From Desulfoarculaceae bacterium (lineage in GTDB: Bacteria > Desulfobacterota > Desulfobulbia > Desulfobulbales > Desulfocapsaceae): a stretch of DNA of 64,000 bases. The stretch spans positions 1-64,000 of the forward strand of contig JAHYIV010000014.1 in assembly GCA_019429465.1 (NCBI GenBank), given 5' to 3'. Each line of letters starts with the position of its first letter. The stretch's first letter is position 1. This document shows positions 1 to 64,000 of this stretch, piece after piece. Position numbers and translations under genes: made by a program. The notes under the pieces were generated by a model. That model saw only the letters and a program-made list of their open reading frames with translations. It did not search any database and was not told the DNA's origin.

Positions 1-66
1 CAAATGCACCTTAAATTGACAATCAAAATCAATAGTGATACCTTCAAATTCTGGGAGTGATCCCAT
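1..66 (-). CDS. 5' end of an unidentified protein (partial)
   Basis: The complement strand carries a strong Shine-Dalgarno sequence (AAGGAGGG, complement of 72-79) a few bases before an ATG at 66, followed by 22 open codons that run off the window. The start is convincing. The visible residues (MGSLPEFEGITIDF...) are too few to identify a family. The gene is divergent from the rhomboid gene at 333. Confidence 0.5.
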   Translation of the reverse strand, partial: MGSLPEFEGITIDFDCQFKVHL

Positions 67-229
67 CTTGCCCTCCTTGTTTATGGTTAGTTCGTCAAAA
101 CTATTATTACCATAAAAAGGGAGGGCAATTTTTACTATTTCATGCCCAGGGTCTCTCTTTTTCTACGTTACCAAACCTTTAACGTAAGGGTAACAGGATA
201 GTTTTTTTTATTGACAAGAACTGCCATAT

Positions 230-305
230 CAGTGCCTTACAGATTGTTTTCTTGCAAAAAAACAAGAAAACAATCTGTAAGGCACTGATCCCGTTCATCG
301 GGGTT
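230..305 (+). repeat. Dispersed palindromic element, family I, copy 1
   Basis: A perfect inverted repeat with 25-bp arms spans 230-287 (starts CAGTGCCTTACAG, ends CTGTAAGGCACTG) around a short A-rich loop. It is followed by the family tail TCCCGTTCATCGGGGTT. The same palindrome plus tail recurs at 22897, 30665 (inverted), 32426 (inverted), 43839 and 63361. This copy lies just upstream of the rhomboid gene and could act as a hairpin in its leader, but that is inference. Confidence 0.85.
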
Positions 306-332
306 GGAAATATCAACTAATCAAGCCGCCAT

Positions 333-1175
333 ATGACTGTCTCTCACAAGAAATCTCAGCTCTGCCCGAACTGCCGTGGCCTTATCAGCCGGAACGAATC
401 TATCTGCCCTTATTGCGGCCTCAAGAATCCAGGCTCCTGGTGGAAAAACAGTGGCTTGCTCCGCCTGTTCCTTGATCCTGAGCTTTTTCTCAACGGGTTG
501 ATCGGTCTCAATGTCGCCCTCTTTGTTGTTTCGTTGATCATGATTCCCGGTGGTATGGGTATGGGTATGAGTCCCTTTGGCTTTCTGTCGCCGGACAACC
601 GGAGCCTCCTGCTGCTGGGGGCGACCGGTACCATGCCCATCGAAACCCTGCACCGCTGGTGGTCGCTGGTCTCGGCCAGCTATCTGCACGGCAGTCTGCT
701 CCATCTCATCTTCAATCTCATCGCCCTGCGTCAGCTCGCCCCGCTTATTATCCAGGAATACGGTCTGGCCCGGATGTTCAGCATCTATACCCTGGGCGGT
801 ATCGGCGGCTTTCTGCTCTCCTATCTGGCCGGGGTTCCTTTTACCATCGGCGCATCGGCCGCAGTCTGTGCCCTGATCGGAGCGGCCCTTTATTATGGGA
901 AAAGCCGGGGAGGCAGCTATGGCCGGCAGGTGTTCCAGCAGATCGGCGGCTGGGCCATAGGTATTTTCGTCTTTGGTCTGTTGGTGCCGGGGATCAACAA
1001 CTGGGCCCATGGAGGCGGCATGGCCGCGGGCATTCTCTGCGGACTGCTCATGGGGTATCAGGAAAACCGCCGGGAAATGCTCAGCCACCGTCTGTTCGGT
1101 GTCGCCTGTGTCGTAGGGACAATCCTGATCCTGCTCTGGGCCTTGGCAAGCGCGGTTATCTACCGTTTTTTCTGA
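333..1175 (+). CDS. Rhomboid-family intramembrane serine protease with N-terminal zinc ribbon
   Basis: This is a 280-residue membrane protein. Residues 11-28 hold two CxxC pairs (C11, C14, C25, C28), a zinc-ribbon layout. The rest is hydrophobic with the rhomboid features: an HxxxxHxxxN segment (H119, H124, N128), a GAS motif with the probable catalytic Ser175, and His226 in NNWAHGGG as the dyad partner. Rhomboids cleave transmembrane helices within the inner membrane. Here GAS is followed by Ala rather than the usual Gly, a tolerated variation. The substrate cannot be inferred. The gene stands alone between a family I repeat and a small membrane-protein gene. Confidence 0.88.
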   Translation: MTVSHKKSQLCPNCRGLISRNESICPYCGLKNPGSWWKNSGLLRLFLDPELFLNGLIGLNVALFVVSLIMIPGGMGMGMSPFGFLSPDNRSLLLLGATGTMPIETLHRWWSLVSASYLHGSLLHLIFNLIALRQLAPLIIQEYGLARMFSIYTLGGIGGFLLSYLAGVPFTIGASAAVCALIGAALYYGKSRGGSYGRQVFQQIGGWAIGIFVFGLLVPGINNWAHGGGMAAGILCGLLMGYQENRREMLSHRLFGVACVVGTILILLWALASAVIYRFF

Positions 1176-1271
1176 GTTATCCCGCAGGATTTATCTGGCT
1201 GGCAAAGAGGGTAGGGGAAGACGGAAATAGTTCATAAGACAGGTGGGTTGTCGAGGTCGTAAGGGTGAAGA

Positions 1272-1505
1272 ATGATGCAAAGCATAGTGTCCGTAGTTGA
1301 TCAATTAAGTTGGTGGATGGTTATAATCTTATGCGTAACCCTCGGGCTTGCGCCTTTTACCCCGCCTCATATTATCGAAAAAGTATTCATGCTGATCCAG
1401 GGAACCCTGGTCAGGCCTGTGGACTGGTTTGACCTGTTTTTCCATGGAGTTCCGTGGATTCTTTTACTCTTGAAAATATTGGCATACGGTAGCAGGAAAC
1501 AATAA
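1272..1505 (+). CDS. Small conserved membrane protein
   Basis: This 77-residue protein has two hydrophobic stretches (about residues 14-30 and 58-72) around a short loop with GTLVRPVDWFDL. AAGGG at 1261-1265 precedes the start; two adjacent ATGs (1272, 1275) are possible. Short proteins of this type occur in Desulfobacterota and are sometimes labelled RND transporter in databases, without clear functional support. No function is assigned. It sits 20 bp before the glycosylase-like gene and may be co-transcribed with it. Confidence 0.6.
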   Translation: MMQSIVSVVDQLSWWMVIILCVTLGLAPFTPPHIIEKVFMLIQGTLVRPVDWFDLFFHGVPWILLLLKILAYGSRKQ

Positions 1506-1526
1506 ACAGTTGGCAGATGACACACT

Positions 1527-2231
1527 ATGCGCATTTGGGATATAAGTCCGGGATATTTGAACCGCCAAAGCCTGCTTGGAGAGCATCGTGAACTGCATGG
1601 AATTGTATCGATCATTGTCAATAATAAGAAGGGATATTCCAGACACCCCGAGACCATTCGTTGGGTCGGCTGTGGCTGGTCACTCTGGATGCGTCACCAG
1701 TTGCTGGCTGCGGAAATGTCTCTGCGAGGCTTTCGTGATAAAACCCCTGTGCTGACACGCACCAATGAGGGAGTGTGGCCGGAGGTCTATATCGATGAAC
1801 CTGTCCGGCAATTTCAACTGCTGGAAGCCAAGTATGAAAACCGTGATCAGGGCCGTATCCCTCTGCCTGCAGACGCGCAGCAGCTCTGGAGCCATCATAA
1901 ATATTCAGTACTGGCCCGCGATGTAACGATGTACAAGATATTCGGCAGGCAGGTCTCGGCCATGAAACCCGGTGATGATTTTACGGATATGGCCAGGATA
2001 CTCACTGAACTCCTCAGAGAGCAGCCTTCGACCGGAGGCATCAGGAACGCCCTGCAACATATGTGGGGCTATGTATCCGATGATCCTGCCAAGTCGGAGG
2101 GTGATATTGAGTCCTGGTCATTGCAGAGATTGTTTGACGAAATACAGCGACTCTCTCTGGCCAGCGAAGAATCTTATCTGATGGCGTCAACTGCCTTGAG
2201 CGAGCTGCAAGTGTGGATTCCGGATGCATGA
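1527..2231 (+). CDS. Pyrimidine-dimer DNA glycosylase (T4 endonuclease V-like) fused to a DUF1722 domain
   Basis: This is a 234-residue protein. The N-terminal 100 or so residues resemble the Pyr_excise family: an MRIWDISP start and a GEHREL segment (18-23) that aligns by eye with AEYREL of phage T4 endonuclease V, where the Glu is catalytic. From about residue 115 the HKYSVLARD motif (124-132) marks a DUF1722 domain, as in YbgA and at the end of some photolyase-related proteins. The combination points to repair of UV or other base damage. The two-domain reading is by eye, and catalytic activity is inferred only. Confidence 0.7.
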   Translation: MRIWDISPGYLNRQSLLGEHRELHGIVSIIVNNKKGYSRHPETIRWVGCGWSLWMRHQLLAAEMSLRGFRDKTPVLTRTNEGVWPEVYIDEPVRQFQLLEAKYENRDQGRIPLPADAQQLWSHHKYSVLARDVTMYKIFGRQVSAMKPGDDFTDMARILTELLREQPSTGGIRNALQHMWGYVSDDPAKSEGDIESWSLQRLFDEIQRLSLASEESYLMASTALSELQVWIPDA

Positions 2232-2414
2232 CAGCTCGTTTGAGCTGGACGGATGGTTGAAACGTGGGCACTTTCCCCTCTCTCACCCTATCTTTCTTCC
2301 GCCGAACAACTCTTTTGATCCTTTGCCCATTTTCAAGCTCAGTTTTTGGGAGGTTGCCATTCTGCTCAATCCCTTATTATTCGCTTATTATCCGGTAGTG
2401 GTCAGGTGATTTTT

Positions 2415-3608
2415 ATGGAAAAACAAGGTGCTCCAGGTAACGATAAAAAAATCGGTGTGCTGATCGGTGGTTCTGGACTGATCGGTGGTGGTATCCTTCA
2501 TTATTTCAAGACCAGGAATGAAGACAAATTCGAGCTGCTGGCGCCCAACAGTAAACAATTGAGTTTGCGGGAGCCGAATGATCTCCAGCTTTATCTGAAA
2601 AGGTACACCCCTGATTTTATCATCAATACTGCTATCACCGCCATTGACAGTAATCCGCTGCTTACCCTTGAAACAAATTATCTTGGCACGGTCAATCTGG
2701 CCAGGGCCGCAGTCGACCTTGGTATTCCCTATATCCATTTCAGTTCAGCCGCGGTCATGCCGACGGGCGAGAATCTTGGCGAAGATAATCAACTAAAATT
2801 AACCCCTGAACTGGCCAACTACCCTAAATCTAAATTACTGGCAGAACTGGCCCTTCAGGAAATGCACCGCACCCTCGGGCTTGATTATACCAATATCCGT
2901 CTGGCTGTGGTCTATGGAGCGCATGATCATAAAATACAGGGCTTTCAACGGATGCTCTTTGCCCTGGCTGATCAAACCATGCCGTTTCTTTTTACTGATG
3001 AGCAGGCCATGCATTCTTACTCTAATGCGAAAAAGATCCCTTTTTTCGTCGACCATATTCTGAATCATCGTGAGGAGTTTGGCGGCCAGACCTTTCACTT
3101 TGTCGATCCCAGTCCAGTGACCTTAAGCCAACTTATTCTCACCATCAAGTCTTACCTGGAACTGAAGCGGCCACGGGAAATTTTCCTGCCCTATCCATTG
3201 GCCAGGTTCGGTGCCGATTGTATGGTTGCCTTGACCCGGATGCTGAGACGGATCGGTATTGAGTCCAAAATGCCGCCCGAGTTGATGTTTCTGAAGAATT
3301 TTTACCAGATGCAGACTCTCTCGGCGACAAAACTCTGTCAGTCGAGCTTTGTTGATCCAGATCCGAGGGTCACCATTTTCACCGAATTGCCTGCGTTGAT
3401 CCAATATTATCTGACTCGCTGGGAAGATCTTAATCTCTTGGTTCCGGAAAATGAGGTTTTTTTTGATCCAAAGAAACGGGCGGACATCTTTCTGACCGAT
3501 CCTGAACAGATCCTTGCATCCATCAAGGATGAGATCTCTTCTCCTTTTCTCGATACCTGCATGTGGCCACGAGGTGGTGATATCGTTTCCACTGCGGAAG
3601 ACAAATAG
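2415..3608 (+). CDS. NAD-dependent epimerase/dehydratase (extended SDR)
   Basis: This is a 397-residue protein. A nucleotide-binding GGSGLIGGG loop lies at 18-26, serines are at 110-111, and the catalytic-type YPKSK is at 136-140, as in extended short-chain dehydrogenases acting on nucleotide sugars. The start at 2415 follows AGGTGA. The C-terminal 100 residues are longer than a minimal epimerase and unassigned. It is probably involved in surface polysaccharide or sugar-nucleotide metabolism, but no neighbouring glycosyltransferases confirm that. The substrate is unknown. Confidence 0.8.
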   Translation: MEKQGAPGNDKKIGVLIGGSGLIGGGILHYFKTRNEDKFELLAPNSKQLSLREPNDLQLYLKRYTPDFIINTAITAIDSNPLLTLETNYLGTVNLARAAVDLGIPYIHFSSAAVMPTGENLGEDNQLKLTPELANYPKSKLLAELALQEMHRTLGLDYTNIRLAVVYGAHDHKIQGFQRMLFALADQTMPFLFTDEQAMHSYSNAKKIPFFVDHILNHREEFGGQTFHFVDPSPVTLSQLILTIKSYLELKRPREIFLPYPLARFGADCMVALTRMLRRIGIESKMPPELMFLKNFYQMQTLSATKLCQSSFVDPDPRVTIFTELPALIQYYLTRWEDLNLLVPENEVFFDPKKRADIFLTDPEQILASIKDEISSPFLDTCMWPRGGDIVSTAEDK

Positions 3609-3816
3609 CGCCAAAATATGATGAATGAATGCCGGATGATTGCTGGATTCAGGTGGTAGTTGACAGGGCGCTAATTTAGGGGAAGACCAATGTTTCTTTC
3701 CGGTGTATGGTCATGTTGGGTTCAATCGAGGACCGTTGTCTGTCCCGAACCATCCTCTTCTCATCCTGCATAGTATCCTGAGTAGTTCCTGTTAATTATT
3801 GTGAGAATGTATCCTT

Positions 3817-6162
3817 ATGCGATCCTTTTATCTTTTTCTTCTTTCTCTTCTGTTCCCTCTCTTCTGTTCCCTCTCTTTGGCTCATGCCGAGGATCTGCCG
3901 GATATCCCTGTTGCCATTGAAACGCAACTGTATCAAGGAACCGTTGAAGAGGTTACGGCTTTTATCGGTAAACGGCAGGCCCAGGTTGAAGGCCTTATTA
4001 CCCTGATTACCACAGATATGCAGAAGGGGAAGGCGGAGAATGGGAAGATAGTTTTTACCACTCTCCTGGATCTGTTTCAGGGGCTTTCTTTTCAGTTGAA
4101 AAACCTGCAGGCTGAGCTGGTCAGGTCTGAATTGCCGCCCATGCAGATTCCGTCTCCTGGCTCTCCCCCGTATAAGCTGGACGTATTTGATGAGATGATG
4201 TCCTTTCAACAGAAAGCTGTCCTGCAACTTGGAATGTATGAAGAAAATCTTGGCTATGGAGAGGCCAGGATTGCCTCCCTGAAGGATGAATTAACGATCT
4301 TGCTGCCTCTGTACGTTCAGGTGAAATCAGAAGATAGCAGCCGAATGCAGGCCTATGAACAGTTGGCGTATATCCTGAACCTGCAACATGAATACGCCAT
4401 CCTCCAGCTTAAAAGACCGAGGCTGAACAAGGCCCTGACTGAGGTGCGTGTTGTGGTCAAGGAGGCGAGTGCTCAGGCAGAGAAGGTCTTTGGGCAATTA
4501 CAGATTGGCAAGGAAGATATTGCGGAGCTGAAAAAAAAAGTCGATTTGCTGAACGAAAGCCATGCCGCCAGTCTGGCCAAACTGAACGCCGAGAATTTAG
4601 ATCTCAATAAGCAAAGTGTGGTCGCTGAATCAAAACTGGATAAAGCTATTACTGCCATTACCTCGAAGGCAAAGGGCGACACAGCGGTAGCCGTCCTCGA
4701 GGACGAGAAGCAACGGCTTGAGCTCGTGCTTGAGGCGATCAGGCTCCGGCAAAAGTCAATCATTCAGAAGAAGATGAATCTGGGGCTGGCACTTCAGGGC
4801 ATGATGTTCAGGCAGGAGTGGCTTACTGCCTATGTTGAGATGAATGACGGGGAAAAGCCATCTGCTTTTATCGAACAATGGCGCAAAAAAAGTGCTGAGC
4901 TGATAGCACAAAAGGAGACCCTGGTACAGGATTTGTCTCTGGCCACGCAAAAAAGAGCTGATCTGACCCAGCGTCTGGTCTCCATTACCAGCAAGGTGGG
5001 ACCTGACGGTAATCAGGAATTACAGACGATCTTTGCCAAACAGGCAGAAAAAACAATGGGGAATCTGGATGCCTTTATTATCGGTATCACTAATAATGTC
5101 CATGACCTGAACCAGTTACGTGATGAAACAGCTTTGGTCCTGCAGCTTCTGCTGAACAGGATGGACCGTGGCGAGCGCTTTCTCTCCTGGGGGTTGGCCT
5201 ATGTTACCGATAAATGGGAGCAGAGCAGGGCCGTCCTTTATTATCCCCTGGTCACCATTGGTGAAACATCAATTACCCTTATCACTATCTTTAAGGTGAT
5301 TGTCCTGCTATTGGTCGGGGTGCGTATTCTCAATGTCATCCGCCGGAAGACGGCGTGTCTGTTAACTGAGAGAACTGCCATGACGCCGGGGGCGGTCCAT
5401 TCGATGACCACCCTTGTCTATTATGCGGCGTTTGTTCTTGGCCTCCTCATTATCCTCTCCACCATCGGTTTTAATGTCAGTCAGTTGGGCATTATTTTTG
5501 GGGCGCTGAGTGTGGGTGTTGGTTTTGGTCTGCAGACCATCGCCAATAATTTTGTCAGCGGGATTATCCTGCTTACTGAGCAGCCCATCCAGGTTGGTGA
5601 CTATGTGGAGCTTGAGGCTGGAATTACCGGCGAGGTCAAAAAGATATCGATTCGAGCCACTATTGTCAGGACCTTTGATGGTGAAGATGTCATTGTCCCT
5701 AACTCTGAACTTGTTTCCAGCCGGGTCAATACCTGGAGTTATGAAGACAACTGGCGGCGGTTGAAGATCCCTTTTGGGGTGTCTTATGATTCTGATCCGG
5801 CTGAGGTGGCTCGCCTCGCCGAAGAGGCAGCCAGGGAGGTTAAGGTGACCAAGGAAGACGCCGCCCATCCCCTGCGTGTATTTTTTGAGGGGTTCGGTGA
5901 TAACAGTCTTGATTTTTCGATCCGACCCTGGTGCTGGATGAATCAGATCAATGCCCAGACGGGGATGATCAGCGATTATTATTTTTCCCTGTTCAAGAAA
6001 TTCAAGGACGCCGGGATTAAGATTCCTTTTCCACAGACGGATCTGCATCTCAAATCCATATCACCTGAGGTGCTGGCGATTCTGCAACAAAAGGCTGCCG
6101 TGTCTGGACAGTCTGGATCTGGGGAATCCGGGCATGATGGCGGGGAGCACAAGGTATTATAA
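3817..6162 (+). CDS. MscS-family mechanosensitive ion channel with large periplasmic domain
   Basis: This is a 781-residue protein with a signal peptide (about 1-24), a long charged helical coiled-coil region (about 25-480), several transmembrane helices (about 485-590) and a C-terminal MscS domain. The pore-lining and beta-domain segment is clear: GALSVGVGFGLQTIANN followed by QPIQVGDYVEL. The architecture is of the MscK/MscM (KefA) type, although it is shorter than E. coli MscK. It would release solutes on hypo-osmotic shock. One base separates its stop from the next start, so it is probably co-transcribed with the ydbH-like gene, an envelope-maintenance context. Confidence 0.88.
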   Translation: MRSFYLFLLSLLFPLFCSLSLAHAEDLPDIPVAIETQLYQGTVEEVTAFIGKRQAQVEGLITLITTDMQKGKAENGKIVFTTLLDLFQGLSFQLKNLQAELVRSELPPMQIPSPGSPPYKLDVFDEMMSFQQKAVLQLGMYEENLGYGEARIASLKDELTILLPLYVQVKSEDSSRMQAYEQLAYILNLQHEYAILQLKRPRLNKALTEVRVVVKEASAQAEKVFGQLQIGKEDIAELKKKVDLLNESHAASLAKLNAENLDLNKQSVVAESKLDKAITAITSKAKGDTAVAVLEDEKQRLELVLEAIRLRQKSIIQKKMNLGLALQGMMFRQEWLTAYVEMNDGEKPSAFIEQWRKKSAELIAQKETLVQDLSLATQKRADLTQRLVSITSKVGPDGNQELQTIFAKQAEKTMGNLDAFIIGITNNVHDLNQLRDETALVLQLLLNRMDRGERFLSWGLAYVTDKWEQSRAVLYYPLVTIGETSITLITIFKVIVLLLVGVRILNVIRRKTACLLTERTAMTPGAVHSMTTLVYYAAFVLGLLIILSTIGFNVSQLGIIFGALSVGVGFGLQTIANNFVSGIILLTEQPIQVGDYVELEAGITGEVKKISIRATIVRTFDGEDVIVPNSELVSSRVNTWSYEDNWRRLKIPFGVSYDSDPAEVARLAEEAAREVKVTKEDAAHPLRVFFEGFGDNSLDFSIRPWCWMNQINAQTGMISDYYFSLFKKFKDAGIKIPFPQTDLHLKSISPEVLAILQQKAAVSGQSGSGESGHDGGEHKVL

Positions 6163-6163
6163 C

Positions 6164-8293
6164 ATGGTGAAAAAACGGCTGGGGTGGATTCTGGGTGCAG
6201 GGACATTGGTGCTGCTGGCCCTCTGGGCTGTGCTGTGGGTGAGTCTCTTGCCGCTTGTGGAAAAAAGCATAGAGTATCTGGTGACCAGGTCTCTGCCGGA
6301 TCAACCCTTTTCCTGTACGGTGCGTCGGGTTGGAATTTCCGGGGCCGAACTGGAAGCAATTGTTCTGGGGGACCCTGAGAAACCGGCACTGCGCATTGAT
6401 TCTCTGCAACTCAACTATTCCCTGTCCGGTCTTTTGTCCCGCCATATAGAGCGTCTGGCCCTTGAGGGGTTGCAGATTCAAGGAGAATGGCTGGATGGCC
6501 GTTTTGTCCCTGACGGGTTTTCCAGAGATGACGGGCGGGCGAAGCCAACAGCAGCGTCTGATTTCTCCTTGCCCGGCACTATCGGCCAGCTCAGCATCAA
6601 CCGCGGCCTGCTTCGTTACGAGGTGGACGGCCGCACGGAACAATGGCCTTTTCGTCTGCAGTTTGGCCAGGAAAATCATGAAGACAGGGGAGATGTTACG
6701 GCGCCGTTGACGGGTTCGCTCACACTCCAACCGCAAGGCCAGGAGCTTGCCATCACCCTCAAGGCAGCGGTGGTGGACCAGGTCCTCAGCTTCAAGGTGG
6801 GAACTCACGATTTTCCATTGATATTCCTGGCCGCTTTTCTGGGGCAGGATCTCAGCGGTAGTCTGCAGCTTGCCGCCGAGGGCAGGGTGGTTTTAAGCCC
6901 GTTTGCTGTCAGCTCTCTTGATCTGCGTTGCAAGATTGAAAAATTTGTCATGAGAGGTGAAAACAACAGCTGGCGCCTCAATGGAGCCGGGGCTGCAGGT
7001 ACGCCGCCATTTCTGGTCTTGTTCTCCGTGGCCGATGGTAAATGGCACTTTGAAAGCAATGGTCTTGCGCTCCACTCCCCGGTTGAGTTGATGGTCTCCG
7101 AGCTGAAGGGCGAAGGTCTCCTTGCCGACGGCGGAACCTCTCTCGCCGGCTCTCTGCAACTTGCCCGGATCATGCTGAACGGTCAAGACCTGGGTGGGCT
7201 TCTGCTTTCGGCAGAGCAGCAGGCAGAGGGTGTCCTCTTTGCCGGCAGCCATGAAAGCAAGGTCTTGCAGGGGATGAACCTCAAGATCAAGGGAGAGGCG
7301 GGCCGTTCACCGGTAAAAGGTCTGCACGGATCACTGCAGCTTTCTGCGCCCAAGCAGAAGTTCACCGCCTTTAATCTGGGGAGGTTAGTCCAGGCAAAGC
7401 AGGAGCTCACCCTGGCAGGCGAGATCGGACTGCAGGCTGCCGGTTCCTTCTCCGAGGGAAGAAAGAATGGGGATTTTCAGTTGCAGCTGCACAACACCCG
7501 TCTGGAGCTGCCTGCCAGTGAGGTTGTGGTCTCAGGCCTCAATCTTTCGCTGGCGCTCCCTGATCTTTTCCAGCAAAGGAGCCTGCCGGCCCAGCCCCTG
7601 AGTTTTGCCTCGGCCAAGGTCGGCAATCTTGTCTTTGCCGACGGGAAATTTGCCTTTCAGGTAGAATCTTCCACCTCTCTGCTGCTGGAGAGCGGTGTTT
7701 TTGGCTGGTGCGACGGCCATGTCTCCACCGAGTCCCTGCGATTGAGCACAAGCAGCAAGGAGTATGAAATAACATTATTGTGTGACCGCTTGAGTCTTGC
7801 CGACCTCTTTGCCCAGCTGGGTGTGGAGCGGGCAGAGGGGGAGGGGACCCTGAACGGCAGGATTCCCATTACCGTTGTCGATGGCAGGCTGCGTTTTGTC
7901 GATGGTCTTCTCTCCTCGCCTCCCGGAGAGGGCGGCAAGATCAGAATGAGGGATGTGGGGCTGTTAACTGCCGGGATTCCCGAGGGGAGCGCACAGTTTG
8001 CCCAGCTTGATTTTGCCGGTGAGGCCCTGAAAGATTTCAGTTACAACTCGGCCAAGTTGCTGCTGAAGAGCGAGGATGATGATCTTCTTCTGCAGATAAA
8101 GCTTGACGGTCAGCCGGTTCATCCGCTACCTTTCAGGTATAATAGTCAGCTCGGCAGCTTCACCCGTCTGCAGGTGGGAGAAACCGGTGGAATCATCCAA
8201 CCCATTCGTCTTGATATAAACCTGCGGTTGCCCTTTGAAAAGATCATGGAGTACGGTGGCGGCATGCAGAAATTGTATAAAATGACCCAGTGA
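6164..8293 (+). CDS. ydbH: YdbH-like AsmA-family intermembrane lipid-transport protein
   Basis: This is a 709-residue protein with one N-terminal transmembrane anchor (about 7-28) and a long beta-rich periplasmic body typical of AsmA-like lipid-conduit proteins. The C-terminal segment resembles the E. coli YdbH domain once called dicarboxylate transport. The identification is strengthened by the next two genes, which look like ynbE and ydbL, the E. coli operon order. In E. coli, YdbH acts redundantly with TamB and YhdP in phospholipid supply to the outer membrane, working with the lipoprotein YnbE. The ATG at 6164 follows AAGGT; an in-frame ATG at 6134 would overlap mscS. Confidence 0.8.
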   Translation: MVKKRLGWILGAGTLVLLALWAVLWVSLLPLVEKSIEYLVTRSLPDQPFSCTVRRVGISGAELEAIVLGDPEKPALRIDSLQLNYSLSGLLSRHIERLALEGLQIQGEWLDGRFVPDGFSRDDGRAKPTAASDFSLPGTIGQLSINRGLLRYEVDGRTEQWPFRLQFGQENHEDRGDVTAPLTGSLTLQPQGQELAITLKAAVVDQVLSFKVGTHDFPLIFLAAFLGQDLSGSLQLAAEGRVVLSPFAVSSLDLRCKIEKFVMRGENNSWRLNGAGAAGTPPFLVLFSVADGKWHFESNGLALHSPVELMVSELKGEGLLADGGTSLAGSLQLARIMLNGQDLGGLLLSAEQQAEGVLFAGSHESKVLQGMNLKIKGEAGRSPVKGLHGSLQLSAPKQKFTAFNLGRLVQAKQELTLAGEIGLQAAGSFSEGRKNGDFQLQLHNTRLELPASEVVVSGLNLSLALPDLFQQRSLPAQPLSFASAKVGNLVFADGKFAFQVESSTSLLLESGVFGWCDGHVSTESLRLSTSSKEYEITLLCDRLSLADLFAQLGVERAEGEGTLNGRIPITVVDGRLRFVDGLLSSPPGEGGKIRMRDVGLLTAGIPEGSAQFAQLDFAGEALKDFSYNSAKLLLKSEDDDLLLQIKLDGQPVHPLPFRYNSQLGSFTRLQVGETGGIIQPIRLDINLRLPFEKIMEYGGGMQKLYKMTQ

Positions 8294-8309
8294 GGCAAAA
8301 GGAGCATTG

Positions 8310-8507
8310 ATGAAGGAAAAAAGAAGTTTGGTACTGCTGGTGGCCTTGGCCCTGCTGCTGCCGGGATGCACCCGCCATGAGATACAGGTGGCACCCGTGG
8401 AGATAAAACCCATCCACATCACTATTGATGTCAATATCAAGGTGGATCGGGCCCTGGATGATTTCTTCGGCGATCTGGACAAGGCTGCCACTGAGCAGAA
8501 GAAATAA
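8310..8507 (+). CDS. ynbE: YnbE-like outer-membrane lipoprotein
   Basis: This is a 65-residue lipoprotein. A hydrophobic signal ends in the lipobox LLPGC (Cys20), and the short mature part contains IDVNIKVDRALDDFFGDLD, a pattern seen in YnbE proteins. A good ribosome site (AAGGAG) precedes the ATG at 8310. In E. coli, YnbE partners YdbH to bridge the periplasm. Position directly after the ydbH-like gene supports the call. The short length means the identification leans heavily on context. Confidence 0.78.
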   Translation: MKEKRSLVLLVALALLLPGCTRHEIQVAPVEIKPIHITIDVNIKVDRALDDFFGDLDKAATEQKK

Positions 8508-8536
8508 AAAAATACAGATAATACACATAATTGGTG

Positions 8537-8914
8537 ATGAAAATGCAAAGACAATGGTTGTTTTTTCTGCTCATGGGCTTGGTGTCCGTCCTGTTTTTTT
8601 TCTCGGTTGTCAGCGCCGCCAGCGGTATCAAAGAGCGCATGGCCGAAAGGCTGCCGGAGATCGTGGCTCTGAAGGACCAAGGCGTAATCGGTGAAGACAA
8701 TCTGGGCTATCTGCAGTTTGTCGGGGCGGCCAAGGAAAAGGCGGAGCTGGTGCAGTCGGAAAATGATGATCGCCTTCAGGTTTACCAGGGCATTGCCAAG
8801 CAGCAGGGCACAACTGCTGATCTGGTAGGGAGGAGACGGGCCCAGCAGATCATGGATATTGCCCTGCCCGGTCACTGGCTGCAGGATGAAAATGGACGCT
8901 GGTATAAGAAATAG
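8537..8914 (+). CDS. ydbL: YdbL-like periplasmic protein (DUF1318)
   Basis: This is a 125-residue protein with a signal peptide ending near VVSAA (about residue 26). The mature part begins GIKERMAERLPEIVALK and ends GHWLQDENGRWYKK, both characteristic of DUF1318/YdbL. In E. coli, YdbL is encoded with YdbH and YnbE and is proposed to modulate their assembly. ATG choices at 8537 and 8543 differ by two residues; 8537 is taken. It is the last gene of the mscS-ydbH-ynbE-ydbL run and is followed by a bidirectional terminator. Confidence 0.78.
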   Translation: MKMQRQWLFFLLMGLVSVLFFFSVVSAASGIKERMAERLPEIVALKDQGVIGEDNLGYLQFVGAAKEKAELVQSENDDRLQVYQGIAKQQGTTADLVGRRRAQQIMDIALPGHWLQDENGRWYKK

Positions 8915-9055
8915 CGGCAACAATTTTTAAAATGGTGGTAACTTCCAGCAGCACCTCATCTGCTTCGTCATCGGCCTGCTTATGTACGCACCAGTACACT
9001 TTGCTGGCCTCTTTCTCGCATATGAGGCACTGCTGAATAGTTACAAATGGTGACA

Positions 9056-9095
9056 AGAAAAAGCCCTGCCCGGCTATGCCGGACAGGGCTTTTTC
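9056..9095. terminator. Bidirectional rho-independent terminator
   Basis: The hairpin AGCCCTGCCCGGC/GCCGGACAGGGCT has one internal mismatch and is flanked by an A-run on the left and a T-run on the right, so it can terminate on both strands. It sits between the convergent ydbL and Yip1-like genes. The 140 bases between ydbL and this hairpin hold nothing identifiable. Confidence 0.85.
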
Positions 9096-9135
9096 TTACC
9101 CTGAACATTTCTGTTTATTTCACCATTAAAAAACA

Positions 9136-9666
9136 TCAGACGGATGGGGGGCCACCCAACAAAGAAAACAGCAGTAACAGGATCACGGTCTGAATGATCC
9201 AGCCTATGGCGCAAACCCCTACGGCCCGCCAGGTGCTCGTGTAATCAAGGGCCTGCCTGACCGCGATCACCATTGTCACCAGCATCCAGATTGAAGCCAC
9301 TGCAAAAATGATCGGGCCCACCCCCGGGATGATACCGAATACTCGAATCAAGCCGGGAGAACTTGAAAAGCCGGTGGTGCGCAGCAATTGGCCCAGATCG
9401 GCTTCGGTCTGCGGCTCCGGCAGGAGTTTCGTGCCGATGAAGTAGTTGAGGTAGGCCCAGATATACCATCCGCCAAGGGCGGCAACCAACCCGAACAAAA
9501 CTCTGCCAGGCCCTATGGTACCGACACTGCCCAACCCGGCAGCTATGCTGGAAAGAACAACAACCCCCATGGCCTGAAGCAGTGTGCTTTTGTCTGCCTC
9601 AACCTCTTCATACAGATTGACATCCAGTTTTGCCGCCCGAATCATCCGATTCACAAAAATTGTCAT
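9136..9666 (-). CDS. Yip1-domain integral membrane protein
   Basis: This is a 176-residue protein with about five hydrophobic segments, a short cytoplasmic N-terminus (TIFVNRMIRAAKLDVNLYEE) and the loop layout of bacterial Yip1-domain proteins. AAGGAG lies seven bases before the ATG at 9666, deciding that start over the one at 9681. Function is unknown; bacterial members are generally annotated by domain only. It is convergent with ydbL and stands as a single gene. Confidence 0.7.
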   Translation of the reverse strand: MTIFVNRMIRAAKLDVNLYEEVEADKSTLLQAMGVVVLSSIAAGLGSVGTIGPGRVLFGLVAALGGWYIWAYLNYFIGTKLLPEPQTEADLGQLLRTTGFSSSPGLIRVFGIIPGVGPIIFAVASIWMLVTMVIAVRQALDYTSTWRAVGVCAIGWIIQTVILLLLFSLLGGPPSV

Positions 9667-10106
9667 CGTCTCTCCTTTCATTTATGGAACATTGAGGCAA
9701 GAAGAATGATATCAAGCCCGTGAGATGTTCTTACTATCGCTTTCGTCCAGAGGCAGACCATACAGAACCAGACAGAGAATGCCTGGCTGCTTACTGTCAC
9801 TTTTTTCTTGTGGAATGACTGCTGCTGAAGTTACTATTTTTAATTTCTCATAATACTGACACCCTCGTCAAGGAAATTAGGTGGGTATTCCTCTGTCTGG
9901 CGGTCGCCTGTCAGTGCCAGCGCCTGCCGGAACGGGTTACGTTTCAGCGATCCATATGGATGGACAGAATATCCAATGATTGATATATTCATCCCAGGCT
10001 GCATTCACAGGACTGTGGCTGCAGGTAACAATATTGATTTTTTTTGCCGAGACCCTTACCCAATCATTTTTGGTTCGCCCGGCGGACCCTTACAGTCGAG
10101 CATTTC
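9667..10106. other. Intergenic region upstream of the cobalamin genes
   Basis: This stretch of about 440 bases separates the divergent Yip1-like and cbiB genes. A cobalamin riboswitch was looked for, because it would be expected before cbiB. No clear B12 box or GCCACTG element in the right arrangement was seen. No open reading frame with a credible ribosome site was found. Confidence 0.5.
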
Positions 10107-11114
10107 ATGTTTTTTGATATTTTTGAGCTGCAGCTCCTCTGTGTACTGGCCCTTGATCTGCTCCTGGGCGACCCGCGCTGGTTTCCCCATCCTGTCCGGA
10201 TTATCGGCTGGTTCTGTGTCAGATGTGAGCTGCTCTTCCGCCGGGTTTTTGTCGGCAGGAGAATTGCGGGAACGGCGACTGTTGTTGCTGTCTTGGCAGT
10301 GAGCCTTGGCCTGGTGGCAATGGTGCTGCAGGCTGCCGCGCTGTTTTCGCCACTGCTGGCTGACGGGATGGCTGTCTTTCTCCTCTATACCTCTATTGCC
10401 GCCAGGGATCTTATCCGCCATAGCCGCGATGTCTATACTGCCCTGCGGCAGGAGGGTGAATCGGGGCTTCTGGCCGGACGCCGGGCGGTGGGGATGATTG
10501 TGGGCCGGGATACGGCAGCCCTTGACCGGGCCGGGGTGATCCGGGCCACGGTGGAAACGGTGGCCGAGAATATGGTGGATGGGGTGGCAGCCCCCCTTTT
10601 CTATGCGGTCATAGGGGCGATTCTGGCCCCGTTTCTGGGGATGAGCCCGGTTGTACTGGCGGCCCTCTGCGCCATGGGATATAAGGCGGTCAATACCATG
10701 GATTCCATGTTTGGCTATAAAAATGAGCAATATCTTGCCTTTGGCTGGGCCGCGGCCAAGCTGGATGATGTGGCCAATTTTATCCCCGCCCGTCTAAGCG
10801 GCCTGCTTCTGGTGGCGGCCTCTTCCCTGCTTGGCCTCGACGGGAAAAACGGTCTGCGGATTTTTCTACGCGACCGCTTGAATCACGCCAGCCCCAATTC
10901 CGGTCATTCGGAGGCAGCGGTGGCCGGGGCTCTGAGGGTGCAACTGGGAGGGGACTCCGTCTATTTCGGCCAAACTGTTTGTAAGCCCACCATAGGGGAA
11001 CGGACGCGGGAACTGGCAGATTCAGATGTCCTGCTCGCCAATAGGCTGATGCTGGCGGGCTCCGCGCTTTTTGTCATGCTTCTGCTGCTGCTCAGACGGA
11101 TATTGCCGGGATAA
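10107..11114 (+). CDS. cbiB: Adenosylcobinamide-phosphate synthase CbiB/CobD
   Basis: This is a 335-residue membrane protein. The N-terminus LDLLLGDPRWFPHPVRIIG is the CbiB/CobD signature. ENMVDGVAAPLFYA and the NTMDSMFGYKNE segment are also conserved, as is the C-terminal NSGHSEAAVAGAL. The enzyme joins aminopropanol (phosphate) to adenosylcobyric acid in the lower-ligand branch of cobalamin synthesis. Start 10107 is chosen from the family N-terminus; an upstream in-frame ATG at 10044 adds 21 unconserved residues. It begins a tight cbiB-cbiA-cbiC operon. Confidence 0.93.
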   Translation: MFFDIFELQLLCVLALDLLLGDPRWFPHPVRIIGWFCVRCELLFRRVFVGRRIAGTATVVAVLAVSLGLVAMVLQAAALFSPLLADGMAVFLLYTSIAARDLIRHSRDVYTALRQEGESGLLAGRRAVGMIVGRDTAALDRAGVIRATVETVAENMVDGVAAPLFYAVIGAILAPFLGMSPVVLAALCAMGYKAVNTMDSMFGYKNEQYLAFGWAAAKLDDVANFIPARLSGLLLVAASSLLGLDGKNGLRIFLRDRLNHASPNSGHSEAAVAGALRVQLGGDSVYFGQTVCKPTIGERTRELADSDVLLANRLMLAGSALFVMLLLLLRRILPG

Positions 11115-11115
11115 T

Positions 11116-12528
11116 ATGATGATAACACAAAAAAAGTGTGCCATGAACTCTGAGATCGGTGAGAGCTCATCTGATAGCCGAATCCCAACATTTCTCATTG
11201 GCGGCACCACCAGCGGTTCCGGTAAGACCACCATTACCTTGGGAATTCTGGCAGCGCTTGCGGCCAGGGGGCTGGCAGTGCAGCCCTTTAAATGCGGCCC
11301 CGATTTTATCGATCCCACCCTGCACCGGATGGTGACAGGGCGGATCTCTTCCAACCTTGATCTGCGGATGTGCGGCGAGGGCTTTTGCCGGAATATCTTC
11401 AACCAGCGCCTCTATGGTCAGAATGGTGGCGTGGTGGGGGTGGTCGAAGGGGTGATGGGTCTTTTTGATGGTGGCCTTTCCAGCTCAGCATCCCTGGCAG
11501 AGGTTCTGGGCCTGCCCGTGATACTGGTCATTGACGCTCGTTCAGCAGCCGAGAGTGTGGCGGCTGTGCTCAAAGGCTTTGAGGTGTACGATCCCTGCGT
11601 ACAGATCAAAGGGGTGATCTTCAACCGGGTGGGTTCTGAGCGGCATGTTGAACTGATCCGCGGGGCCGTCAGGCAGTCCTGTCAGGCCAGAATCTTGGGT
11701 TTCTTCCCGCGTGACAGCCGCTTTGAGATCCCTGACCGCCATCTTGGTCTGCACATGGGAGAAGAATCGCCGCTGGATGGAGACCAGCTGGCAGGGCTTG
11801 TTGCTGCCGTTGAGAAGCATGTCGACCTGGATGCCCTCTTGTCTCTTGGCACCAGCAGTATTGGCACCCCGGCTCTCTCGCCCCCTTTCTCGAAGGGAAG
11901 ACGGCTCAGGCTGGCCGTGGCCCGCGATCTGGCCTTCTGCTTTTATTATGAAGACAACCTGGCCATCCTTGAGCGGGCCGGTTTTGAATTGTTCATGTTC
12001 AGCCCCCTGCACGATCAAGAACTTCCCGAAGGCATCGACGCCCTCTATCTGGGCGGCGGCTATCCCGAACTTCATGCCTCCGCCCTGAGCCGGAATGTGG
12101 CCATGCGCGCGGCTATTGCTGCCTGGGCTGGTGACGGCGGGGTGATCTATGCTGAGTGCGGCGGTTTCATGTATCTGTGCGAAGAATTGGTCGATCTTGA
12201 TGGCAAGGCGCACGTCATGGCTGGAGTTTTTCCGGCAACCGTGCGGATGCAAAGTCGCCTGTCCCGCCTTGGCTATCGTCAGCCACGCCTGCGCATGGAC
12301 TGTTTGTGGGGAAAAAAGGGGGAGGTGCTGCACGGCCATGAGTTTCATTATTCGGCGCTAGAGCGGATGGGTCCGGAGGTTGAAACTCTCTACCAATTGG
12401 AGGATGGGCGGAGGGAAGGATTCAAGGTCGGCAACGCGGTGGGCGGCTATATCCACCTCCATTTTGGCCAGACGGAAAACAACGTCGATGCTTTTTATAA
12501 TTATATCATGCTGCTTCAAAAGGGATAA
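11116..12528 (+). CDS. cbiA: Cobyrinate a,c-diamide synthase CbiA
   Basis: This is a 470-residue protein. The P-loop GTTSGSGKTT (30-39) and KCGPDFIDP belong to the N-terminal dethiobiotin-synthetase-like ATPase. A class I glutamine amidotransferase domain follows, with the nucleophile Cys (about 348) in YAECGGF and the late His in YIHLHFG. It amidates the a and c side chains of cobyrinic acid with ATP and glutamine. It starts one base after the cbiB stop; an alternative ATG lies at 11143. A second, clearly different paralogue (dsrN-like) lies at 21430. Confidence 0.93.
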   Translation: MMITQKKCAMNSEIGESSSDSRIPTFLIGGTTSGSGKTTITLGILAALAARGLAVQPFKCGPDFIDPTLHRMVTGRISSNLDLRMCGEGFCRNIFNQRLYGQNGGVVGVVEGVMGLFDGGLSSSASLAEVLGLPVILVIDARSAAESVAAVLKGFEVYDPCVQIKGVIFNRVGSERHVELIRGAVRQSCQARILGFFPRDSRFEIPDRHLGLHMGEESPLDGDQLAGLVAAVEKHVDLDALLSLGTSSIGTPALSPPFSKGRRLRLAVARDLAFCFYYEDNLAILERAGFELFMFSPLHDQELPEGIDALYLGGGYPELHASALSRNVAMRAAIAAWAGDGGVIYAECGGFMYLCEELVDLDGKAHVMAGVFPATVRMQSRLSRLGYRQPRLRMDCLWGKKGEVLHGHEFHYSALERMGPEVETLYQLEDGRREGFKVGNAVGGYIHLHFGQTENNVDAFYNYIMLLQKG

Positions 12529-12530
12529 AG

Positions 12531-13169
12531 ATGGTCATTTTACAACAGATAAAACCCCTGGAGATCGAGGCGGAGAGCTTTCGGATCATTGAGCGTGAGT
12601 TTGCGGGTGAGACTGGCCGCGCAATTGACGATTACTCCAGGGAGGAGTTTGCCGTCATGCGCCGGGTCATCCATGCCACCGGCGACTTTGGCTTTACCGG
12701 CAACCTGCGTTTTCATCCGCAGGCCATTGTCGCCGGGCTGGCTGCCATCCGGGCGGGAAAAAATGTGCTGACAGATGTCAATATGGCGGCCGCCGGGATC
12801 AGTCGCGCGTATCTGGGGAAATTCGGCGGCCAGGTGATCTGCCGGGTGGGAGAACCCGAGGTTGCCGTCCAGGCCAGTCGCCTTGGGCTTACCCGTTCAG
12901 AGACTGCCTTGGCCATGGCGGCGGATGACAACGTGGGGATTGTCGCGATCGGTAATGCCCCTACCGCCCTGCTGGCGCTGATGGAACTCATTAAGGCCGG
13001 AACAATCCGGCCCGATCTGGTAGTGGGGGTGCCGGTTGGCTTTGTCAATGCCGCCGAATCCAAAGAGCTCCTTTCGCTGAAGGGCTATCCCTTTATCACC
13101 GCCCTTGGCCGGAAGGGTGGAAGCCCGGTGGCCGTAGCCATTGTCAATGCCTTGCTACGGCTGGCATGA
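12531..13169 (+). CDS. cbiC: Precorrin-8X / cobalt-precorrin-8 methylmutase
   Basis: This is a 212-residue protein of typical family length. Conserved features include RRVIHATGDFGF (catalytic His), TDVNMAAAGI, GNAPTALLAL and VGVPVGFVNAAESKELL. The enzyme moves the C-11 methyl group to C-12 to give (cobalt-)hydrogenobyrinate. In an anaerobic genome the substrate is probably cobalt-precorrin-8. It starts two bases after cbiA, so the two are translationally close. The remaining corrin-ring genes are not in the window. Confidence 0.93.
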   Translation: MVILQQIKPLEIEAESFRIIEREFAGETGRAIDDYSREEFAVMRRVIHATGDFGFTGNLRFHPQAIVAGLAAIRAGKNVLTDVNMAAAGISRAYLGKFGGQVICRVGEPEVAVQASRLGLTRSETALAMAADDNVGIVAIGNAPTALLALMELIKAGTIRPDLVVGVPVGFVNAAESKELLSLKGYPFITALGRKGGSPVAVAIVNALLRLA

Positions 13170-13197
13170 AAGAATTTGCCTTGTATCTTATCTGCCA

Positions 13198-13524
13198 GGC
13201 ATAAGGTGCCGTAAGCTCGGCAGGCAAGAAAAAAACTTGCTTGGCTTTACGGATTCTTGTTGTTATCTGCCGTTGTTATCTGCCAGGCGCCACTCCCAAA
13301 AACAGCCGGACAAGATTGGCTGTTTTTGGGAAGCGGCATAAGGTGCCGTAAGCTAAGCAAGTAAGAAAAAGACCTTACTTGGTTTTACGGAGTCTTGTTG
13401 TTATCTGCCAGGCGCCACTCCCAAGAAACAGCCGGAAAAGATTGGCTGTTTTTGGGAAGCGGCATAAGGTGCCGTAAGCTAAGCAAGTAAGAAAAAGACC
13501 TTACTTGCTTAGCAACGGCACCTA
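13198..13524. repeat. Tandem array of a palindrome-rich unit of about 126 bp
   Basis: The marker GGCATAAGGTGCCGTAAGCT begins at 13198, 13335 and 13461. The last two are exactly 126 bp apart; the first interval is 137 bp because of an extra duplication of TGTTATCTGCC. Each full unit holds a hairpin CCCAAAAACAGCC/GGCTGTTTTTGGG and an arm CTAAGCAAGTAAG. In the final unit that arm pairs perfectly with CTTACTTGCTTAG (13477-13512) and extends to GGTGCC/GGCACC, overlapping the stop codon of the CBS gene. The array fills the space between the convergent cbiC and CBS genes and could serve as a terminator for both. Confidence 0.85.
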
Positions 13525-13971
13525 ATCAATCAGGGTCCTGATGATATCTTTCTTGCCGATAACTCCCACTAATGTTTCCTTATTTACAACCGGCAGGGTG
13601 TGAACATTCTTTTCTGCCATGATGGTGGCGATTTCATCGAGAGGGGTCTCCTCAGTCACGGTGACAGGAGAGCTGGTCAGGATGTCCTTGACCTTGATGC
13701 CGGCCATCTTCTGCATCTCTTCACCAATCTTGTCTGGATTCTCAAGATAAAAGACCGAATCAAGGATGGTGATCACGGTAGGGATGTGGACTTTTTTGGT
13801 CTGAAAAATAAGATCACTTTCAGTTACCACGCCGACAAGCCTGCCGTTGTCATTCAAGACAGGCACGCCGCTTATCTGGTGGGACGACAAGATCCTGGCC
13901 AGCTCCTTGACAGTTGATTCCTCTGTTACGGTAATGACTTCACGGGACATGATATCGCGGGCAGTTAACAT
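13522..13971 (-). CDS. CBS-domain pair protein
   Basis: This is a 149-residue protein made almost entirely of two CBS motifs. The first starts ARDIMSREVITV and includes HQISGVPVLNDNGRLVGVV; the second starts VKDILTSSPVTV and includes VHTLPVVNKETLVGVIG. Such stand-alone Bateman modules bind adenine nucleotides and regulate partners. No partner is obvious. The upstream 100 bases contain a possible hairpin (GGAGCCGGCA at 13993 with TGCCGGTTCC at 14033). Its stop overlaps the tandem repeat array. Confidence 0.88.
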   Translation of the reverse strand: MLTARDIMSREVITVTEESTVKELARILSSHQISGVPVLNDNGRLVGVVTESDLIFQTKKVHIPTVITILDSVFYLENPDKIGEEMQKMAGIKVKDILTSSPVTVTEETPLDEIATIMAEKNVHTLPVVNKETLVGVIGKKDIIRTLID

Positions 13972-14077
13972 GAAAGATCTCCTTAATTATTGAGGAGCCG
14001 GCATGAAACAATCAATGTTTCTAATCGTTTTGTGCCGGTTCCTGGTGGTGTTCTGGATATTCAAAATGGTTTCGTTT

Positions 14078-15688
14078 TTATCGACAACAGCGTCCTTGTT
14101 TGATGGTCAGGGGCATGGCGTCGGCAAGCTCTGTTGCGTTGTAACCTGTGCCAATCGTCTTCAGTAAAATATCTCCTGCCCTGCCATGAAGATAAACGGC
14201 AGCGCGGGCGGCCTCCTGCGGGCAAAGCCCCTGACAGATCAGGGCACCAATGATGCCGCTGAGGACATCTCCCATCCCTCCTGTTGCCATTCCGGGGTTG
14301 CCGCTGGTATTGACCCAGGCCTTGCCGTCTTCCGAGACGACAATGGTGCCTGCGCCCTTGAGGATGACGGTGCACTGTCCGGCGGACTGATCAAGGAGCA
14401 GACAGGCTGACCTGGCTGCCTGGATCCGGTTTTCCTGGACTTCTGCTACCGAAATCCCCAGGATCCTGGCCATCTCGCCGGGGTGGGGGGTGAAGATCCG
14501 GGGGCCGGGCGGGGCCTTGAGCCCTGTTTTATATTGCGCCAGGATATTGAGACCGTCGGCATCAACCACCATGGGAATTTCTGCTGTACGATAGAGGTGC
14601 AGAACGAGCCGGGCCGTCTGTTCAGCCATGCCCAGTCCCGGACCTATGACAATAACCCTTTTCCCCTGCAGCTGCTGTTCAATAGTTGCGAGATCCTCCA
14701 TGCTGAGCATTGAGCGCGATGCGGAGAGGGGAATGGTCATGGCCTCAATAAGCTGGGTCTCAAAGATGGTATTGAGATCCTGAGGACAGCAGAGGCTGAC
14801 CAGGCCGCAGCCGCTGCGCAGGGCCCCTTTGACACAGAGGGTGGCAGCCCCGGTCTTGCCGATGGAGCCAGCCAGGACCAGGAGATGGCCGTTACTGCCC
14901 TTGTGGGATGTTTTTGTCCGACTTATCCTGGCCAGTAAGGACGCAGTCCCTTGATCAGTAAGGGCTTCCTGCTGAATGGAGAGGTCGGCGACAGCCGCAT
15001 GGGGGATGCCGATATCAAGAAGATGAAGCCTGCCGCAGAGCTCCGGGCCGTTGTGGAGCAGCTGTCCCGGCTTGGCGCAGCCGTAGGTGGCGGTATGATC
15101 CGCCCGGATGCAGGCGCCCTGAATCCTGCCAGTGTCTGCCTGCAGGCCGGAGGGGATATCAACTGCGATCCTGGGAACATTGGCGCCGCATGTCTTGGCA
15201 TTGATGAGCTCTATCAGCAAGGCAACGTGGCCATTTATCTCTCTTGTCAGTCCGGTGCCAAACAGTGCGTCGATGATGGCGTAACAGGGTCTGCCTGAGG
15301 AAATCAGCTGCCGATAGAGGGCGGGAAGTGTCTGGACGCTTTCCTCGGAGTCCAGGACATAGAGAGAAAGTGCCAGTTTTTTGACAATCTGCAGATTGCG
15401 GGCCGCATCCCCCTGCAGTGTCTCCGGAGCAAGCAGAAAGATAAAGACCGGCTCACAGCCGCGCTGGTGCAGGTGACGCCCGATGACCAGGCCGTCACCG
15501 CCATTATTGCCGGGACCGATCAGGATAAGGGCAAAACTGTCAGCAGCCGGGCCAAGCACCCTCTCCATCATCAAAACAGTGGTCAGGCCGGCGTTTTCCA
15601 TCAGAACGATTCCGGGAATGCCGTATTCTTCAATGGCACACCGGTCAAGTGCCCGCATTTCACTGGCGTATGGAAGCTTTGTCGACAT
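14078..15688 (-). CDS. nnr: Bifunctional NAD(P)H-hydrate epimerase / ADP-dependent dehydratase
   Basis: This protein of about 536 residues repairs hydrated NAD(P)H. The N-terminal YjeF_N epimerase part has ASEMRALDRCAIEEYGIPG and the FxGPGNNGGDG-type loop (here LIGPGNNGGDG). The C-terminal ribokinase-like dehydratase has HPGEMARILG and NPGMATGGMGDVLSG. Start 15688 is chosen from the family N-terminus. A GTG at 15727 overlaps the upstream stop as GTGA and would add 13 residues, so translational coupling from that codon is a real alternative. It follows two Roadblock-type genes in the same direction. Confidence 0.92.
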   Translation of the reverse strand: MSTKLPYASEMRALDRCAIEEYGIPGIVLMENAGLTTVLMMERVLGPAADSFALILIGPGNNGGDGLVIGRHLHQRGCEPVFIFLLAPETLQGDAARNLQIVKKLALSLYVLDSEESVQTLPALYRQLISSGRPCYAIIDALFGTGLTREINGHVALLIELINAKTCGANVPRIAVDIPSGLQADTGRIQGACIRADHTATYGCAKPGQLLHNGPELCGRLHLLDIGIPHAAVADLSIQQEALTDQGTASLLARISRTKTSHKGSNGHLLVLAGSIGKTGAATLCVKGALRSGCGLVSLCCPQDLNTIFETQLIEAMTIPLSASRSMLSMEDLATIEQQLQGKRVIVIGPGLGMAEQTARLVLHLYRTAEIPMVVDADGLNILAQYKTGLKAPPGPRIFTPHPGEMARILGISVAEVQENRIQAARSACLLLDQSAGQCTVILKGAGTIVVSEDGKAWVNTSGNPGMATGGMGDVLSGIIGALICQGLCPQEAARAAVYLHGRAGDILLKTIGTGYNATELADAMPLTIKQGRCCR

Positions 15689-15723
15689 AGTGCCCGTGAC
15701 TTGTATTTTTTTCAAGAGAACTT

Positions 15724-16056
15724 TCACGAGAGATTTTGGAGAAAGTAGATGACATTGTCAATGGTTTCCTGACGGTCGCTTTCCTCGTGCTTCAAGATGC
15801 CAAGATAGTAGTGCCCCAGTGAGAAGACCAGAAGGTCATTGCCGGAGTCCCGCTCAATGCAGAGATGGATATAGCGCTTTCCGCTCATGTCGGCACCAAG
15901 GGCATCACACTGGGCGCCGCAGTGACTGACGATCGGTCCAAATCCAGCCGTATCCTCCATGTTCTGGCTGACGACGTGTCCGTTACCTCGTACCAGGATG
16001 TAGCGGGCAACACCATTGATCTGTTCCAGGCGGGCAAAATCTTTAGCAGAGGCCAT
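15724..16056 (-). CDS. Roadblock/LC7-domain protein
   Basis: This is a 110-residue protein with the Roadblock/LC7 pattern: FARLEQINGVARYILVRGNG followed by a conserved central helix and strands. AGGAG eight bases before the ATG at 16056 fixes the start; that site overlaps the stop of the upstream gene. Bacterial Roadblock proteins such as MglB regulate small Ras-like GTPases, but no such GTPase gene is adjacent. It lies between a second Roadblock-like protein and nnr in a three-gene run, suggesting coupled expression. The partner is unknown. Confidence 0.65.
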   Translation of the reverse strand: MASAKDFARLEQINGVARYILVRGNGHVVSQNMEDTAGFGPIVSHCGAQCDALGADMSGKRYIHLCIERDSGNDLLVFSLGHYYLGILKHEESDRQETIDNVIYFLQNLS

Positions 16057-16060
16057 GGTA

Positions 16061-16744
16061 TTACTCCTGGGGAAAGAGGTCTTTGATATTGTTATGAAAG
16101 GAGTTGAGGTCTTCACGATCCTCGATCTCGTGGTCCATGAGAGGAATCAGGTGCTTCAGTGTGGCAAGGGCGGGTTTGTGCTCTTGACACCACGCGGACA
16201 GGATATCCTGAAAGACAGGGATTGCCGCCGGGCCGATACAATTGGCAAGCGCATCCTGCAGCTCATTTAAGGGTCTGGCCAGTGGCGCTCCAGGGGACAT
16301 CAAGGCCCCGGTGTCGATTTTGATTGCTTCATTTAAAGCGGCTGGCTCGGCAGCAGCCATTTTAGGGATCGACTGTTCAGGTTGTCTGTCCCCGGTATCG
16401 CTTTCCTGGGCACTGTTGTTTAGGGCCAGTTGCAGCGTCATCCGAATCATGCCGGTGGACAGTTCCGGCGTATGGATAATGAAAAGCCAGTTCTGGTCGG
16501 GGAGCAGGCGGCCGGAGAGAATCATGTTGTCAAAAGTAACCTGTAGGTGATTGATATCATGAAGATGAGAAGAGGCAGTCGTGGCAATGTCGGTTATTCT
16601 TTTTCCTATTGCCAGTGGGTTGAAGTCACTGAGCGAATCTCCAATATGGGTGGCAATTATTTCAGCCTGCGGACTGAAGAGAAAAGCGCCATTGAGCTCA
16701 GGCAGACTTGTGACCAGGTCTGAGAGAAATGCTTCATGATTCAT
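16061..16744 (-). CDS. Roadblock-like domain protein with C-terminal helical extension
   Basis: This is a 227-residue protein. Residues 1-110 resemble a Roadblock/LC7 fold (SDLVTSLPELNGAFLFSPQ then THIGDSL, with strands around residues 70-95). A low-complexity linker follows to about 150, and then an alpha-helical C-terminal domain rich in acidic and His residues (HLIPLMDHEIEDREDL). It is four bases upstream of the second Roadblock gene. The assignment is by pattern only; function and partner are unknown. Confidence 0.5.
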   Translation of the reverse strand: MNHEAFLSDLVTSLPELNGAFLFSPQAEIIATHIGDSLSDFNPLAIGKRITDIATTASSHLHDINHLQVTFDNMILSGRLLPDQNWLFIIHTPELSTGMIRMTLQLALNNSAQESDTGDRQPEQSIPKMAAAEPAALNEAIKIDTGALMSPGAPLARPLNELQDALANCIGPAAIPVFQDILSAWCQEHKPALATLKHLIPLMDHEIEDREDLNSFHNNIKDLFPQE

Positions 16745-16803
16745 GAGGGAGGCACCTGCTGGGGTGTTAAACCATAATTGGTTAACCGATATGCTTGCCG
16801 ACT

Positions 16804-16961
16804 TAGGAGCCGTTACGAAATAACATGGCCATTTATATCTATTTCGTTACGCAGGCCAGGGATGGCCCAGTGTCGCGATCGCCATGGACGGCGTAGGAGC
16901 GACCGGTTGCTTATGCCGCTCCGGGCACTTAGATGGCCATGTTATTTTTTTACAGCGGCTT
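16804..16961 (+). repeat. Family II dispersed element (MITE-like), copy A
   Basis: This element of about 157 bp begins TTAGGAGCCGTTACGAAATA and ends with ATGTTATTTTTTTACAGCGGC. Its ends form imperfect terminal inverted repeats (GCCGTTACGAAATAACATGG against GCCGCTGTAAAAAAATAACA). It has no coding capacity. Near-identical copies lie at 54817 and, interrupted, at 32387. It sits upstream of the Roadblock/nnr run. Confidence 0.85.
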
Positions 16962-17045
16962 ACTTGCCTGCCGAGTCTTCTTTTGTTAGTCTATATGGCC
17001 TGAATTCCAGTGTCAAGACTGAACCAGGCAGGCAGCAACGCAACA

Positions 17046-18560
17046 TTATTGAGAGTTCTTGTCTGCGGTCAATACGTTCACTTTTTTATCCTCTCTTTCC
17101 AGAATTGCCTCGCAGGCAGGGCAGGGGGTAAAACCTGCCTGCCGGGCTATTTCCATATCCTTGAACTCAACGGTGCAATCGAGGCAGAAGTAGGACTGAC
17201 ATTCAGGGAGATGGCAGGACAGAGTCTTTACATTGCCGTGAACAGTCCCGACCGTCAGGTGGCCTCCACCGAGAAGCTCCTCCGGCGGCTGTTCGTGTGG
17301 GCGCATCTCCAGCACGGGTATATCAGTTGTTCTTTGTGCCGGCAGATGCAGGAATGCGCGCACCTTTGCAAGAAGAGGGGGTACCAGCCGGTCTATCAGG
17401 GCGGCCAGGGCATTGCTGAGCTTGCTGGGTATCATGGGCTTTTCGTTGGCGGTCTGGCGCAGGAGTATCAGGGTAAAGACCAAGAAGATGAGATTGGGAA
17501 ACCACATCGCAAGCCCAACAGGGAGTGAGGTCTCCTCAGCGAGATTTTTGCCAATGGTGAACAGTACATAATAGAGGATAAAGCTCCCCAGCCCAAGGGG
17601 GATGCCGATCGCGCCTTTACCGGCTCGTGCCTGGAGACCAAAGGGAAGGGCCAGTAAGCTCAGGATAAAACAGCCCGCCGGCAGGACCAGTCGTTTGTGA
17701 TAGTGAACCAGTTTGTCCCGCCCCCCTTTGCTGTCGCGGCCAAGTTGGGTGGCAGCCAGTTGTAACTGTTCCATGGTCATGGAACTGCTGGATTGTCGGG
17801 TGATATCGGTGCCGTCAATGACGCTGGGAATGTGCAGGGGAATGTTGATCTGGTAACGTTCAAAGGCGACTGTCTGGGTATAGGCGCCATCAGGGCGGTT
17901 GAGGCTGCCGTTTTCCAGGATGATAGTCACCTGCATCTTCTGGGTATCGCCAACCATGGTCCCTGATTTTGCCATGGTGATGGAAGGGACTGCCTGGTCC
18001 CGCATGTCGGAAACCCAGACGTTCTGCCATTGACCAGTGGTCTTGTCGATGGACTGCACATAGACCACAACATCGCCTAAGGCCTCAGTGAAGGCCTGCT
18101 TCTTGATCCCCTGGTCTATTTTTTCCTTTGCCAGTTGAAACAGGAGTTGCTTCATGGCAATCTCGCCGGCGGGGATGAGTTTGACCGAGAAGTAGCCGGT
18201 GACACCGGCAATGGCCATGGAGACCATGATAACAGGGGGCAAGATAGTGTAGATGCTGATGCCACTGGCCTTGAAGGCCAGGATCTCGGCGTCGCTTGCC
18301 AGTCGGCTGAAGGCAATGATCATTCCCATCATGGCGGCCATGGGCATGGAGTAGAGAAACATGTTGGGGAAGAGGTAGGAGAAAAGGCGGAGAAAATCGG
18401 CAAATCCGATGTTAAGCTCAAGCACTACATCAAGAAACGGGATCAGTTTGACCAAGAAAAAAACGGAGTTTATGATGAGGAAACTTGCAAAAAACGGGGC
18501 AAGGATCTCGGTGGCCAGGTAGCTGTATAGCAGCAGGGGCAAAGGTGGAAAACGATTCAT
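17046..18560 (-). CDS. LptF/LptG-family LPS export permease with cysteine-rich C-terminal extension
   Basis: This is a 504-residue protein. Residues 1 to about 390 are a YjgP/YjgQ permease: three N-terminal transmembrane segments, a periplasmic beta domain, and three more segments near residues 290-370. LptF and LptG with LptB2 extract LPS from the inner membrane. Family members usually end near 360-400 residues. Here a tail of about 110 residues follows with C449, C454, C459, C462, C480 and C483, a zinc-binding pattern (FCLDC, PCPAC). Whether this is LptF or LptG cannot be decided, since the partner genes are absent. It is divergent from uvrB. Confidence 0.85.
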   Translation of the reverse strand: MNRFPPLPLLLYSYLATEILAPFFASFLIINSVFFLVKLIPFLDVVLELNIGFADFLRLFSYLFPNMFLYSMPMAAMMGMIIAFSRLASDAEILAFKASGISIYTILPPVIMVSMAIAGVTGYFSVKLIPAGEIAMKQLLFQLAKEKIDQGIKKQAFTEALGDVVVYVQSIDKTTGQWQNVWVSDMRDQAVPSITMAKSGTMVGDTQKMQVTIILENGSLNRPDGAYTQTVAFERYQINIPLHIPSVIDGTDITRQSSSSMTMEQLQLAATQLGRDSKGGRDKLVHYHKRLVLPAGCFILSLLALPFGLQARAGKGAIGIPLGLGSFILYYVLFTIGKNLAEETSLPVGLAMWFPNLIFLVFTLILLRQTANEKPMIPSKLSNALAALIDRLVPPLLAKVRAFLHLPAQRTTDIPVLEMRPHEQPPEELLGGGHLTVGTVHGNVKTLSCHLPECQSYFCLDCTVEFKDMEIARQAGFTPCPACEAILEREDKKVNVLTADKNSQ

Positions 18561-18691
18561 TGCTTGAGAAATAAAGGTTTAATGTTTATGATTTAAATCG
18601 GTTGCAGGCCGTGGGCCCCAGACGTTGAGAGTCTGACTGCTATCTTAACACTTAACACCTGAAACTTGAAACTTAAAAGTAGTGCCTGAAT

Positions 18692-20707
18692 ATGGATCTT
18701 CCTTTTGAACTTGTCACCACCTTTGCCGCCGCAGGCGATCAGCCGCAAGCTATTGCCACTCTGGTCCGTGGTCTTGCGAGCGGGGCGAAAAGCCAGCTGC
18801 TGCTGGGGGTGACCGGATCGGGCAAGACCTTTACCATGGCCAGTGTAGTGGCAGAGGTGCAGCGGCCTACTCTGGTCATTGCCCCCAACAAGACCCTGGC
18901 CGCCCAGCTGTTCGCCGAGTTCAAGGAGCTTTTTCCCCATAACGCGGTGGAGTATTTCGTCTCCTATTATGACTATTATCAGCCAGAGGCCTATATTCCC
19001 ACCTCCGATACCTTCATCGAGAAAGACTCCGCCATCAACGACGCCATCGATATGATGCGTCACTCCGCCACCCGCTCCCTGCTCACCCGCCGCGATGTGC
19101 TGATCGTGGCATCGGTCTCCTGCATCTACGGCCTGGGCTCACCGGAAGAGTATAAAAATATGCATCTCCTGCTGCGCCGCGACGAGGAGTACGCCATGGA
19201 GCAGGTGCAGCGCCGCCTGGTCTTCATGCTCTATGAGCGCAACGATATTTCGTTTCATCGCGGTACCTTTCGGGTGCGGGGAGATGTCATTGATATCTTC
19301 CCGGTGCACGAGGAAGAAATTGCCATCAGGATCGAGTTTTTTGGTGATATTGTGGAGGCTATCTCGGTGATTGATCCCCTGCGGGGGGTGGTCCTGCAGC
19401 GGCTCGATGAGTACACGGTCTTCCCGGCCAGCCATTTTGTCACCTCGCGCGACGGCTTGCAGGTGGCTATGAATGCCATCAAGGAGGAGTTGAAGGAACG
19501 GCTGGCCTGGTATCAGCAGGAAAATCGCCTTGTGGAACTGCAGCGCCTGGAACAACGCACCATGTTTGATCTGGAGATGATCCAGGAGCTTGGCTACTGC
19601 AGCGGCATTGAAAATTACAGCCGCCATCTGACCGGCAAGGAGCCGGGCGCGGCCCCGCCCAACTTAATCGATTATTTCCCCGATGATTTCCTACTCTTTC
19701 TCGATGAGTCCCATATTGGCGTACCGCAGCTCAACGGCATGTACAATGGTGACCGCTCGCGGAAGGAGACCCTGGTGGATTATGGCTTCCGTCTGCCCTC
19801 CGCTCTCGATAACCGGCCCCTGCGTTTTGAGGAATTTACAGCCCGTACCCATCAGGTGATCTATGTGTCGGCAACCCCCGGGCCCTATGAGATCGAGCAG
19901 GTGGAAGGACGGATTGTTGAACAGATCATCCGCCCCACCGGCCTGCTTGATCCCCGGATCGAGGTGCGTCCGGCCAAAAACCAGGTGGATGATCTGCTGG
20001 ATGAGATCCGCTTGCGGGGTGAGCGGAATGAGGCGGTGCTGGTGACCACGCTGACCAAGCGCATGGCCGAAGACCTGACCGATTATTACGAGAAACTGGG
20101 GGTCAAGGTGCGCTATCTTCATTCCGATATCAAGACCCTGCAGCGGGTGGAGCTGATCCGTGATCTCAGAAACGGCGACTATAATGTCCTGGTGGGGATC
20201 AATCTGCTGCGTGAGGGGCTCGATATCCCGGAGGTATCACTGGTGGCAATTCTTGATGCCGACAAGGAGGGTTTTCTTCGTTCTGAGCGTTCCCTGACCC
20301 AGACCTGCGGCCGGGCGGCGAGGAATGCAGACGGCATGGTCATCTTCTACGCCGACACCATAACCGGCTCCATGCAGCGCACCATGGATGAGACCTTGCG
20401 GCGGCGGAAGATACAGGAACAATATAACAGCGAGCATGGGATAACGCCCACCACCATCTGTTCACGGGTCAAGGATGGCCTGCAGCAGCATCTTACGGAC
20501 AGCGGCTATCAGGCGGGATATCAGACGGATTTGCTGCAGGCGGCTGAAGAGCTTCCCGTTTATACTACTATCAAGGATCTTGAAAAAGAGATTAAAAAGT
20601 TGGAGAAAGAGATGCAGATTGCCGCCAGGGAGCTGGCCTTTGAACAGGCGGCCGCCCTCCGTGATAGGATCAAGGCCCTGCGTAAACTTGAGATCGAGAT
20701 TGCCTAG
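18692..20707 (+). CDS. uvrB: Excinuclease ABC subunit B
   Basis: This 671-residue protein matches UvrB throughout: Walker A GVTGSGKT (39-46), the beta-hairpin region with [16 protein letters not shown] (helicase motif II), [37 protein letters not shown], and a C-terminal UVR domain (about 630-665) that contacts UvrC. It loads at DNA damage after UvrA and positions UvrC for incision. Length is normal and all key motifs are intact. It is followed after 24 bp by the DUF374 gene. Confidence 0.97.
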
Positions 20708-20731
20708 TCCCTGGATGGAGAAAGAGCGACG

Positions 20732-21397
20732 ATGAAAGACGGATTCTGGTATAAGGTTTCCCTGAGGGTGGTCCCGTTGGTCTTTGTGTGGCTGACCAGG
20801 ATATGGTTTTCTACCTGCAGGATAGTGACCCATGGTCAGGAATATCGCCAGCAGGTTGAACCCGGACCGGTCGTGGGATCTTTCTGGCATTATACAATTC
20901 TTTATCTTTTTTATCATGTCCGGGCTGATACGGTTGTGGCCATGGTCAGCGCCAGTCGGGATGGTGAGTATATCAGCCGGGTGGCCCACCGGTTTGGTCA
21001 CGCAACGGTGCGTGGTTCCCGGGGCAAGGGTGGCGGCACAGCAGTCAAAAACCTGATTCGGGCCCTGCGTGCCGGCCGGAACGTCGCTCTCGTTGCCGAC
21101 GGTTCTCAGGGTCCGGCCCGTGTGGCCCAGGCCGGACCTGTGGTTCTGGCCTCGCATACGGGAGCGCCTGTTCTGCCCATGCTCTGGTCATGCAGCCGCT
21201 ATAAGCGATTTGGCTCCTGGGACGGCATGTCCCTGCCGCTGCCCTTTTCCAGGATCGATTTTTTCTATGGTGAGCCCCTTTTTGTGCCGTCAAAGCTCAA
21301 AGATGAACAAGTAGAGGAATATAGACTGGTGCTTGAACAGAGGTTGAATGATCTTTATGCTCAGGCCTGGGCCTTACAGGGGAAGGTGGTGCATTGA
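20732..21397 (+). CDS. DUF374 lysophospholipid acyltransferase-family protein
   Basis: This is a 221-residue protein with an N-terminal hydrophobic segment. FWHYTILYLFYH, SASRDGEYISRVAHRFG, GSRGKGGGTAVKNL and VADGSQGPARVAQAG are the conserved blocks of DUF374. The family is related to LpxL-type acyltransferases but carries FWH where others have HxxxxD. It is likely membrane-associated and may act on lipid A or a phospholipid; the substrate is unknown. Its TGA stop overlaps an in-frame TTG ahead of the next gene, showing tight operon packing. Confidence 0.82.
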   Translation: MKDGFWYKVSLRVVPLVFVWLTRIWFSTCRIVTHGQEYRQQVEPGPVVGSFWHYTILYLFYHVRADTVVAMVSASRDGEYISRVAHRFGHATVRGSRGKGGGTAVKNLIRALRAGRNVALVADGSQGPARVAQAGPVVLASHTGAPVLPMLWSCSRYKRFGSWDGMSLPLPFSRIDFFYGEPLFVPSKLKDEQVEEYRLVLEQRLNDLYAQAWALQGKVVH

Positions 21398-21429
21398 GAG
21401 CTGGTGAAGAAAAAGACAGGGATAAAGAG

Positions 21430-22812
21430 ATGCAGACAAAGGGACTTGTTATAGCCGGCCTGGCCGGTGGGTCGGGCAAGAGTGTGGTCGCAGTCGGTCT
21501 GACCGCGCTTCTGGCTCGTCAGGGCAAGAGGGTGGTGCCTTTTAAAAAGGGGCCGGATTATATTGACGCCGGCTGGTTGAAGCTGGCGGCTGGTTCCAGT
21601 TGCTATAACCTGGATCCCTATCTGATGGATGAAGAGGTGATCCGGCGCTCCTTTCTGACCCATTCCGCCGGGGTTGACCTGGTGATTGTCGAGGGCAACC
21701 GGGGATTGTATGACGGGGTGAATGCGGCAGGCGGCTACTCCACGGCGGAGCTGGCGCTGGCGCTGAACATGCCGGTCCTGCTGGTGGTCAACTGCACCAA
21801 GACCACGCGGACGGTGGCGGCCATGGTGCTGGGCTGTCAGAAGCTGGATGAACGGGTCGATATCCGGGGAGTGGTGCTCAACCAGATCGGTACCGAGCGT
21901 CATCGCTTAATCGTCACCCAGGCGGTGGAAACCTATACCGGCCTGCCGGTGCTGGGGGCGGTGCCGCGGATGTCCCGCGACATCTTTCCCATGCGCCATC
22001 TGGGGGTCACGCCGCATCAGGAGTATGAGGACAGCGCCGCGGCCATGGATTTGCTTGCATCGACCATCAACGAGCATCTTGATATCGAGCGGATTGAGGC
22101 CATCATGGCCCCGGTGGGCCGGTGGCAATCCGCTACCCCGGAGAAGACCGGACATGACGGGCCACGCTTGCGGATCGGCATCTTCATGGATGCCGCCTTT
22201 CAGTTTTATTATTCGGAGAACCTCGAAGCCCTGGAGCGGCTGGGCGCGGAGCTGGTGATGATCAATGCCCTGACCGCCGCCACCTTGCCGGAGCTGGACG
22301 GCCTCTATATCGGCGGCGGCTTTCCCGAGACCAGCGCTGCAGAGCTGGCGGCCAACAGCGGGTTCCGCCAGTCGCTGCGGGAGGCGGTGGCTGCGGGATT
22401 ACCGGTCTATGCCGAATGCGGCGGGCTGATCTATCTGGGGGAGTCCATCATCCTGGAGGGCCAGGAATATCCGCTGGCCGGCGTCTTTCCCATTCGTTTC
22501 GGGATGTCAAAGCGGCCCCAGGCCCATGGCTATTCCACCTTTGTGGTCGATGGCGATAACCCCTTTTATAATAAAGGTGCCGAGGTCCGTGGCCATGAAT
22601 TTCGCTATTCCACCGTCCTTGACTGGCAGGGGGGGCCGAAGGATCTGGCCCTGAAAATGACCCGCGGCCAGGGCTTCATGGACGGCCGCGACGGCCTGAC
22701 GAAAAACAATGTCCTGGCCCTCTACACCCACGTCCACGCCGACGGGACGCCGGAATGGGCGGAAGGATTTATGACCCGGTGCCAAGGTGTGAAGGCAGCG
22801 CAAGGAAAATGA
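21430..22812 (+). CDS. dsrN: DsrN-like siroheme/cobyrinate a,c-diamide synthase
   Basis: This is a 460-residue protein with the same two-domain layout as CbiA: P-loop GLAGGSGKS near residue 9, FKKGPDYIDAGWL, and a glutamine amidotransferase domain with the nucleophile in YAECGGL. FKKGPDYID plus distance from cobalamin genes favours DsrN, which amidates siroheme for dissimilatory sulfite reductase, over a second CbiA. ATG 21430 follows AGGGATAA; a TTG at 21394 is less likely. It lies downstream of uvrB and DUF374, not beside dsrAB. Specificity cannot be proven from sequence alone. Confidence 0.8.
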   Translation: MQTKGLVIAGLAGGSGKSVVAVGLTALLARQGKRVVPFKKGPDYIDAGWLKLAAGSSCYNLDPYLMDEEVIRRSFLTHSAGVDLVIVEGNRGLYDGVNAAGGYSTAELALALNMPVLLVVNCTKTTRTVAAMVLGCQKLDERVDIRGVVLNQIGTERHRLIVTQAVETYTGLPVLGAVPRMSRDIFPMRHLGVTPHQEYEDSAAAMDLLASTINEHLDIERIEAIMAPVGRWQSATPEKTGHDGPRLRIGIFMDAAFQFYYSENLEALERLGAELVMINALTAATLPELDGLYIGGGFPETSAAELAANSGFRQSLREAVAAGLPVYAECGGLIYLGESIILEGQEYPLAGVFPIRFGMSKRPQAHGYSTFVVDGDNPFYNKGAEVRGHEFRYSTVLDWQGGPKDLALKMTRGQGFMDGRDGLTKNNVLALYTHVHADGTPEWAEGFMTRCQGVKAAQGK

Positions 22813-22896
22813 GCCCGCCACCCGCGTATAGTTCCTTGAGCTTGGCAGTCTGGAAGACTGGCGCTGTTTCGCCTCGATTGTCCATGAAAAAAATAT

Positions 22897-22975
22897 CAGT
22901 GCCTTTCAGATTATTTACTTGTTTTTTTGCCGGAAAACAATCTGCGCAAGACACTTATGCCGTTCATCGGGGTTA
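22897..22975 (+). repeat. Dispersed palindromic element, family I, copy 2
   Basis: This copy is more diverged. CAGTGCCTTTCAGATTATTT pairs imperfectly with AACAATCTGCGCAAGACACT, then comes the tail GCCGTTCATCGGGGTTA ending at TA. It lies in the 250-base gap between dsrN and the sugar dehydrogenase pseudogene. The gap also holds a hairpin GCGGTTC/GAACCGC at 23031-23049. Confidence 0.8.
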
Positions 22976-23064
22976 GAAGTACCCCTGATTATCTTGTCCT
23001 CCATGTGCCCCGATCTCATACGGTGCGGTTCAAACCGGAACCGCGAACCGGGAGGCTGCTCCGG

Positions 23065-24293
23065 TTACTGTCCGGCGCTTTCCAGCCGCCAGATTTCGCC
23101 CGCGTCAACGGCGACATACATCGCGCCGTCCGGCCTCAAAACGAGTGAGCGCATGCGTTCGCTCGGCAGATCAGCAATGGTGGCTGTTCCGATCGTCATG
23201 CCGTCCGCGTCCATCTGCAAGAGCTCGATCCGTGCACCCCGCAGGAATCCGACCGCCAAACGGCCCTCCCAGGCTTTCCACTGGGAACCTTTCAGGAAGA
23301 CACACGGCCCCATTCCTTCGGAAGAGCCGCGGTTGTTCCACGATGGCTTGAGTGCGTCGGGGAACCGAGCCAGGTCCGTCATGGGCGTCGGAGTGCCATC
23401 GGGCTTGTTGGAGGTATACCCGCAATAATCGCTCGCGCAAGTCACCCCTTTTGTGGGTGCTGGGTCCCAGCCGCCGTTTCCGCCCGCTGCAAGCGGTGTC
23501 ACTTCATCGTCATGGCCGGGGCCATGTTCACAGGCAAAGGGTTGGCCCGTGCCGGGTCGAAAGGCAATGCCCTGGATATTGCGATGTCCATAGGTGAATA
23601 TGCGCGGATCACCCCCGGCTGGTGTATTGTTGCCAACCGCGGCGTTGCCGTCGCGATCAAGCCTTAATATCTTGCCGCCCAAGCGGGAAAGGTCATGCGG
23701 CAGCGGTCCGTTGTGGTTGTCTCCGGTGGTGACGTAGAGGTAGCCGTCAAACGGGCTGAATCGAATCCGCCCGCCGCTGTGCGCCCCTGCGCGCCCCCAC
23801 CAATTGAAGGATTCCTTAAAGGGAATGTCGGTGACAATGTCTTTACGGTCGGCAACGGCGGTGTAAACGTTATTGACGGTGAGGCGCACTACATGATTGG
23901 TCTTGGCCTTCCCTGTATTGGAAGCCATGTAGACGTATACGCGGCGGTTTTCCTCAAACGACGGATCAAGCGCCAGGCCCAGCATGCCGCTTTGCCCCTG
24001 GCAGAAAAAGTCGTTGGCCTCCAGGGCGGAGCCGGCCGTTCCGAACAAACGCCGAACCGCTCCATCCGGGGTCCGTACAGACAGTCCACGGCATTTTTCC
24101 GTAAACAGCAGAGCTCCATCAGAGGCAAAGGCCAAATCCCATGGTTCGCTGAGCCCCGACATCACCACCGTGCGTTTTATCTGCGGCCCCTTCTCGTCTG
24201 CCGCGGTTGCATGGCGCTGACAAAGTGGCTGAAAGCGGCCACGAACAAGACTGTGAATATGATGGGCAGCGCCCGTGTTGTTTTAGGCTTCAT
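23065..24293 (-). pseudogene. PQQ-dependent sugar (sorbosone-type) dehydrogenase, frameshifted
   Basis: The body (complement of about 24213-23065) encodes a beta-propeller of the glucose/sorbosone dehydrogenase family: GLSEPWDLAFASDGALLFTE, GMLGLALDP, HSGGRIRFSPFDGYLYVTTG, HRNIQGIAFRPG. A good signal peptide starts at ATG 24293 (MKPKTTRALPIIFTVLFVAA) but is in another reading frame and hits a stop after the hydrophobic core. The frame must change near 24205-24220, where ATAADEKG of the body frame would continue the signal. An indel in the genome or an assembly error could explain this. If real, the enzyme would not be exported. Confidence 0.75.
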
Positions 24294-24523
24294 TGCTTCA
24301 CCCCTGAATGTATTCTTCGAAAAGAAAATAACTTTTCCCCTGTTTATCTTTTCGGGTGTCATTTATGACGCATCTTCCGCATTAAACATAACGATAAAGA
24401 TTGTCCTTCCTCTGAATGAAGGCAATAAAGCCGGTGATACTGTCCAGTTACGATATTCGTTCCCTTGGCCCTGTCTCTTACGGCATCCAGGGGCGATTTC
24501 TCCTGGTACATTCTGATACCATT

Positions 24524-24554
24524 CTACCCGGGTATGCCAGGCATACCCGGGTAG
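24524..24554. repeat. Perfect 31-bp palindrome
   Basis: CTACCCGGGTATGCC, a single A, then the exact complement GGCATACCCGGGTAG. No T-run follows on either strand in the expected place, so it is not a standard terminator. It lies in the 416-base gap between the dehydrogenase and GH13 genes, which otherwise holds only a possible gene fragment at 24603-24712. Confidence 0.75.
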
Positions 24555-24602
24555 AAAAAGTCAGGTCGTTGGAATCGCCGGCAGCCATGAGGCCACCCTC
24601 CT

Positions 24603-24712
24603 TTAACACAAAAGATCTTTCCCCTTTTGGGTCAAGGCATAAGTGATCTTCGGGCTGTGAATATACGTAATCAAGCCATCGTGAATCATTTCAAGGTTAA
24701 AGTGTATCCTTA
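24603..24712 (-). pseudogene. Possible 3' remnant of a winged-helix regulator gene
   Basis: Downstream of the GH13 stop on the same strand, about 36 codons read NLEMIHDGLITYIHSPKITY then ALTQKGKDLLC and stop. The LxxDGLI...YxLTxKGxxLL pattern is that of the wing and last helix of HxlR- or PadR-like regulators. No start or N-terminal half exists: an in-frame stop lies just upstream, within the end of the GH13 gene. A ribosome site (AGGAGG) and a 39-codon open frame follow at 24587. The fragment is short, so chance similarity is possible. Confidence 0.3.
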
Positions 24713-26524
24713 TTCATCCTGCGAAAAAATCACCACCGTGTAGGGCCCGATGCTGATTTTTCCGGAGCAGGGCAGTCCATCCATTGCCTCCCCATGGGCA
24801 TCGACATCAGGGGCAGGATGATTCGCAAAATTTGAGTCGTAGTTATAGGAGTCACTGTTAAATCGCGCTTTCCACAATCCGTGCCGCGGAAAACCGATAA
24901 CGTATCCTTCGCGGTTTTGATTCGTCATATTCACAACCACAATGACGCTATCGGTCGGCCCTTGCTGATCCCAGCGATGGAAGGCGATGAGCTTGGCTTC
25001 ATCGTCAAAATGATAGATATGGATGTTCTGACCGCACAACCCCCGCGTCACACCCGACCGATTGCGCCGCAGGGCGATAAGGTCCCGGTACATGCCGAGG
25101 ATCCCGTGCTCGTCCTCGACCCGGGCCCAGTCGATCGGCTCCGTGTCCTGGAACCAGCGATCTTCCAGCAGCTCCTGTCCCTGAAAAAGCATCGGGATAC
25201 CGGGCGAAGTCAAAACAAGGGCAGCACCCAGGGTGGAGCGCTTCTTGGAAAACCAGCTGTCCACCTTGCCGGGCCAGATCTCCTCGGGCACGCGGGCCCG
25301 GCCATTGGCAATCTCGTCGTGCGACTCCGTATAGATGACCCGTTTGAAGGCGTCTGCATCGCAGCGATGCTCGATTGCCTTGCAGACCGCTCCCAGATCA
25401 CGGGAGGCATCATCACGGGCAATGACGGCCTGGCGGATGGGGTGCACAAACCCGGCATCCCATTGCGCGTTGAAGCCGGCGCCGCCCGCCCCTGTATCTT
25501 TGGTGACCCAGGGGTCCTCCCTCATGCTTTCAGCGATGCTGATCTTGCCGGGAAACTGTTGCTGGATCTCTTCATTGATCCACTGCATCAGGCTCCAGCC
25601 CTCGGGAATATCATTCTCCGGACTTCCTCCATTCCCGTCAATGCTATTGATATAGATGATCATGTCCCAACGCAGGCCGTCGACGTGGCACTCCTCGAGC
25701 CACATCAAGGCGTTATCGCGCAGATATTGACGGACTTCGCCCCGGCCGAAATCGGGACGCGTATCGCCCCAGGGTGTCTGCGAGCGGTGATCATTATAAA
25801 AATAGATCCCCCCCTTCCCATTTTCACTCCAGCCGTCAAACTGCCACAGGCCCAGATCGCCTGGACCAAGGTGGTTGTAAACGACATCGACGATGACAGC
25901 GATATCCTGCTCGTGGGCCGCTTTCACAAAGCGCTTGAAGGCATCCGGTCCACCGTAAATGCTTTCGATCGCAAAGGAATGCGCCGGATTGTACCCCCAC
26001 GAAAAATCGCCGGCAAACTCGACAATGGGCATAACTTCGACGGCATTGATACCCAGTTCCCGCAGATAGGGGAATCTTTCGATGGCACTGTCAAACGTTC
26101 CCGGCTGGCCCTTCTCTTGGACGTTAAAGGTGCCTATGTGCATCTCGTAAATGACCAGCTCATTGCCCGTGGCCATGTGAAAGCTGTTATGACCCCACTC
26201 GAAGGCCTGCGGATCATAGATAACCCCGTTGCCGATTGAATTGGTCACCTTTCTGGCATACGGGTCAATGCGGGAGAGTAGGCCATCTGGACCGTGAATT
26301 AAGTATCGGTACTCATCTCCCGGTTTTGCGTCCGGCACGTCAGCCGACCAGTAACCGTTCTGCTCACTGACCAGAGGGGTTGAGGTTTCGTTCCAGTCAC
26401 TGAAGGAGCCGATCACGTAAACCTTTTCGGCATGAGGCGCCCATACACGAAAGGCTACACCCTTGGCACCGGGTATGGCCCCCATGCCCGGATGTTTTAC
26501 TGTGGCATTCATTTTGTCTGCCAT
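24710..26524 (-). CDS. GH13 alpha-amylase-family enzyme, 1,4-alpha-glucan branching enzyme-like
   Basis: This is a 604-residue protein. The N-terminal CBM48-like domain contains FRVWAPHAEKVYVIGSFSDW. The catalytic barrel has all four GH13 regions: DVVYNH (about 213-218), DGLRWDM with the nucleophile Asp (about 281-287), IAESM with the acid/base Glu (about 329-333) and TESHDE (about 399-404). A C-terminal beta domain follows. The layout suits a glycogen branching enzyme or a trehalohydrolase; the exact reaction is uncertain. GGAGGAG precedes the ATG at 26524. It is the only clearly intact gene between 23.0 and 27.7 kb. No other glycogen gene lies nearby. Confidence 0.85.
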   Translation of the reverse strand: MADKMNATVKHPGMGAIPGAKGVAFRVWAPHAEKVYVIGSFSDWNETSTPLVSEQNGYWSADVPDAKPGDEYRYLIHGPDGLLSRIDPYARKVTNSIGNGVIYDPQAFEWGHNSFHMATGNELVIYEMHIGTFNVQEKGQPGTFDSAIERFPYLRELGINAVEVMPIVEFAGDFSWGYNPAHSFAIESIYGGPDAFKRFVKAAHEQDIAVIVDVVYNHLGPGDLGLWQFDGWSENGKGGIYFYNDHRSQTPWGDTRPDFGRGEVRQYLRDNALMWLEECHVDGLRWDMIIYINSIDGNGGSPENDIPEGWSLMQWINEEIQQQFPGKISIAESMREDPWVTKDTGAGGAGFNAQWDAGFVHPIRQAVIARDDASRDLGAVCKAIEHRCDADAFKRVIYTESHDEIANGRARVPEEIWPGKVDSWFSKKRSTLGAALVLTSPGIPMLFQGQELLEDRWFQDTEPIDWARVEDEHGILGMYRDLIALRRNRSGVTRGLCGQNIHIYHFDDEAKLIAFHRWDQQGPTDSVIVVVNMTNQNREGYVIGFPRHGLWKARFNSDSYNYDSNFANHPAPDVDAHGEAMDGLPCSGKISIGPYTVVIFSQDE

Positions 26525-26662
26525 TGTCTTCTCCTCCCGTTTTCTATTTTACTAAGCTCATCGCGCCCAGAGTAGGGCTTGCGAGTCATATCCGGTGCAA
26601 GGGTTGATGAAGCCGCACCGGAGCACTGCTCATTCCGCCGTCGGTATGACCTCACTTCATCC

Positions 26663-26909
26663 CTATTGGTGCTGATCGAACAGCTCTGCAAATACAGGTG
26701 CAATTTCTTTGAAGGTCTTGAGGACTGCAGGATCAAAATGTTCCGGCATGGCCCTGCCGTCACCCTCGATTATAATCTGAAAGATCTTTTGGTGGTCAAA
26801 GGCCGATTTGTAGGGCCTTTGACTCCGTAATGCGCCATACTGGTCAACGAGCATGGTGATCCTGCCCTCAAAAGGGGTATTTCTTCTCCTTTAAGGCCCC
26901 GCGGCTTTT
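26663..26909 (-). pseudogene. Truncated HD-GYP domain remnant
   Basis: Reading the complement from about 26909, [11 protein letters not shown] appears. After a frame change near 26868 it continues [20 protein letters not shown], then [23 protein letters not shown] and a stop. These are the C-terminal blocks of an HD-GYP cyclic-di-GMP phosphodiesterase (GYPxGLxGxEIP, DxYDALxxxRPYK, HFDPxxxxxF). The catalytic HD and GYP part and any receiver domain are missing upstream. The fragment is therefore both 5'-truncated and frameshifted. It lies between the GH13 gene and another broken gene. Confidence 0.75.
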
Positions 26910-27009
26910 ATCTCTTTCAAAAGTTCCGGGTGATGTCCAAGAATTTGTGGTTGATTCCGGGGTCAGTATATGAAGTAGAGATGGTCCAGGTCGGATGCGC
27001 CGCATCCGG

Positions 27010-27724
27010 TCAGCGCAGGATGAATCCGGCCACCGGCAGCTTCTTGCCCCAGTCCTTCCAGGCCCCGGTGAAGATATCCATGGTCTTGGTATCACTGTTG
27101 TAGGTGGCCTCGATATCGGTCTCCAGGCTGCATTACCGGTCATAATTGCTGTGACTGAAGATGAGTCGATAGGTGGGCGGATCAGCCTGCACCACCTTTT
27201 CCACAAAGGCCACTTGACCAGTCGGCATGTTGAGCTTGTTGGCCGCCAGAATGAGAACGCTGCCGGTGCTGGGGATAAGAGAGAAATTGCCGCGCTGTTT
27301 TTCGCAGGCGAGCCACGTTAGCGGGCCATTATTCCACCCCCAGGCGGCAACTGTTTATTCCACTTCGACACCGGGCAAAGGGCAGGGATTGGGGTTTGCA
27401 ACGGCTGCCTTTTACTTTCTTTTGCTGTGACCCTACCGGTTGAAGGCCATAACATTCTGGCGTCGAGCGCCCTTTGCCGGCAGAACCGGTACCAGCAGAA
27501 GCCGCCGGTGAACTGATATCCGGGACGTCTTCTTTTTCCTCCGGCTCTATCCGGGAGAGTCTGGTCTTTTCAGGCAGTTCATCGCTGCTGTCTCCACCTG
27601 ATGCGGCTGTCTGGCTGATCTCGGCCTGTTGGTCTCGGTTGCATCCGGAAAGAAACAGCAGGAACAGGATGAGGTCGGCCGGCACCCAGAACATATACGG
27701 TCGCTGGCAACGACGGTTTGTCAT
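27010..27724 (-). pseudogene. Broken lipoprotein gene with a frameshift and two in-frame stops
   Basis: An ATG at 27724 opens a lipoprotein signal (LILFLLFLSGC) and an acidic, low-complexity region. Around 27403-27425, within homopolymer runs, the sensible frame changes to one reading ANPNPCPLPGVEVE, TAA (27355-27357), TVAAWGWNNGPLTWLACEKQ, then VAFVEKVVQADPPTYRLIFS, TAA (27133-27135), CSLETDIEATYNSDTKTMDI, and a real stop at 27010. Protein-like composition persists across both stops. The original product would be a lipoprotein of about 235 residues of unknown function. Several independent lesions indicate decay rather than one sequencing error. Confidence 0.65.
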
Positions 27725-27737
27725 GATCGGTCTTTTG

Positions 27738-28094
27738 TCAATTCGTGGGGGGAGTGGTCCCCAGGACCTTGGCAGTAATGATCTGTTTTTCTTCCTCGTT
27801 TGGCTCGGGTTGCACCCAGTGGATGAAGGTCTCGGTTACCCGCATGAAATCACCATTGTCCGCCTTGCATTTGTCGCAGATGGATTCAGCCTGATCCCTG
27901 TAGATAATAACCTTGGAGGCCGGTTCACCATCTTTGGCCACCGCCGCCATCTTCCGGCAGCCGCATTCGAGCCGGACCACAACCACGCCGATCCCGTCGG
28001 GGCTGCCTTCCAGGATCCCGCCAATCATTGCTTCTTCTGACTTTTCTGCTACCAGTGCTGCACTTACTTCTGCTTGCTTCTTTTTTGAGGCCAT
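27738..28094 (-). CDS. Conserved hypothetical protein, cysteine-containing
   Basis: This is a 118-residue soluble protein. A lysine-rich start (ASKKKQAEVSAALVAEK) is followed by a core with two short cysteine pairs, CGC in LECGCRKM and CDKC in SICDKCKADNG, which could bind a metal. It ends with HWVQPEPNEEEKQI. ATG 28094 is preferred over a TTG at 28106, though no strong ribosome site is seen. No family is recognised. It follows the broken lipoprotein gene on the same strand and lies downstream of comEC. Confidence 0.55.
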   Translation of the reverse strand: MASKKKQAEVSAALVAEKSEEAMIGGILEGSPDGIGVVVVRLECGCRKMAAVAKDGEPASKVIIYRDQAESICDKCKADNGDFMRVTETFIHWVQPEPNEEEKQIITAKVLGTTPPTN

Positions 28095-28190
28095 GATTTT
28101 TTCCAATGTTGAATGGATAATGCAGGTGAGAGAAATTAACCCTTGATTGAGAAATGGAATGAGTTATCTAAATGGAAAACGGTGGCCTGG

Positions 28191-30758
28191 TCAATATAAT
28201 TTGCTCTTGATGGGGAAAACGACTTCCTGGCTTGGAAAAATGATCGCTCCCTGTTCGGCTGTAATCAGCATCTTGATCCCAAGATCCCGGCAGCGTTGCC
28301 GCACCTCGAGACTGGGAAAATGGTTGGGGCGAAAACGACCAGCCGAGACCACGATGATCTCCGGATTTACGGCCTTCAGGAAGGGCTCTGAGTTAGACGT
28401 TGACGAACCATGATGCGGTGAGAGCAGGAAGGTTGATTGTAAGGGGGACTCATTGGAGATCAGTTGCGATTCCATAGTACGGCTGATGTCGCCGGTAAAG
28501 AGGCAGGAGAGCTTCTCGTGTTCAAAGCGGAGGACAAGGCTGCGGTCGTTGGAACTGGCCGCTGCTGATTCCTCTGGATTTTGCAGATTGATAATCTCTG
28601 CGCCCCCACTGTTGATCAAAACTTCCCCCTGTTGCGGTATCTTGATCTCAATCTGCAGATTGTCAGCCAGATTCAACAGCTCTCTGAATTCATGCCCGTC
28701 CCCGTTGAATTCGTTGACCCAGATGGTTTTCGGTCGGAAGCGCTGCAGCAGAAAGGGAATGCCGTTGTAATGATCCGCGTCGCCGTGGGTGATAATAATG
28801 GTATCCAGCTTTTTTATCCCTCTCTGCCAGAGAAAAGGGGCGATGATGTCTTCGCCTACGTTGAAGCGGGGAGACATAGAACTGCCGCCGCCATCAATAA
28901 GAACCCGTTTCCCTGAAGGGAGCTGGAGGAAGGTGGAGCTGCCCTGACCGACATCAAGAAAGGTGAGTACGCTGGTGTTGATCCGTCTTTTCAGCAGTTC
29001 GGCTGGCGGAAAGATAAAGAGGAAAATGATCACGGCAGAGGCTGCCGTCCCCAGAATACCGACACTTCTCCTGTTGGGGTTTCTATTGAGCGGATTTCCC
29101 GCAATGGTCATGAGTATAGCGGCATAAAAGAGGACGATGAGGGTTGGTGACGGTGTCGGCAGCCAGAGAGTGGAAAAGGGGAGAGTGCCGAAGAAGCTGG
29201 TGAATTTCAGTGAAAGCTGCAGTCCGGTACCGCCCAGGTCCAGGAGCAGGGCGGCGGCTGAGGGCATGATAAAGATGAGCGGACAGGCGATAAAGCCCAG
29301 GGTCAGGCTCCAGAAACAGATCAGGGGCTCCACGACCAGATTGGCCAGGGGCCCCACCAGCGAGATTCGATTGAAATAATAGAGAACAAGAGGGGCAGTT
29401 CCAATGGTGGCGGCCAGAGAGACGGTTATGGCCGCCAGGATGAAATGAAAAAGCCGGCGGCTGACCCTCTTGACCGGCGCCTCGTCCTTTGCAGTGGTGT
29501 TGGCCAGGCGGACAAGACCTCCGGCGACCAGTGCGATCGAGGCGACTGCGGTAAAAGAGAGTTGAAAAGAGGCCGTGAAAAGACTGTTCGGATCCCAGAT
29601 GAGGATGAGCAGGGCGGCAATGGCGAGGGGGACCAGCAGGGATCTCATTTTATCGGCGCAGAGGGCGGCCATGAACACGGCTACCATGATCAGGGCCCGG
29701 ACTACCGGGGTATTGGCCCCGGCCAGCAGGGCATAGATGGTCAGCGGTAACAGGCAGAACAGGCCGGCGATTTTCTTGACCGGATAATGGAGGATCAGGT
29801 ATTCGGACCTGCGCAGCAGCCAGTAAACGGAGAAGAACAGAAAGGTGGCCAGGATGGAGAGGTGAGCCCCGGAGATGGAGAGGATATGCATGACGCCTGA
29901 CCCCTTGAATGTTTCCAGGATCTCCTGGCTGATGCCGGAAGAGTCGCCGATCAGCAGGGCCTTGTAGACACTGCTGATCTCCGGGTCCACGGTCTGTTCA
30001 ATAAAGGAACTGATCCGGGTGCGGAGCCTCTCCGGCAGGTAGCGTGCCTGATGCAGAAAAGTGGTATCAGGCTCCAGCTGGTAGATGTGCAGAGGGGATC
30101 TGATCCAGCCCGTTATCCAGATATCTTGTCTGGCCAGAAAGACAGGGTAGTCAAAACCCCCTGGATTGCCAAAGGTCCGCGGCCGGTCAAGTTTGGCGCG
30201 GATGACGAGCTGGTCGCCCGGCTGCAAATCTTTTGACAAGGGGGCCTTGAGCTTCAGCTGCGCCAGGCCCTCTGCGACGAAGAATCCGGCGTTTTCTTTC
30301 AGGCGCAGGGAGTGGAGGTGAACAACAAGGGTGCTGTTCTCTCCGTTGAACTTCGGCATCTGGTCCAGGGTGCAGTAGAGGATGGCCTCCTGCTCCTGCT
30401 GAACCTGATGAAAGATATGGCTGGGAGATGGCGGCTCCCTGGCGGCAAGGGTGCCATGGGCAAAACCGAGGCTGGTGATAAAGGGCAGGAGCAGAAAGAG
30501 CGTGGCCCGGGGCTGTCTGGTCAGGTAAGTGTACAGGGCACAGCTACCGGTCAACAGGGGCAGAAGCAGAACATGGCCCTGAGTGAAGGTGAACGCCAGG
30601 GAGCTGCTGATGCCAAGGATGAAAAAAAAGGTGACAAACAGCAGGAGGTGGGTGGAGAGAAAACTAACCCCGATAAACGGAATAAGTGTCTTTCGCGGAT
30701 TATTTTCTGGCAAAAAAAACAAGAAAATAATCCGTAAGGCACTAAAGAACCTGCTCAC
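28191..30758 (-). CDS. comEC: DNA internalization competence protein ComEC/Rec2
   Basis: This is an 855-residue polytopic membrane protein: an N-terminal hydrophobic cluster, a DUF4131/OB-like domain (about 100-220), the Competence domain with LLIGDSSGI and LSISGAHLSIL, and a C-terminal metallo-beta-lactamase-like domain with DVGQGSSTFLQ, IDGGGSS and ITHGDADHYNG. It forms the channel for single-stranded DNA entry. Initiation is most likely at GTG 30758, overlapping waaA by 17 bases. There is no closer downstream ATG or GTG in the first 60 codons. The first 31 codons are therefore supplied by a family I palindromic element (30665-30744), an unusual origin for a protein N-terminus. Confidence 0.9.
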   Translation of the reverse strand: MSRFFSALRIIFLFFLPENNPRKTLIPFIGVSFLSTHLLLFVTFFFILGISSSLAFTFTQGHVLLLPLLTGSCALYTYLTRQPRATLFLLLPFITSLGFAHGTLAAREPPSPSHIFHQVQQEQEAILYCTLDQMPKFNGENSTLVVHLHSLRLKENAGFFVAEGLAQLKLKAPLSKDLQPGDQLVIRAKLDRPRTFGNPGGFDYPVFLARQDIWITGWIRSPLHIYQLEPDTTFLHQARYLPERLRTRISSFIEQTVDPEISSVYKALLIGDSSGISQEILETFKGSGVMHILSISGAHLSILATFLFFSVYWLLRRSEYLILHYPVKKIAGLFCLLPLTIYALLAGANTPVVRALIMVAVFMAALCADKMRSLLVPLAIAALLILIWDPNSLFTASFQLSFTAVASIALVAGGLVRLANTTAKDEAPVKRVSRRLFHFILAAITVSLAATIGTAPLVLYYFNRISLVGPLANLVVEPLICFWSLTLGFIACPLIFIMPSAAALLLDLGGTGLQLSLKFTSFFGTLPFSTLWLPTPSPTLIVLFYAAILMTIAGNPLNRNPNRRSVGILGTAASAVIIFLFIFPPAELLKRRINTSVLTFLDVGQGSSTFLQLPSGKRVLIDGGGSSMSPRFNVGEDIIAPFLWQRGIKKLDTIIITHGDADHYNGIPFLLQRFRPKTIWVNEFNGDGHEFRELLNLADNLQIEIKIPQQGEVLINSGGAEIINLQNPEESAAASSNDRSLVLRFEHEKLSCLFTGDISRTMESQLISNESPLQSTFLLSPHHGSSTSNSEPFLKAVNPEIIVVSAGRFRPNHFPSLEVRQRCRDLGIKMLITAEQGAIIFPSQEVVFPIKSKLY
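30665..30744 (-). repeat. Dispersed palindromic element, family I, copy 3 (within the waaA/comEC junction)
   Basis: Inverted relative to copy 1: TAACCCCGATAAACGGAATA at the left, then the palindrome CGGATTATTTTCT/AGAAAATAATCCG, ending GGCACTA. TA dinucleotides border both ends. It forms the waaA stop codon and codes for the N-terminal residues of ComEC, reading through the palindrome without a stop. Confidence 0.88.
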
Positions 30759-32031
30759 TGGCTATTGTCTGGATCAGTTGCAGATGGCGTTCAACAACAC
30801 CTTGCTGTTTTTCCACGCATCCGAGGGCGGACAGTCCCGCAGCTTTCCGAAGTCGGTCATCGGCAAGCCAGGCACTGGCGGCCTGAAACAGACTTTCTTC
30901 ACCGCCGACCCTTTTTGCCCCACCTGCGGTAAGGAGATCCTGGCTGACTTCGGCGAAGTCTTCCATGTGCGGTCCAAAGAGGACCGGAGCGCCCATGACC
31001 GCGGGTTCAATGGGGTTGTGTCCGCCCCGGCGCCTCAGGCTGCCTCCGACAAAGGCGATGTCGGCAAAACGATAACAGCCGGCCAGCTCACCAATGGTGT
31101 CGAGGATGAGTAGTCTCTGATTGGACTGCCTGCCGGCTGATCGACAGGTGCCGGTGATGCCCTTGGCCGCGGCCAGCTCTTGAATCTCTTTACCCCTGCT
31201 GATATCTCTGGGGGCTATCATGAGAAAAAGATCCGGGAATACTGTTCTCAGCCGGACATAGGTCGAGAGGATGATCTCCTCTTCTCCCTTGTGGGTCGAG
31301 CCGGCGATCAGCAGCCGGCTGTTGTCAGGCAGCTCCATGGGTGGTTCTGGCGATGCTGTGGAGGCCGTGACCAGGGGGGTGTCGAACTTGAGGTTCCCTA
31401 AATTGTGGACCCGGTCCTCAGGCACTCCCAGATCAATCATATTGACCCGGTCGGTCTCAGTCTGCATACAGAGGTGGCGGAAGGCCAGGAACAGCGGCTT
31501 GAAAAAGAAGGGGAAACGGCGGTATGAGGCAATTGATTTGTGAGAGATCCTGCCGTTGACCAGCATGATCTGGACGTTATTCCGCTGCAGGCAGCTCAGG
31601 ATGTTGGGCCAGAAATCAGTTTCCACCAGGATGAAAAGATCAGGCTTGATGAGTTTGACAAAAAATGTGGTCACTGGCAGGATGTCGAGCGGAAAGGGGA
31701 TCAGCAGATCGGTGTGGTCGGCCAGGAGTTGTTCGGCGACCCTGGCGCCGGAACTGGTTGAGGCGGAAAAGACCAGAAATGCGTCCGGGAAATGGTTGCG
31801 GAGGCCTGAGACAAGCGGCAGGGCCGAGGTCACTTCACCAACAGAGAGTCCATGGACCCAGATGGTCCTGCCTGCTCCCTTTCTCTGTCCTGCAATCAGT
31901 GACCTGAGGCCAAAACCCAGACGTTTCAAGGTGCGCAGGCGATATTTGGGAGTCAGTAAAACCACGATCAGCAGTAAGGGAAGGGTGATGAGAAGAATAG
32001 TGAGTTGGACAATGTTGTAGAGTGTAAGCAT
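30742..32031 (-). CDS. waaA: 3-deoxy-D-manno-octulosonic acid (Kdo) transferase
   Basis: This is a 429-residue GT30 enzyme. An N-terminal membrane anchor (LTLYNIVQLTILLITLPLLL) precedes WVHGLSVGEVTSALPLV, FSASTSSGARVAE, ETDFWPNIL, NGRISHKS, a second Rossmann domain with AGSTHKGEEE and FVGGSLRRRGGHNPIEPA. It transfers Kdo to lipid A precursor on the inner face of the membrane, so the cell makes LPS. ATG 32031 gives the normal N-terminus; a start at 32058 adds nine residues. Its stop TAG is formed exactly at the edge of a family I element, so its last codons may have been altered by that insertion. Confidence 0.93.
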   Translation of the reverse strand: MLTLYNIVQLTILLITLPLLLIVVLLTPKYRLRTLKRLGFGLRSLIAGQRKGAGRTIWVHGLSVGEVTSALPLVSGLRNHFPDAFLVFSASTSSGARVAEQLLADHTDLLIPFPLDILPVTTFFVKLIKPDLFILVETDFWPNILSCLQRNNVQIMLVNGRISHKSIASYRRFPFFFKPLFLAFRHLCMQTETDRVNMIDLGVPEDRVHNLGNLKFDTPLVTASTASPEPPMELPDNSRLLIAGSTHKGEEEIILSTYVRLRTVFPDLFLMIAPRDISRGKEIQELAAAKGITGTCRSAGRQSNQRLLILDTIGELAGCYRFADIAFVGGSLRRRGGHNPIEPAVMGAPVLFGPHMEDFAEVSQDLLTAGGAKRVGGEESLFQAASAWLADDRLRKAAGLSALGCVEKQQGVVERHLQLIQTIASEQVL

Positions 32032-32386
32032 GATGAAAAGGCCTCTTGTAAGGGTCAATTTCCTGCGTCCCTAAAGGGAATGCTGTCATTTTTTCGGTCA
32101 ATCATCCCATGGCCGGAGTCCGAAAAGCTCGCTTACCCGCAGGATCCTCCATTGATTAAAAAAAAACTGTATCACACTTTCTTGACGCTGGATATGATAA
32201 AGAAAAGCTGAGACAATCTTAAAAGTAACGTTTGTCAAAAGTAAGGGACTCGGAAATCACCAATGTACCTGCATTGCCATAGGCAGGGGAAAAATGTTGA
32301 CTGCCAACCTGCCGGCATGTAGTAACTATAGCGTAGAGCCCATGGATTGTGGGCTCCGCACAGTGCCACCTGGCAGAAGTTTCAGA

Positions 32387-32569
32387 TTAGGAGCCGTTAC
32401 GAAATAACATGGCTATTTATATCTAGCCCCGATGAACGGGATAAGTGCCTTTCGCAGATTATTTTCTTGCAAAGAAACAAGAAAATAATCTGTAAGGCAC
32501 TATTTCGTTACGGCTCCTTGTGCCGCTCCTGGCACTGAGATGGCCATGTTGTTTTTTTTACAGCGGCTT
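32387..32569 (+). repeat. Family II dispersed element, copy C, interrupted by a family I element
   Basis: The left end TTAGGAGCCGTTACGAAATA and right end ATGGCCATGTTG...CAGCGGC match copies A and B. Between them a family I element (32426-32500) has inserted after ATATCTA. About 55 internal bases present in the other copies (from CAGGCCAGGG onward) are missing. It lies in the intergenic space before the Na/Pi cotransporter. Confidence 0.88.
32426..32500 (-). repeat. Dispersed palindromic element, family I, copy 4 (nested insertion)
   Basis: GCCCCGATGAACGGGATAAG, then the palindrome CAGATTATTTTCTTG/CAAGAAAATAATCTG, ending GGCAC, flanked by TA on each side. The uninterrupted family II copies read ATATCTATTTCG at this point with a single TA, so the insertion duplicated TA. 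Confidence 0.9.
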
Positions 32570-32614
32570 GGCGTCCCGCAGGCAATGGTTGGTAAAGACA
32601 GATATCGAGGTTGA

Positions 32615-34363
32615 ATGGCCTCTCACCTTCTCGGAATATTAAAAATAATGAACGAAACTTTTGACTTTTGGAAATTAATTGCCGGCCTTGGAATATTCCT
32701 CTACGGCATGTACCAGTTGGAAGATTCCGTGAAGGCCTTGTCCGGGAAGGCTTTCAGACGAATAATCAGGACCTACACCAATGGCCCTCTGCGCGCCATA
32801 GCCAGTGGGGCATTGGTAACCGGTATCCTGCAGAGCAGTTCCGCCGTCTCTCTTATGGTTTTGGCCTTTATTGGTGCCGGGGTAATGACCATGCCAAATG
32901 CCATCGGTGTTATCATGGGGGCAAATATCGGCACAACTTTTACGGCCTGGATAGTCGCAGTCTTAGGGTTTAAGATAAAAATTGAAAGTTTCGCTCTGCC
33001 CTTAATAGGACTTGGTGGCGTCGGGATAGTTTTCTTTAATCCAAACCAGAAAACCTCCCATCTTTGCCGCTTGTTGATTGGTTTTGGCTTTCTTTTCCTT
33101 GGCCTGGATTACATGAAAGGGAGCGTCGAAAATATCGCTCAACATTTTGATTTGACGCAGATCCCAGATCTCGGTCTTTGGGTATATCTTGTTGTGGGGA
33201 TTGTGCTCACGGCTGTGGTGCAGTCAAGTTCGGCCAGCATCGCTATTGTTCTTACAGCCCTGCACAGCCAGTTGATCACCTTTGATGTCGGTGCCGCACT
33301 TGCCATTGGCGCCGCTATAGGGACAACGACCACCGTACTGCTGGGTTCCATGGGCGGCATACAGGCCAAAAAGAGGGTTGCCGTCAGTCATCTTATCTTC
33401 AATCTGGTCACTGGCATTATTGCTTTTACCATAATAAAGTGGCTCATCTGGGCTGTGTCACTGTTTATTGACATCTCAGCCAACAGCGTCATGGGTCTGG
33501 CCCTTTTTATTACCATGTTTAAGGTCCTCGGAGTGATAGTATTTTTCCCTTTCATCAGAGTTCTGACGACATTCCTGATTCGAATTTTTCCTGATAAAAA
33601 AATGTTATTGACCGTCTACTTGTCTACTACGCCTCCGGAAGAGACGGATATTTCCTTAACCGCCCTGCGCAAAGAGGTTCGTCATCTTTTGCAGGAGTGC
33701 CAGTTGTACGCTCTTTATCTTCTTAGAATTGATGAGAAGTTGTTTTTTGATGAAGACCTTCCCTTCAGTAAAAATTCGAAAAGAAAATTAACTTTGGAAG
33801 AACTCTATGAAAACATAAAACTCCTTCATGCGGAGATTTTTTCATATTATTCCAAAATTCAAATGCACAAGCTGGAAGAAGCGGAAGCAAAAGAGTTGGC
33901 GCGGGTCATTTACGCTTCTCGAAATATTATGAATTCGATAAAAAATTTCAAGGGCATCCGCTATGACCTGGACGAGTTTGACGGTTCTGACAACCAATAT
34001 TTAAACAATCAGTACAAACAGTTCAGGAAACGGCTTGTTGAACTTTACCATGATATCGGCCGCGTCATGGACCTGGAAGTGCAGGAGGAACAGTATAGAA
34101 AACTGCTGCAAACCATTGTCCATGTCGAAGAATCAGATAAGAAATTTGTCAGGGATACGATAAAGGCGGTCTCGGAAAATAGGATTAAAGAGATGGAGAT
34201 TGCATCCCTGCTTCTGGTTAACCGACTTTTTAGCCAGGCCTGTCGCCTGCAGGTTTTCAGCATTAAAGATTTCATGCTCAACTCTGAGCAGATTAAAGAG
34301 TTCGACAGGGTTCTGGATATGAAAGAGGTAATGGATGAGGAAATCGCAAAGTCTCAAGAGTAA
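32615..34363 (+). CDS. Na+/phosphate cotransporter family protein with PhoU-like C-terminal domain
   Basis: This is a 582-residue protein. Residues 1 to about 330 are a polytopic Na/Pi (NptA/YjbB-type) transporter with the two characteristic repeats LQSSSAVSLMVLAF and VQSSSASIAIVLTA. Residues of about 360-580 are helical and charged, as in the PhoU-like cytoplasmic domains of bacterial members. It likely moves phosphate, probably as an exporter or low-affinity transporter. An alternative start at 32648 removes 11 residues; GAGG before 32615 supports the longer form. It stands alone, preceded by nested repeats. Confidence 0.9.
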   Translation: MASHLLGILKIMNETFDFWKLIAGLGIFLYGMYQLEDSVKALSGKAFRRIIRTYTNGPLRAIASGALVTGILQSSSAVSLMVLAFIGAGVMTMPNAIGVIMGANIGTTFTAWIVAVLGFKIKIESFALPLIGLGGVGIVFFNPNQKTSHLCRLLIGFGFLFLGLDYMKGSVENIAQHFDLTQIPDLGLWVYLVVGIVLTAVVQSSSASIAIVLTALHSQLITFDVGAALAIGAAIGTTTTVLLGSMGGIQAKKRVAVSHLIFNLVTGIIAFTIIKWLIWAVSLFIDISANSVMGLALFITMFKVLGVIVFFPFIRVLTTFLIRIFPDKKMLLTVYLSTTPPEETDISLTALRKEVRHLLQECQLYALYLLRIDEKLFFDEDLPFSKNSKRKLTLEELYENIKLLHAEIFSYYSKIQMHKLEEAEAKELARVIYASRNIMNSIKNFKGIRYDLDEFDGSDNQYLNNQYKQFRKRLVELYHDIGRVMDLEVQEEQYRKLLQTIVHVEESDKKFVRDTIKAVSENRIKEMEIASLLLVNRLFSQACRLQVFSIKDFMLNSEQIKEFDRVLDMKEVMDEEIAKSQE

Positions 34364-34491
34364 CCGGGAACTCTCCGCTGGTAAGAGGGGAGCCGCGTAG
34401 CGCCATTTTTATGGTAGGCGGCAAGAAGCAAGGCCACCCTGTCAGGGAGGAGCAGGCGAAGGTCTGGTGGGGCGGGCTGGGGGGCTGGCGG

Positions 34492-35811
34492 TTAGAAGAA
34501 GTAGCGGAGGCGCAGTTCCGCCCTGTTATTGAAAAGTTTGCTGCCAAACTCGGTGAGGGCGACGCCGCCGGTCAGGGACAGGCGGAAGCGCAGCTCCCAG
34601 TTGGTCCAGCCGCTGTAGGCCACTTCCGGACTCAGGGACCAGCTCTGGTCGTCGATGTTGACGATGGCGGTCACGCCGGGTGAGAGGTAGAGGAGATCAA
34701 AAGGGTCTTTCCGGGTCAATCTGGCGTAGAGGTAATTACGGCCCGGCTGCGGCTGGCCGTAGCCGCGCAGACTGGCCAGATTGGCCCGCTGGAGCAGGCT
34801 TTCGCTGCCGGTGGCCTGGAATGCAGTATAACCGTCCTGAATCAGGCTGAAGAAACCGGCCAGCTCGGCCTCGCTGTAGCCTCCGCCGTTATGATAGTAC
34901 TCGATGATCGAGGTCAGGTCAGTCTTGCTCAGGTAGCGGATGCCGAGCAGGGTTGACAGGGCCGAGCGCTGCCGGCTGGTGAGGCTGTTATCATCCTGTA
35001 GCAGTGACTGTCTCAGTTCAGGGATATAGGCCAGTTCGCCATGGATCTCGAAGTTGGTGGCCAGGTTGCGGGAAAAGTCGATCCCGTAACGGTTGGAGCG
35101 GCTGTTGCCGTTCAAGATCATCAGGTCGATATCGGTGTCCCGGTAGAGGAGGTAGAGTTTAGCTGCCGCATTGACCTGGTTTTTCTCACCAAAGTCCTCA
35201 TTGACCCCCTGCTGGACCGGCAGGACGACCGTGGTCAGGGCCACGGTCGTAAGGGGGCCCGCCATGCTGCGGATCAGATCGAGCTCACTGACGATATAAC
35301 CTTCGAGCGCCTCTTCCGGATTATTGGCATCCTTGGGCCGGTTGATGAAACCCACTGGATTCCAGGCATAGCCCTTCCCCCATTTGTAGGATTTTTTGCC
35401 GGCGGAGAGAGTGACCGCGGCCAAGGGCTTCAGCTCAAAAGCGGCCTCGTAGATATCTGCAGTGTCAGCCCAGGCCAGCTGGTCCTGCTGGGCCGTGGCC
35501 TTGAGTACCCAGTTGAAGGAAGTGATCCCCCGGCTGTAGCGGCCGTCCAGTTGCAGGCCGGTGCTCAGCCGGTCGAGATCAGACCGCGGCTGGTCATAGA
35601 GGTTGAGACGGGCCAGGGCCGAGTCCTGGCCGATGTCCATGTGCTCGAATTTTATCTCGGCAAAACCACCCCACTCCAGAGGCTTCTTCTCAAAAGAGCT
35701 CAGATCAAAACTGAAGTCTTCAGCCCCCTTCGATCCGGCGGGAGTAGACAGCAGGAAGAGCAGGGCCAGCAGCAGGGAACTAAGGGGCCGGCGGTCGGCA
35801 AGTCCGGTCAT
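34492..35811 (-). CDS. Predicted outer-membrane beta-barrel protein of a LolA/ABC cassette
   Basis: This 439-residue protein has a signal peptide ending near PAGSKGAE, then many alternating amphipathic strands with aromatic girdles, and ends LRLRYFF with the terminal Phe typical of BAM-folded barrels. No specific porin family is recognised. It is the last gene of a four-gene run: ATPase, permease, LolA-like periplasmic protein, barrel. That context suggests it receives or exports the cargo of the ABC system at the outer membrane. The substrate is unknown. Confidence 0.72.
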   Translation of the reverse strand: MTGLADRRPLSSLLLALLFLLSTPAGSKGAEDFSFDLSSFEKKPLEWGGFAEIKFEHMDIGQDSALARLNLYDQPRSDLDRLSTGLQLDGRYSRGITSFNWVLKATAQQDQLAWADTADIYEAAFELKPLAAVTLSAGKKSYKWGKGYAWNPVGFINRPKDANNPEEALEGYIVSELDLIRSMAGPLTTVALTTVVLPVQQGVNEDFGEKNQVNAAAKLYLLYRDTDIDLMILNGNSRSNRYGIDFSRNLATNFEIHGELAYIPELRQSLLQDDNSLTSRQRSALSTLLGIRYLSKTDLTSIIEYYHNGGGYSEAELAGFFSLIQDGYTAFQATGSESLLQRANLASLRGYGQPQPGRNYLYARLTRKDPFDLLYLSPGVTAIVNIDDQSWSLSPEVAYSGWTNWELRFRLSLTGGVALTEFGSKLFNNRAELRLRYFF

Positions 35812-35816
35812 AAGAG

Positions 35817-36563
35817 TTAGCGCAGCTCCTCAACCCTGGCCAGGTAGTTGAGGGTGAAGACTTCGTCGGCCAGCTCTTTTTCAGCTATTTTGGCCCAGAG
35901 CATTACCGAGGTGTACCCCTTGTAGAGCGGGCTGTTGGTCTCGAGCATCGAGGGGCGGATCAGGCCATCGCCAAAATCCTGGTTCCTGGAGTAGCGCAGG
36001 GTCTTGATCAGCATGCCGCTTGCGGCGAAGCATTCGATGGTGGTGGGCAGCAGGGTCTTTTTGTCGACCACCATCTTCAGGTTGTCATAGGCCACGGCCG
36101 CTGTCCTGGCTTTGAGATTGAGCAGATAGGTGTCGCCCTCCTCCCTGATCTCGATGGCCTCGTACTCAAGGCCGTAGTCCAGACGAAGGATGTCGGAGTT
36201 GTTGAAAACCCCGCCCACCACCGATTGCAGGCTGGTGATGCGCAACGGCTTGCCCACATTGGGGATGTAGAGCCACATGTTGTCGTCAAGGCGCAGGGTG
36301 GCCCGTCCCTTTTCGCTGGCTGGCTCGAGGAACAGGGCGACCATCTTGTTGGTCCCCTTTTTGACAGAGTAGAGGACAAATTCCTTTTTCCGGCCGTCGG
36401 GTTCGATGTTGATCAGCTTCCGGTACATCTCGTAGCTCTCGGGCTGCATGTTGCGATCAACCTGACGGAGGATCTCGTTAGCGTCGAGGGCCAGGGCGGG
36501 TGAGAAGCTGAACAGTACAGCGCAGCAGGCTGCTAAAAACAAGGGGAGGGTGGCTTTAGTCAT
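35817..36563 (-). CDS. Outer-membrane lipoprotein-sorting (LolA-like) periplasmic protein
   Basis: This is a 248-residue protein with a signal peptide (about 1-26, ending ALALDANE) and a beta-rich body of the LolA-like type (DUF4292/outer membrane lipoprotein-sorting family): ANEILRQVDRNMQPESYEM, LFLEPASEKGRATLRLDDNM and YIPNVGKPLRI. ATG 36563 follows AGGAACC. The family is proposed to ferry lipoproteins or lipids through the periplasm. Five bases separate its stop from the start of the barrel gene. It is distinct from canonical LolA, which is smaller and lies elsewhere. Confidence 0.8.
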   Translation of the reverse strand: MTKATLPLFLAACCAVLFSFSPALALDANEILRQVDRNMQPESYEMYRKLINIEPDGRKKEFVLYSVKKGTNKMVALFLEPASEKGRATLRLDDNMWLYIPNVGKPLRITSLQSVVGGVFNNSDILRLDYGLEYEAIEIREEGDTYLLNLKARTAAVAYDNLKMVVDKKTLLPTTIECFAASGMLIKTLRYSRNQDFGDGLIRPSMLETNSPLYKGYTSVMLWAKIAEKELADEVFTLNYLARVEELR

Positions 36564-36656
36564 AATGGTTCCTGTGGTTGTCGGTTTGCAGCGGCCACTC
36601 TTCAAGATGGAGCGAAAAGCGGCCGCCCGAGGGAATGTTTTGTCCGGGCCGGTTGA

Positions 36657-37901
36657 TCAAACGTGACGCAGGGCCTCTATCGGGTCCATCCGAGAGGCCT
36701 TCCAGGCCGGCTGCAGGCTGCCAAGCACGGCGATGGCTATGACAATGAGGGAAATGGTGACCACGTCATTGACGCCGATGGTCGGGGCCAGGAGCAGACC
36801 CTCCTGGCGGCCGAAGTCGAAGCTGATCCGGGTGACGTTCATGGTCAGGATGGCACTCAGGCTGACGGCGACCCCGATCGCCGTGCCCAGCAGCCCGAGG
36901 AGAAGGCCTTCGGTGAGGAACAGGGCCAGGATCTTGCCCGGTCCGGTGCCGATGGCGGCGATGGTGCCGATTTCGTTGATCCGCTCATAGACAGCCATGA
37001 TCATGACGTTCATAATGCTCACCAGAACGATGGCCACCAGCATGATCTTGATGAAAAAGGTCATCAGGTCGATCATCCTGGCAATATTGAAAAAGGGCGA
37101 TATCTTTTCCCAGGTGTGGATTTCAAAGACAGGTTTGCCCATCTTGTTCTTGAACTCGCCAAGAGCACTTTCGAGCTGGCTGAAGACCGCCCGCATCCGG
37201 TCGGGATCGGTCAGGCGGATGGCAATTTCGCTGATCTCCTGCTCTTCCATGCGCAGCAGGGAGCGGGCATCGTTCAGCCCGACATAGCCGTCACGGCCGC
37301 CCGGGCCGGAGATACCTTCCAGGATGCCGCGAACCGTAAAGGGCTGGCCGTTGACTGAACCGTCCTTATTGGTTACCACCAGGACAATGCTGTCACCAAT
37401 CGCCACCTTCATACCCCTGGCGATCAGCTCAGGAATCAGGATTTCTCCCTGTTGAAGTAAGCCCTCTTTCTCGCCCTCAATAATGCGGTCAACCAGCAGG
37501 GGGACGGTCTTCAACTCCTGTTCGGGATCAACGGCGTTGAGCCGGATGTTGGTGGTCTCGTTATAATTGGAAAACATGGCCCCGAATTTGATCCGCATCG
37601 AGTAGGAGGCAACTTCCTTGTTGCCGTCAAGGAGCTCCTGAATCCTGTCGATCTGTTTTCCGGTCAGATTCATGTTCAAGGGCAGGTTGTCCATGGACGT
37701 GAGATAGCCCCGGCTGTGGATCTGCAGGTGGCCGAGCATGGAATCGGTGATCTGGCCGACCATCATGGTCTTGAACGAACCGGAGACCGAGACGAAAAGA
37801 AGGACCGCGACCACGCCCATGGTAATCAGCGATGAGGTCAGCAGGGTCCTTCTGAGATGACGGCGCAGGTTGCGGGCCGCCATTTTAAAGATATTGAGCA
37901 T
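36657..37901 (-). CDS. FtsX/LolE-type ABC transporter permease
   Basis: This is a 414-residue protein with one N-terminal membrane segment (about 22-42), a MacB-like periplasmic domain (about 50-275) and three C-terminal segments of the FtsX family (FFIKIMLVAIVLVSIMNVMI, LLLGLLGTAIGVAVSLSAIL and the last near 375-395), ending PIEALRHV. This is the layout of LolC/LolE and MacB permeases that act on substrates at the outer leaflet or periplasm. AAGGAG before ATG 37901 sets the start. It lies between the ATPase and the LolA-like gene. Confidence 0.9.
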   Translation of the reverse strand: MLNIFKMAARNLRRHLRRTLLTSSLITMGVVAVLLFVSVSGSFKTMMVGQITDSMLGHLQIHSRGYLTSMDNLPLNMNLTGKQIDRIQELLDGNKEVASYSMRIKFGAMFSNYNETTNIRLNAVDPEQELKTVPLLVDRIIEGEKEGLLQQGEILIPELIARGMKVAIGDSIVLVVTNKDGSVNGQPFTVRGILEGISGPGGRDGYVGLNDARSLLRMEEQEISEIAIRLTDPDRMRAVFSQLESALGEFKNKMGKPVFEIHTWEKISPFFNIARMIDLMTFFIKIMLVAIVLVSIMNVMIMAVYERINEIGTIAAIGTGPGKILALFLTEGLLLGLLGTAIGVAVSLSAILTMNVTRISFDFGRQEGLLLAPTIGVNDVVTISLIVIAIAVLGSLQPAWKASRMDPIEALRHV

Positions 37902-37923
37902 GACTGTCTCCTTAGAGGCGCTA

Positions 37924-38598
37924 TTATTGCTGGATCTTTCCGTCTTCGAGGGTATAAACGATCTCGGCGTTCTCGACCACCTTGGAATCATGGGTGGAAA
38001 AAACAAAGGAGGTGCCGAAGTCATCGCGCATCTTTTTCATCAGGTCAATGATCTTGAAGGCGGTTGCCCGGTCGAGATTGGCCGTGGGCTCATCGGCCAG
38101 GATCAGCTTGGCCTTTGAGGCCAGGGCCCTGGCCACGGCCACCCGCTGTTTCTGGCCGCCGGAGATCTGGCTGGGGCGCTTGTGACCCTGGCCTTCCATG
38201 CCGACTGCCGCCAGCAGCTCCTGGACCCGCTGTTGCCGCTGTTCAATGGGCCAGTTCTGGACCATCTGCAGCGGATATTCGATGTTTTCAAAGACGGTCA
38301 GGACCGGGATCAGATTGAAGTCCTGAAAGATAAAGCCGATGTGATCGCCGCGGAAGCGGGCCGAGGCCCGGGCAGAGAGGCTGGTTACATCCTGGCCGAC
38401 CACTTCCAGGGAACCGCTGGTCGGTGGATCAAGGCAGCCGATCATGTTGAGCAGGGTGCTCTTGCCGCTGCCGGAGGGGCCGACAAAGGAGACAAAGGAT
38501 GAGGCTTCAATGGTGAAATCGACACCACGGATCGCCTTGACCTCGAGGTCACCGCTGACATAGGTCTTGGTCAGCTTCTTTGCTGCTACTAAAAACAT
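37924..38598 (-). CDS. LolD/MacB-type ABC transporter ATP-binding protein
   Basis: This 224-residue ATPase has Walker A GPSGSGKST, the Q-loop FIFQDFNL, signature ISGGQKQRVAVARAL (Ile in place of the usual Leu), Walker B LILADEPT and the H-loop STHD. It would energise the permease encoded 22 bases downstream. Members of this subfamily drive lipoprotein release or substrate expulsion rather than import. It is the first gene of the cassette. Confidence 0.92.
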   Translation of the reverse strand: MFLVAAKKLTKTYVSGDLEVKAIRGVDFTIEASSFVSFVGPSGSGKSTLLNMIGCLDPPTSGSLEVVGQDVTSLSARASARFRGDHIGFIFQDFNLIPVLTVFENIEYPLQMVQNWPIEQRQQRVQELLAAVGMEGQGHKRPSQISGGQKQRVAVARALASKAKLILADEPTANLDRATAFKIIDLMKKMRDDFGTSFVFSTHDSKVVENAEIVYTLEDGKIQQ

Positions 38599-39044
38599 GT
38601 GGGGAGTCTCCCGGGTGAAGGTTGGAACATTTTGAGGAAGGCCCTGCGAAGGCCAATCATGGAATAAGCAGGATAGCTTCTGATACGTTCAAAGTATCGT
38701 TTTTCAGACGGCTGATTGCAAGCAGAAACTGTGCCAGGATGATGAACGTATCCCGGTTGCAAGGGCAGCCTGGAGTTGCGGGTAACTGTGGAGGCAATAT
38801 CGCCCGGCATTATTTCTACCACCTGGTACTTTATTATTCAACACTCCTCTGGTACCAGGTAAAAAACACCCGAAAGAGCTGGCGGGATGTCGGGCCGTTG
38901 AAGCAGATGGCCTTGATGTGCCTCAAAAAGTGGTGGCCAAGGCAGATGTCCATGCTTAAACTGGGACAACCGAGAGTAGAAGCCTTTCCGGATTGTCCGT
39001 CTGAAAAGTAACGAACTGTCACTATTACAGGAATCTTCCAGAGA
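38599..39044. other. Intergenic region before ycaO
   Basis: About 446 bases separate two divergent genes. Open frames exist on both strands but none has a convincing ribosome site or recognisable product. Short inverted sequences (for example around GATACGTTCAAAGTATC at 38688-38704) are present. The promoters of both flanking operons should lie here, but no clear -35/-10 pair stood out. Confidence 0.4.
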
Positions 39045-40793
39045 ATGAACGAAGAAACATTTATAAAAGGCAAGGATGTTGCATTGGAATCATCCATTGA
39101 AGCCATGCAGCAGGAGCTTGTTGACCTGGGTTTTGATATTGAAGAGGCCTCGTGGCTCAACCCGGTACCGAATATTTACTCGGTTCATATCCGTGACAAG
39201 GACTGCGGACTTTTGTTTACCAACGGCAAAGGCACCACTGAAAAAGCGTGTCTGGCCAGTGCACTCGGTGAATATTTTGAACGGTTGAGCAGTAATTATT
39301 TTTTTGCCGACTATTATCTCGGCAAAGAGCTCTCCCGTGGTGAATTTGTTCATTATCCCGATGAACGCTGGTTTCAGAGCGGGAAGAATGAGCTGCCGCC
39401 GGGTCTGCTCGATGAAAACCTGTGGCGCTACTATGATCCGGAAAACGAATTCAGCCCGTCAACCTTGTTCGATACCAACTCAGGCACAGGCGAACGCGGT
39501 ATCTGTGCCTGCCCGTATCAGCGCCAGAGTGACCAGGCGACGATCTGGTTTCCGGTCAACATTATCGATAACCTCTATGTGAGCAACGGTATGGCGGCGG
39601 GCAATACCGCCTATGAGGCCCGTGTTCAAAGCCTGTCAGAGGTATTTGAACGTTATATTAAAAACAGGATCATCAGCGAGGGCATATGTCTGCCTGTCGT
39701 GCCAGACGATGTGCTTGCCCGCTTTCCAAGGATAACGGAATCCCTGAACGCTCTGCGTGAGCACGGGTATCACCTGCGCATTGCCGATGCGTCACTGGGG
39801 GGACGTTACCCGGTCATGAGCGTGACCCTTATCAATCCTGGCAATGCCACGGTCTTTGCCTCCTTCGGGGCCCACCCGAGTTTTGAAGTGGCACTGGAAC
39901 GAACCGTCACCGAATTGCTGCAGGGCAGGGGGCTTGATCAACTCAACGGCTTCCAGTCGCCCAGCTTTGATCTCGATGATGTCGCCGACCATCATAATCT
40001 CGAAACACACTTTATCAATTCGAGCGGAGTAATGGCCTACGATTTCTTTAAAAAGAAAGCTGATTATCCCTTCTGCGACTGGGACTTTGACGCCGGCAAC
40101 GCCGATGAATTCAGTTTCTTGTCAGATCTGATCCATGACATGGGCTTTGATATCTACCTGACCGATTTCACCCATCTCAATGTTTATGCCTGCCGGATCA
40201 TAGTTCCCGGCATGTCCGAGATCTACCCTGTAGACGATCTGCTCTGGAATAACAAAAACGAAGGCGCCCTGTTTCGCGAAGAGATCCTCTCCCTGAAGAA
40301 TCTTGGTCAGGGCCAATTGCAGTCTCTTTTCGACCGTCTCGAAGAGGGAGGGTATAACGATTTACAGGGTGTTGCTGAATTTATCGGCGTGGCCCCTGAC
40401 CCGGGAACCACCTGGGCCTCTTTGCGGATTGGCGAGTTAAAGGCCATGCTCTGTCTTGCCCTCAAAAACAGTGAAGCCATCGACTGGGTGAACTGGTGCC
40501 TGCATATGGATCAGCTGGACGACAAGGCCACCCGCTACTATCAATGCCTGCACGTGCTGCTGGAGATGAAAGGAGATGACACAAGGCAACTTGTTGACTA
40601 TATCGACAGCTTTCAGCTCATGTATGGCGAAGGCACCCTGCAAACCTGCATCGACATTGTCGAAGCAAAGGAAATCTTTTACGGCCTGCATAGCCCTGGC
40701 CTGAGTCTTGAGGGCTTTCATGCCCATAAAAAACTTCTATGTGGCTATCAGAAACTCCACCTTGCCAAAATGAAGAACTGGAAACACGTTTGA
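39045..40793 (+). CDS. ycaO: YcaO-type ribosomal protein S12 methylthiotransferase accessory factor
   Basis: This is a 582-residue protein that matches E. coli YcaO along its length from memory: IEEASWLNPVPN, TNGKGTTEKACLASALGEYFERLS, YVSNGMAAGNTAYEARVQ, LSEVFERYIKNRII, SFGAHPSFEVALERTVTELL, ACRIIVPGMSEIYPVDDL and RIGELKAMLCLAL. YcaO enzymes use ATP to activate amide backbones; the E. coli protein supports RimO-dependent modification of ribosomal protein S12. No precursor peptide or RiPP maturation gene is nearby, so a housekeeping role fits better than natural-product synthesis. Confidence 0.92.
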   Translation: MNEETFIKGKDVALESSIEAMQQELVDLGFDIEEASWLNPVPNIYSVHIRDKDCGLLFTNGKGTTEKACLASALGEYFERLSSNYFFADYYLGKELSRGEFVHYPDERWFQSGKNELPPGLLDENLWRYYDPENEFSPSTLFDTNSGTGERGICACPYQRQSDQATIWFPVNIIDNLYVSNGMAAGNTAYEARVQSLSEVFERYIKNRIISEGICLPVVPDDVLARFPRITESLNALREHGYHLRIADASLGGRYPVMSVTLINPGNATVFASFGAHPSFEVALERTVTELLQGRGLDQLNGFQSPSFDLDDVADHHNLETHFINSSGVMAYDFFKKKADYPFCDWDFDAGNADEFSFLSDLIHDMGFDIYLTDFTHLNVYACRIIVPGMSEIYPVDDLLWNNKNEGALFREEILSLKNLGQGQLQSLFDRLEEGGYNDLQGVAEFIGVAPDPGTTWASLRIGELKAMLCLALKNSEAIDWVNWCLHMDQLDDKATRYYQCLHVLLEMKGDDTRQLVDYIDSFQLMYGEGTLQTCIDIVEAKEIFYGLHSPGLSLEGFHAHKKLLCGYQKLHLAKMKNWKHV

Positions 40794-40863
40794 ATCACAA
40801 GTGCTGAGTTGTGTTGCTGTCAGTTGTTTGTGTCCGAACCTCCTCTTGAGTTGCAGTTTTTTC

Positions 40864-40891
40864 TTGACAGGGCCGCAACGTATCTTATTTT
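40864..40891 (+). promoter_or_regulatory. Candidate sigma70-type promoter
   Basis: TTGACA at 40864 and TATTTT at 40886 are separated by 16 bp, in the gap between ycaO and the thioredoxin-fold lipoprotein gene. Spacing and sequence fit a housekeeping promoter for the downstream pair. It was identified by eye. Confidence 0.4.
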
Positions 40892-40998
40892 GTATCTTCA
40901 CGCCCGACACCAGGGCTTAAAGAATGAACAGGCTACAAGTCAAGAACGGTAATCGTTTTGCGAAGAAAATAGTCAGAACATCTATGAGGTCATCACCC

Positions 40999-41430
40999 AT
41001 GCTGAAATATGTTTTTTTAATCGCTTTGTTTTTCTCTGTAACGGCCTGTTCCTCAGATGAACAGCCCGGGAAATCTTCCGGCTCCGTTGAAACAGGGGGG
41101 CAAAAAAGCTCTTCAATATCAGTGCCCGAAGCGACTCAGCAGACTGCTGACTTTAAACTGATTTTTTTTATAAACCCTGACGGAGGACCCTGCATCATGC
41201 AGAACAACATCCTGAGGGAAATGGCAGACGAGCTCAGTGGTAAGGTTGACATCCAATACGTGCAGACCACTGTCCCTGCTGATCTGAATATTTTTAATCA
41301 GTATGGTGTTCGTGGTTTGCCCACACTGATCCTGGCAGATGCAGGCGGCAAAGAGATCAAGCGCCTGTCTCCCGGGGTAAAAGGCAGTGATGAGATCCGC
41401 CTCTTAATCCAATCCATTCCGCAATCATAA
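40999..41430 (+). CDS. Thioredoxin-fold lipoprotein with a single active-site-position cysteine
   Basis: This is a 143-residue protein with a lipoprotein signal ending in the lipobox VTACSS (Cys17). The mature part has a thioredoxin fold: LIFFINPDGGPCIMQNNILR at the active-site position, then VDIQYVQTT and the cis-proline segment RGLPTLILAD. The usual CxxC is reduced to one Cys (GGPCIMQ). GAGGT lies nine bases before ATG 40999. The next gene, six bases downstream, is CcdA/DsbD-like, so the two probably form a periplasmic thiol-redox pair. Confidence 0.78.
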   Translation: MLKYVFLIALFFSVTACSSDEQPGKSSGSVETGGQKSSSISVPEATQQTADFKLIFFINPDGGPCIMQNNILREMADELSGKVDIQYVQTTVPADLNIFNQYGVRGLPTLILADAGGKEIKRLSPGVKGSDEIRLLIQSIPQS

Positions 41431-41435
41431 TAGCC

Positions 41436-42101
41436 ATGTTTCCCGTAGAACTGAGTGCCGCAACTCTTCTGATGGCGACCTTTGCCGGTTTTGCCTCCAT
41501 CGCCTCTCCCTGCGTCCTGCCAATGGTGCCCATCATCGTTACCGGGACCAATGATGATCACAGGTATCGGCCTTTGCTTATCGTGGTCGGCCTGAGTCTC
41601 AGTTTTATCATGATGGGAGTCATAACCTCCCTTTTTGCCGGGGCCGTTGCCGGTTTTATGCCCCTTGTGGAAAAGGTGGTCGGTGTCGTGGTCATTGCCT
41701 TTGGCCTCTCGATGCTTGCCGGGGTCAATGTCTTTAAAAAGTTTACTTTTTGTTACAAGGCCCAGCGCTTGCAAGGCAAGGGGAAATGGTCAGGGCTGCT
41801 GCTTGGCCTGACCCTCGGTATTATCTGGATCCCCTGCGTGGGGCCCATGCTCTCGGGAGTGTTAGCGCTGGTGGCAACAAAAGGACAGCTGAGCTCTGGT
41901 CTGATCCTGCTCGCTTTTTATGCGCTGGGATTTGCCATCCCCATGTTGCTGGCAGGCTATGCCTCACAATCGATTCGGCACAAGATTCGGGCGATCAATG
42001 AGCATCCCACGGCAGTACGCCTGATAAGCGGAGTGCTTCTCATCGCTTTTGGCTACTATATCCTCACCTCAGGCATGCTGGTTCTCGGCAGTATGTTTTA
42101 A
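41436..42101 (+). CDS. CcdA/DsbD-type transmembrane thiol-redox protein
   Basis: This is a 221-residue protein with six transmembrane segments. The two conserved cysteine-proline sites are present: SPCVLPMVPI in the first helix and WIPCVGPMLSG in the fourth, forming the electron relay of CcdA. The family passes reducing equivalents from cytoplasmic thioredoxin to periplasmic thioredoxin-like proteins, for cytochrome c maturation or disulfide reduction. Its likely client is the lipoprotein encoded immediately upstream. It is convergent with the next gene. Confidence 0.88.
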   Translation: MFPVELSAATLLMATFAGFASIASPCVLPMVPIIVTGTNDDHRYRPLLIVVGLSLSFIMMGVITSLFAGAVAGFMPLVEKVVGVVVIAFGLSMLAGVNVFKKFTFCYKAQRLQGKGKWSGLLLGLTLGIIWIPCVGPMLSGVLALVATKGQLSSGLILLAFYALGFAIPMLLAGYASQSIRHKIRAINEHPTAVRLISGVLLIAFGYYILTSGMLVLGSMF

Positions 42102-42152
42102 CCAGTTCGCCATCCTCTGTCTGATGGCCATTTTGCTCTTTCTTCCCTCCTC

Positions 42153-43331
42153 TCAGGGAGCCTGCAAAAATCCATCAGGGGCCAGACTGGTTGCCTGCAT
42201 CACCATATTGATGTCCCTGTGCTCCAGCCAGGTGTCGACCTCTCTGTTGGCTTCCTCATGCCAGAATCTCTCGATTTGTTCGCCTGCCGGCTGGTAGCGC
42301 ATGAGCTTCTCGATACGTGCCTGGAGTGCTCCACTCTCTTGAAAGGAGTCTGTCTCCTTCTGCAGCAGGCCCTTGAGCCTTTCAACCGCATGCATGCCGA
42401 TGGACAGGCCGAATTCCCTGAAGGCGAGACGATAATGGGCGGGCAGTTGCAGGGTGTTCGTTTTGAGAAAGGATTCCAACCCCAGGAGGGAGGAGTCAAG
42501 CAGGGCCAGCAGCAGTCTGTCCTGCCCGCACTTTTCTTTGACCATCAGCTGCGCCAGCTGGAGCCCATTACACATCAGGCCGCCAATGCCCAGCGGGTCT
42601 TCGGTCGCCCAGTTCCTCCCCCTGCAGATTTCAGCCAGTTCCTTGATCTCATGGGTGAGATCCAGCCGGGGCGATTCCTGCAACTCGTCGTTCCTGCCTG
42701 CCTGCAGTTGGCTGTAGATGATGAATCCTTCAAGTGGGTCGTGCAGGCCCATGGAGGGGACCAGGGGACGGGAGAGGTCGATGCTCATTTTCCAGTGGAT
42801 CTGTTTCCGTCTGTCAACGGCCGAGGTAAAGACGAAACCGGCATGCACCTTCTTGGCAAGCTCTCTGGCCCATCCGTGGTACACCCGCTCAGAGGTGGCA
42901 GTGGCCACGCATTGGAGGGCATGCATCCATTTGATCAGGTAATGATAGTACTGTCCGTCACGGTCCCATTCCATGTTCTCGTCAAAGGGGTCGGCCGGGC
43001 CCCGTTCGTTTATTTTCTTGCCGATACGTAAGCCCCCGGCAGTGGGATGCAATCTCCCCTCGTCCTCGCCCAGACCGCTGATCCATCCGTTTCGGGTGTC
43101 ATCTTGACGATGGCGGCCCAAGGTCTCATGAACCTGATCCACCAGGGAGAGGGCAAGGGACTTGAAGCTGTCTTCACCGGTCTGGCGAAAAAGCTCAAGT
43201 AGGTTGCAGACGGCGAAGGCGTCGGTCCACAGATAACGGGATGGCGGCCTCCTGACCGGTGAAAGCCCGGTCTGCTTGGCAAACTCTGTCATGATCTGCC
43301 GGACAATGGGCAATGGCAGCTCCTGTTTCAT
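42153..43331 (-). CDS. Uncharacterised protein, possible (alpha/alpha) six-hairpin fold
   Basis: This is a 392-residue soluble protein. AAGGAGGG before ATG 43331 gives a confident start. It is almost entirely alpha-helical, with repeated helical hairpins rich in Trp, His and Tyr (RYLWTDAFAVCNLLELF, WDRDGQYYHYLIKWMHAL, GLHDPLEGFIIYSQL), a composition like six-hairpin glycosidase-type toroids. No catalytic residues can be assigned. It is transcribed away from the CcdA-like gene and next to a DksA/TraR-type protein. Function is unknown. Confidence 0.6.
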   Translation of the reverse strand: MKQELPLPIVRQIMTEFAKQTGLSPVRRPPSRYLWTDAFAVCNLLELFRQTGEDSFKSLALSLVDQVHETLGRHRQDDTRNGWISGLGEDEGRLHPTAGGLRIGKKINERGPADPFDENMEWDRDGQYYHYLIKWMHALQCVATATSERVYHGWARELAKKVHAGFVFTSAVDRRKQIHWKMSIDLSRPLVPSMGLHDPLEGFIIYSQLQAGRNDELQESPRLDLTHEIKELAEICRGRNWATEDPLGIGGLMCNGLQLAQLMVKEKCGQDRLLLALLDSSLLGLESFLKTNTLQLPAHYRLAFREFGLSIGMHAVERLKGLLQKETDSFQESGALQARIEKLMRYQPAGEQIERFWHEEANREVDTWLEHRDINMVMQATSLAPDGFLQAP

Positions 43332-43406
43332 CTTCCCTCCTTTACTGCTGCAGGGGGGCTTCTATAAAGCCCGCAACTGGTCTTGTTGGGCTGTGTCGTA
43401 AAGTCT

Positions 43407-43784
43407 CTATTCCCTGGGGGGGAGACGGGGGGGTATTTTTTGTTTTTCCTCATGTTTGGGAGCGCACTTTCGACAAAAACGGGTGGCCGGGAGGAATTCC
43501 AGCCGCTCGAGGGAAATCGGCTTCTGGCATTTTTCACAAATCCCATAGGTGAAGGCCACCATCTTCCTTAAGGCAATGTCAATATCCTCGAGCTCCTGCC
43601 GTTCCTGCTCCTCCAACTGGTCAAAAAGGCTGGTTAGATCCGCTTTCTGTGCCTCTTCTTCCCGCTCGATGTCACGTTCACTCAAGGCCTGCCAATCCGT
43701 TTCAAGTCCTTGCAGGCGGTCAAGAATTTCCCGACGCTGCCTTAAAAGCAGATTTTTCAGATGTGCTAAATCTTTTTCACTCAT
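43407..43784 (-). CDS. DksA/TraR-family zinc-finger protein
   Basis: This is a 125-residue protein. A long N-terminal coiled coil (about 1-70) is followed by a C4 zinc finger (C83, C86, C104, C107: GICEKCQKPI, FCRKCAPK). This is the DksA/TraR layout, in which the coiled coil enters the RNA polymerase secondary channel. It is shorter than DksA, so it is better called DksA-like or TraR-like. Upstream lies a family I repeat, which could sit in its promoter region. Confidence 0.85.
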   Translation of the reverse strand: MSEKDLAHLKNLLLRQRREILDRLQGLETDWQALSERDIEREEEAQKADLTSLFDQLEEQERQELEDIDIALRKMVAFTYGICEKCQKPISLERLEFLPATRFCRKCAPKHEEKQKIPPRLPPRE

Positions 43785-43838
43785 ATGCCTCCTCCCGGTT
43801 CATAATTGGTTGTCTCTGTTTCCCAGAGCCTGTTTTTT

Positions 43839-43917
43839 GGTGCCTTACAGATTGTTTTCTTGTTTTTTTGCAAGAAAATAATCTGCGAAAGGTACTTTTC
43901 CCGTTTACCGGGGTTAG
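43839..43917 (+). repeat. Dispersed palindromic element, family I, copy 5
   Basis: GGTGCCTTACAGATTGTTTT pairs with the later AAGAAAATAATCTGCGAAAG segment and is followed by the tail TTCCCGTTTACCGGGGTTA. It lies just upstream of the DksA/TraR-like gene. Confidence 0.85.
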
Positions 43918-44283
43918 AAAAAACAAATACAGCAGAACAAAGATTCCTGAACTTTAATTACCTCAAGAAAAAAAAATTTTGTCAAACAAAAAAAAAGGAA
44001 GATACAGTAGAGTCTTTACAAAAGAGAGTTGACTCCCATGGCGCCCCCCATGTTGGCCCTGATCGCAGGTCAATGCCCGTATACAATCGCTAAGGAATTT
44101 TCCCCTGGAATACGACTGCGAAAATGTGATATCCTGGCTAAGAATGGGGATAGCACAGGGAAAATGCCCACCGATTGCAAGATCAGTATCAAAGGAAATA
44201 TAACGCTTCAATGATGTCCCAGGTGTCCAGTCAATATTCAAGGAGCGTATGGTGCCGCTCACAACCTATCGAGAGGAATGACT
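43918..44283. other. Intergenic region before the CBS gene
   Basis: This stretch of about 366 bases follows the repeat. It begins with A-rich tracts (43970-44000). Short open frames exist on both strands without credible starts. GAGAGGA at 44271-44277 is the ribosome site of the CBS gene. No structured RNA or other feature is recognised. Confidence 0.4.
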
Positions 44284-44733
44284 ATGCCTATTGGAGAACT
44301 TTGCAACCGGGTAGTAGTGTTTGCCACCAGAAAAACCAGCATCACAGAGGCTGCGCAACTCATGCGCCAGTATCATGTGGGAGATCTGGTGGTCATGGAT
44401 CTGGTCAAGGATAAGCGGGTGCCGGTCGGCATCGTCACTGACCGTGACATCGTCGTCGAGATCATTGGGGCGTCCCTGTCGGTTGATGACTTCACCGTTG
44501 GTGATATCATGAGTCCGCAACTCATCAGCGTGCCGGAAACAGAAGGGGTGATTGCAACGATTCAGCTCATGCGAGCCAATGGCATACGCCGCATCCCGGT
44601 TATTAATGAAGAGGGAGGGCTGGCCGGTATTATATCGGTGGACGACCTGCTGGACCTGCTGGCCGAGGAGTTAACAGCGCTGGCCAAGGTCAGCCCCCGC
44701 GGGCAGGCCCGTGAAACTCGAATCAGGAGTTGA
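44284..44733 (+). CDS. CBS-domain pair protein
   Basis: This is a 149-residue protein with two CBS motifs: a first with VGDLVVMDLVKDKRVPVGIV then TDRDIV, and a second with VGDIMSPQLISV and GIRRIPVINEEGGLAGIIS followed by VDDLLDLL. The TDRDIV end is typical of signal-transduction CBS proteins of the YtoI/Hrp1 type. ATG 44284 is favoured because GAGAGGA lies at the right distance, whereas an ATG at 44278 is too close. It is followed by a decayed suf-like fragment. Confidence 0.9.
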   Translation: MPIGELCNRVVVFATRKTSITEAAQLMRQYHVGDLVVMDLVKDKRVPVGIVTDRDIVVEIIGASLSVDDFTVGDIMSPQLISVPETEGVIATIQLMRANGIRRIPVINEEGGLAGIISVDDLLDLLAEELTALAKVSPRGQARETRIRS

Positions 44734-44743
44734 CTGGCAAAAA

Positions 44744-44940
44744 ATGCCGCTGCTTGAGATAAAAAATCTTTCCTCTCAGGTGGACGGTGCAAAGATCATG
44801 GATGATAATTCATGACAAGGCAATGCCTCGGCCTCTTTTATCGCCCACTGCATCTTTCCTGGCGTCGAGCAGGTTGTCCATGCCATGGATGGAGTGATCG
44901 TCATCGGGGAAGGGGCGGAGATGCGCCGGTTCCGATCTGT
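44744..44940 (+). pseudogene. Remnant of a minimal sufC-sufB pair
   Basis: ATG 44744 opens MPLLEIKNLSSQVDGAKIMD then NS and a TGA. This resembles the first residues of SufC, the Fe-S assembly ATPase, cut before its P-loop. In the same frame the sequence continues QGNASASFIAHCIFPGVEQV then VHAMDGVIVIGEGAEMR. This resembles an internal block of the SufB/SufD-like protein of two-gene suf systems of archaea and anaerobes. Both pieces are too short to function, and the segment runs into the 3' end of the opposite kinase gene. Identification is from recalled motifs only. Confidence 0.45.
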
Positions 44941-46169
44941 TCCGGCAGGAGGATTACAGCCTCTGACCCCCATCCCTGGCCGGCTTGGAGACTAAGGGTG
45001 CCGCCATGCAGCTGGATCACCTTGTCGGCCATGGAGAGGCCGAGTCCCGCTCCGTACACCTTGGTGGTGAAGAAGGGCTCAAAGATCCGGGCCCGGAGGT
45101 TCTCCTGGATCCCGGCGCCATGGTCACGAATCCTGATCCGCAATGCTCCCTCCGCCCTTTCGAGAAAACACTCAATCGTCCCGCCACCCGGCAATGCCTC
45201 GATCCCGTTTTTGACTACATGGAGCAGGGCCTCCTCCATCAGTTTCCGATCAATGAAGAGGGTGGGTAGATCCGCCTGATCATGGATGAGCAGTTCGATG
45301 CCCTGTTCTGCCAACTCGGTCTTGAGCAGGCAGAGGATCGAACCGAGCAGGGCCCTGGGCTCGATCGGCTCCCGGCGCAGTTCAAGGGTACGGGTATAGG
45401 CGACGAAGCCGGCGAGGATGTTTTCCAGTCTGACCGCCTCGTGTTCAATCACCTTGAGATAGCGGGCCATCTTGGTCTCCGGCTCGCACAGGGCATGGAG
45501 CCGTTTGACCAGCCCGCCAAGTGAGGTGATGGGGTTGCGGATCTCGTGACCGAGTCTGACCGCCATGTTGTTCAGGGCATTGGTTCGCTCTGCCGCCACC
45601 AGGATTGACTTGTCCCGCTGGACTATCATATTCTCCCGGTGGATCTGGTCCTTCTGTTTCATCTCCTTGGAGACATCGGTGAGACAGCCAAAAGAGAGAC
45701 AGATCCCGTCCGCCCGCCATAGCTCAAGGACCGAGCTGTCCTTGAGCCAACTGGTCCCGGCAATGTTCATCTTGTAGATGGCCTCCATCCGTCCCGCCTG
45801 CAACCGGTGTTCGCGCAGGTCGTCCCTATCTTTCCGCAAGCGGCCGGAAGGGATGATTTTCTCGTGGACGTTGAGGTCGCCATCCTGGGAGCTGTAGGTC
45901 CGCTGGTCGAGCACCAGGGAGCGGAAACGGGCTGCGGCCTGATTGCCGGGGCAGTCCAGGAGGTGGAGAAGTTGTTGGCCGACAAACTCATACCAGAGTA
46001 TCTTCTCCCGCTCCTTCCAGGCCGCCACATAGACCATGGGGGCGAGCCCCAAACACTCGAAGGCCTCAAGACGTTCGATGGAGCGCCGCAGGTGCTGGCG
46101 CAAGGCCGGGGAGTAAGTTCCCCTGAGGATCCGTCCCGAATATTGTTCTGGAATCAACATCGCATCCAT
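44901..46169 (-). CDS. Sensor histidine kinase (cytosolic)
   Basis: This is a 422-residue protein without membrane segments. An N-terminal sensor region (about 1-175, with a PAS-like part ending FGCLTDVSKEMKQK) leads to a HisKA motif RLGHEIRNPITS with His208, and a HATPase domain with N-box HVVKNGIEALPGGG, DHGAGIQ and GAGLGLSMADKV. The sensor part resembles PAS-fold domains of kinases from related anaerobes. No response regulator gene is adjacent on its strand. Its 3' end overlaps a suf-like remnant. The signal is unknown. Confidence 0.85.
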   Translation of the reverse strand: MDAMLIPEQYSGRILRGTYSPALRQHLRRSIERLEAFECLGLAPMVYVAAWKEREKILWYEFVGQQLLHLLDCPGNQAAARFRSLVLDQRTYSSQDGDLNVHEKIIPSGRLRKDRDDLREHRLQAGRMEAIYKMNIAGTSWLKDSSVLELWRADGICLSFGCLTDVSKEMKQKDQIHRENMIVQRDKSILVAAERTNALNNMAVRLGHEIRNPITSLGGLVKRLHALCEPETKMARYLKVIEHEAVRLENILAGFVAYTRTLELRREPIEPRALLGSILCLLKTELAEQGIELLIHDQADLPTLFIDRKLMEEALLHVVKNGIEALPGGGTIECFLERAEGALRIRIRDHGAGIQENLRARIFEPFFTTKVYGAGLGLSMADKVIQLHGGTLSLQAGQGWGSEAVILLPEQIGTGASPPLPR

Positions 46170-46780
46170 CCTCCTTATCGCAATTCACGCCGCTCTTCGT
46201 TTGTGCCCGGTCTTTGCCATTGAACGCCTGCCCGTGTATGACAACCTCTGGTAGAATACCATCCGCCATACTTTTTCACCCTATCATAAAATTCTTACAG
46301 TACGGTAATTAGAAAGGTTGTTTGTCGGGATAAATTTGATTTTTCAGTAAGAGCTGAAAAATCAAATAATTACGTTTTAAGCTGAATGGCGTGACGCATG
46401 TATCCATGTTCCCCGGATTCCGCTACCGCTGCATCCAGGCTACGCATCTACGTAAACCGGGATCATGCAACAACAGCAGCCCGGATGAAATGCAATTGAA
46501 TACGGGGCAGGGTTTGAGGCTGCCATTGACTTTCAGTTTGCTCTTTTGATAGTGTTAATTGTGTCTCTCCTGATTCTGGCCTGAAAAAATGATTTCTTCT
46601 TACCCCGAATAGCGAGGTCGGTTTACCTGATATCATATTTAGCCGATGCTATACTTCTGTTGAGCTTGTCCGCCCTCATGGTCAAGAGCGGATTGCTCAA
46701 GCAGGATGACCCACTCACCTCACTGATACGTGCTGATTTTCTGCCCACTGATTGTCAGTAAACTGATCAAAGAGAGATTT
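46170..46780. other. Intergenic region between divergent kinase genes
   Basis: About 610 bases without a credible gene. It contains a perfect 14-bp inverted repeat ATTTGATTTTTCAG/CTGAAAAATCAAAT at 46334-46367 with a six-base loop. A separate segment at about 46417-46475 (CCCCGGATTCCGCTACCGCT then GCATCCAGGCTACG) resembles a dispersed repeat common in bacterial genomes. It probably carries promoters for both kinase operons. Confidence 0.5.
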
Positions 46781-49700
46781 ATGCATAGGAAGCCATTCAT
46801 GGTCGTGCTGCTGATTGCCTGCTTGTTCAGCGCCGCATTATCACCCCTTTCTGCCTTCGGTGCGGAACCGATAAGACTCGGCATCCTGGCCTTCCCCTTC
46901 AAGGCGCAGGCACTGGCGCAATGGCAACCGTTGACAGTCGTACTCAAACAGGCCATGCCGGAGCGTGATTTCGTGGTGGTCGCGCTCAGTCAATCCGAGT
47001 TGAATCAAGCCGTTGAATCCCGTCAGCTGGATTTTGTCCTCACCAATGGCGGACAGTATGTACTGCTGAGAAATCGTTACGGATTGTCTTCACCACTAGC
47101 CACCCTGGCTTCCAATGGAAACGGCCATTCCCTCACTGTTGCCGGTGGGGTCATTTTCAGTCGGGTGGGACAATCCCGTATCACCACGCTGAGTGATATC
47201 AAGGGCAAAACCGTCGCCGCCGTCGCCACCGAATCGCTGGAGGCCTATCAGATGCAGGCCTATGAACTCAGACGAGTGGGAATTCGTCTGCCGCAAGACG
47301 TCAAACTGCTCACCACCGGACTCCCTCATGACCAGGTCGTTGAGGCCGTACTGGCCGGTCGTGCCGATGTCGGTTTCTTACGCAGCGGCGTGCTGGAAGC
47401 CATGGTGCGGGACAGCAGGCTGGATATCAATCAGCTCAATATTATCAACCCTCAGGTTTTCCCCGATTTTCCGTTTCAGGTTTCCACCCGGCTTTATCCC
47501 TGGTGGCCGTTTGCCGCCATGCCCCATGTCGACGAAAATATCGCCAGGCATGTCGCCGCAGCGCTTTTCAAGCTGGAAGATAACACGGCCGTCACGAGCG
47601 CTATGGGCATGCACGGTTTTGTCGTACCTGCCGACTACCGGTCGGTGGAAGACGTGTTGCGGGAACTGCGCATGCCGCCTTTCGAAGTTGTACCTCCATT
47701 TACCCTGCAGGACGTCTGGGTACGCTATCGCTGGCAGACAATGGGGGCCTTGCTTACCAGTGGGGTGATTTTGCTCCTGGGGGTGAGTTTACTGCTTATG
47801 TACCGGATACTGGCAGTAAATTATAATATTGTGCTGCTGCACCAGCAAAAGCTGCAAGAGAGCGAGGAGAAGTTCCGCACCGTGGCGGACTACACCTATG
47901 ACTGGGAAATCTGGGAGGATCCAGCAGGCACCTGTCTTTATTGCTCCCCCTCCTGCGAACGTGTCACGGGATATTCGGCAGAAGCCTTCATGACTGACTC
48001 CGGCTTGCTGGCGCGGTTGATTTGTCATGAGGATCTGCCGCTATGGAAGGCCCATTATGCGGACGAGCACGACGTTACCAAGGTGCGGAAAATTACCAAG
48101 GCACACGCCAATCAGCTCGAATTTAGAATCCTCCATCAGGATGGTGAGGTCCGCTGGATCGGCCATATCTGTTACCATGTCTATGATGCGGAAGGGCGTG
48201 ATCTGGGCCGACGGATCTCGAACCGTGACATCACCGAGCGCAAGAAGACGGCGGAGGCCTTGCGGCAGAGCGTGGAGAGATTCCGTGACCTGGTCGAGTC
48301 GATGAATGACTGGATATGGGAAGTGGATCGGAACGGTCGCTATACCTATGTCAGCCCCAAGGTCGAAACCCTGCTGGGATACAAACAGGAAGAGGTGCTG
48401 GGAAAGTCACCGTTTGACTTCATGCCGCCGGATGAAGGGCAACGCGTCGGCAAAGTCTTCGGCGAGACCATTGCAAAACGCGCCCCCCTCATCGCCCTCG
48501 AGAATACCAATCTTCATAAGAATGGTCGGCTTGTGGTTCTGGAGACCAGCGCTGTCCCGTTTTTCGATCTGAATGGGAAATTTTGCGGGTATCGAGGTAT
48601 CGACCGCGACATCACTGAGCGTATGCAGATGTTGCAAGCCCTAGAAGAGGCGAACTTGCTGCTGGAGAAGGAACTGGTGGAGCGAAAGGCGGCAGAGCAG
48701 GAACTGCAGGTCGTCAACGAACAATTGTCGATCCTGCTGGATTCGTTACCGATTGCTATTCACCGCAGCCGGGCTGAAGGCGACTTTGCGCTGACCTATA
48801 TGTCTCATAATGTGGTCACTGTCACCGGTTATGAACCCGGGGACTTCATTGAAAAAAGCGATTTATGGATCACCCACATCCACCCCGACGATGCACCAGG
48901 CATTGACTCCGGGCGAACCATTCTCTTTGAAAAAGGAGCGAACACGTATGAATACCGCTGGCTGGCCGCTGACGGAAGCTACCGGTGGATTCAAGACTCC
49001 CGGAGGTTGATATGGTTTGAGGACGGCACGCCAAGTTATATAGTGGGGATATGGCAGGACATCACTGAACGCAAGCAGGTTGAAGAAAAAATCCGCAGGC
49101 TGAATGATGAATTGGGAGAAAGGGTGCAGGCACGGACCAAGCAACTGCTGGAGGCGCAAGAAGAGCTGGTGCGCAAGGAAAAACTGGCTTTGCTGGGACA
49201 GGTTGCCGGCAGTGTCGGTCACGAATTGCGCAACCCGCTGGGGGTGATGAACAATGCCGTCTACTTCCTGCAAACCGTGTTGGCGGAAGCGGATGAAACC
49301 ACCAGGGAATACCTGAACATCATCAAGAACGAGATCGCGGATGCTGATCGCATCGTCTCCGATCTGCTGGATGCCGTGCGTACCATGGAACCGCAGCCGG
49401 TAGCGGTAGATGTCAGGGAACTGATTGGCCAGACCTTGCGCCGGTATCTCTTGCCCTCCACGATGACCGTGACACTGGAGATTCCTGAAACGCTTCCCCC
49501 CGTATGGGTGGATGCCGAGCAAATGCAGCAGGTGTTCCGCAACCTCATCAGCAATGGCGTGGAGGCCATGGCGGAGGGCGGGACGCTGGCAATCAGTGCG
49601 CTTGAAAACAGGCAGGAGGATACGGTTACCGTCCATGTGCGCGACAACGGCAGCGGCATGACCCCGGAGGTGCTGGCTAAGATTTTTCAGCCGCTGTTTA

Positions 49701-49855
49701 CCACCAAGGCCCGCGGCATCGGGCTGGGGCTGGTGGTGGTAAAGAACCTGACCCGTGCCAACAGAGGGACGATCATGGTGCAGAGCGAGGTCGGCCAGGG
49801 CACGACGTTTACCGTCACGCTGCCCGCCATGCATTCTTCTCTCAAGGGAAGTTGA
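46781..49855 (+). CDS. Hybrid-sensing histidine kinase: PhnD-like binding domain, three PAS domains, kinase
   Basis: This is a 1024-residue membrane kinase. A signal peptide (1-26) leads to a periplasmic PhnD-type solute-binding domain (about 27-290: IRLGILAFPFKAQALAQWQP, FVLTNGGQYVLL, GRADVGFLRSGVLE), and a membrane helix follows at about 318-340. Three PAS domains (about 360-490, 494-620, 646-770) and HisKA (GHELRNP, His about 813) come next, then HATPase (DNGSGM, FTTKARGIGLGL). It likely senses a small anion or phosphonate-like ligand. It heads a four-gene signalling run. Confidence 0.9.
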   Translation: MHRKPFMVVLLIACLFSAALSPLSAFGAEPIRLGILAFPFKAQALAQWQPLTVVLKQAMPERDFVVVALSQSELNQAVESRQLDFVLTNGGQYVLLRNRYGLSSPLATLASNGNGHSLTVAGGVIFSRVGQSRITTLSDIKGKTVAAVATESLEAYQMQAYELRRVGIRLPQDVKLLTTGLPHDQVVEAVLAGRADVGFLRSGVLEAMVRDSRLDINQLNIINPQVFPDFPFQVSTRLYPWWPFAAMPHVDENIARHVAAALFKLEDNTAVTSAMGMHGFVVPADYRSVEDVLRELRMPPFEVVPPFTLQDVWVRYRWQTMGALLTSGVILLLGVSLLLMYRILAVNYNIVLLHQQKLQESEEKFRTVADYTYDWEIWEDPAGTCLYCSPSCERVTGYSAEAFMTDSGLLARLICHEDLPLWKAHYADEHDVTKVRKITKAHANQLEFRILHQDGEVRWIGHICYHVYDAEGRDLGRRISNRDITERKKTAEALRQSVERFRDLVESMNDWIWEVDRNGRYTYVSPKVETLLGYKQEEVLGKSPFDFMPPDEGQRVGKVFGETIAKRAPLIALENTNLHKNGRLVVLETSAVPFFDLNGKFCGYRGIDRDITERMQMLQALEEANLLLEKELVERKAAEQELQVVNEQLSILLDSLPIAIHRSRAEGDFALTYMSHNVVTVTGYEPGDFIEKSDLWITHIHPDDAPGIDSGRTILFEKGANTYEYRWLAADGSYRWIQDSRRLIWFEDGTPSYIVGIWQDITERKQVEEKIRRLNDELGERVQARTKQLLEAQEELVRKEKLALLGQVAGSVGHELRNPLGVMNNAVYFLQTVLAEADETTREYLNIIKNEIADADRIVSDLLDAVRTMEPQPVAVDVRELIGQTLRRYLLPSTMTVTLEIPETLPPVWVDAEQMQQVFRNLISNGVEAMAEGGTLAISALENRQEDTVTVHVRDNGSGMTPEVLAKIFQPLFTTKARGIGLGLVVVKNLTRANRGTIMVQSEVGQGTTFTVTLPAMHSSLKGS

Positions 49856-49937
49856 ATGTGTTCAAATTGAAGGGGATTGGCATGATGGGTGGCGCTTCAC
49901 TTCACGCGTCCTGCAAAACTAACCGCATACTCCAGTG

Positions 49938-51521
49938 ATGGATAACATGACCATACATGACAAGAACCAAAGGCCTAAGACAAGGATCCTTCTCAAGGCG
50001 AGCCAATACCCTCTGCTGCGTCAATTCTCAGTGATAAGCCTGGTGGCTATGCTTGTTATTGCCACTGGCCTGGTGTTTCTCTATAGGCAGGATCAACTGA
50101 GCGAACGCGATAAAATCGTCACTGACAATAACGAAAAAGCTGCAATGCATCTGATGCAGTTGCTGGATCAGCAGATGAATACCTTCGTTGCCATCAGTTA
50201 TGGGCTTGATTCCCAAGCCCTCCAGGCGAACCCGAATGTCGGATTAATCACTGAGGCGCTGGAAAGAGTTCGTGAACGCGACATCCTTAAGCTGAAGATA
50301 TTTAATCTGTCGGGAACAATCATCTACTCGACTGTTCAGAGTGAAATCGGCGGAACAAGCCGGAATCCAGCCATACTGGCAAAGGCACTGTCGGGCGAAG
50401 TGATACCCCGGCAAGCATTCCGTGATACGTTTACCAGCACAAATGGCGAGCTTCATAATGTTTATATAGCCTCGGTGTATATGCCTCTGATTCATGCTGG
50501 AGAACGCATTGGAGCCTTTGAAGTCTATACGGATGCCACCTTGTTTTTTGAACATGTCCAAGCGAACACCCTTCGAATCCTCCTTATTGTGTTCGGTGCC
50601 TTTGTTTTACTGTATGGCACGTTGTTTTTCTCCCTGTTCAGAGCTGATCGCGCAGTTGCCGAATGGCAGAAAGCAGCAATACGCGACATAACAGGGCGCA
50701 AGCAGGCTGAAGACAAAATCCGTCGGTTGAATGAAGAACTGGAACTCAGGGTGAAGGAGCGCACGGGGCAACTGCAGGAGGCCCAGGACGAGCTGGTGCG
50801 CAAGGAGAAACTGGCGCTGCTCGGCCAGGTGGCGGACACGGTGGGACATGAATTGCGCAATCCGCTGGGGGTAATGAGTAATGCCGTGTACTTCTTGCAG
50901 GCAGTACTCGTCGATGCGGATGAAAGCACCAGAGAATACCTCGGGATCATTGAGGAGGAGATTGCGAATTCGGAACGCATTGTCTCCGACCTGCAGGACG
51001 CCGTGCGCACCAAGCCGCCGAAGCTGGAAATAATGGTGGCCGCGGCATTGGTAGAGCAGACCTTGCGAAAATGCGATGTGCCTCCCTCTATCACCATCCG
51101 TCAGGTGGACATTGCGGAAACGCTATCCGTCATCCTGGTTGATCCGGTGCAAATGCAACAGGTGCTCTGGAACCTTATTGTTAATGGTCTGGAGGCCATG
51201 CCGGATGGAGGGACGCTGGAAATAAGCGTGAGCGCAGACAAGGTTGCGAAAACCGTAACAATGAGCATAAAGGATAGCGGTACCGGCATTGCCCCGGAGC
51301 AGCAGGCCAAACTTTTTCAGCCTATGTTTACCACCAAGTCGCGTCGCGTCGGACTGGGTCTGGCGGTGGTGAAGAACCTGACGGAGGCCAACGGCGGTAG
51401 TGTCGGGGTGGAGACCGTGCCGGGTAAAGGCAGCAGGTTTTTCGTCACGCTGCCGAGTGGCGAAGTTGACAGTGGCGTGATTCCTCATGCCACTGTCAAC
51501 GAGGAAGGGGAAAGAACATGA
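49938..51521 (+). CDS. Membrane sensor histidine kinase
   Basis: This is a 527-residue protein with two membrane helices (about 31-50 and 213-235) around a periplasmic sensor (about 51-212, Cache-like by layout: RDILKLKIFNLSGTIIYSTV). A short PAS-tail linker (IRDITGRKQAEDK), HisKA (GHELRNPLGVMSNAVYFLQ, His about 303) and HATPase (DSGTGIAPEQQ, RVGLGLAVVKNL) follow. The transmitter is strikingly like that of the preceding kinase (shared KLALLGQVA...VGHELRNPLGVM). Its stop overlaps the next gene as ATGA. Confidence 0.9.
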   Translation: MDNMTIHDKNQRPKTRILLKASQYPLLRQFSVISLVAMLVIATGLVFLYRQDQLSERDKIVTDNNEKAAMHLMQLLDQQMNTFVAISYGLDSQALQANPNVGLITEALERVRERDILKLKIFNLSGTIIYSTVQSEIGGTSRNPAILAKALSGEVIPRQAFRDTFTSTNGELHNVYIASVYMPLIHAGERIGAFEVYTDATLFFEHVQANTLRILLIVFGAFVLLYGTLFFSLFRADRAVAEWQKAAIRDITGRKQAEDKIRRLNEELELRVKERTGQLQEAQDELVRKEKLALLGQVADTVGHELRNPLGVMSNAVYFLQAVLVDADESTREYLGIIEEEIANSERIVSDLQDAVRTKPPKLEIMVAAALVEQTLRKCDVPPSITIRQVDIAETLSVILVDPVQMQQVLWNLIVNGLEAMPDGGTLEISVSADKVAKTVTMSIKDSGTGIAPEQQAKLFQPMFTTKSRRVGLGLAVVKNLTEANGGSVGVETVPGKGSRFFVTLPSGEVDSGVIPHATVNEEGERT

Positions 51522-52261
51522 AAATTTTAGTGGTGGATGATGACCGGCTGATTGTTAAAACGACGTGCGACATCCTGAAAATCAAGGGGCATGAACCCAT
51601 CGCCGCCTACTCGGGCGAGGAGGGTGTGGAGAAGGTCAAGAGTGGCCAGCCGGATTGTGTCTTTATGGACATCAAGATGACCGGTATCAACGGCGTGGAG
51701 GCCATGAAACGGATGCAGGAGATCGTGCCGGACCTCCCTGTCCTGCTGGTCAGCGCCTACGCGACAGAAGAGCTCGTGGCCGAGGCGAAAAACGCCGGCG
51801 CCTATGCCATCATGAGCAAGCCGCTCAACTTTCCCCGGATCCTTTCCTTCCTGTCCCTGTTGCGCAAGGAGGAGATTATACTGGTGGTGGACGACGAACC
51901 GATTTTTTACCAGAACTTGAAGGATGTTTTGCCCCTGCGGGGATTCCAGGTGGAGATGGTAAGCGAGCCCCGGTACGTATTGGGCCATCTGGAGAATACT
52001 TACAAGCTCGCCATTATTCTCGTGGTCAAGATGGGGGTGGTGAACGTCACGGAGGTGCTGAAAGAGGTGCGGGCCAAGTATCCTTCCAAGCCGGTAGTGC
52101 TGGTAACCGGCTATCCCCGGGAAATGGGGGATGCCATCGACAAGGGGTGCAGGCTAGGTATCTACACCTGCCTTTATAAACCCTTTGCAATGGATGACTT
52201 GTTCGGGGTGATTGAAGACATCCGCATCAAGAAGCTGCAAGGCCTGCTGGTCTCGGCGTAA
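51518..52261 (+). CDS. Double-receiver response regulator, second receiver degenerate
   Basis: This 247-residue protein has two receiver domains. The first (1-115) has VVDDDR, the phosphoacceptor Asp in FMDIKMTG (about 51), VSAYAT and SKPL. The second (about 118-245) has VVDDEP and KPF, but the acceptor position reads ILVVKMGVVN, with Val in place of Asp. The second domain is therefore probably not phosphorylated and may serve as a binding or dimer module. There is no output domain. The ATGA overlap with the upstream kinase implies coupled translation and a cognate pair. Confidence 0.88.
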   Translation: MKILVVDDDRLIVKTTCDILKIKGHEPIAAYSGEEGVEKVKSGQPDCVFMDIKMTGINGVEAMKRMQEIVPDLPVLLVSAYATEELVAEAKNAGAYAIMSKPLNFPRILSFLSLLRKEEIILVVDDEPIFYQNLKDVLPLRGFQVEMVSEPRYVLGHLENTYKLAIILVVKMGVVNVTEVLKEVRAKYPSKPVVLVTGYPREMGDAIDKGCRLGIYTCLYKPFAMDDLFGVIEDIRIKKLQGLLVSA

Positions 52262-52274
52262 CCGGAGAAGAGCT

Positions 52275-53489
52275 ATGAATGTAAAAGAAAAAATCCTGGT
52301 GGTGGATGATGACCCGCACATCAGGAAGACGCTGGCCGACATCCTGAAGGTCAAGGGGTATGAAACTGCTATCGCCGGTACCGGTGCCGAGGCTATTGCA
52401 GCGGCAGAGCAAGGGGATATCAGTCTGGCCCTGATTGATCTGATACTGCCGGACATGCCCGGGCTTGAGGTCATGGCATACATCAGGATGATCTCGCCGT
52501 TTACGGAGATAATCATTCTGACCGGGCATGCCTCTCTGGACACCGCCATCAAGGCGACCGGGCAGGGCGCATTTTCCTACCGCATCAAACCATACAATAT
52601 GGATGAATTGTTACAGGACATCAGGCATGGGGTCGAGCGCCGCCAGGCAAAGGAGGAAATTCTTCGACTGGCCTCATTTCCCGGGTTGCACCCCAGTCCG
52701 GTGATCGAACTTGACTCTGCCGGGGAGGTTTCCTATCTCAATCCGGCAGCCGAGAGAGTGTTCCCAGATTTGGGAGTGCTGGGGAAATTACATCCTTTGC
52801 TGCAGTGCTCGGCGGAGTTGTTCGAGGACTTGCGGCTAGGCAGACAACGAGGAGAAACACTCCATGAAGTTGAGGTGGGAGATGCAACGTATGAACTGCA
52901 TATTTACTACGTTCAGGATGTCGACCTTCTTCGCATCTATGTGATGGACATCACGAAACGCAAACGAAATGAGGAGGAGATCTATCTCCTCGCCACCACC
53001 GACAGTCTGACTGGCATCACCAACCGCCGGGAGTTCACCACGATCCTGGAGAGGGAAATGGATCAGGCCAAAAGGTATGGCACGCCCATGGCCTTAGTTA
53101 TGTACGATCTTGATAACTTCAAAAACGTGAATGATACCTTCGGTCATGATGTCGGCGACTATGTATTGCAGACTGTCACCGGACTGGTGAAGCAAAATAT
53201 CCGCGCAACTGATATCGTGGCACGGTGGGGAGGGGAAGAGTTCATGGTGCTGATGCCGCAAGCGGACATCCAGTCGGCCAGAAATACGGCTGAGAAGCTG
53301 CGGTTGGCAATCGCCGGTCATCATTTCGATCAGATAAATGAACTGACGGTCAGTTTTGGGGTCGTCATCTTCGAGGCGCAGGATGATCTGACTTCACTGC
53401 TGAAAAGGGCGGACGACGCGCTCTACCTGGCGAAAAAGCGAGGCAGGAATCGTGTCGAGATACTGACCCGTGAGATTGCGTCTCATTGA
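52275..53489 (+). CDS. Response regulator with PAS-like and GGDEF (diguanylate cyclase) domains
   Basis: This is a 404-residue protein. The receiver (1-120) has VVDDDPH, the acceptor Asp54 in LIDLILPDMPG and KPYNMDEL. A PAS-like segment (about 130-230, PVIELDSAGEVSYLNPAAER) precedes a GGDEF domain with DSLTGITNRREF, DNFKNVNDTFGH and the active site GGEEF (319-323). An inhibitory I-site RATD (310-313) lies five residues before it. It should make cyclic-di-GMP when phosphorylated and be subject to product inhibition. GGAGA before ATG 52275 sets the start. It is the output of the two upstream kinases, inferred from operon order. Confidence 0.92.
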   Translation: MNVKEKILVVDDDPHIRKTLADILKVKGYETAIAGTGAEAIAAAEQGDISLALIDLILPDMPGLEVMAYIRMISPFTEIIILTGHASLDTAIKATGQGAFSYRIKPYNMDELLQDIRHGVERRQAKEEILRLASFPGLHPSPVIELDSAGEVSYLNPAAERVFPDLGVLGKLHPLLQCSAELFEDLRLGRQRGETLHEVEVGDATYELHIYYVQDVDLLRIYVMDITKRKRNEEEIYLLATTDSLTGITNRREFTTILEREMDQAKRYGTPMALVMYDLDNFKNVNDTFGHDVGDYVLQTVTGLVKQNIRATDIVARWGGEEFMVLMPQADIQSARNTAEKLRLAIAGHHFDQINELTVSFGVVIFEAQDDLTSLLKRADDALYLAKKRGRNRVEILTREIASH

Positions 53490-53876
53490 GGAGACAGGAC
53501 TTTTTCCCCCTTCTTTGCTGTCGCCAGACCAGGGCACCAGTAAGGCTTGGGGGCGCGGAAATACTAACACCTGAATCCTGCAATTATCCGGCATTCGGGC
53601 CATCTTTGACCGTACCTCAATTGCAAAATCCTCGATGTAGCGCAACTACATATGCTGTTTTACTCAATCGGTGCAGCCAGATATGGCCCAAATCCAGTCG
53701 CAATTCAGATACAACAGTATTTTCCGGTCCTAATGACGTCCGGTCTGCCGCTCCCATCATATCTCTTTGAATCTTATGGTGAATATGTTTTAATAACCAG
53801 GTCGGTAAAGACCAATAGCCTCAAAAACTTCCGGAGCCTTGCAAACGACCTTGTCACTCTCTTCACAGGAATCACC
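53490..53876. other. Intergenic region
   Basis: About 387 bases between the GGDEF regulator and the DUF2156 gene. An open frame continuous with DUF2156 reaches up to 53652, but its translation is unlike the family and the ribosome site is at 53867. No repeat, terminator with a T-run, or RNA gene is recognised. Confidence 0.4.
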
Positions 53877-54785
53877 ATGACCCTGCGTCCTCTTGCCCTT
53901 GATGACCGCCTCCTGGTTACCGAATATCTCCACCGTTTTCCCCCTGAGATCTCGGAGCTGACCTTCACCAATCTCTATGTCTGGCGACGAACCCGGCCGA
54001 TCTGGATAGATACCTTCAGAAACTCGCTCATCTTTTTTGCCGAGGCCAAAACAGGGCTGGTGGTCCTGGGAAACCCCGTTGGGCCGGTATCCCTGGCCGA
54101 GGTCTTCGGTGAATATGAGAGCCTGATCACGGGAGCGGACCGTTTTCCCAAGACCATGATCGCAGATCTCACCCTGCTGCCCGGAACCACGGTGATCGAG
54201 GATCGGGACAATGCTGACTATGTCTATCGCCTGGAAGATCTGGTCACCCTCGCCGGCAGGAATTTCATCAAAAAACGCAATCATATCAATCAGTGTCTGG
54301 CCGCCTACCCCTGTCAATATGAAATCATTACCCCGGAATCAGTTGCTGAATGTCTGGCCATGCAGGCGCGCTGGTGCACCGCCCGGGATTGCCAGGACGA
54401 GGCAGGGTTGTGCGGGGAATATCTGGCCATAGATGAGACCCTGCGCCACTACGGCAAATTCGGTCTGATCGGCGGCGCTATCCGCATTGAGGGGACTATC
54501 GAGGCCTTTACTATCGGTGAAGCGCTCAATCCCACAACCGCTGTCTGCCATTTTGAGAAAGCCATGCCCCAGTTTCAAGGGTTGGGTCAGCTGATCAATC
54601 AATGGTTTGCCCAAAACAGCCTCAGCGTTTTTACCTATGTTAACCGGGAGCAGGATCTCGGTATTCCAGGTCTGCGCCGGGCAAAAGAGAGCTACGTTCC
54701 CGACCATCTGGTCGAAAAGGTGCGGATCATCCTGCCTGGTACGAGCAGCGAAAGGCCAGAAAAACAGCAGCGAGGTGCGGAATGA
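53877..54785 (+). CDS. DUF2156 (phosphatidylglycerol lysyltransferase C-terminal-like) protein
   Basis: This is a 302-residue protein of the DUF2156 family, which has a double GNAT-like fold. Recognisable blocks are LRPLALDDRLLVTEYLHRFP, TFTNLYVWR, FIKKRNHINQCLAAYP (the KxxR-N core) and FTYVNREQDLGIPGLRRAK. Related domains in MprF transfer aminoacyl groups to lipids; stand-alone members are mostly uncharacterised. AGGA eight bases before ATG 53877 and the conserved start support the shortened frame. A family II element lies downstream. Confidence 0.8.
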   Translation: MTLRPLALDDRLLVTEYLHRFPPEISELTFTNLYVWRRTRPIWIDTFRNSLIFFAEAKTGLVVLGNPVGPVSLAEVFGEYESLITGADRFPKTMIADLTLLPGTTVIEDRDNADYVYRLEDLVTLAGRNFIKKRNHINQCLAAYPCQYEIITPESVAECLAMQARWCTARDCQDEAGLCGEYLAIDETLRHYGKFGLIGGAIRIEGTIEAFTIGEALNPTTAVCHFEKAMPQFQGLGQLINQWFAQNSLSVFTYVNREQDLGIPGLRRAKESYVPDHLVEKVRIILPGTSSERPEKQQRGAE

Positions 54786-54816
54786 ATTGTTTGCTGAAAG
54801 GTCTTTCTCGGATAGA

Positions 54817-54973
54817 TTAGGAGCCGTTATGAAATAACATGGCCATTTATATCTATTTCCTTACGCAGGCCAGGGACGTCCCAGTGTCGCGAGCGCCATG
54901 GACGGCGTAGGAGCGACCGGCTCATTATGCCGCTCCGAGCACAAGATAGCCATGTTATTTTATTACAGCGGCT
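54817..54973 (+). repeat. Family II dispersed element (MITE-like), copy B
   Basis: This is a full-length copy of about 157 bp, nearly identical to copy A at 16804. It has the same ends (TTAGGAGCCGTTATGAAATA and TTACAGCGGC), the same imperfect terminal inverted repeats and the intact ATATCTATTTCC junction that is interrupted in copy C. It is non-coding, between DUF2156 and rsgA. Confidence 0.87.
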
Positions 54974-55047
54974 TGTTGGCAATGATGAAGGCAAAAGTGT
55001 AAATATGACCTTTTCTTGTCCACTCCGACGGTACCTATTGTGAGAGA

Positions 55048-56127
55048 ATGCATGCCAATACAGGCCCAAAAATGGAAATCAGCCCCATGGAATTAAGCAA
55101 ACTTGGATTGGATCCCTGGTTTCAGAATCAGGCGGATGAACTCTGTCTGCCTGACCAGCGAATTGCCCGGATAACGGCGGTCGATCGCGGCTGGTATATG
55201 GTCAGGAATGAGGAGGGTGAGGTGCCGGCCAGGGCCACGGGCAGGTTTCTGAACGCCACCGGATCGACCATGGATATGCCCTGCGTCGGCGACTGGGGCT
55301 GCGTCCATTACGACTCTGAAGAGTCCGCCAGCATCCATGCGGTTCTGCCCAGAAAATCGTTTCTGCACCGGAAATCTGCCGGCAAGAACATCGAGCTGCA
55401 GATGATCGCGGCCAATATTGATGTCGCCTTCATTGTACAATCGTGCCACTATGATTTTAATGTGGCCCGGCTGGAGCGCTATCTGGTGATGGCCCGTGAA
55501 GGTCATGTCGAACCGCTGCTGGTGCTGACCAAAACCGATCTGGTCACGGAGGATGAACTGGAACAGTTGACCCTGCAGATTCGCCGGGGCGGGATCAGCA
55601 CCAAAATTATAGCCCTCAGCAATGTGACCGGAGCCGGTCTCGACCAAATCAGAGAGCTTATGATGCCAGGGAAAACATACTGCCTACTGGGCTCCTCAGG
55701 GGTCGGCAAGTCAACGCTCATTAATAAGCTCACCGGTGAGGATACCTTGAAGACCGGCACAGTCAGTGATTCCGGAGAAGGGCGGCACACGACGGTGCGG
55801 CGTCAACTCATTGTCCTTGAACAGGGCGCCATGTTTATCGATACGCCAGGAATGCGGGAGATCGGCTCTTTTGGCGTCAGCGGAGGAATAGATGAATACT
55901 TCGATGATATCCAGGGATTATCCCTCAGCTGCCGCTTCACCAACTGCAGCCACATCAACGAACCTGGGTGCGCGGTTCTGCAGGCCATTGAGAACGGCAG
56001 TCTGCAGCCGGGACACTATGGGAATTATGTGAAACTCAGGCAGGAATCAGAGCTGAATGAGACCTTCTCTGCTGAGAGGCGGAAAAAAGAAAAAAGTTCC
56101 GGGAAAGAAAAATCTAAGAAAAACTGA
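55048..56127 (+). CDS. rsgA: Small ribosomal subunit biogenesis GTPase RsgA
   Basis: This is a 359-residue circularly permuted GTPase. An N-terminal OB-fold is followed by the G4 motif LTKTDLV, then the P-loop GSSGVGKSTLINKL, G2/G3 region GRHTTVRRQL and DTPGMREI. The C-terminal zinc site is CRFTNCSHINEPGC. It acts in late 30S maturation. The C-terminus is lysine-rich. Start 55048 is taken; ATG 55072 is also possible. It appears monocistronic. Confidence 0.95.
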   Translation: MHANTGPKMEISPMELSKLGLDPWFQNQADELCLPDQRIARITAVDRGWYMVRNEEGEVPARATGRFLNATGSTMDMPCVGDWGCVHYDSEESASIHAVLPRKSFLHRKSAGKNIELQMIAANIDVAFIVQSCHYDFNVARLERYLVMAREGHVEPLLVLTKTDLVTEDELEQLTLQIRRGGISTKIIALSNVTGAGLDQIRELMMPGKTYCLLGSSGVGKSTLINKLTGEDTLKTGTVSDSGEGRHTTVRRQLIVLEQGAMFIDTPGMREIGSFGVSGGIDEYFDDIQGLSLSCRFTNCSHINEPGCAVLQAIENGSLQPGHYGNYVKLRQESELNETFSAERRKKEKSSGKEKSKKN

Positions 56128-56199
56128 TTGATCCGTATTCTCAGTTGCTTCCCTCTCCCTGAGGGAGAATCTTCAAACCTTCAGTAAACGGAGTTGATC

Positions 56200-56568
56200 A
56201 TGTTGTTGTGTGCAAAAGAAAATTGTCGGGCAGAGATTGAAGAGGGTGAAGGAAGAGATTTCTATGGTCAATTGTTGTGCGATGACTGCTACATGAACGC
56301 TCTGTCTCCGGTGCGTACCTGTGATCCCTGGGCGGTACGCAGCGCCAGCCTGGCTAAAGAGCATGGAGATACGACCGAGCATGGCGGCAGTCTCCAGCAG
56401 AAGATCCTTGACATGATCGGGAAATCAGGAGGCTTGTGTATTGGAGAACTTGCGGCCAAGCTGGCCGTCCGTCCGGGAGATATCGAACGGGAAATCGCCG
56501 CCCTCCGTCATATGGAAAAAATACGGTCGGCCATGAAGGATGGTAAAAAGATCATCGTTCTGTGGTGA
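56200..56568 (+). CDS. Small zinc-binding protein with C-terminal winged-helix-like domain
   Basis: This is a 122-residue protein. The N-terminal part has CAKENC and CDDCY, a possible zinc knuckle. The C-terminal half (about 65-122) looks like a small winged helix: SLQQKILDMIGKSGGLCIGE, LAVRPGDIEREIAALRHMEK, then KDGKKIIVLW as the wing. This suggests a redox- or metal-responsive regulator, but no family is firmly recognised. An ATG two codons upstream (56194) is possible. It ends 13 bases before the SNF symporter, so it may control that gene. Confidence 0.6.
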   Translation: MLLCAKENCRAEIEEGEGRDFYGQLLCDDCYMNALSPVRTCDPWAVRSASLAKEHGDTTEHGGSLQQKILDMIGKSGGLCIGELAAKLAVRPGDIEREIAALRHMEKIRSAMKDGKKIIVLW

Positions 56569-56581
56569 AGAAGGGAACGTG

Positions 56582-57928
56582 ATGAAAAATTCCCATTTTA
56601 GCAGGGCGGGTTTTATCCTGGCGGCCTCCGGCAGTGCCGTGGGCTTGGGCAACATCTGGAAGTTTCCCTATATGGCTGGTGAATATGGCGGCGGTGCCTT
56701 TGTCCTTGTCTATCTTCTTACCATTGTCTGTGTCGGTTTTTCTCTGCTTGTGGCAGAGATTCTGATCGGATATTCAGGCGAAAAGGATGCGGTCTCCAGC
56801 TTTGAAGAGTTGGCGCCTAAAAAGGAAATCGGCTGGAAATATGCAGGATTTATGGGGGCGACCGGGCTTTTGATCATGACCTTCTATTCAGTTGTCATCG
56901 GCTGGATACTCTATTATGTGATCCTGTCCGTCATCTTTCTTCCGACAACAATGGAGGCCGCGCAACAGGGCTTTGGCGATCTGGTAGGCAATCAGGCCTG
57001 GACCCAGATCGTGTTTCACCTGATTGCCACAGTCCTGATCATGTCCATACTTCTCAAAGGCATTAAGGGTGGTATTGAAAAAACCAATGAAATCTTAATG
57101 CCGATACTGATGCTGATTATCCTGGGTTTACTGCTCTACGCCATGACCCTGGATGGATTCAAGGAGTCGCTTCGTTTCTTCTTTGTCTTTGAATTTTCAA
57201 AACTCAGTTCTGAAGCGATTACTCAAGCAGTAGGGCATTCCTTCTTTACCCTGTCAATCGGTATGGCCGCGATTTTAACCTATGCAGCGTCACTGCCCAG
57301 GCGTACCAATATCGTCAAAGCGGCCTTCTGGGTCGTGTTCCTTGATACTTCCATTGCCCTTATGGCTGGACTGATGATGTACGCATTTATCTTTGAATTC
57401 AATCAAGATCCGGCGACAGGTCCGGGGCTGGTCTTTATAAGTCTGCCGGTGGTCTTTTCTCAGATAGGCACACTGGGAACCATCTTTGCCGTATTGTTCT
57501 TTCTGGCTCTGGCCTTTGCCGGGCTTACCTCGGCGATATCAATAGTTGAGCCAACGATTGAATATACCATGAACAGACTTGAGTGGAGTAGATTGAAGTC
57601 AACCCTGATTGCCAGCGCCATCTTTTTCATCGTTGGTGTTTTTACCCTTCTCTCCTATACCGCTGAGTACGGGGCAATCTTTACTTTTGGCGGCCTGCCG
57701 TTGTTTGACCTCCTTGATAAACTGACAACCAATGTCTTATTGCCACTCGGTGGCTTGACTGTTGCGATATTTGTCGGCTTTGTGGTCCGCAAAGAAAGAG
57801 TCTATGCCTCGATGAGTGAGTTCGTCAGCAAAGGATTTTTTGAAGCCTGGTATTTTAATATACGATTCATCGCCATCCCGGCCCTTGTCTTTACCCTGTT
57901 GAATCTTGTCGGAATTATAAAGATTTAA
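56582..57928 (+). CDS. Neurotransmitter:sodium symporter (SNF) family transporter
   Basis: This is a 448-residue protein with about 11-12 membrane helices. The N-terminus has the SNF signature GSAVGLGNIWKFPY, with the unwound first helix that binds Na+ and substrate. Bacterial members such as LeuT and MhsT carry amino acids, so an amino-acid substrate is likely, though not specified here. ATG 56582 follows AAGGGA. A near-identical paralogue starts at 63701, 7 kb downstream. The preceding small regulator-like gene overlaps its upstream region. Confidence 0.93.
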   Translation: MKNSHFSRAGFILAASGSAVGLGNIWKFPYMAGEYGGGAFVLVYLLTIVCVGFSLLVAEILIGYSGEKDAVSSFEELAPKKEIGWKYAGFMGATGLLIMTFYSVVIGWILYYVILSVIFLPTTMEAAQQGFGDLVGNQAWTQIVFHLIATVLIMSILLKGIKGGIEKTNEILMPILMLIILGLLLYAMTLDGFKESLRFFFVFEFSKLSSEAITQAVGHSFFTLSIGMAAILTYAASLPRRTNIVKAAFWVVFLDTSIALMAGLMMYAFIFEFNQDPATGPGLVFISLPVVFSQIGTLGTIFAVLFFLALAFAGLTSAISIVEPTIEYTMNRLEWSRLKSTLIASAIFFIVGVFTLLSYTAEYGAIFTFGGLPLFDLLDKLTTNVLLPLGGLTVAIFVGFVVRKERVYASMSEFVSKGFFEAWYFNIRFIAIPALVFTLLNLVGIIKI

Positions 57929-57940
57929 GGCAAGGGACAT

Positions 57941-58080
57941 CGTCTTTGCGAGCGGCAGCGAAGCAATCCAGAGAACCCGGGCCGTGTGTGCGAACGGGGG
58001 TGAAGTAACGCAGGAGGTCTTAGCGACCGTGGCTCCACACCTCTCTGGACTGCCACGTTGCTGAGCGCCTCGCAGTGACG
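57941..58080. repeat. Dispersed repeat with imperfect terminal inverted repeats
   Basis: A non-coding segment of about 140 bp begins CGTCTTTGCGAGCGGCAGCG and AAGCAATCCAGAG, and ends with the inverted counterpart CTGGACTGCC...GCGCCTCGCAGTGACG. It resembles the widespread bacterial repeat of the CGTCATTGCGAG...GCAATC type. It lies just downstream of the SNF symporter stop. Confidence 0.7.
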
Positions 58081-58360
58081 GGTGGCCCACTGTGTTGGGA
58101 AAGATGTCGTCTCTGTTTTTCTCGGCAGAGCCGGCAAGATACTGCTCAAGAGGATATTTAATCCTGAACAAGTGACACTTCTTCTTTCCATTGGTGTCCT
58201 GATATAATTAATCAGAATATCTTACTTTTGAATGAGGGATGGCGTAAGATATCAAGTAGGTAAAGTCAGGAGAATTCCGGAAATGCCATTTCACGTATGG
58301 TGGAGGACTGAAAATATCTTCAGGCCATTACTTTACAACACCTTGTACAAGGAGGCGTCC

Positions 58361-58702
58361 ATGTCTGATAAAAATATTCCGACGTTTTACAAGAAAGTCA
58401 GTTAACAGTTTCCGGAGGTTATGAGTGCCGCTGCAGCTCTCGGCACAACTCTGCGCACGGCGGCCGGCCCCCTCGATGAGAAGACCACTCATCTGATCCA
58501 GTTAGCGGCCGCAGCCGCGATGCAGTCGGAGGGATCGGTATGTTCCCATACCCGCAGGGCATTGGAGGTGGGAGCAAGTCCCGAAGAGATCTCTCACACC
58601 CTGCTGCTTCTGATTACAACGATAGGCTTTCCCCAGGCCATGGCAGCCCTGTCCTGGTCTCAGGAAGTAGTGGAAAAAAAATCGAAAAAAAGTAGAAAAT
58701 GA
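58361..58702 (+). pseudogene. Carboxymuconolactone decarboxylase-family gene interrupted by TAA
   Basis: A perfect ribosome site (AAGGAGG) precedes ATG 58361, which reads MSDKNIPTFYKKVS, then TAA at 58403-58405, then QFPEVMSAAAALGTTLRTAA and on to a stop at 58702. The whole 113-codon frame fits a small CMD-like (AhpD-fold) protein: HLIQLAAAAAMQSEG, CSHTRRALEVGASPEEI, LLLITTIGFPQAMAALSW. The family's usual catalytic CxxC is absent, as in many small members. Internal initiation at ATG 58421 could still give a 93-residue protein, and CCGGAGG sits just before it. Rubredoxin follows. Confidence 0.75.
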
Positions 58703-58733
58703 GCGATTTTGCAAATTTAAAAGGAGGCGTGTC

Positions 58734-58892
58734 ATGCAAAAGTGGGAATGCCCTTGCGGCTATATTTACGATCCTGAAGAGGGTGATTATGAGCATGGAG
58801 TGGATGCTGGTACCCCGTGGGAAGACGTTCCGGAAGACTGGGTTTGTCCTAAATGTGGCGCAGCCAAAGAAGAATTTTTTGAAGCTGACTGA
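58734..58892 (+). CDS. Rubredoxin
   Basis: This 52-residue protein is of exactly rubredoxin size. The two iron-ligand pairs are present: C6PCG9 ([13 protein letters not shown]) and C38PKC41 ([13 protein letters not shown]). The first pair is CxC (CPC) rather than the usual CxxC, a shortened loop. It is an Fe(SCys)4 electron carrier, typical of anaerobes, serving oxidative-stress reductases or oxidoreductases. AAGGAGG precedes ATG 58734. It lies 31 bases after the CMD-like gene and shares its probable transcript, ending at the hairpin at 58908. Confidence 0.92.
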
Positions 58893-58907
58893 ATCGGATC
58901 AACACCT

Positions 58908-58963
58908 GCAGCAGATCGGAGTCCATTGACCCCGATCTGCTGCAAGCTGTTCTTGATTTTTTT
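58908..58963 (+). terminator. Rho-independent terminator after rubredoxin
   Basis: The 12-bp perfect stem GCAGCAGATCGG/CCGATCTGCTGC (58908-58943) with a 12-base loop is followed by a T-run at 58957-58963. The T-run starts about 13 bases after the stem, so efficiency is uncertain. Confidence 0.6.
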
Positions 58964-59022
58964 CTGCTGTCATGGCCTTGTAGTCGATATTGAATGAATT
59001 GCCCGGCGCCATTTGGGGGGCG

Positions 59023-62000
59023 TCATTGTGCTTGATCCAGCTCAGAACGCCTCCTCCCTAAGGAAAAGGTCTGTGACAGGGAGTAGAGCACGGGTACGAC
59101 TATCAGGGTCAGCAGGGTTGCCACGGCCAGACCATAAATGACCGCCACTGCCATCGGCCCCCACCACTGGGCTGATTCGCCGCCGATTTCCCAGGCGAAT
59201 CGGCGGAAGTCGAAACTGACTCCCACGGCCATGGGCAGCAGGCCGAGGATGGTGGTCACGGCCGTGAGCATGACCGGACGAAAGCGCACCAGACCGGCGC
59301 GGACCAGGGCCTCGCGCAATTCCATCCCCCTTGATCGCAGCTGGTTGATGTAGGCGATGAGGACGATGGCGTTGTTGACCACCACCCCGGCCAGAGAGAT
59401 GACCCCGATACCGGTCATGATGATGCCGAAGGGGGTCGCGGTCACCATCAGGCCGAGGAAGACCCCGGTCAGGGAGAGGATGACGGCGCTCATGACGATC
59501 AACATCTGGCGCACCGAGTTGAACTGGGTGAGCAGCACCATGGTGATGAGGAAGACCGCGGCTACAAAGGCCTTGCCGAGAAAGGCGGTGGCGTCTTGCT
59601 GCTCTTCCTGCTCGCCGGAGAAATTGATCGTATAGCCGGCGGGCAGATCGAGGGTGGCCAGGCGGCTCTGCACCTCCTTCAATACTTCATTACTGTTGCG
59701 GCCGAAGGTGTTGGCGGAGAGGGTCTCCACCCGGTTCTGATCGAGGTGACGGATGGCGCCGAAGCCTGCGCCCAGTTCGATGCGGGCCACCGTGGAGAGG
59801 GGCACCGGGGCGCCGGTCATGGTGGGAATGAGCAGACCGCCGATATCGGACAGGTTCTGACGGCGGGGTTCGGGCAGGCGGGCCACGATGTCATACTCAT
59901 CCTTGCCTTCGCGATAGACCCCGAGTTTGCTGCCGCTGATGGCGGCCTTGACGGTGGTGGAGATCGCCGCGGTGGAGAGTCCCAGCAGCGTTGCTTTGTT
60001 GCGGTCCACCAGCACCCGGATCTCGGGCTTGGCCTTGGAGAAATCATCCTTGAGATCGACCAGGCCGGGAATATCCCTGATCAAGTCCCTGGCCTGCCCC
60101 ACCAGCCCTCCCAGGGTGTTGATCTCTTCACCGCTGATCTCGATATTGACCGGCGGCCCTGTGGGTGGGCCCATCTTCTGTTTCTCAACCTTGATCTCCG
60201 CCCCGGCCATGGAGGCAAGCGCCTCGCGGATGCGGCCCAGGACTTCATTCGATCTTTCGTGGCGTTCCTGCCGGTCGACAAAGTCCAGGGAGATTTTGCT
60301 CTGATGAGACTGCCCCCCGGATTCACCTCCTCCCATCTCGCCGCTGGCGGCGACACCCACCTCACCGATGACGAATTTCAGGTCCGCTTCCTGGCGGGCG
60401 ACCTTCTCGACCGCCAGGGCCAGTTGATTTGAGGTCTCCAGGCTGGCCCCCTCCGGCGCCTTGATTTCAACGAAGGCCCGGTTCGGCTCTGAATCGGGGA
60501 AGAGCTCGACTCCGTGGCCGAGCAGGTTGTAGCTGATAATGATCAGGACCATCAGCGTAATCGCACCGCCGACCACCAGGCCGCGATGATCAAGGGACCT
60601 CTCCAGCAGCCAGCGGTAGGTGCGGAGGATTCGGGTATTTTCGCCACCATCGGCCTTGAGCTGACGTCCGATGCGCATGAAAGAGGCGCAGAGCACCGGG
60701 TTGATGACCAGGGCGACAAAGAGCGATGAGCTCAGGACGATGATCAGGGTCAGCGGCAGGAACTTCATGAACTCACCCATTATCCCCGGCCAGAACATCA
60801 TCGGGCCGAAGGCGCAGAGGGTGGTCACAGTCGAGGTGATGACCGGCCAGCCGACCTCCTGCACCGCTGACCGGGAGGCGCTGACCCGGTCCTTGCCTTC
60901 CTGCATGTGCCGGTAGATGTTCTCAACAATGACGATGGCGTTGTCCACCAGCATCCCGAGCGCCAGGATCAGGCTGAACAGAACCACCATGTTCAGGGTG
61001 ATCCCCAGGGCCTGCAGGACACCAAAGGAGAGCAGCATGGAAAAAGGAATGGCCGCGGCGACGAAGATGGCGTTGTTCAGCCCGAGGAAGAAAAAGAGCA
61101 CCACCACCACCAGGATCAGACCGGTGAGGATGTTGTTCTCCAGATCCGAAACCACGCGCCGGATATCCTTGGACTGGTTCAGGGTGACTGAGATTTCGAC
61201 CCCCGCCGGAATCTGGTCCCGGGCGATCGCCAGCAGGGCGAAGACGTGGTCGGCAACGGCGATGATATTCTCGCCGGTCCGCTTCTTGACCGCCAGGGTC
61301 ACGCTGCTGCGACCGTTGAGCCGTGCGTGGCTGGTACGGTCTTCAAAGGTGTCGCGGATCGTGGCCACATCGGTGAGGTAAATCGGCCGGCCGTCGCGGG
61401 TCGCCACGATCAAGGTGTCTATCTCGGCCGGGTCGGTGAACTCACCGGGGATGCGCAGCAGGTATTTTCCCTGGCCCAGATCAAGGCTGCCGCCGGGGAT
61501 GTTGACGTTCTCGCTCTGGATGGTTTGGAGAATTTCGGTAAAGGAGAGTCTGTAGGCGGCCATCCGATCCGGGTTGAATTCCACCCGGATCTCCCGCTCC
61601 CGGCCGCCGATAAGATCGGCCGCCAGCACGCCGGGAATCGCCTCTATCCGGTCCTCCAGCTCCTCGGCCACCCCCTTGAGCACGGACTCCTCGACCTCGC
61701 CGGCCACGGCCAGCATCAGAATCGGGAACTCGGAGAGGTTGATCTCGAGGATCGACGGATCATTCTCCAGGTCGTCAGGGAGATCCCCCTTGGCCTGGTC
61801 CACCTTGTCGCGAACCCATTGCAGGGCATTGTTGATGTCCACCTTGGGGATAAACTCGATGGTGATCATGGAGGAGCCCTCGGCGCTCACCGAACGGATT
61901 TCCTCCACATCCTTGAGGCCCTTGAGTTTGCGCTCAATGGGCAGGGTGATGAGGGTCTCGATGTCCGTGGGCGCCACCCCCTCATAGGTGGTGTTCACCA

Positions 62001-62136
62001 GGACGTAGGGGATGGTGATGTCCGGGGCCGACTCCCGGGGCAGTGTCATATAGCTGTAGACCCCGACCACGATGAACATCAGCATCAAGACGAAAATGGT
62101 GCTGCGGTGGCCGATGGCGACATTGGTGATCCGCAT
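59023..62136 (-). CDS. RND-family (HAE1/AcrB-type) efflux transporter permease
   Basis: This is a 1037-residue inner-membrane pump with 12 helices and two large periplasmic loops. Recognisable segments are the N-terminus MRITNVAIGHRSTIFVLMLM, PRESAPDITIPYVLV, GMLVDNAIVIVENI in the fourth helix with charged residues of the proton relay, and the mirrored GVVVNNAIVLIAYI in the second half. AGGAAG before ATG 62136 sets the start, two bases after the adaptor stop. It forms a tripartite efflux system with the adaptor; no outer-membrane factor gene is in the window. Confidence 0.94.
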   Translation of the reverse strand: MRITNVAIGHRSTIFVLMLMFIVVGVYSYMTLPRESAPDITIPYVLVNTTYEGVAPTDIETLITLPIERKLKGLKDVEEIRSVSAEGSSMITIEFIPKVDINNALQWVRDKVDQAKGDLPDDLENDPSILEINLSEFPILMLAVAGEVEESVLKGVAEELEDRIEAIPGVLAADLIGGREREIRVEFNPDRMAAYRLSFTEILQTIQSENVNIPGGSLDLGQGKYLLRIPGEFTDPAEIDTLIVATRDGRPIYLTDVATIRDTFEDRTSHARLNGRSSVTLAVKKRTGENIIAVADHVFALLAIARDQIPAGVEISVTLNQSKDIRRVVSDLENNILTGLILVVVVLFFFLGLNNAIFVAAAIPFSMLLSFGVLQALGITLNMVVLFSLILALGMLVDNAIVIVENIYRHMQEGKDRVSASRSAVQEVGWPVITSTVTTLCAFGPMMFWPGIMGEFMKFLPLTLIIVLSSSLFVALVINPVLCASFMRIGRQLKADGGENTRILRTYRWLLERSLDHRGLVVGGAITLMVLIIISYNLLGHGVELFPDSEPNRAFVEIKAPEGASLETSNQLALAVEKVARQEADLKFVIGEVGVAASGEMGGGESGGQSHQSKISLDFVDRQERHERSNEVLGRIREALASMAGAEIKVEKQKMGPPTGPPVNIEISGEEINTLGGLVGQARDLIRDIPGLVDLKDDFSKAKPEIRVLVDRNKATLLGLSTAAISTTVKAAISGSKLGVYREGKDEYDIVARLPEPRRQNLSDIGGLLIPTMTGAPVPLSTVARIELGAGFGAIRHLDQNRVETLSANTFGRNSNEVLKEVQSRLATLDLPAGYTINFSGEQEEQQDATAFLGKAFVAAVFLITMVLLTQFNSVRQMLIVMSAVILSLTGVFLGLMVTATPFGIIMTGIGVISLAGVVVNNAIVLIAYINQLRSRGMELREALVRAGLVRFRPVMLTAVTTILGLLPMAVGVSFDFRRFAWEIGGESAQWWGPMAVAVIYGLAVATLLTLIVVPVLYSLSQTFSLGRRRSELDQAQ

Positions 62137-62137
62137 G

Positions 62138-63211
62138 TCAGTTTCCTTCCTCAACCACTGAGGCACCACTATTGACCAGATGCTGGCCCTTGACGATGAG
62201 GTGCTCTCCCGGCGCGAGCCCCTCTTCAATCACGGCCAGGCTGCCGATAATGGGGCCGACCTTGACCTGCCGCAGCAGTGCCTTGCCGCCCTCTTCGACA
62301 TAGACCACCTTGACCCCGTCGCGATCGACCAGGGCATAGAGGGGGACGGCGACCACCTGGGTGAGTTCCCGGCGGCTGAAGGCGACCTGGACGATCATGC
62401 CGGGGCGCAGGGTCTCGGCGCTGTTGTCCATGGCGATCTTGGCCAGGTAGGTGCGGGTGGCGGGATCGGCCCCGTAGGCGAGGTGGATGATCTCGCCGGC
62501 CAGTCCCGGGCCGCCCTCTCCCCGTACCGGAGCCGCGAAAATCAGGGCCTTTCCGCCCACGGCCAGGTCGAGGATCTCCTTCTCGGGCACGTCCACCAGG
62601 GCCCGCAGCCGGTCGACCTGCATCACCACCACCGCCGCGTCCCCTTCGGAAACGTACTCGCCCCGATCGACCAGCAGCCGGTCGAGAACGCCGTCCACCG
62701 GGCTGCGCAGGGTGCTTTTGTCGAGGGCCACCTTGGAGAGGTGGAGCCGGGCCTGGGCCTGCTCGAAGGTCTTGCGGGCATCTTCATATTCCTGCTGACT
62801 GACCAGCCCGCGCTCGACCAGCACCCGGCGGCGCTCCAGGTGTTTTTGCTGCAGCTCGAACTCAATCTGGTCGCGGGTAAGCTCGGCCTCGCGTCTTTCA
62901 GGGTCGATGCGCAGGATGGCGTCCCCCTTTTTCAGCCGATCTCCCTCTTTGGGTCCGATCCAGCGGACCGGACCGGCCATTTCAGCGGCCAGGGTCAGGT
63001 CTTCCCAGGCCTCCAGGGTGCCGGGGAGGGTGAAGGTCTCCTGTATGTCCTGCCGGATGACCGTGCTCAGGGCGACGTTGGTCACCTTTTCCCGGGGTGA
63101 AGAGAGGGGCTGGTCCTCAGTCTTCTCGCCGTTGCCGCAGCCAACCAGCGTCAAGGCAGCCATAAGCGCCAGACAGGTTATCTGAATAAGGCGAACATGA
63201 ACGGATGTCAT
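62138..63211 (-). CDS. RND efflux periplasmic adaptor (membrane fusion protein), lipoprotein
   Basis: This is a 357-residue protein with a lipoprotein signal ending LTLVGCGNG (Cys25), a barrel-sandwich lipoyl-like half (TFTLPGTLEAWEDLTLAAEM), a helical hairpin (about 110-150) and the second lipoyl half (LRSPVDGVLDRLLVDRGEYV), then beta-barrel and membrane-proximal domains. It links the RND pump to an outer-membrane channel. It is the first gene of the pair. Confidence 0.93.
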   Translation of the reverse strand: MTSVHVRLIQITCLALMAALTLVGCGNGEKTEDQPLSSPREKVTNVALSTVIRQDIQETFTLPGTLEAWEDLTLAAEMAGPVRWIGPKEGDRLKKGDAILRIDPERREAELTRDQIEFELQQKHLERRRVLVERGLVSQQEYEDARKTFEQAQARLHLSKVALDKSTLRSPVDGVLDRLLVDRGEYVSEGDAAVVVMQVDRLRALVDVPEKEILDLAVGGKALIFAAPVRGEGGPGLAGEIIHLAYGADPATRTYLAKIAMDNSAETLRPGMIVQVAFSRRELTQVVAVPLYALVDRDGVKVVYVEEGGKALLRQVKVGPIIGSLAVIEEGLAPGEHLIVKGQHLVNSGASVVEEGN

Positions 63212-63700
63212 TCCAGGTCTCCGGGGTTTTGAATTGTGTATGCAATCACAGCCTTGCCAGATTCAACTTGAGAAGCGCAACTCCCTGTGGGGAGGCAGTA
63301 TAGCGCATCGTCTCATCAAAGAATACCTCAAATGAGATTTTGAATCAGTAATATCTGGTTAGTTCCTTACAGCTTATTTTCTCGGAGTCTGCGCTTACCT
63401 GTTTTTTTACAAGAAAATAAGCTGCGAAAGGCACTTATCCCGTTCATTGGGGTTAGATATCTGTATCCGCTGTTTTAAAAAAAGTGATGAACCAGCTCCT
63501 CGCCTCGTCAAGACGGGGCCGATGGTGAATTTTTATTTTTTAGTTCTGATTACGGACAACCTGCTTTCTTTAACCTTGAAATCTGGTATCGTTGCTCAAT
63601 TAAGAGATCGGCGTAAATGTCTATTCATTTTTGATTTTCGGAAAGGTACTGAATGACCAATAATTACCAGAATAAGTAGACCCAATATCAAGAGATATCA
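63212..63700. other. Intergenic region containing a family I repeat
   Basis: About 490 bases between the divergent adaptor gene and the second SNF gene. The main content is the family I element at 63361-63457. The flanking AT-rich DNA shows no gene with a credible start; a frame at 63447 begins inside the repeat and has no ribosome site. Confidence 0.5.
63361..63457 (+). repeat. Dispersed palindromic element, family I, copy 6 (with internal expansion)
   Basis: AGTTCCTTACAGCTTATTTT pairs with AAGAAAATAAGCTGCGAAAG, followed by the tail TCCCGTTCATTGGGGTTA. The loop carries about 18 extra bases (around CGGAGTCTGCGCTTACC) compared with the other copies. The base changes in the two arms match each other (AGCTTATT/AATAAGCT against AGATTGTT/AACAATCT in copy 1), so pairing is conserved. 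TA borders both ends. Confidence 0.85.
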
Positions 63701-64000
63701 ATGAAAAATATTATAAATTCACACTTTACCAGAATAGGTTTTATCATGGCGGCCTCCGGCAGTGCCGTCGGCCTCGGCAACATCTGGAAGTTTCCCTATA
63801 TGGCCGGTGAATATGGCGGCGGCGCCTTTGTCCTCGTCTATCTTCTGACCATAGTCTGTGTCGGTTTCTCTCTGCTTGTGGCAGAGATTCTGATCGGATA
63901 TTCAGGTGAAAAAGATGCGGTCTCCTGTTTTGAAGAATTGGCCCCTAAAAAGAACGTCGGCTGGAAATATGCCGGATTTATGGGCGCGACCGGGCTGTTG
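63701..64000 (+). CDS. Second neurotransmitter:sodium symporter (SNF) family transporter (partial)
   Basis: The first 100 codons are visible before the window ends. The sequence is almost identical to the SNF transporter at 56582 from GSAVGLGNIWKFPY onward, with a slightly different N-terminus (MKNIINSHFTRIGFIMAA). DNA identity is high, with mainly third-position changes, indicating a fairly recent duplication. AGAGA lies shortly before ATG 63701. The substrate is probably an amino acid, as for its paralogue. Confidence 0.9.
   Translation, partial: MKNIINSHFTRIGFIMAASGSAVGLGNIWKFPYMAGEYGGGAFVLVYLLTIVCVGFSLLVAEILIGYSGEKDAVSCFEELAPKKNVGWKYAGFMGATGLL

Follow-up and report, generated by a model that had tools for sequence, protein, structure and literature searches.

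Two families of hairpin elements, one nested in the other, share a building plan and TTA(G) borders in a Desulfocapsaceae genome

What kind of element settles inside another repeat of the same genome, beside which word does it land, and what moves it? The question is raised by positions 32387-32569 of a 64,000-nucleotide stretch of DNA (hereafter the window) on contig C27 of a sulfur-cycling bacterium of the Desulfocapsaceae (72 contigs, 2.84 Mb, 94.8% complete), where direct reading reveals a family II element with a 75-bp family I element inside it. The composite, called copy C, has a kdotransferase-like ORF on one side and a Na/Pi-cotransporter ORF on the other; it reads ...TTTATATCTA up to 32425, continues with the 75 bp GCCCCGATG...GGCAC (32426-32500) and resumes with TATTTCGTTACGG, whereas family II copies A (from 16803) and B (from 54817) read TTTATATCTATTTC at the same point. 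In junction letters, C has ATATCTA, 75 bp and TATTTCG against ATATCTATTTC in A and B. The parts of the composite and its two uninterrupted comparators are:

32387-32569, + strand: composite copy C, short-form family II interrupted by family I
32387-32425, + strand: left part of the short family II element, TTAGGAGCCGTTACG...ATATCTA
32426-32500, - strand: inserted family I element, 75 bp between both TA
32427-32499, - strand: family I core, TGCC...CGGGG
32428-32440, + strand: small hairpin of family I, CCCGATGAACGGG
32441-32445, + strand: ATAAG linker between the two hairpins, also found in family II
32444-32501, + strand: large hairpin of family I, AGTGCC...GGCACT
32501-32569, + strand: right part of the short family II element, TATTTCGTTACGGCTCC...CAGCGGCTT
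16803-16962, + strand: copy A, long-form family II, site uninterrupted
54817-54974, + strand: copy B, long-form family II, site uninterrupted

An earlier sequence-only reading had described this nesting, taken A and B as preserved empty sites, concluded that family I was mobile after family II had spread, and ascribed the insertion to TA duplication by an IS630/Tc1-mariner-type enzyme acting in trans. The letters of C set against those of A and B confirm the nesting, and the later mobility of family I is supported, as is the existence of empty sites, described below. A and B are indeed uninterrupted but are not direct counterparts of C, since both are long forms with ~54 bp (CAGGCC...GACCG) missing from C; the element without an insert that corresponds to C is the short form, as in L079, L242 and L243:1867-1972. 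The observation is thus sound and the mobility claim holds, while the proposed TA/IS630 mechanism does not, for reasons given with the border evidence.

Both families are abundant: a first-look search of the bacterium's own genome matched at least 40 copies of each (40 of 161 candidates scored for family I and 40 of 159 for family II), which places the match far from chance. Forty-nine family II copies are matched at both ends and comprise 34 long copies, all in the own genome and with the extra block detected in 33 at the mismatches allowed, 12 short copies (six in the own genome, six elsewhere), and three that hold family I, namely copy C, a sister on contig C17 and L243:11875. At up to three mismatches the short-form junction occurs in all 17 genomes of the genus, and the long-form junction gives 48 matches in the own genome and 0 to 6 in each of its 16 relatives; the uninterrupted short form is present in the own genome and also, as L079, in another family. 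Copy C goes back to this short form, and A and B represent a lengthened derivative. In DNA folding, the left half of the short form makes a long hairpin and the predicted fold changes when the block is added, with copy A scoring z -4.3 against shuffles. A third repeat of ~55 bp, CGCAGGCCAGGGACGGCCC...GGAGCGACCG, resembles the long family II block and is found alone or in tandem at L241:10963-11018, L243:9067-9181 and L244:13356-13410.

The C17 sister (C17:45742-45924, own genome) matches the 187-base composite at 92% over positions 4-187; like copy C it carries the CTAGCCCC variant, is of the short form and has TTGG as its right border, and its flanks are unrelated. The same interrupted element between different flanks makes it probable that a single insertion event was followed by copying of the whole, so that copy C would be a short family II element that received family I and was afterwards probably copied together with it. 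Two independent insertions at one hot spot would also yield this pair, given that site-specific insertion could repeat one event and that a second nesting of family I in family II is known at a different site (L243:11872-12113, within a long family II copy and with the relative orientation reversed); the three shared features make this improbable, as does a 31-base junction pattern that, across the 17 genus genomes, matches without mismatch only at copy C and the C17 copy and in none of the 16 relatives. With two to three mismatches the pattern gives ten more matches, and the eight read by eye are family I copies or fragments outside family II. An interruption shared by descent with no empty sites had been named as grounds for rejecting that earlier reading: the second interrupted copy, by its shared variants probably of common descent, falls on that side, yet empty sites exist. 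In addition, L062 may hold family I inside a relative of family II, and family I directly adjoins 4 of the 49 family II copies, a placement that would follow from new copies landing at the TTA(G) feet of older ones.

Apart from the copy inside C, family I occurs in the window at five places, one of them preceded by a stretch resembling an insertion sequence (IS) end:

165-232, + strand: IS110-family right-end-like stretch, ...GCCATATCAG, 88.5% over 61 bases
233-303, + strand: family I copy abutting the IS110-family right end
22900-22972, + strand: family I copy
30668-30741, - strand: family I copy, site empty in relatives
43841-43913, + strand: family I copy
63365-63452, + strand: family I copy with a longer loop

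The kdotransferase-like ORF ends in a TAG that is part of the TTAG foot of the copy at 30668-30741. Other repeats of the window include three tandem units between ORFs at 13198-13510, spaced by 137 and 126 bases, and two 291-bp direct repeats, 89% identical, at 56582-56872 and 63710-64000, the second of which reaches the window end. Records that carry an exact 25-base family I core (64 stretches) are mostly titled Desulfocapsa, Desulfocapsaceae or Desulfobulbaceae, with a few others such as Syntrophus and Rhodocyclaceae. Two genomes from other families of the order, G041 and G048 (loci L066 and L079), carry family I, at 96% identity across 80 bases, and short family II, respectively, which may reflect transfer.

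Borders were compared in 248 sequences (1.43 Mb), a set enriched for family I by selection, in which an HMM gave 169 matches, 149 of them full length and 131 with distinct flanks. Read in the TGCC...CGGGG orientation, 113 of these 131 copies have TTAG as their left tetranucleotide, 81 have it as their right one and 73 have it on both sides; the 58 copies departing from TTAG anywhere carry equal words on both sides in just two instances. Removal of seven copies by a similarity rule (one of them, L093, being a TTAG copy caught by that rule) leaves 124, in which departures from TTAG are confined to the left in 5 and to the right in 40, affect both sides in 7 and are absent in 72 (p = 7.9e-8), and in which TTA stands on the left in 116 and on the right in 88; before the exclusion the one-sided departures number 8 vs. 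40 (p = 3.3e-6). Conservation over all 131 copies is 0.92-0.99 for the left TTAG and 0.85-0.89 for the right TTAG, the latter lying below the adjoining CGGGG (0.97-1.00) yet within the range of the stem positions; TGCC stands at 0.83-0.98 and the other core positions at 0.60-1.00. Since plain duplication of a neutral target would decay equally on both sides, this inequality argues against a TA duplication. Family II borders have TTAG on the left in 48 and TTA on the right in 43 of the 49 copies.

Clear empty sites show that what is gained equals the element plus one TTA(G). At window positions 30668-30741, nine relatives align; by eye, seven of them span the site with the length, 27 bases, that remains after the element and one CTAA are subtracted, and L213, which belongs to these seven, keeps the CTAA. 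Further single-TTAG empty sites are seen in L063 vs. L144 and L115 vs. L142, and the comparison of L120 and L124 with L029 gives CCTAG at the empty site. For family II, L029 set against L120 reads CTTTA/ATAAAG, which points to insertion beside TTA. We also searched the 17 genomes with nineteen joined flanks, taken mostly from copies with unequal borders, and at least eight matched across the junction among the matches listed and loci read: among the matches listed, the empty site of L240:5646 reads TTTTAG in 4 of 13 relatives with three more ending in GTAG, that of L240:17896 (L010:666) reads TTAG in three of five relatives, and the other six cases point to neither side. The side that resembles the target varies, being the left in copy C, where the left word equals the empty-site word, and in L096, and the right in L243:12003 and L240:5646. 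On our reading, both families land beside TTA(G), or (C)TAA on the other strand, and add themselves plus one TTA(G).

Beyond their feet, the two families share a building plan, TAA-hairpin-ATAAG-hairpin-CTAA in the orientation of copy C, which family I realizes as CTAA-CCCCGATGAACGGG-ATAAG-TGCC...GGCA-CTAA and family II, on the reverse strand, as TAA-GCCGC...GCGGC-ATAAG-GAGCC...GGCTC-CTAA. A scan for hairpin-ATAAG-hairpin-CTAA through 462 kb of the own genome (the window plus further stretches) returns nine hits, comprising four family I copies, four family II copies and one other, and none on three mononucleotide shuffles; across all collected loci, an enriched sample, there are 97 hits, divided between the two usual feet (64 and 29) and four others, and related loci, L087 and L081 for example, have altered hairpins with TAA, ATAAG and CTAA kept. 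The large family I stem pairs at 14 of 14 positions in 48 of 79 copies, at 13 in 22, at 12 in eight and at 9 in one, with 21 distinct 5' arms and a 3' arm placed at the best of seven offsets, a procedure that favors pairing. Six stem positions (2-7) vary on both sides with compensating changes; such covariation could also stem from arm-to-arm conversion and is thus no proof of selection. DNA folds score z -9.6 against shuffles for the composite, -9.3 for the family I element of copy C, -6.5 for L079 and -4.6 for window 30664-30745, and an Rfam search of the window returned nothing at gathering score. The units also occur solitary (L238:7846 and L242:2553); if small hairpins standing by themselves marked one end of something longer, a transposase might lie nearby, but inspection by eye of the ORFs at three such loci revealed none.

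A MITE moved by an IS630/Tc1-mariner enzyme that duplicates TA, as the sequence-only reading held, would account for the TA on both sides of copy C and of 92 of the 131 copies, and DDE_3, the IS630-type domain, occurs in 9 of the 17 genus genomes (27 matches; three in the own genome, one of these over the cut-off), with a short family II copy (L253:101-206, contig C23 of the own genome) ~1.6 kb from a weak match. TA at every border had been expected, but 39 copies lack it on at least one side (26 have it on the left only, 7 on the right only, making 33 one-sided, and 6 on neither), and the word that is conserved and repeated is TTA(G), not TA. The unequal border decay stands against this route, as do the ends of family I, which by eye are not inverted repeats, and the 27 DDE_3 loci, read for up to 1.5 kb on each side with some shortened by contig ends, which contain no family I or II match and hence none of the matching ends that had been sought; we consider the IS630 mechanism very improbable. 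Some IS elements duplicate a word of this kind, the IS5-like duplication being YTAR, and a DDE-type or other enzyme might likewise make a true 3- or 4-bp TTA/TTAG duplication that mutated later. The 73 copies with TTAG on both sides and the single copy held by clear empty sites are compatible with this, as is family II, where a TTA duplication is indistinguishable from a TTA target; yet the near absence of identical words among departing family I copies, the strong excess of departures on one side and, again, the lack of inverted repeats at its ends leave such a duplication unlikely.

An IS110/IS1111-family recombinase, which makes no duplication and relies on a short common core and guided targeting, could be a further candidate for moving family I. 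An IS of the IS110 family (PF02371 and PF01548) with right end ...GCCATATCAG lies at the start of C17, and this right end stands exactly at a family I foot in three places, two in the own genome (window 165-232 and L243:1-1666) and one at L104:1-43; moreover, the portions of the literature available to us describe this family as inserting without target duplication, with some members targeting REP sequences (PMC11187229). The same IS end is, however, followed by other DNA in seven distinct places, one of which, L272, begins TACCTTAC with a slight likeness to family I; family I thus has the appearance of a target, not of a relative, and the HMMs find no family I or II match within L243:1-1666. 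We therefore rate IS110-driven movement as quite improbable, and family I is instead apparently among the targets used by this IS. Published passages on REP sequences name them as targets of IS elements (PMC1525189), IS1111 members included (PMC11187229), and the IS110 end at family I feet thus fits a REP-like nature of family I. Copies with TCAG on the left, once taken as proof that the left word is the target, lost that role when the flank in four of the nine proved to resemble junctions with the IS110-family right end.

The reading that we put forward, to which we give even chances, treats families I and II as distinct in sequence but as members of a single class of non-autonomous hairpin elements, REP/PATE-like in character and mobilized in trans by an enzyme. 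Such an enzyme would read the hairpins together with the short conserved foot words and would most likely be an HUH (Y1) transposase that acts on single strands, akin to those of IS200/IS605 or to TnpA_REP; on balance an HUH enzyme appears to fit the anatomy best, by likeness to TnpA_REP, described in the available text as reading a GTAG foot plus hairpin (PMC8266576). Y1_Tnp is present in all 17 genus genomes, with five matches in the own genome. When families I and II were compared by BLAST with 57 transposase loci, two matched, both Y1: L162, with a 22-base match 1.3 kb from the Y1 gene, and L163, with a 16-base match. Both HMMs run over 104 transposase stretches likewise gave two matches, a family I relative in L162 and the short family II copy in L253. 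Among the part of the Y1 matches read, with ~1.5 kb flanks and an assembly ~95% complete, we found no Y1 gene with matching ends and no RAYT/TnpA_REP gene bordered by a family I or II repeat, an absence that, given the short flanks, partial Y1 coverage and ~95% assembly, is weak evidence. Candidates set aside comprise IS200-type Y1 genes, whose ends as read are different hairpins, and, among the own-genome RAYT-type Y1 genes, the two read closely, L248 and L250, which are bordered by GGGGTCAGG-type repeats; L248 gave a weak family II hit (E 0.014) that is absent at E 0.01 in the HMM scan. Clustering of 62 RAYT-like ORFs from 16 genomes, again part of the Y1 matches, produced no cluster spanning all genomes, and the largest (15 ORFs, 10 genomes) does not include the own genome. 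Upstream of one RAYT-like gene, at L179:2110-2247, lies a repeat, GCCTTGAAAAATGGTC..., matched in up to 11 further loci. TnpB gave three weak hits and exceeded the cut-off in 0 of the 17 genomes, and long repeats in the own-genome sample amount to a few pairs of at least 350 bases in L228 and L238-L239, with none elsewhere. Strand bias, with GC skew as proxy, was absent (11/24, and 27/62, p = 0.37), which counts against a replication-coupled single-strand route insofar as the proxy holds; the available account has members of IS200/IS605 using the lagging strand (PMC6006769). The two core sites of an integron attC pair with each other; attC was dropped because the two ends here do not pair in that way.

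It is also important to place these elements among known systems. Correia/NEMIS and other TA-target MITEs are short hairpin elements with TA borders, terminal inverted repeats and TA duplication; the short hairpins and TA borders recur here, and the terminal inverted repeats and TA duplication are theirs only. REP sequences of the GTAG and CGTC superfamilies with TnpA_REP/RAYT, as presented in the sections of the literature consulted, likewise combine high copy number, imperfect hairpins and a conserved foot tetranucleotide, occur as single or paired units and have borders that can supply a TAG stop codon (PMC3733652, PMC8266576, PMC6006769). By contrast, the foot here is TTAG/TTAT, with TTAG in 113 of 131 family I copies, and not GTAG or CGTC, two unlike hairpins are joined in tandem by ATAAG, and no RAYT gene with matching ends was found among the Y1 loci read. 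The PATEs derived from IS200/IS605, according to the part of the source at hand (PMC3119063), are similarly short, with near-terminal palindromes and a presence inside other mobile elements, and have a short target word on one side, as the elements here may. Family I, though not family II, whose ends show weak inversion (22 of 30 positions, judged by eye), further resembles them in its subterminal hairpins and lack of terminal inverted repeats; the likeness ends at an IS200/IS605 element with matching ends, of which none was found among the Y1 loci read, at strand bias, absent by GC skew, and at TnpB, over the cut-off in none of the 17 genomes. The same portion describes SMR-A of Haloquadratum as ~110 bp long, with enzyme unknown and with preferential insertion into palindromes of other mobile elements, all as here, and as free of target duplication, which may hold here too, although SMRs have prominent terminal inverted repeats and family I has none (PMC3119063). 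No earlier description of families I and II was found in the literature searched, which is no proof of absence; the kind is known, and what appears to be new, as far as that literature goes, is the tagging with TTAG, the arrangement of two hairpins in tandem and a landing rule common to two families.

A bolder extension, possible but doubtful, would see here a third REP-like superfamily, with TTAG at its feet and ATAAG between its two tandem hairpins, whose movement across the Desulfobulbales is the work of an HUH-type enzyme yet to be described, one indifferent to hairpin sequence as long as the stems pair and TAA, ATAAG and CTAA are kept. Judging from its covariation, the stem seems to be recognized by the enzyme or the host more by structure than by sequence, and the nested and adjacent copies are a record of the order in which the families spread. 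If the reading of families I and II as one class is true, a single landing rule and a single plan of construction would hold for hairpin elements beyond the two REP superfamilies, as these are delineated in the portion of the literature at hand (PMC3733652), and two unrelated-looking repeat families would point to an enzyme still to be found.
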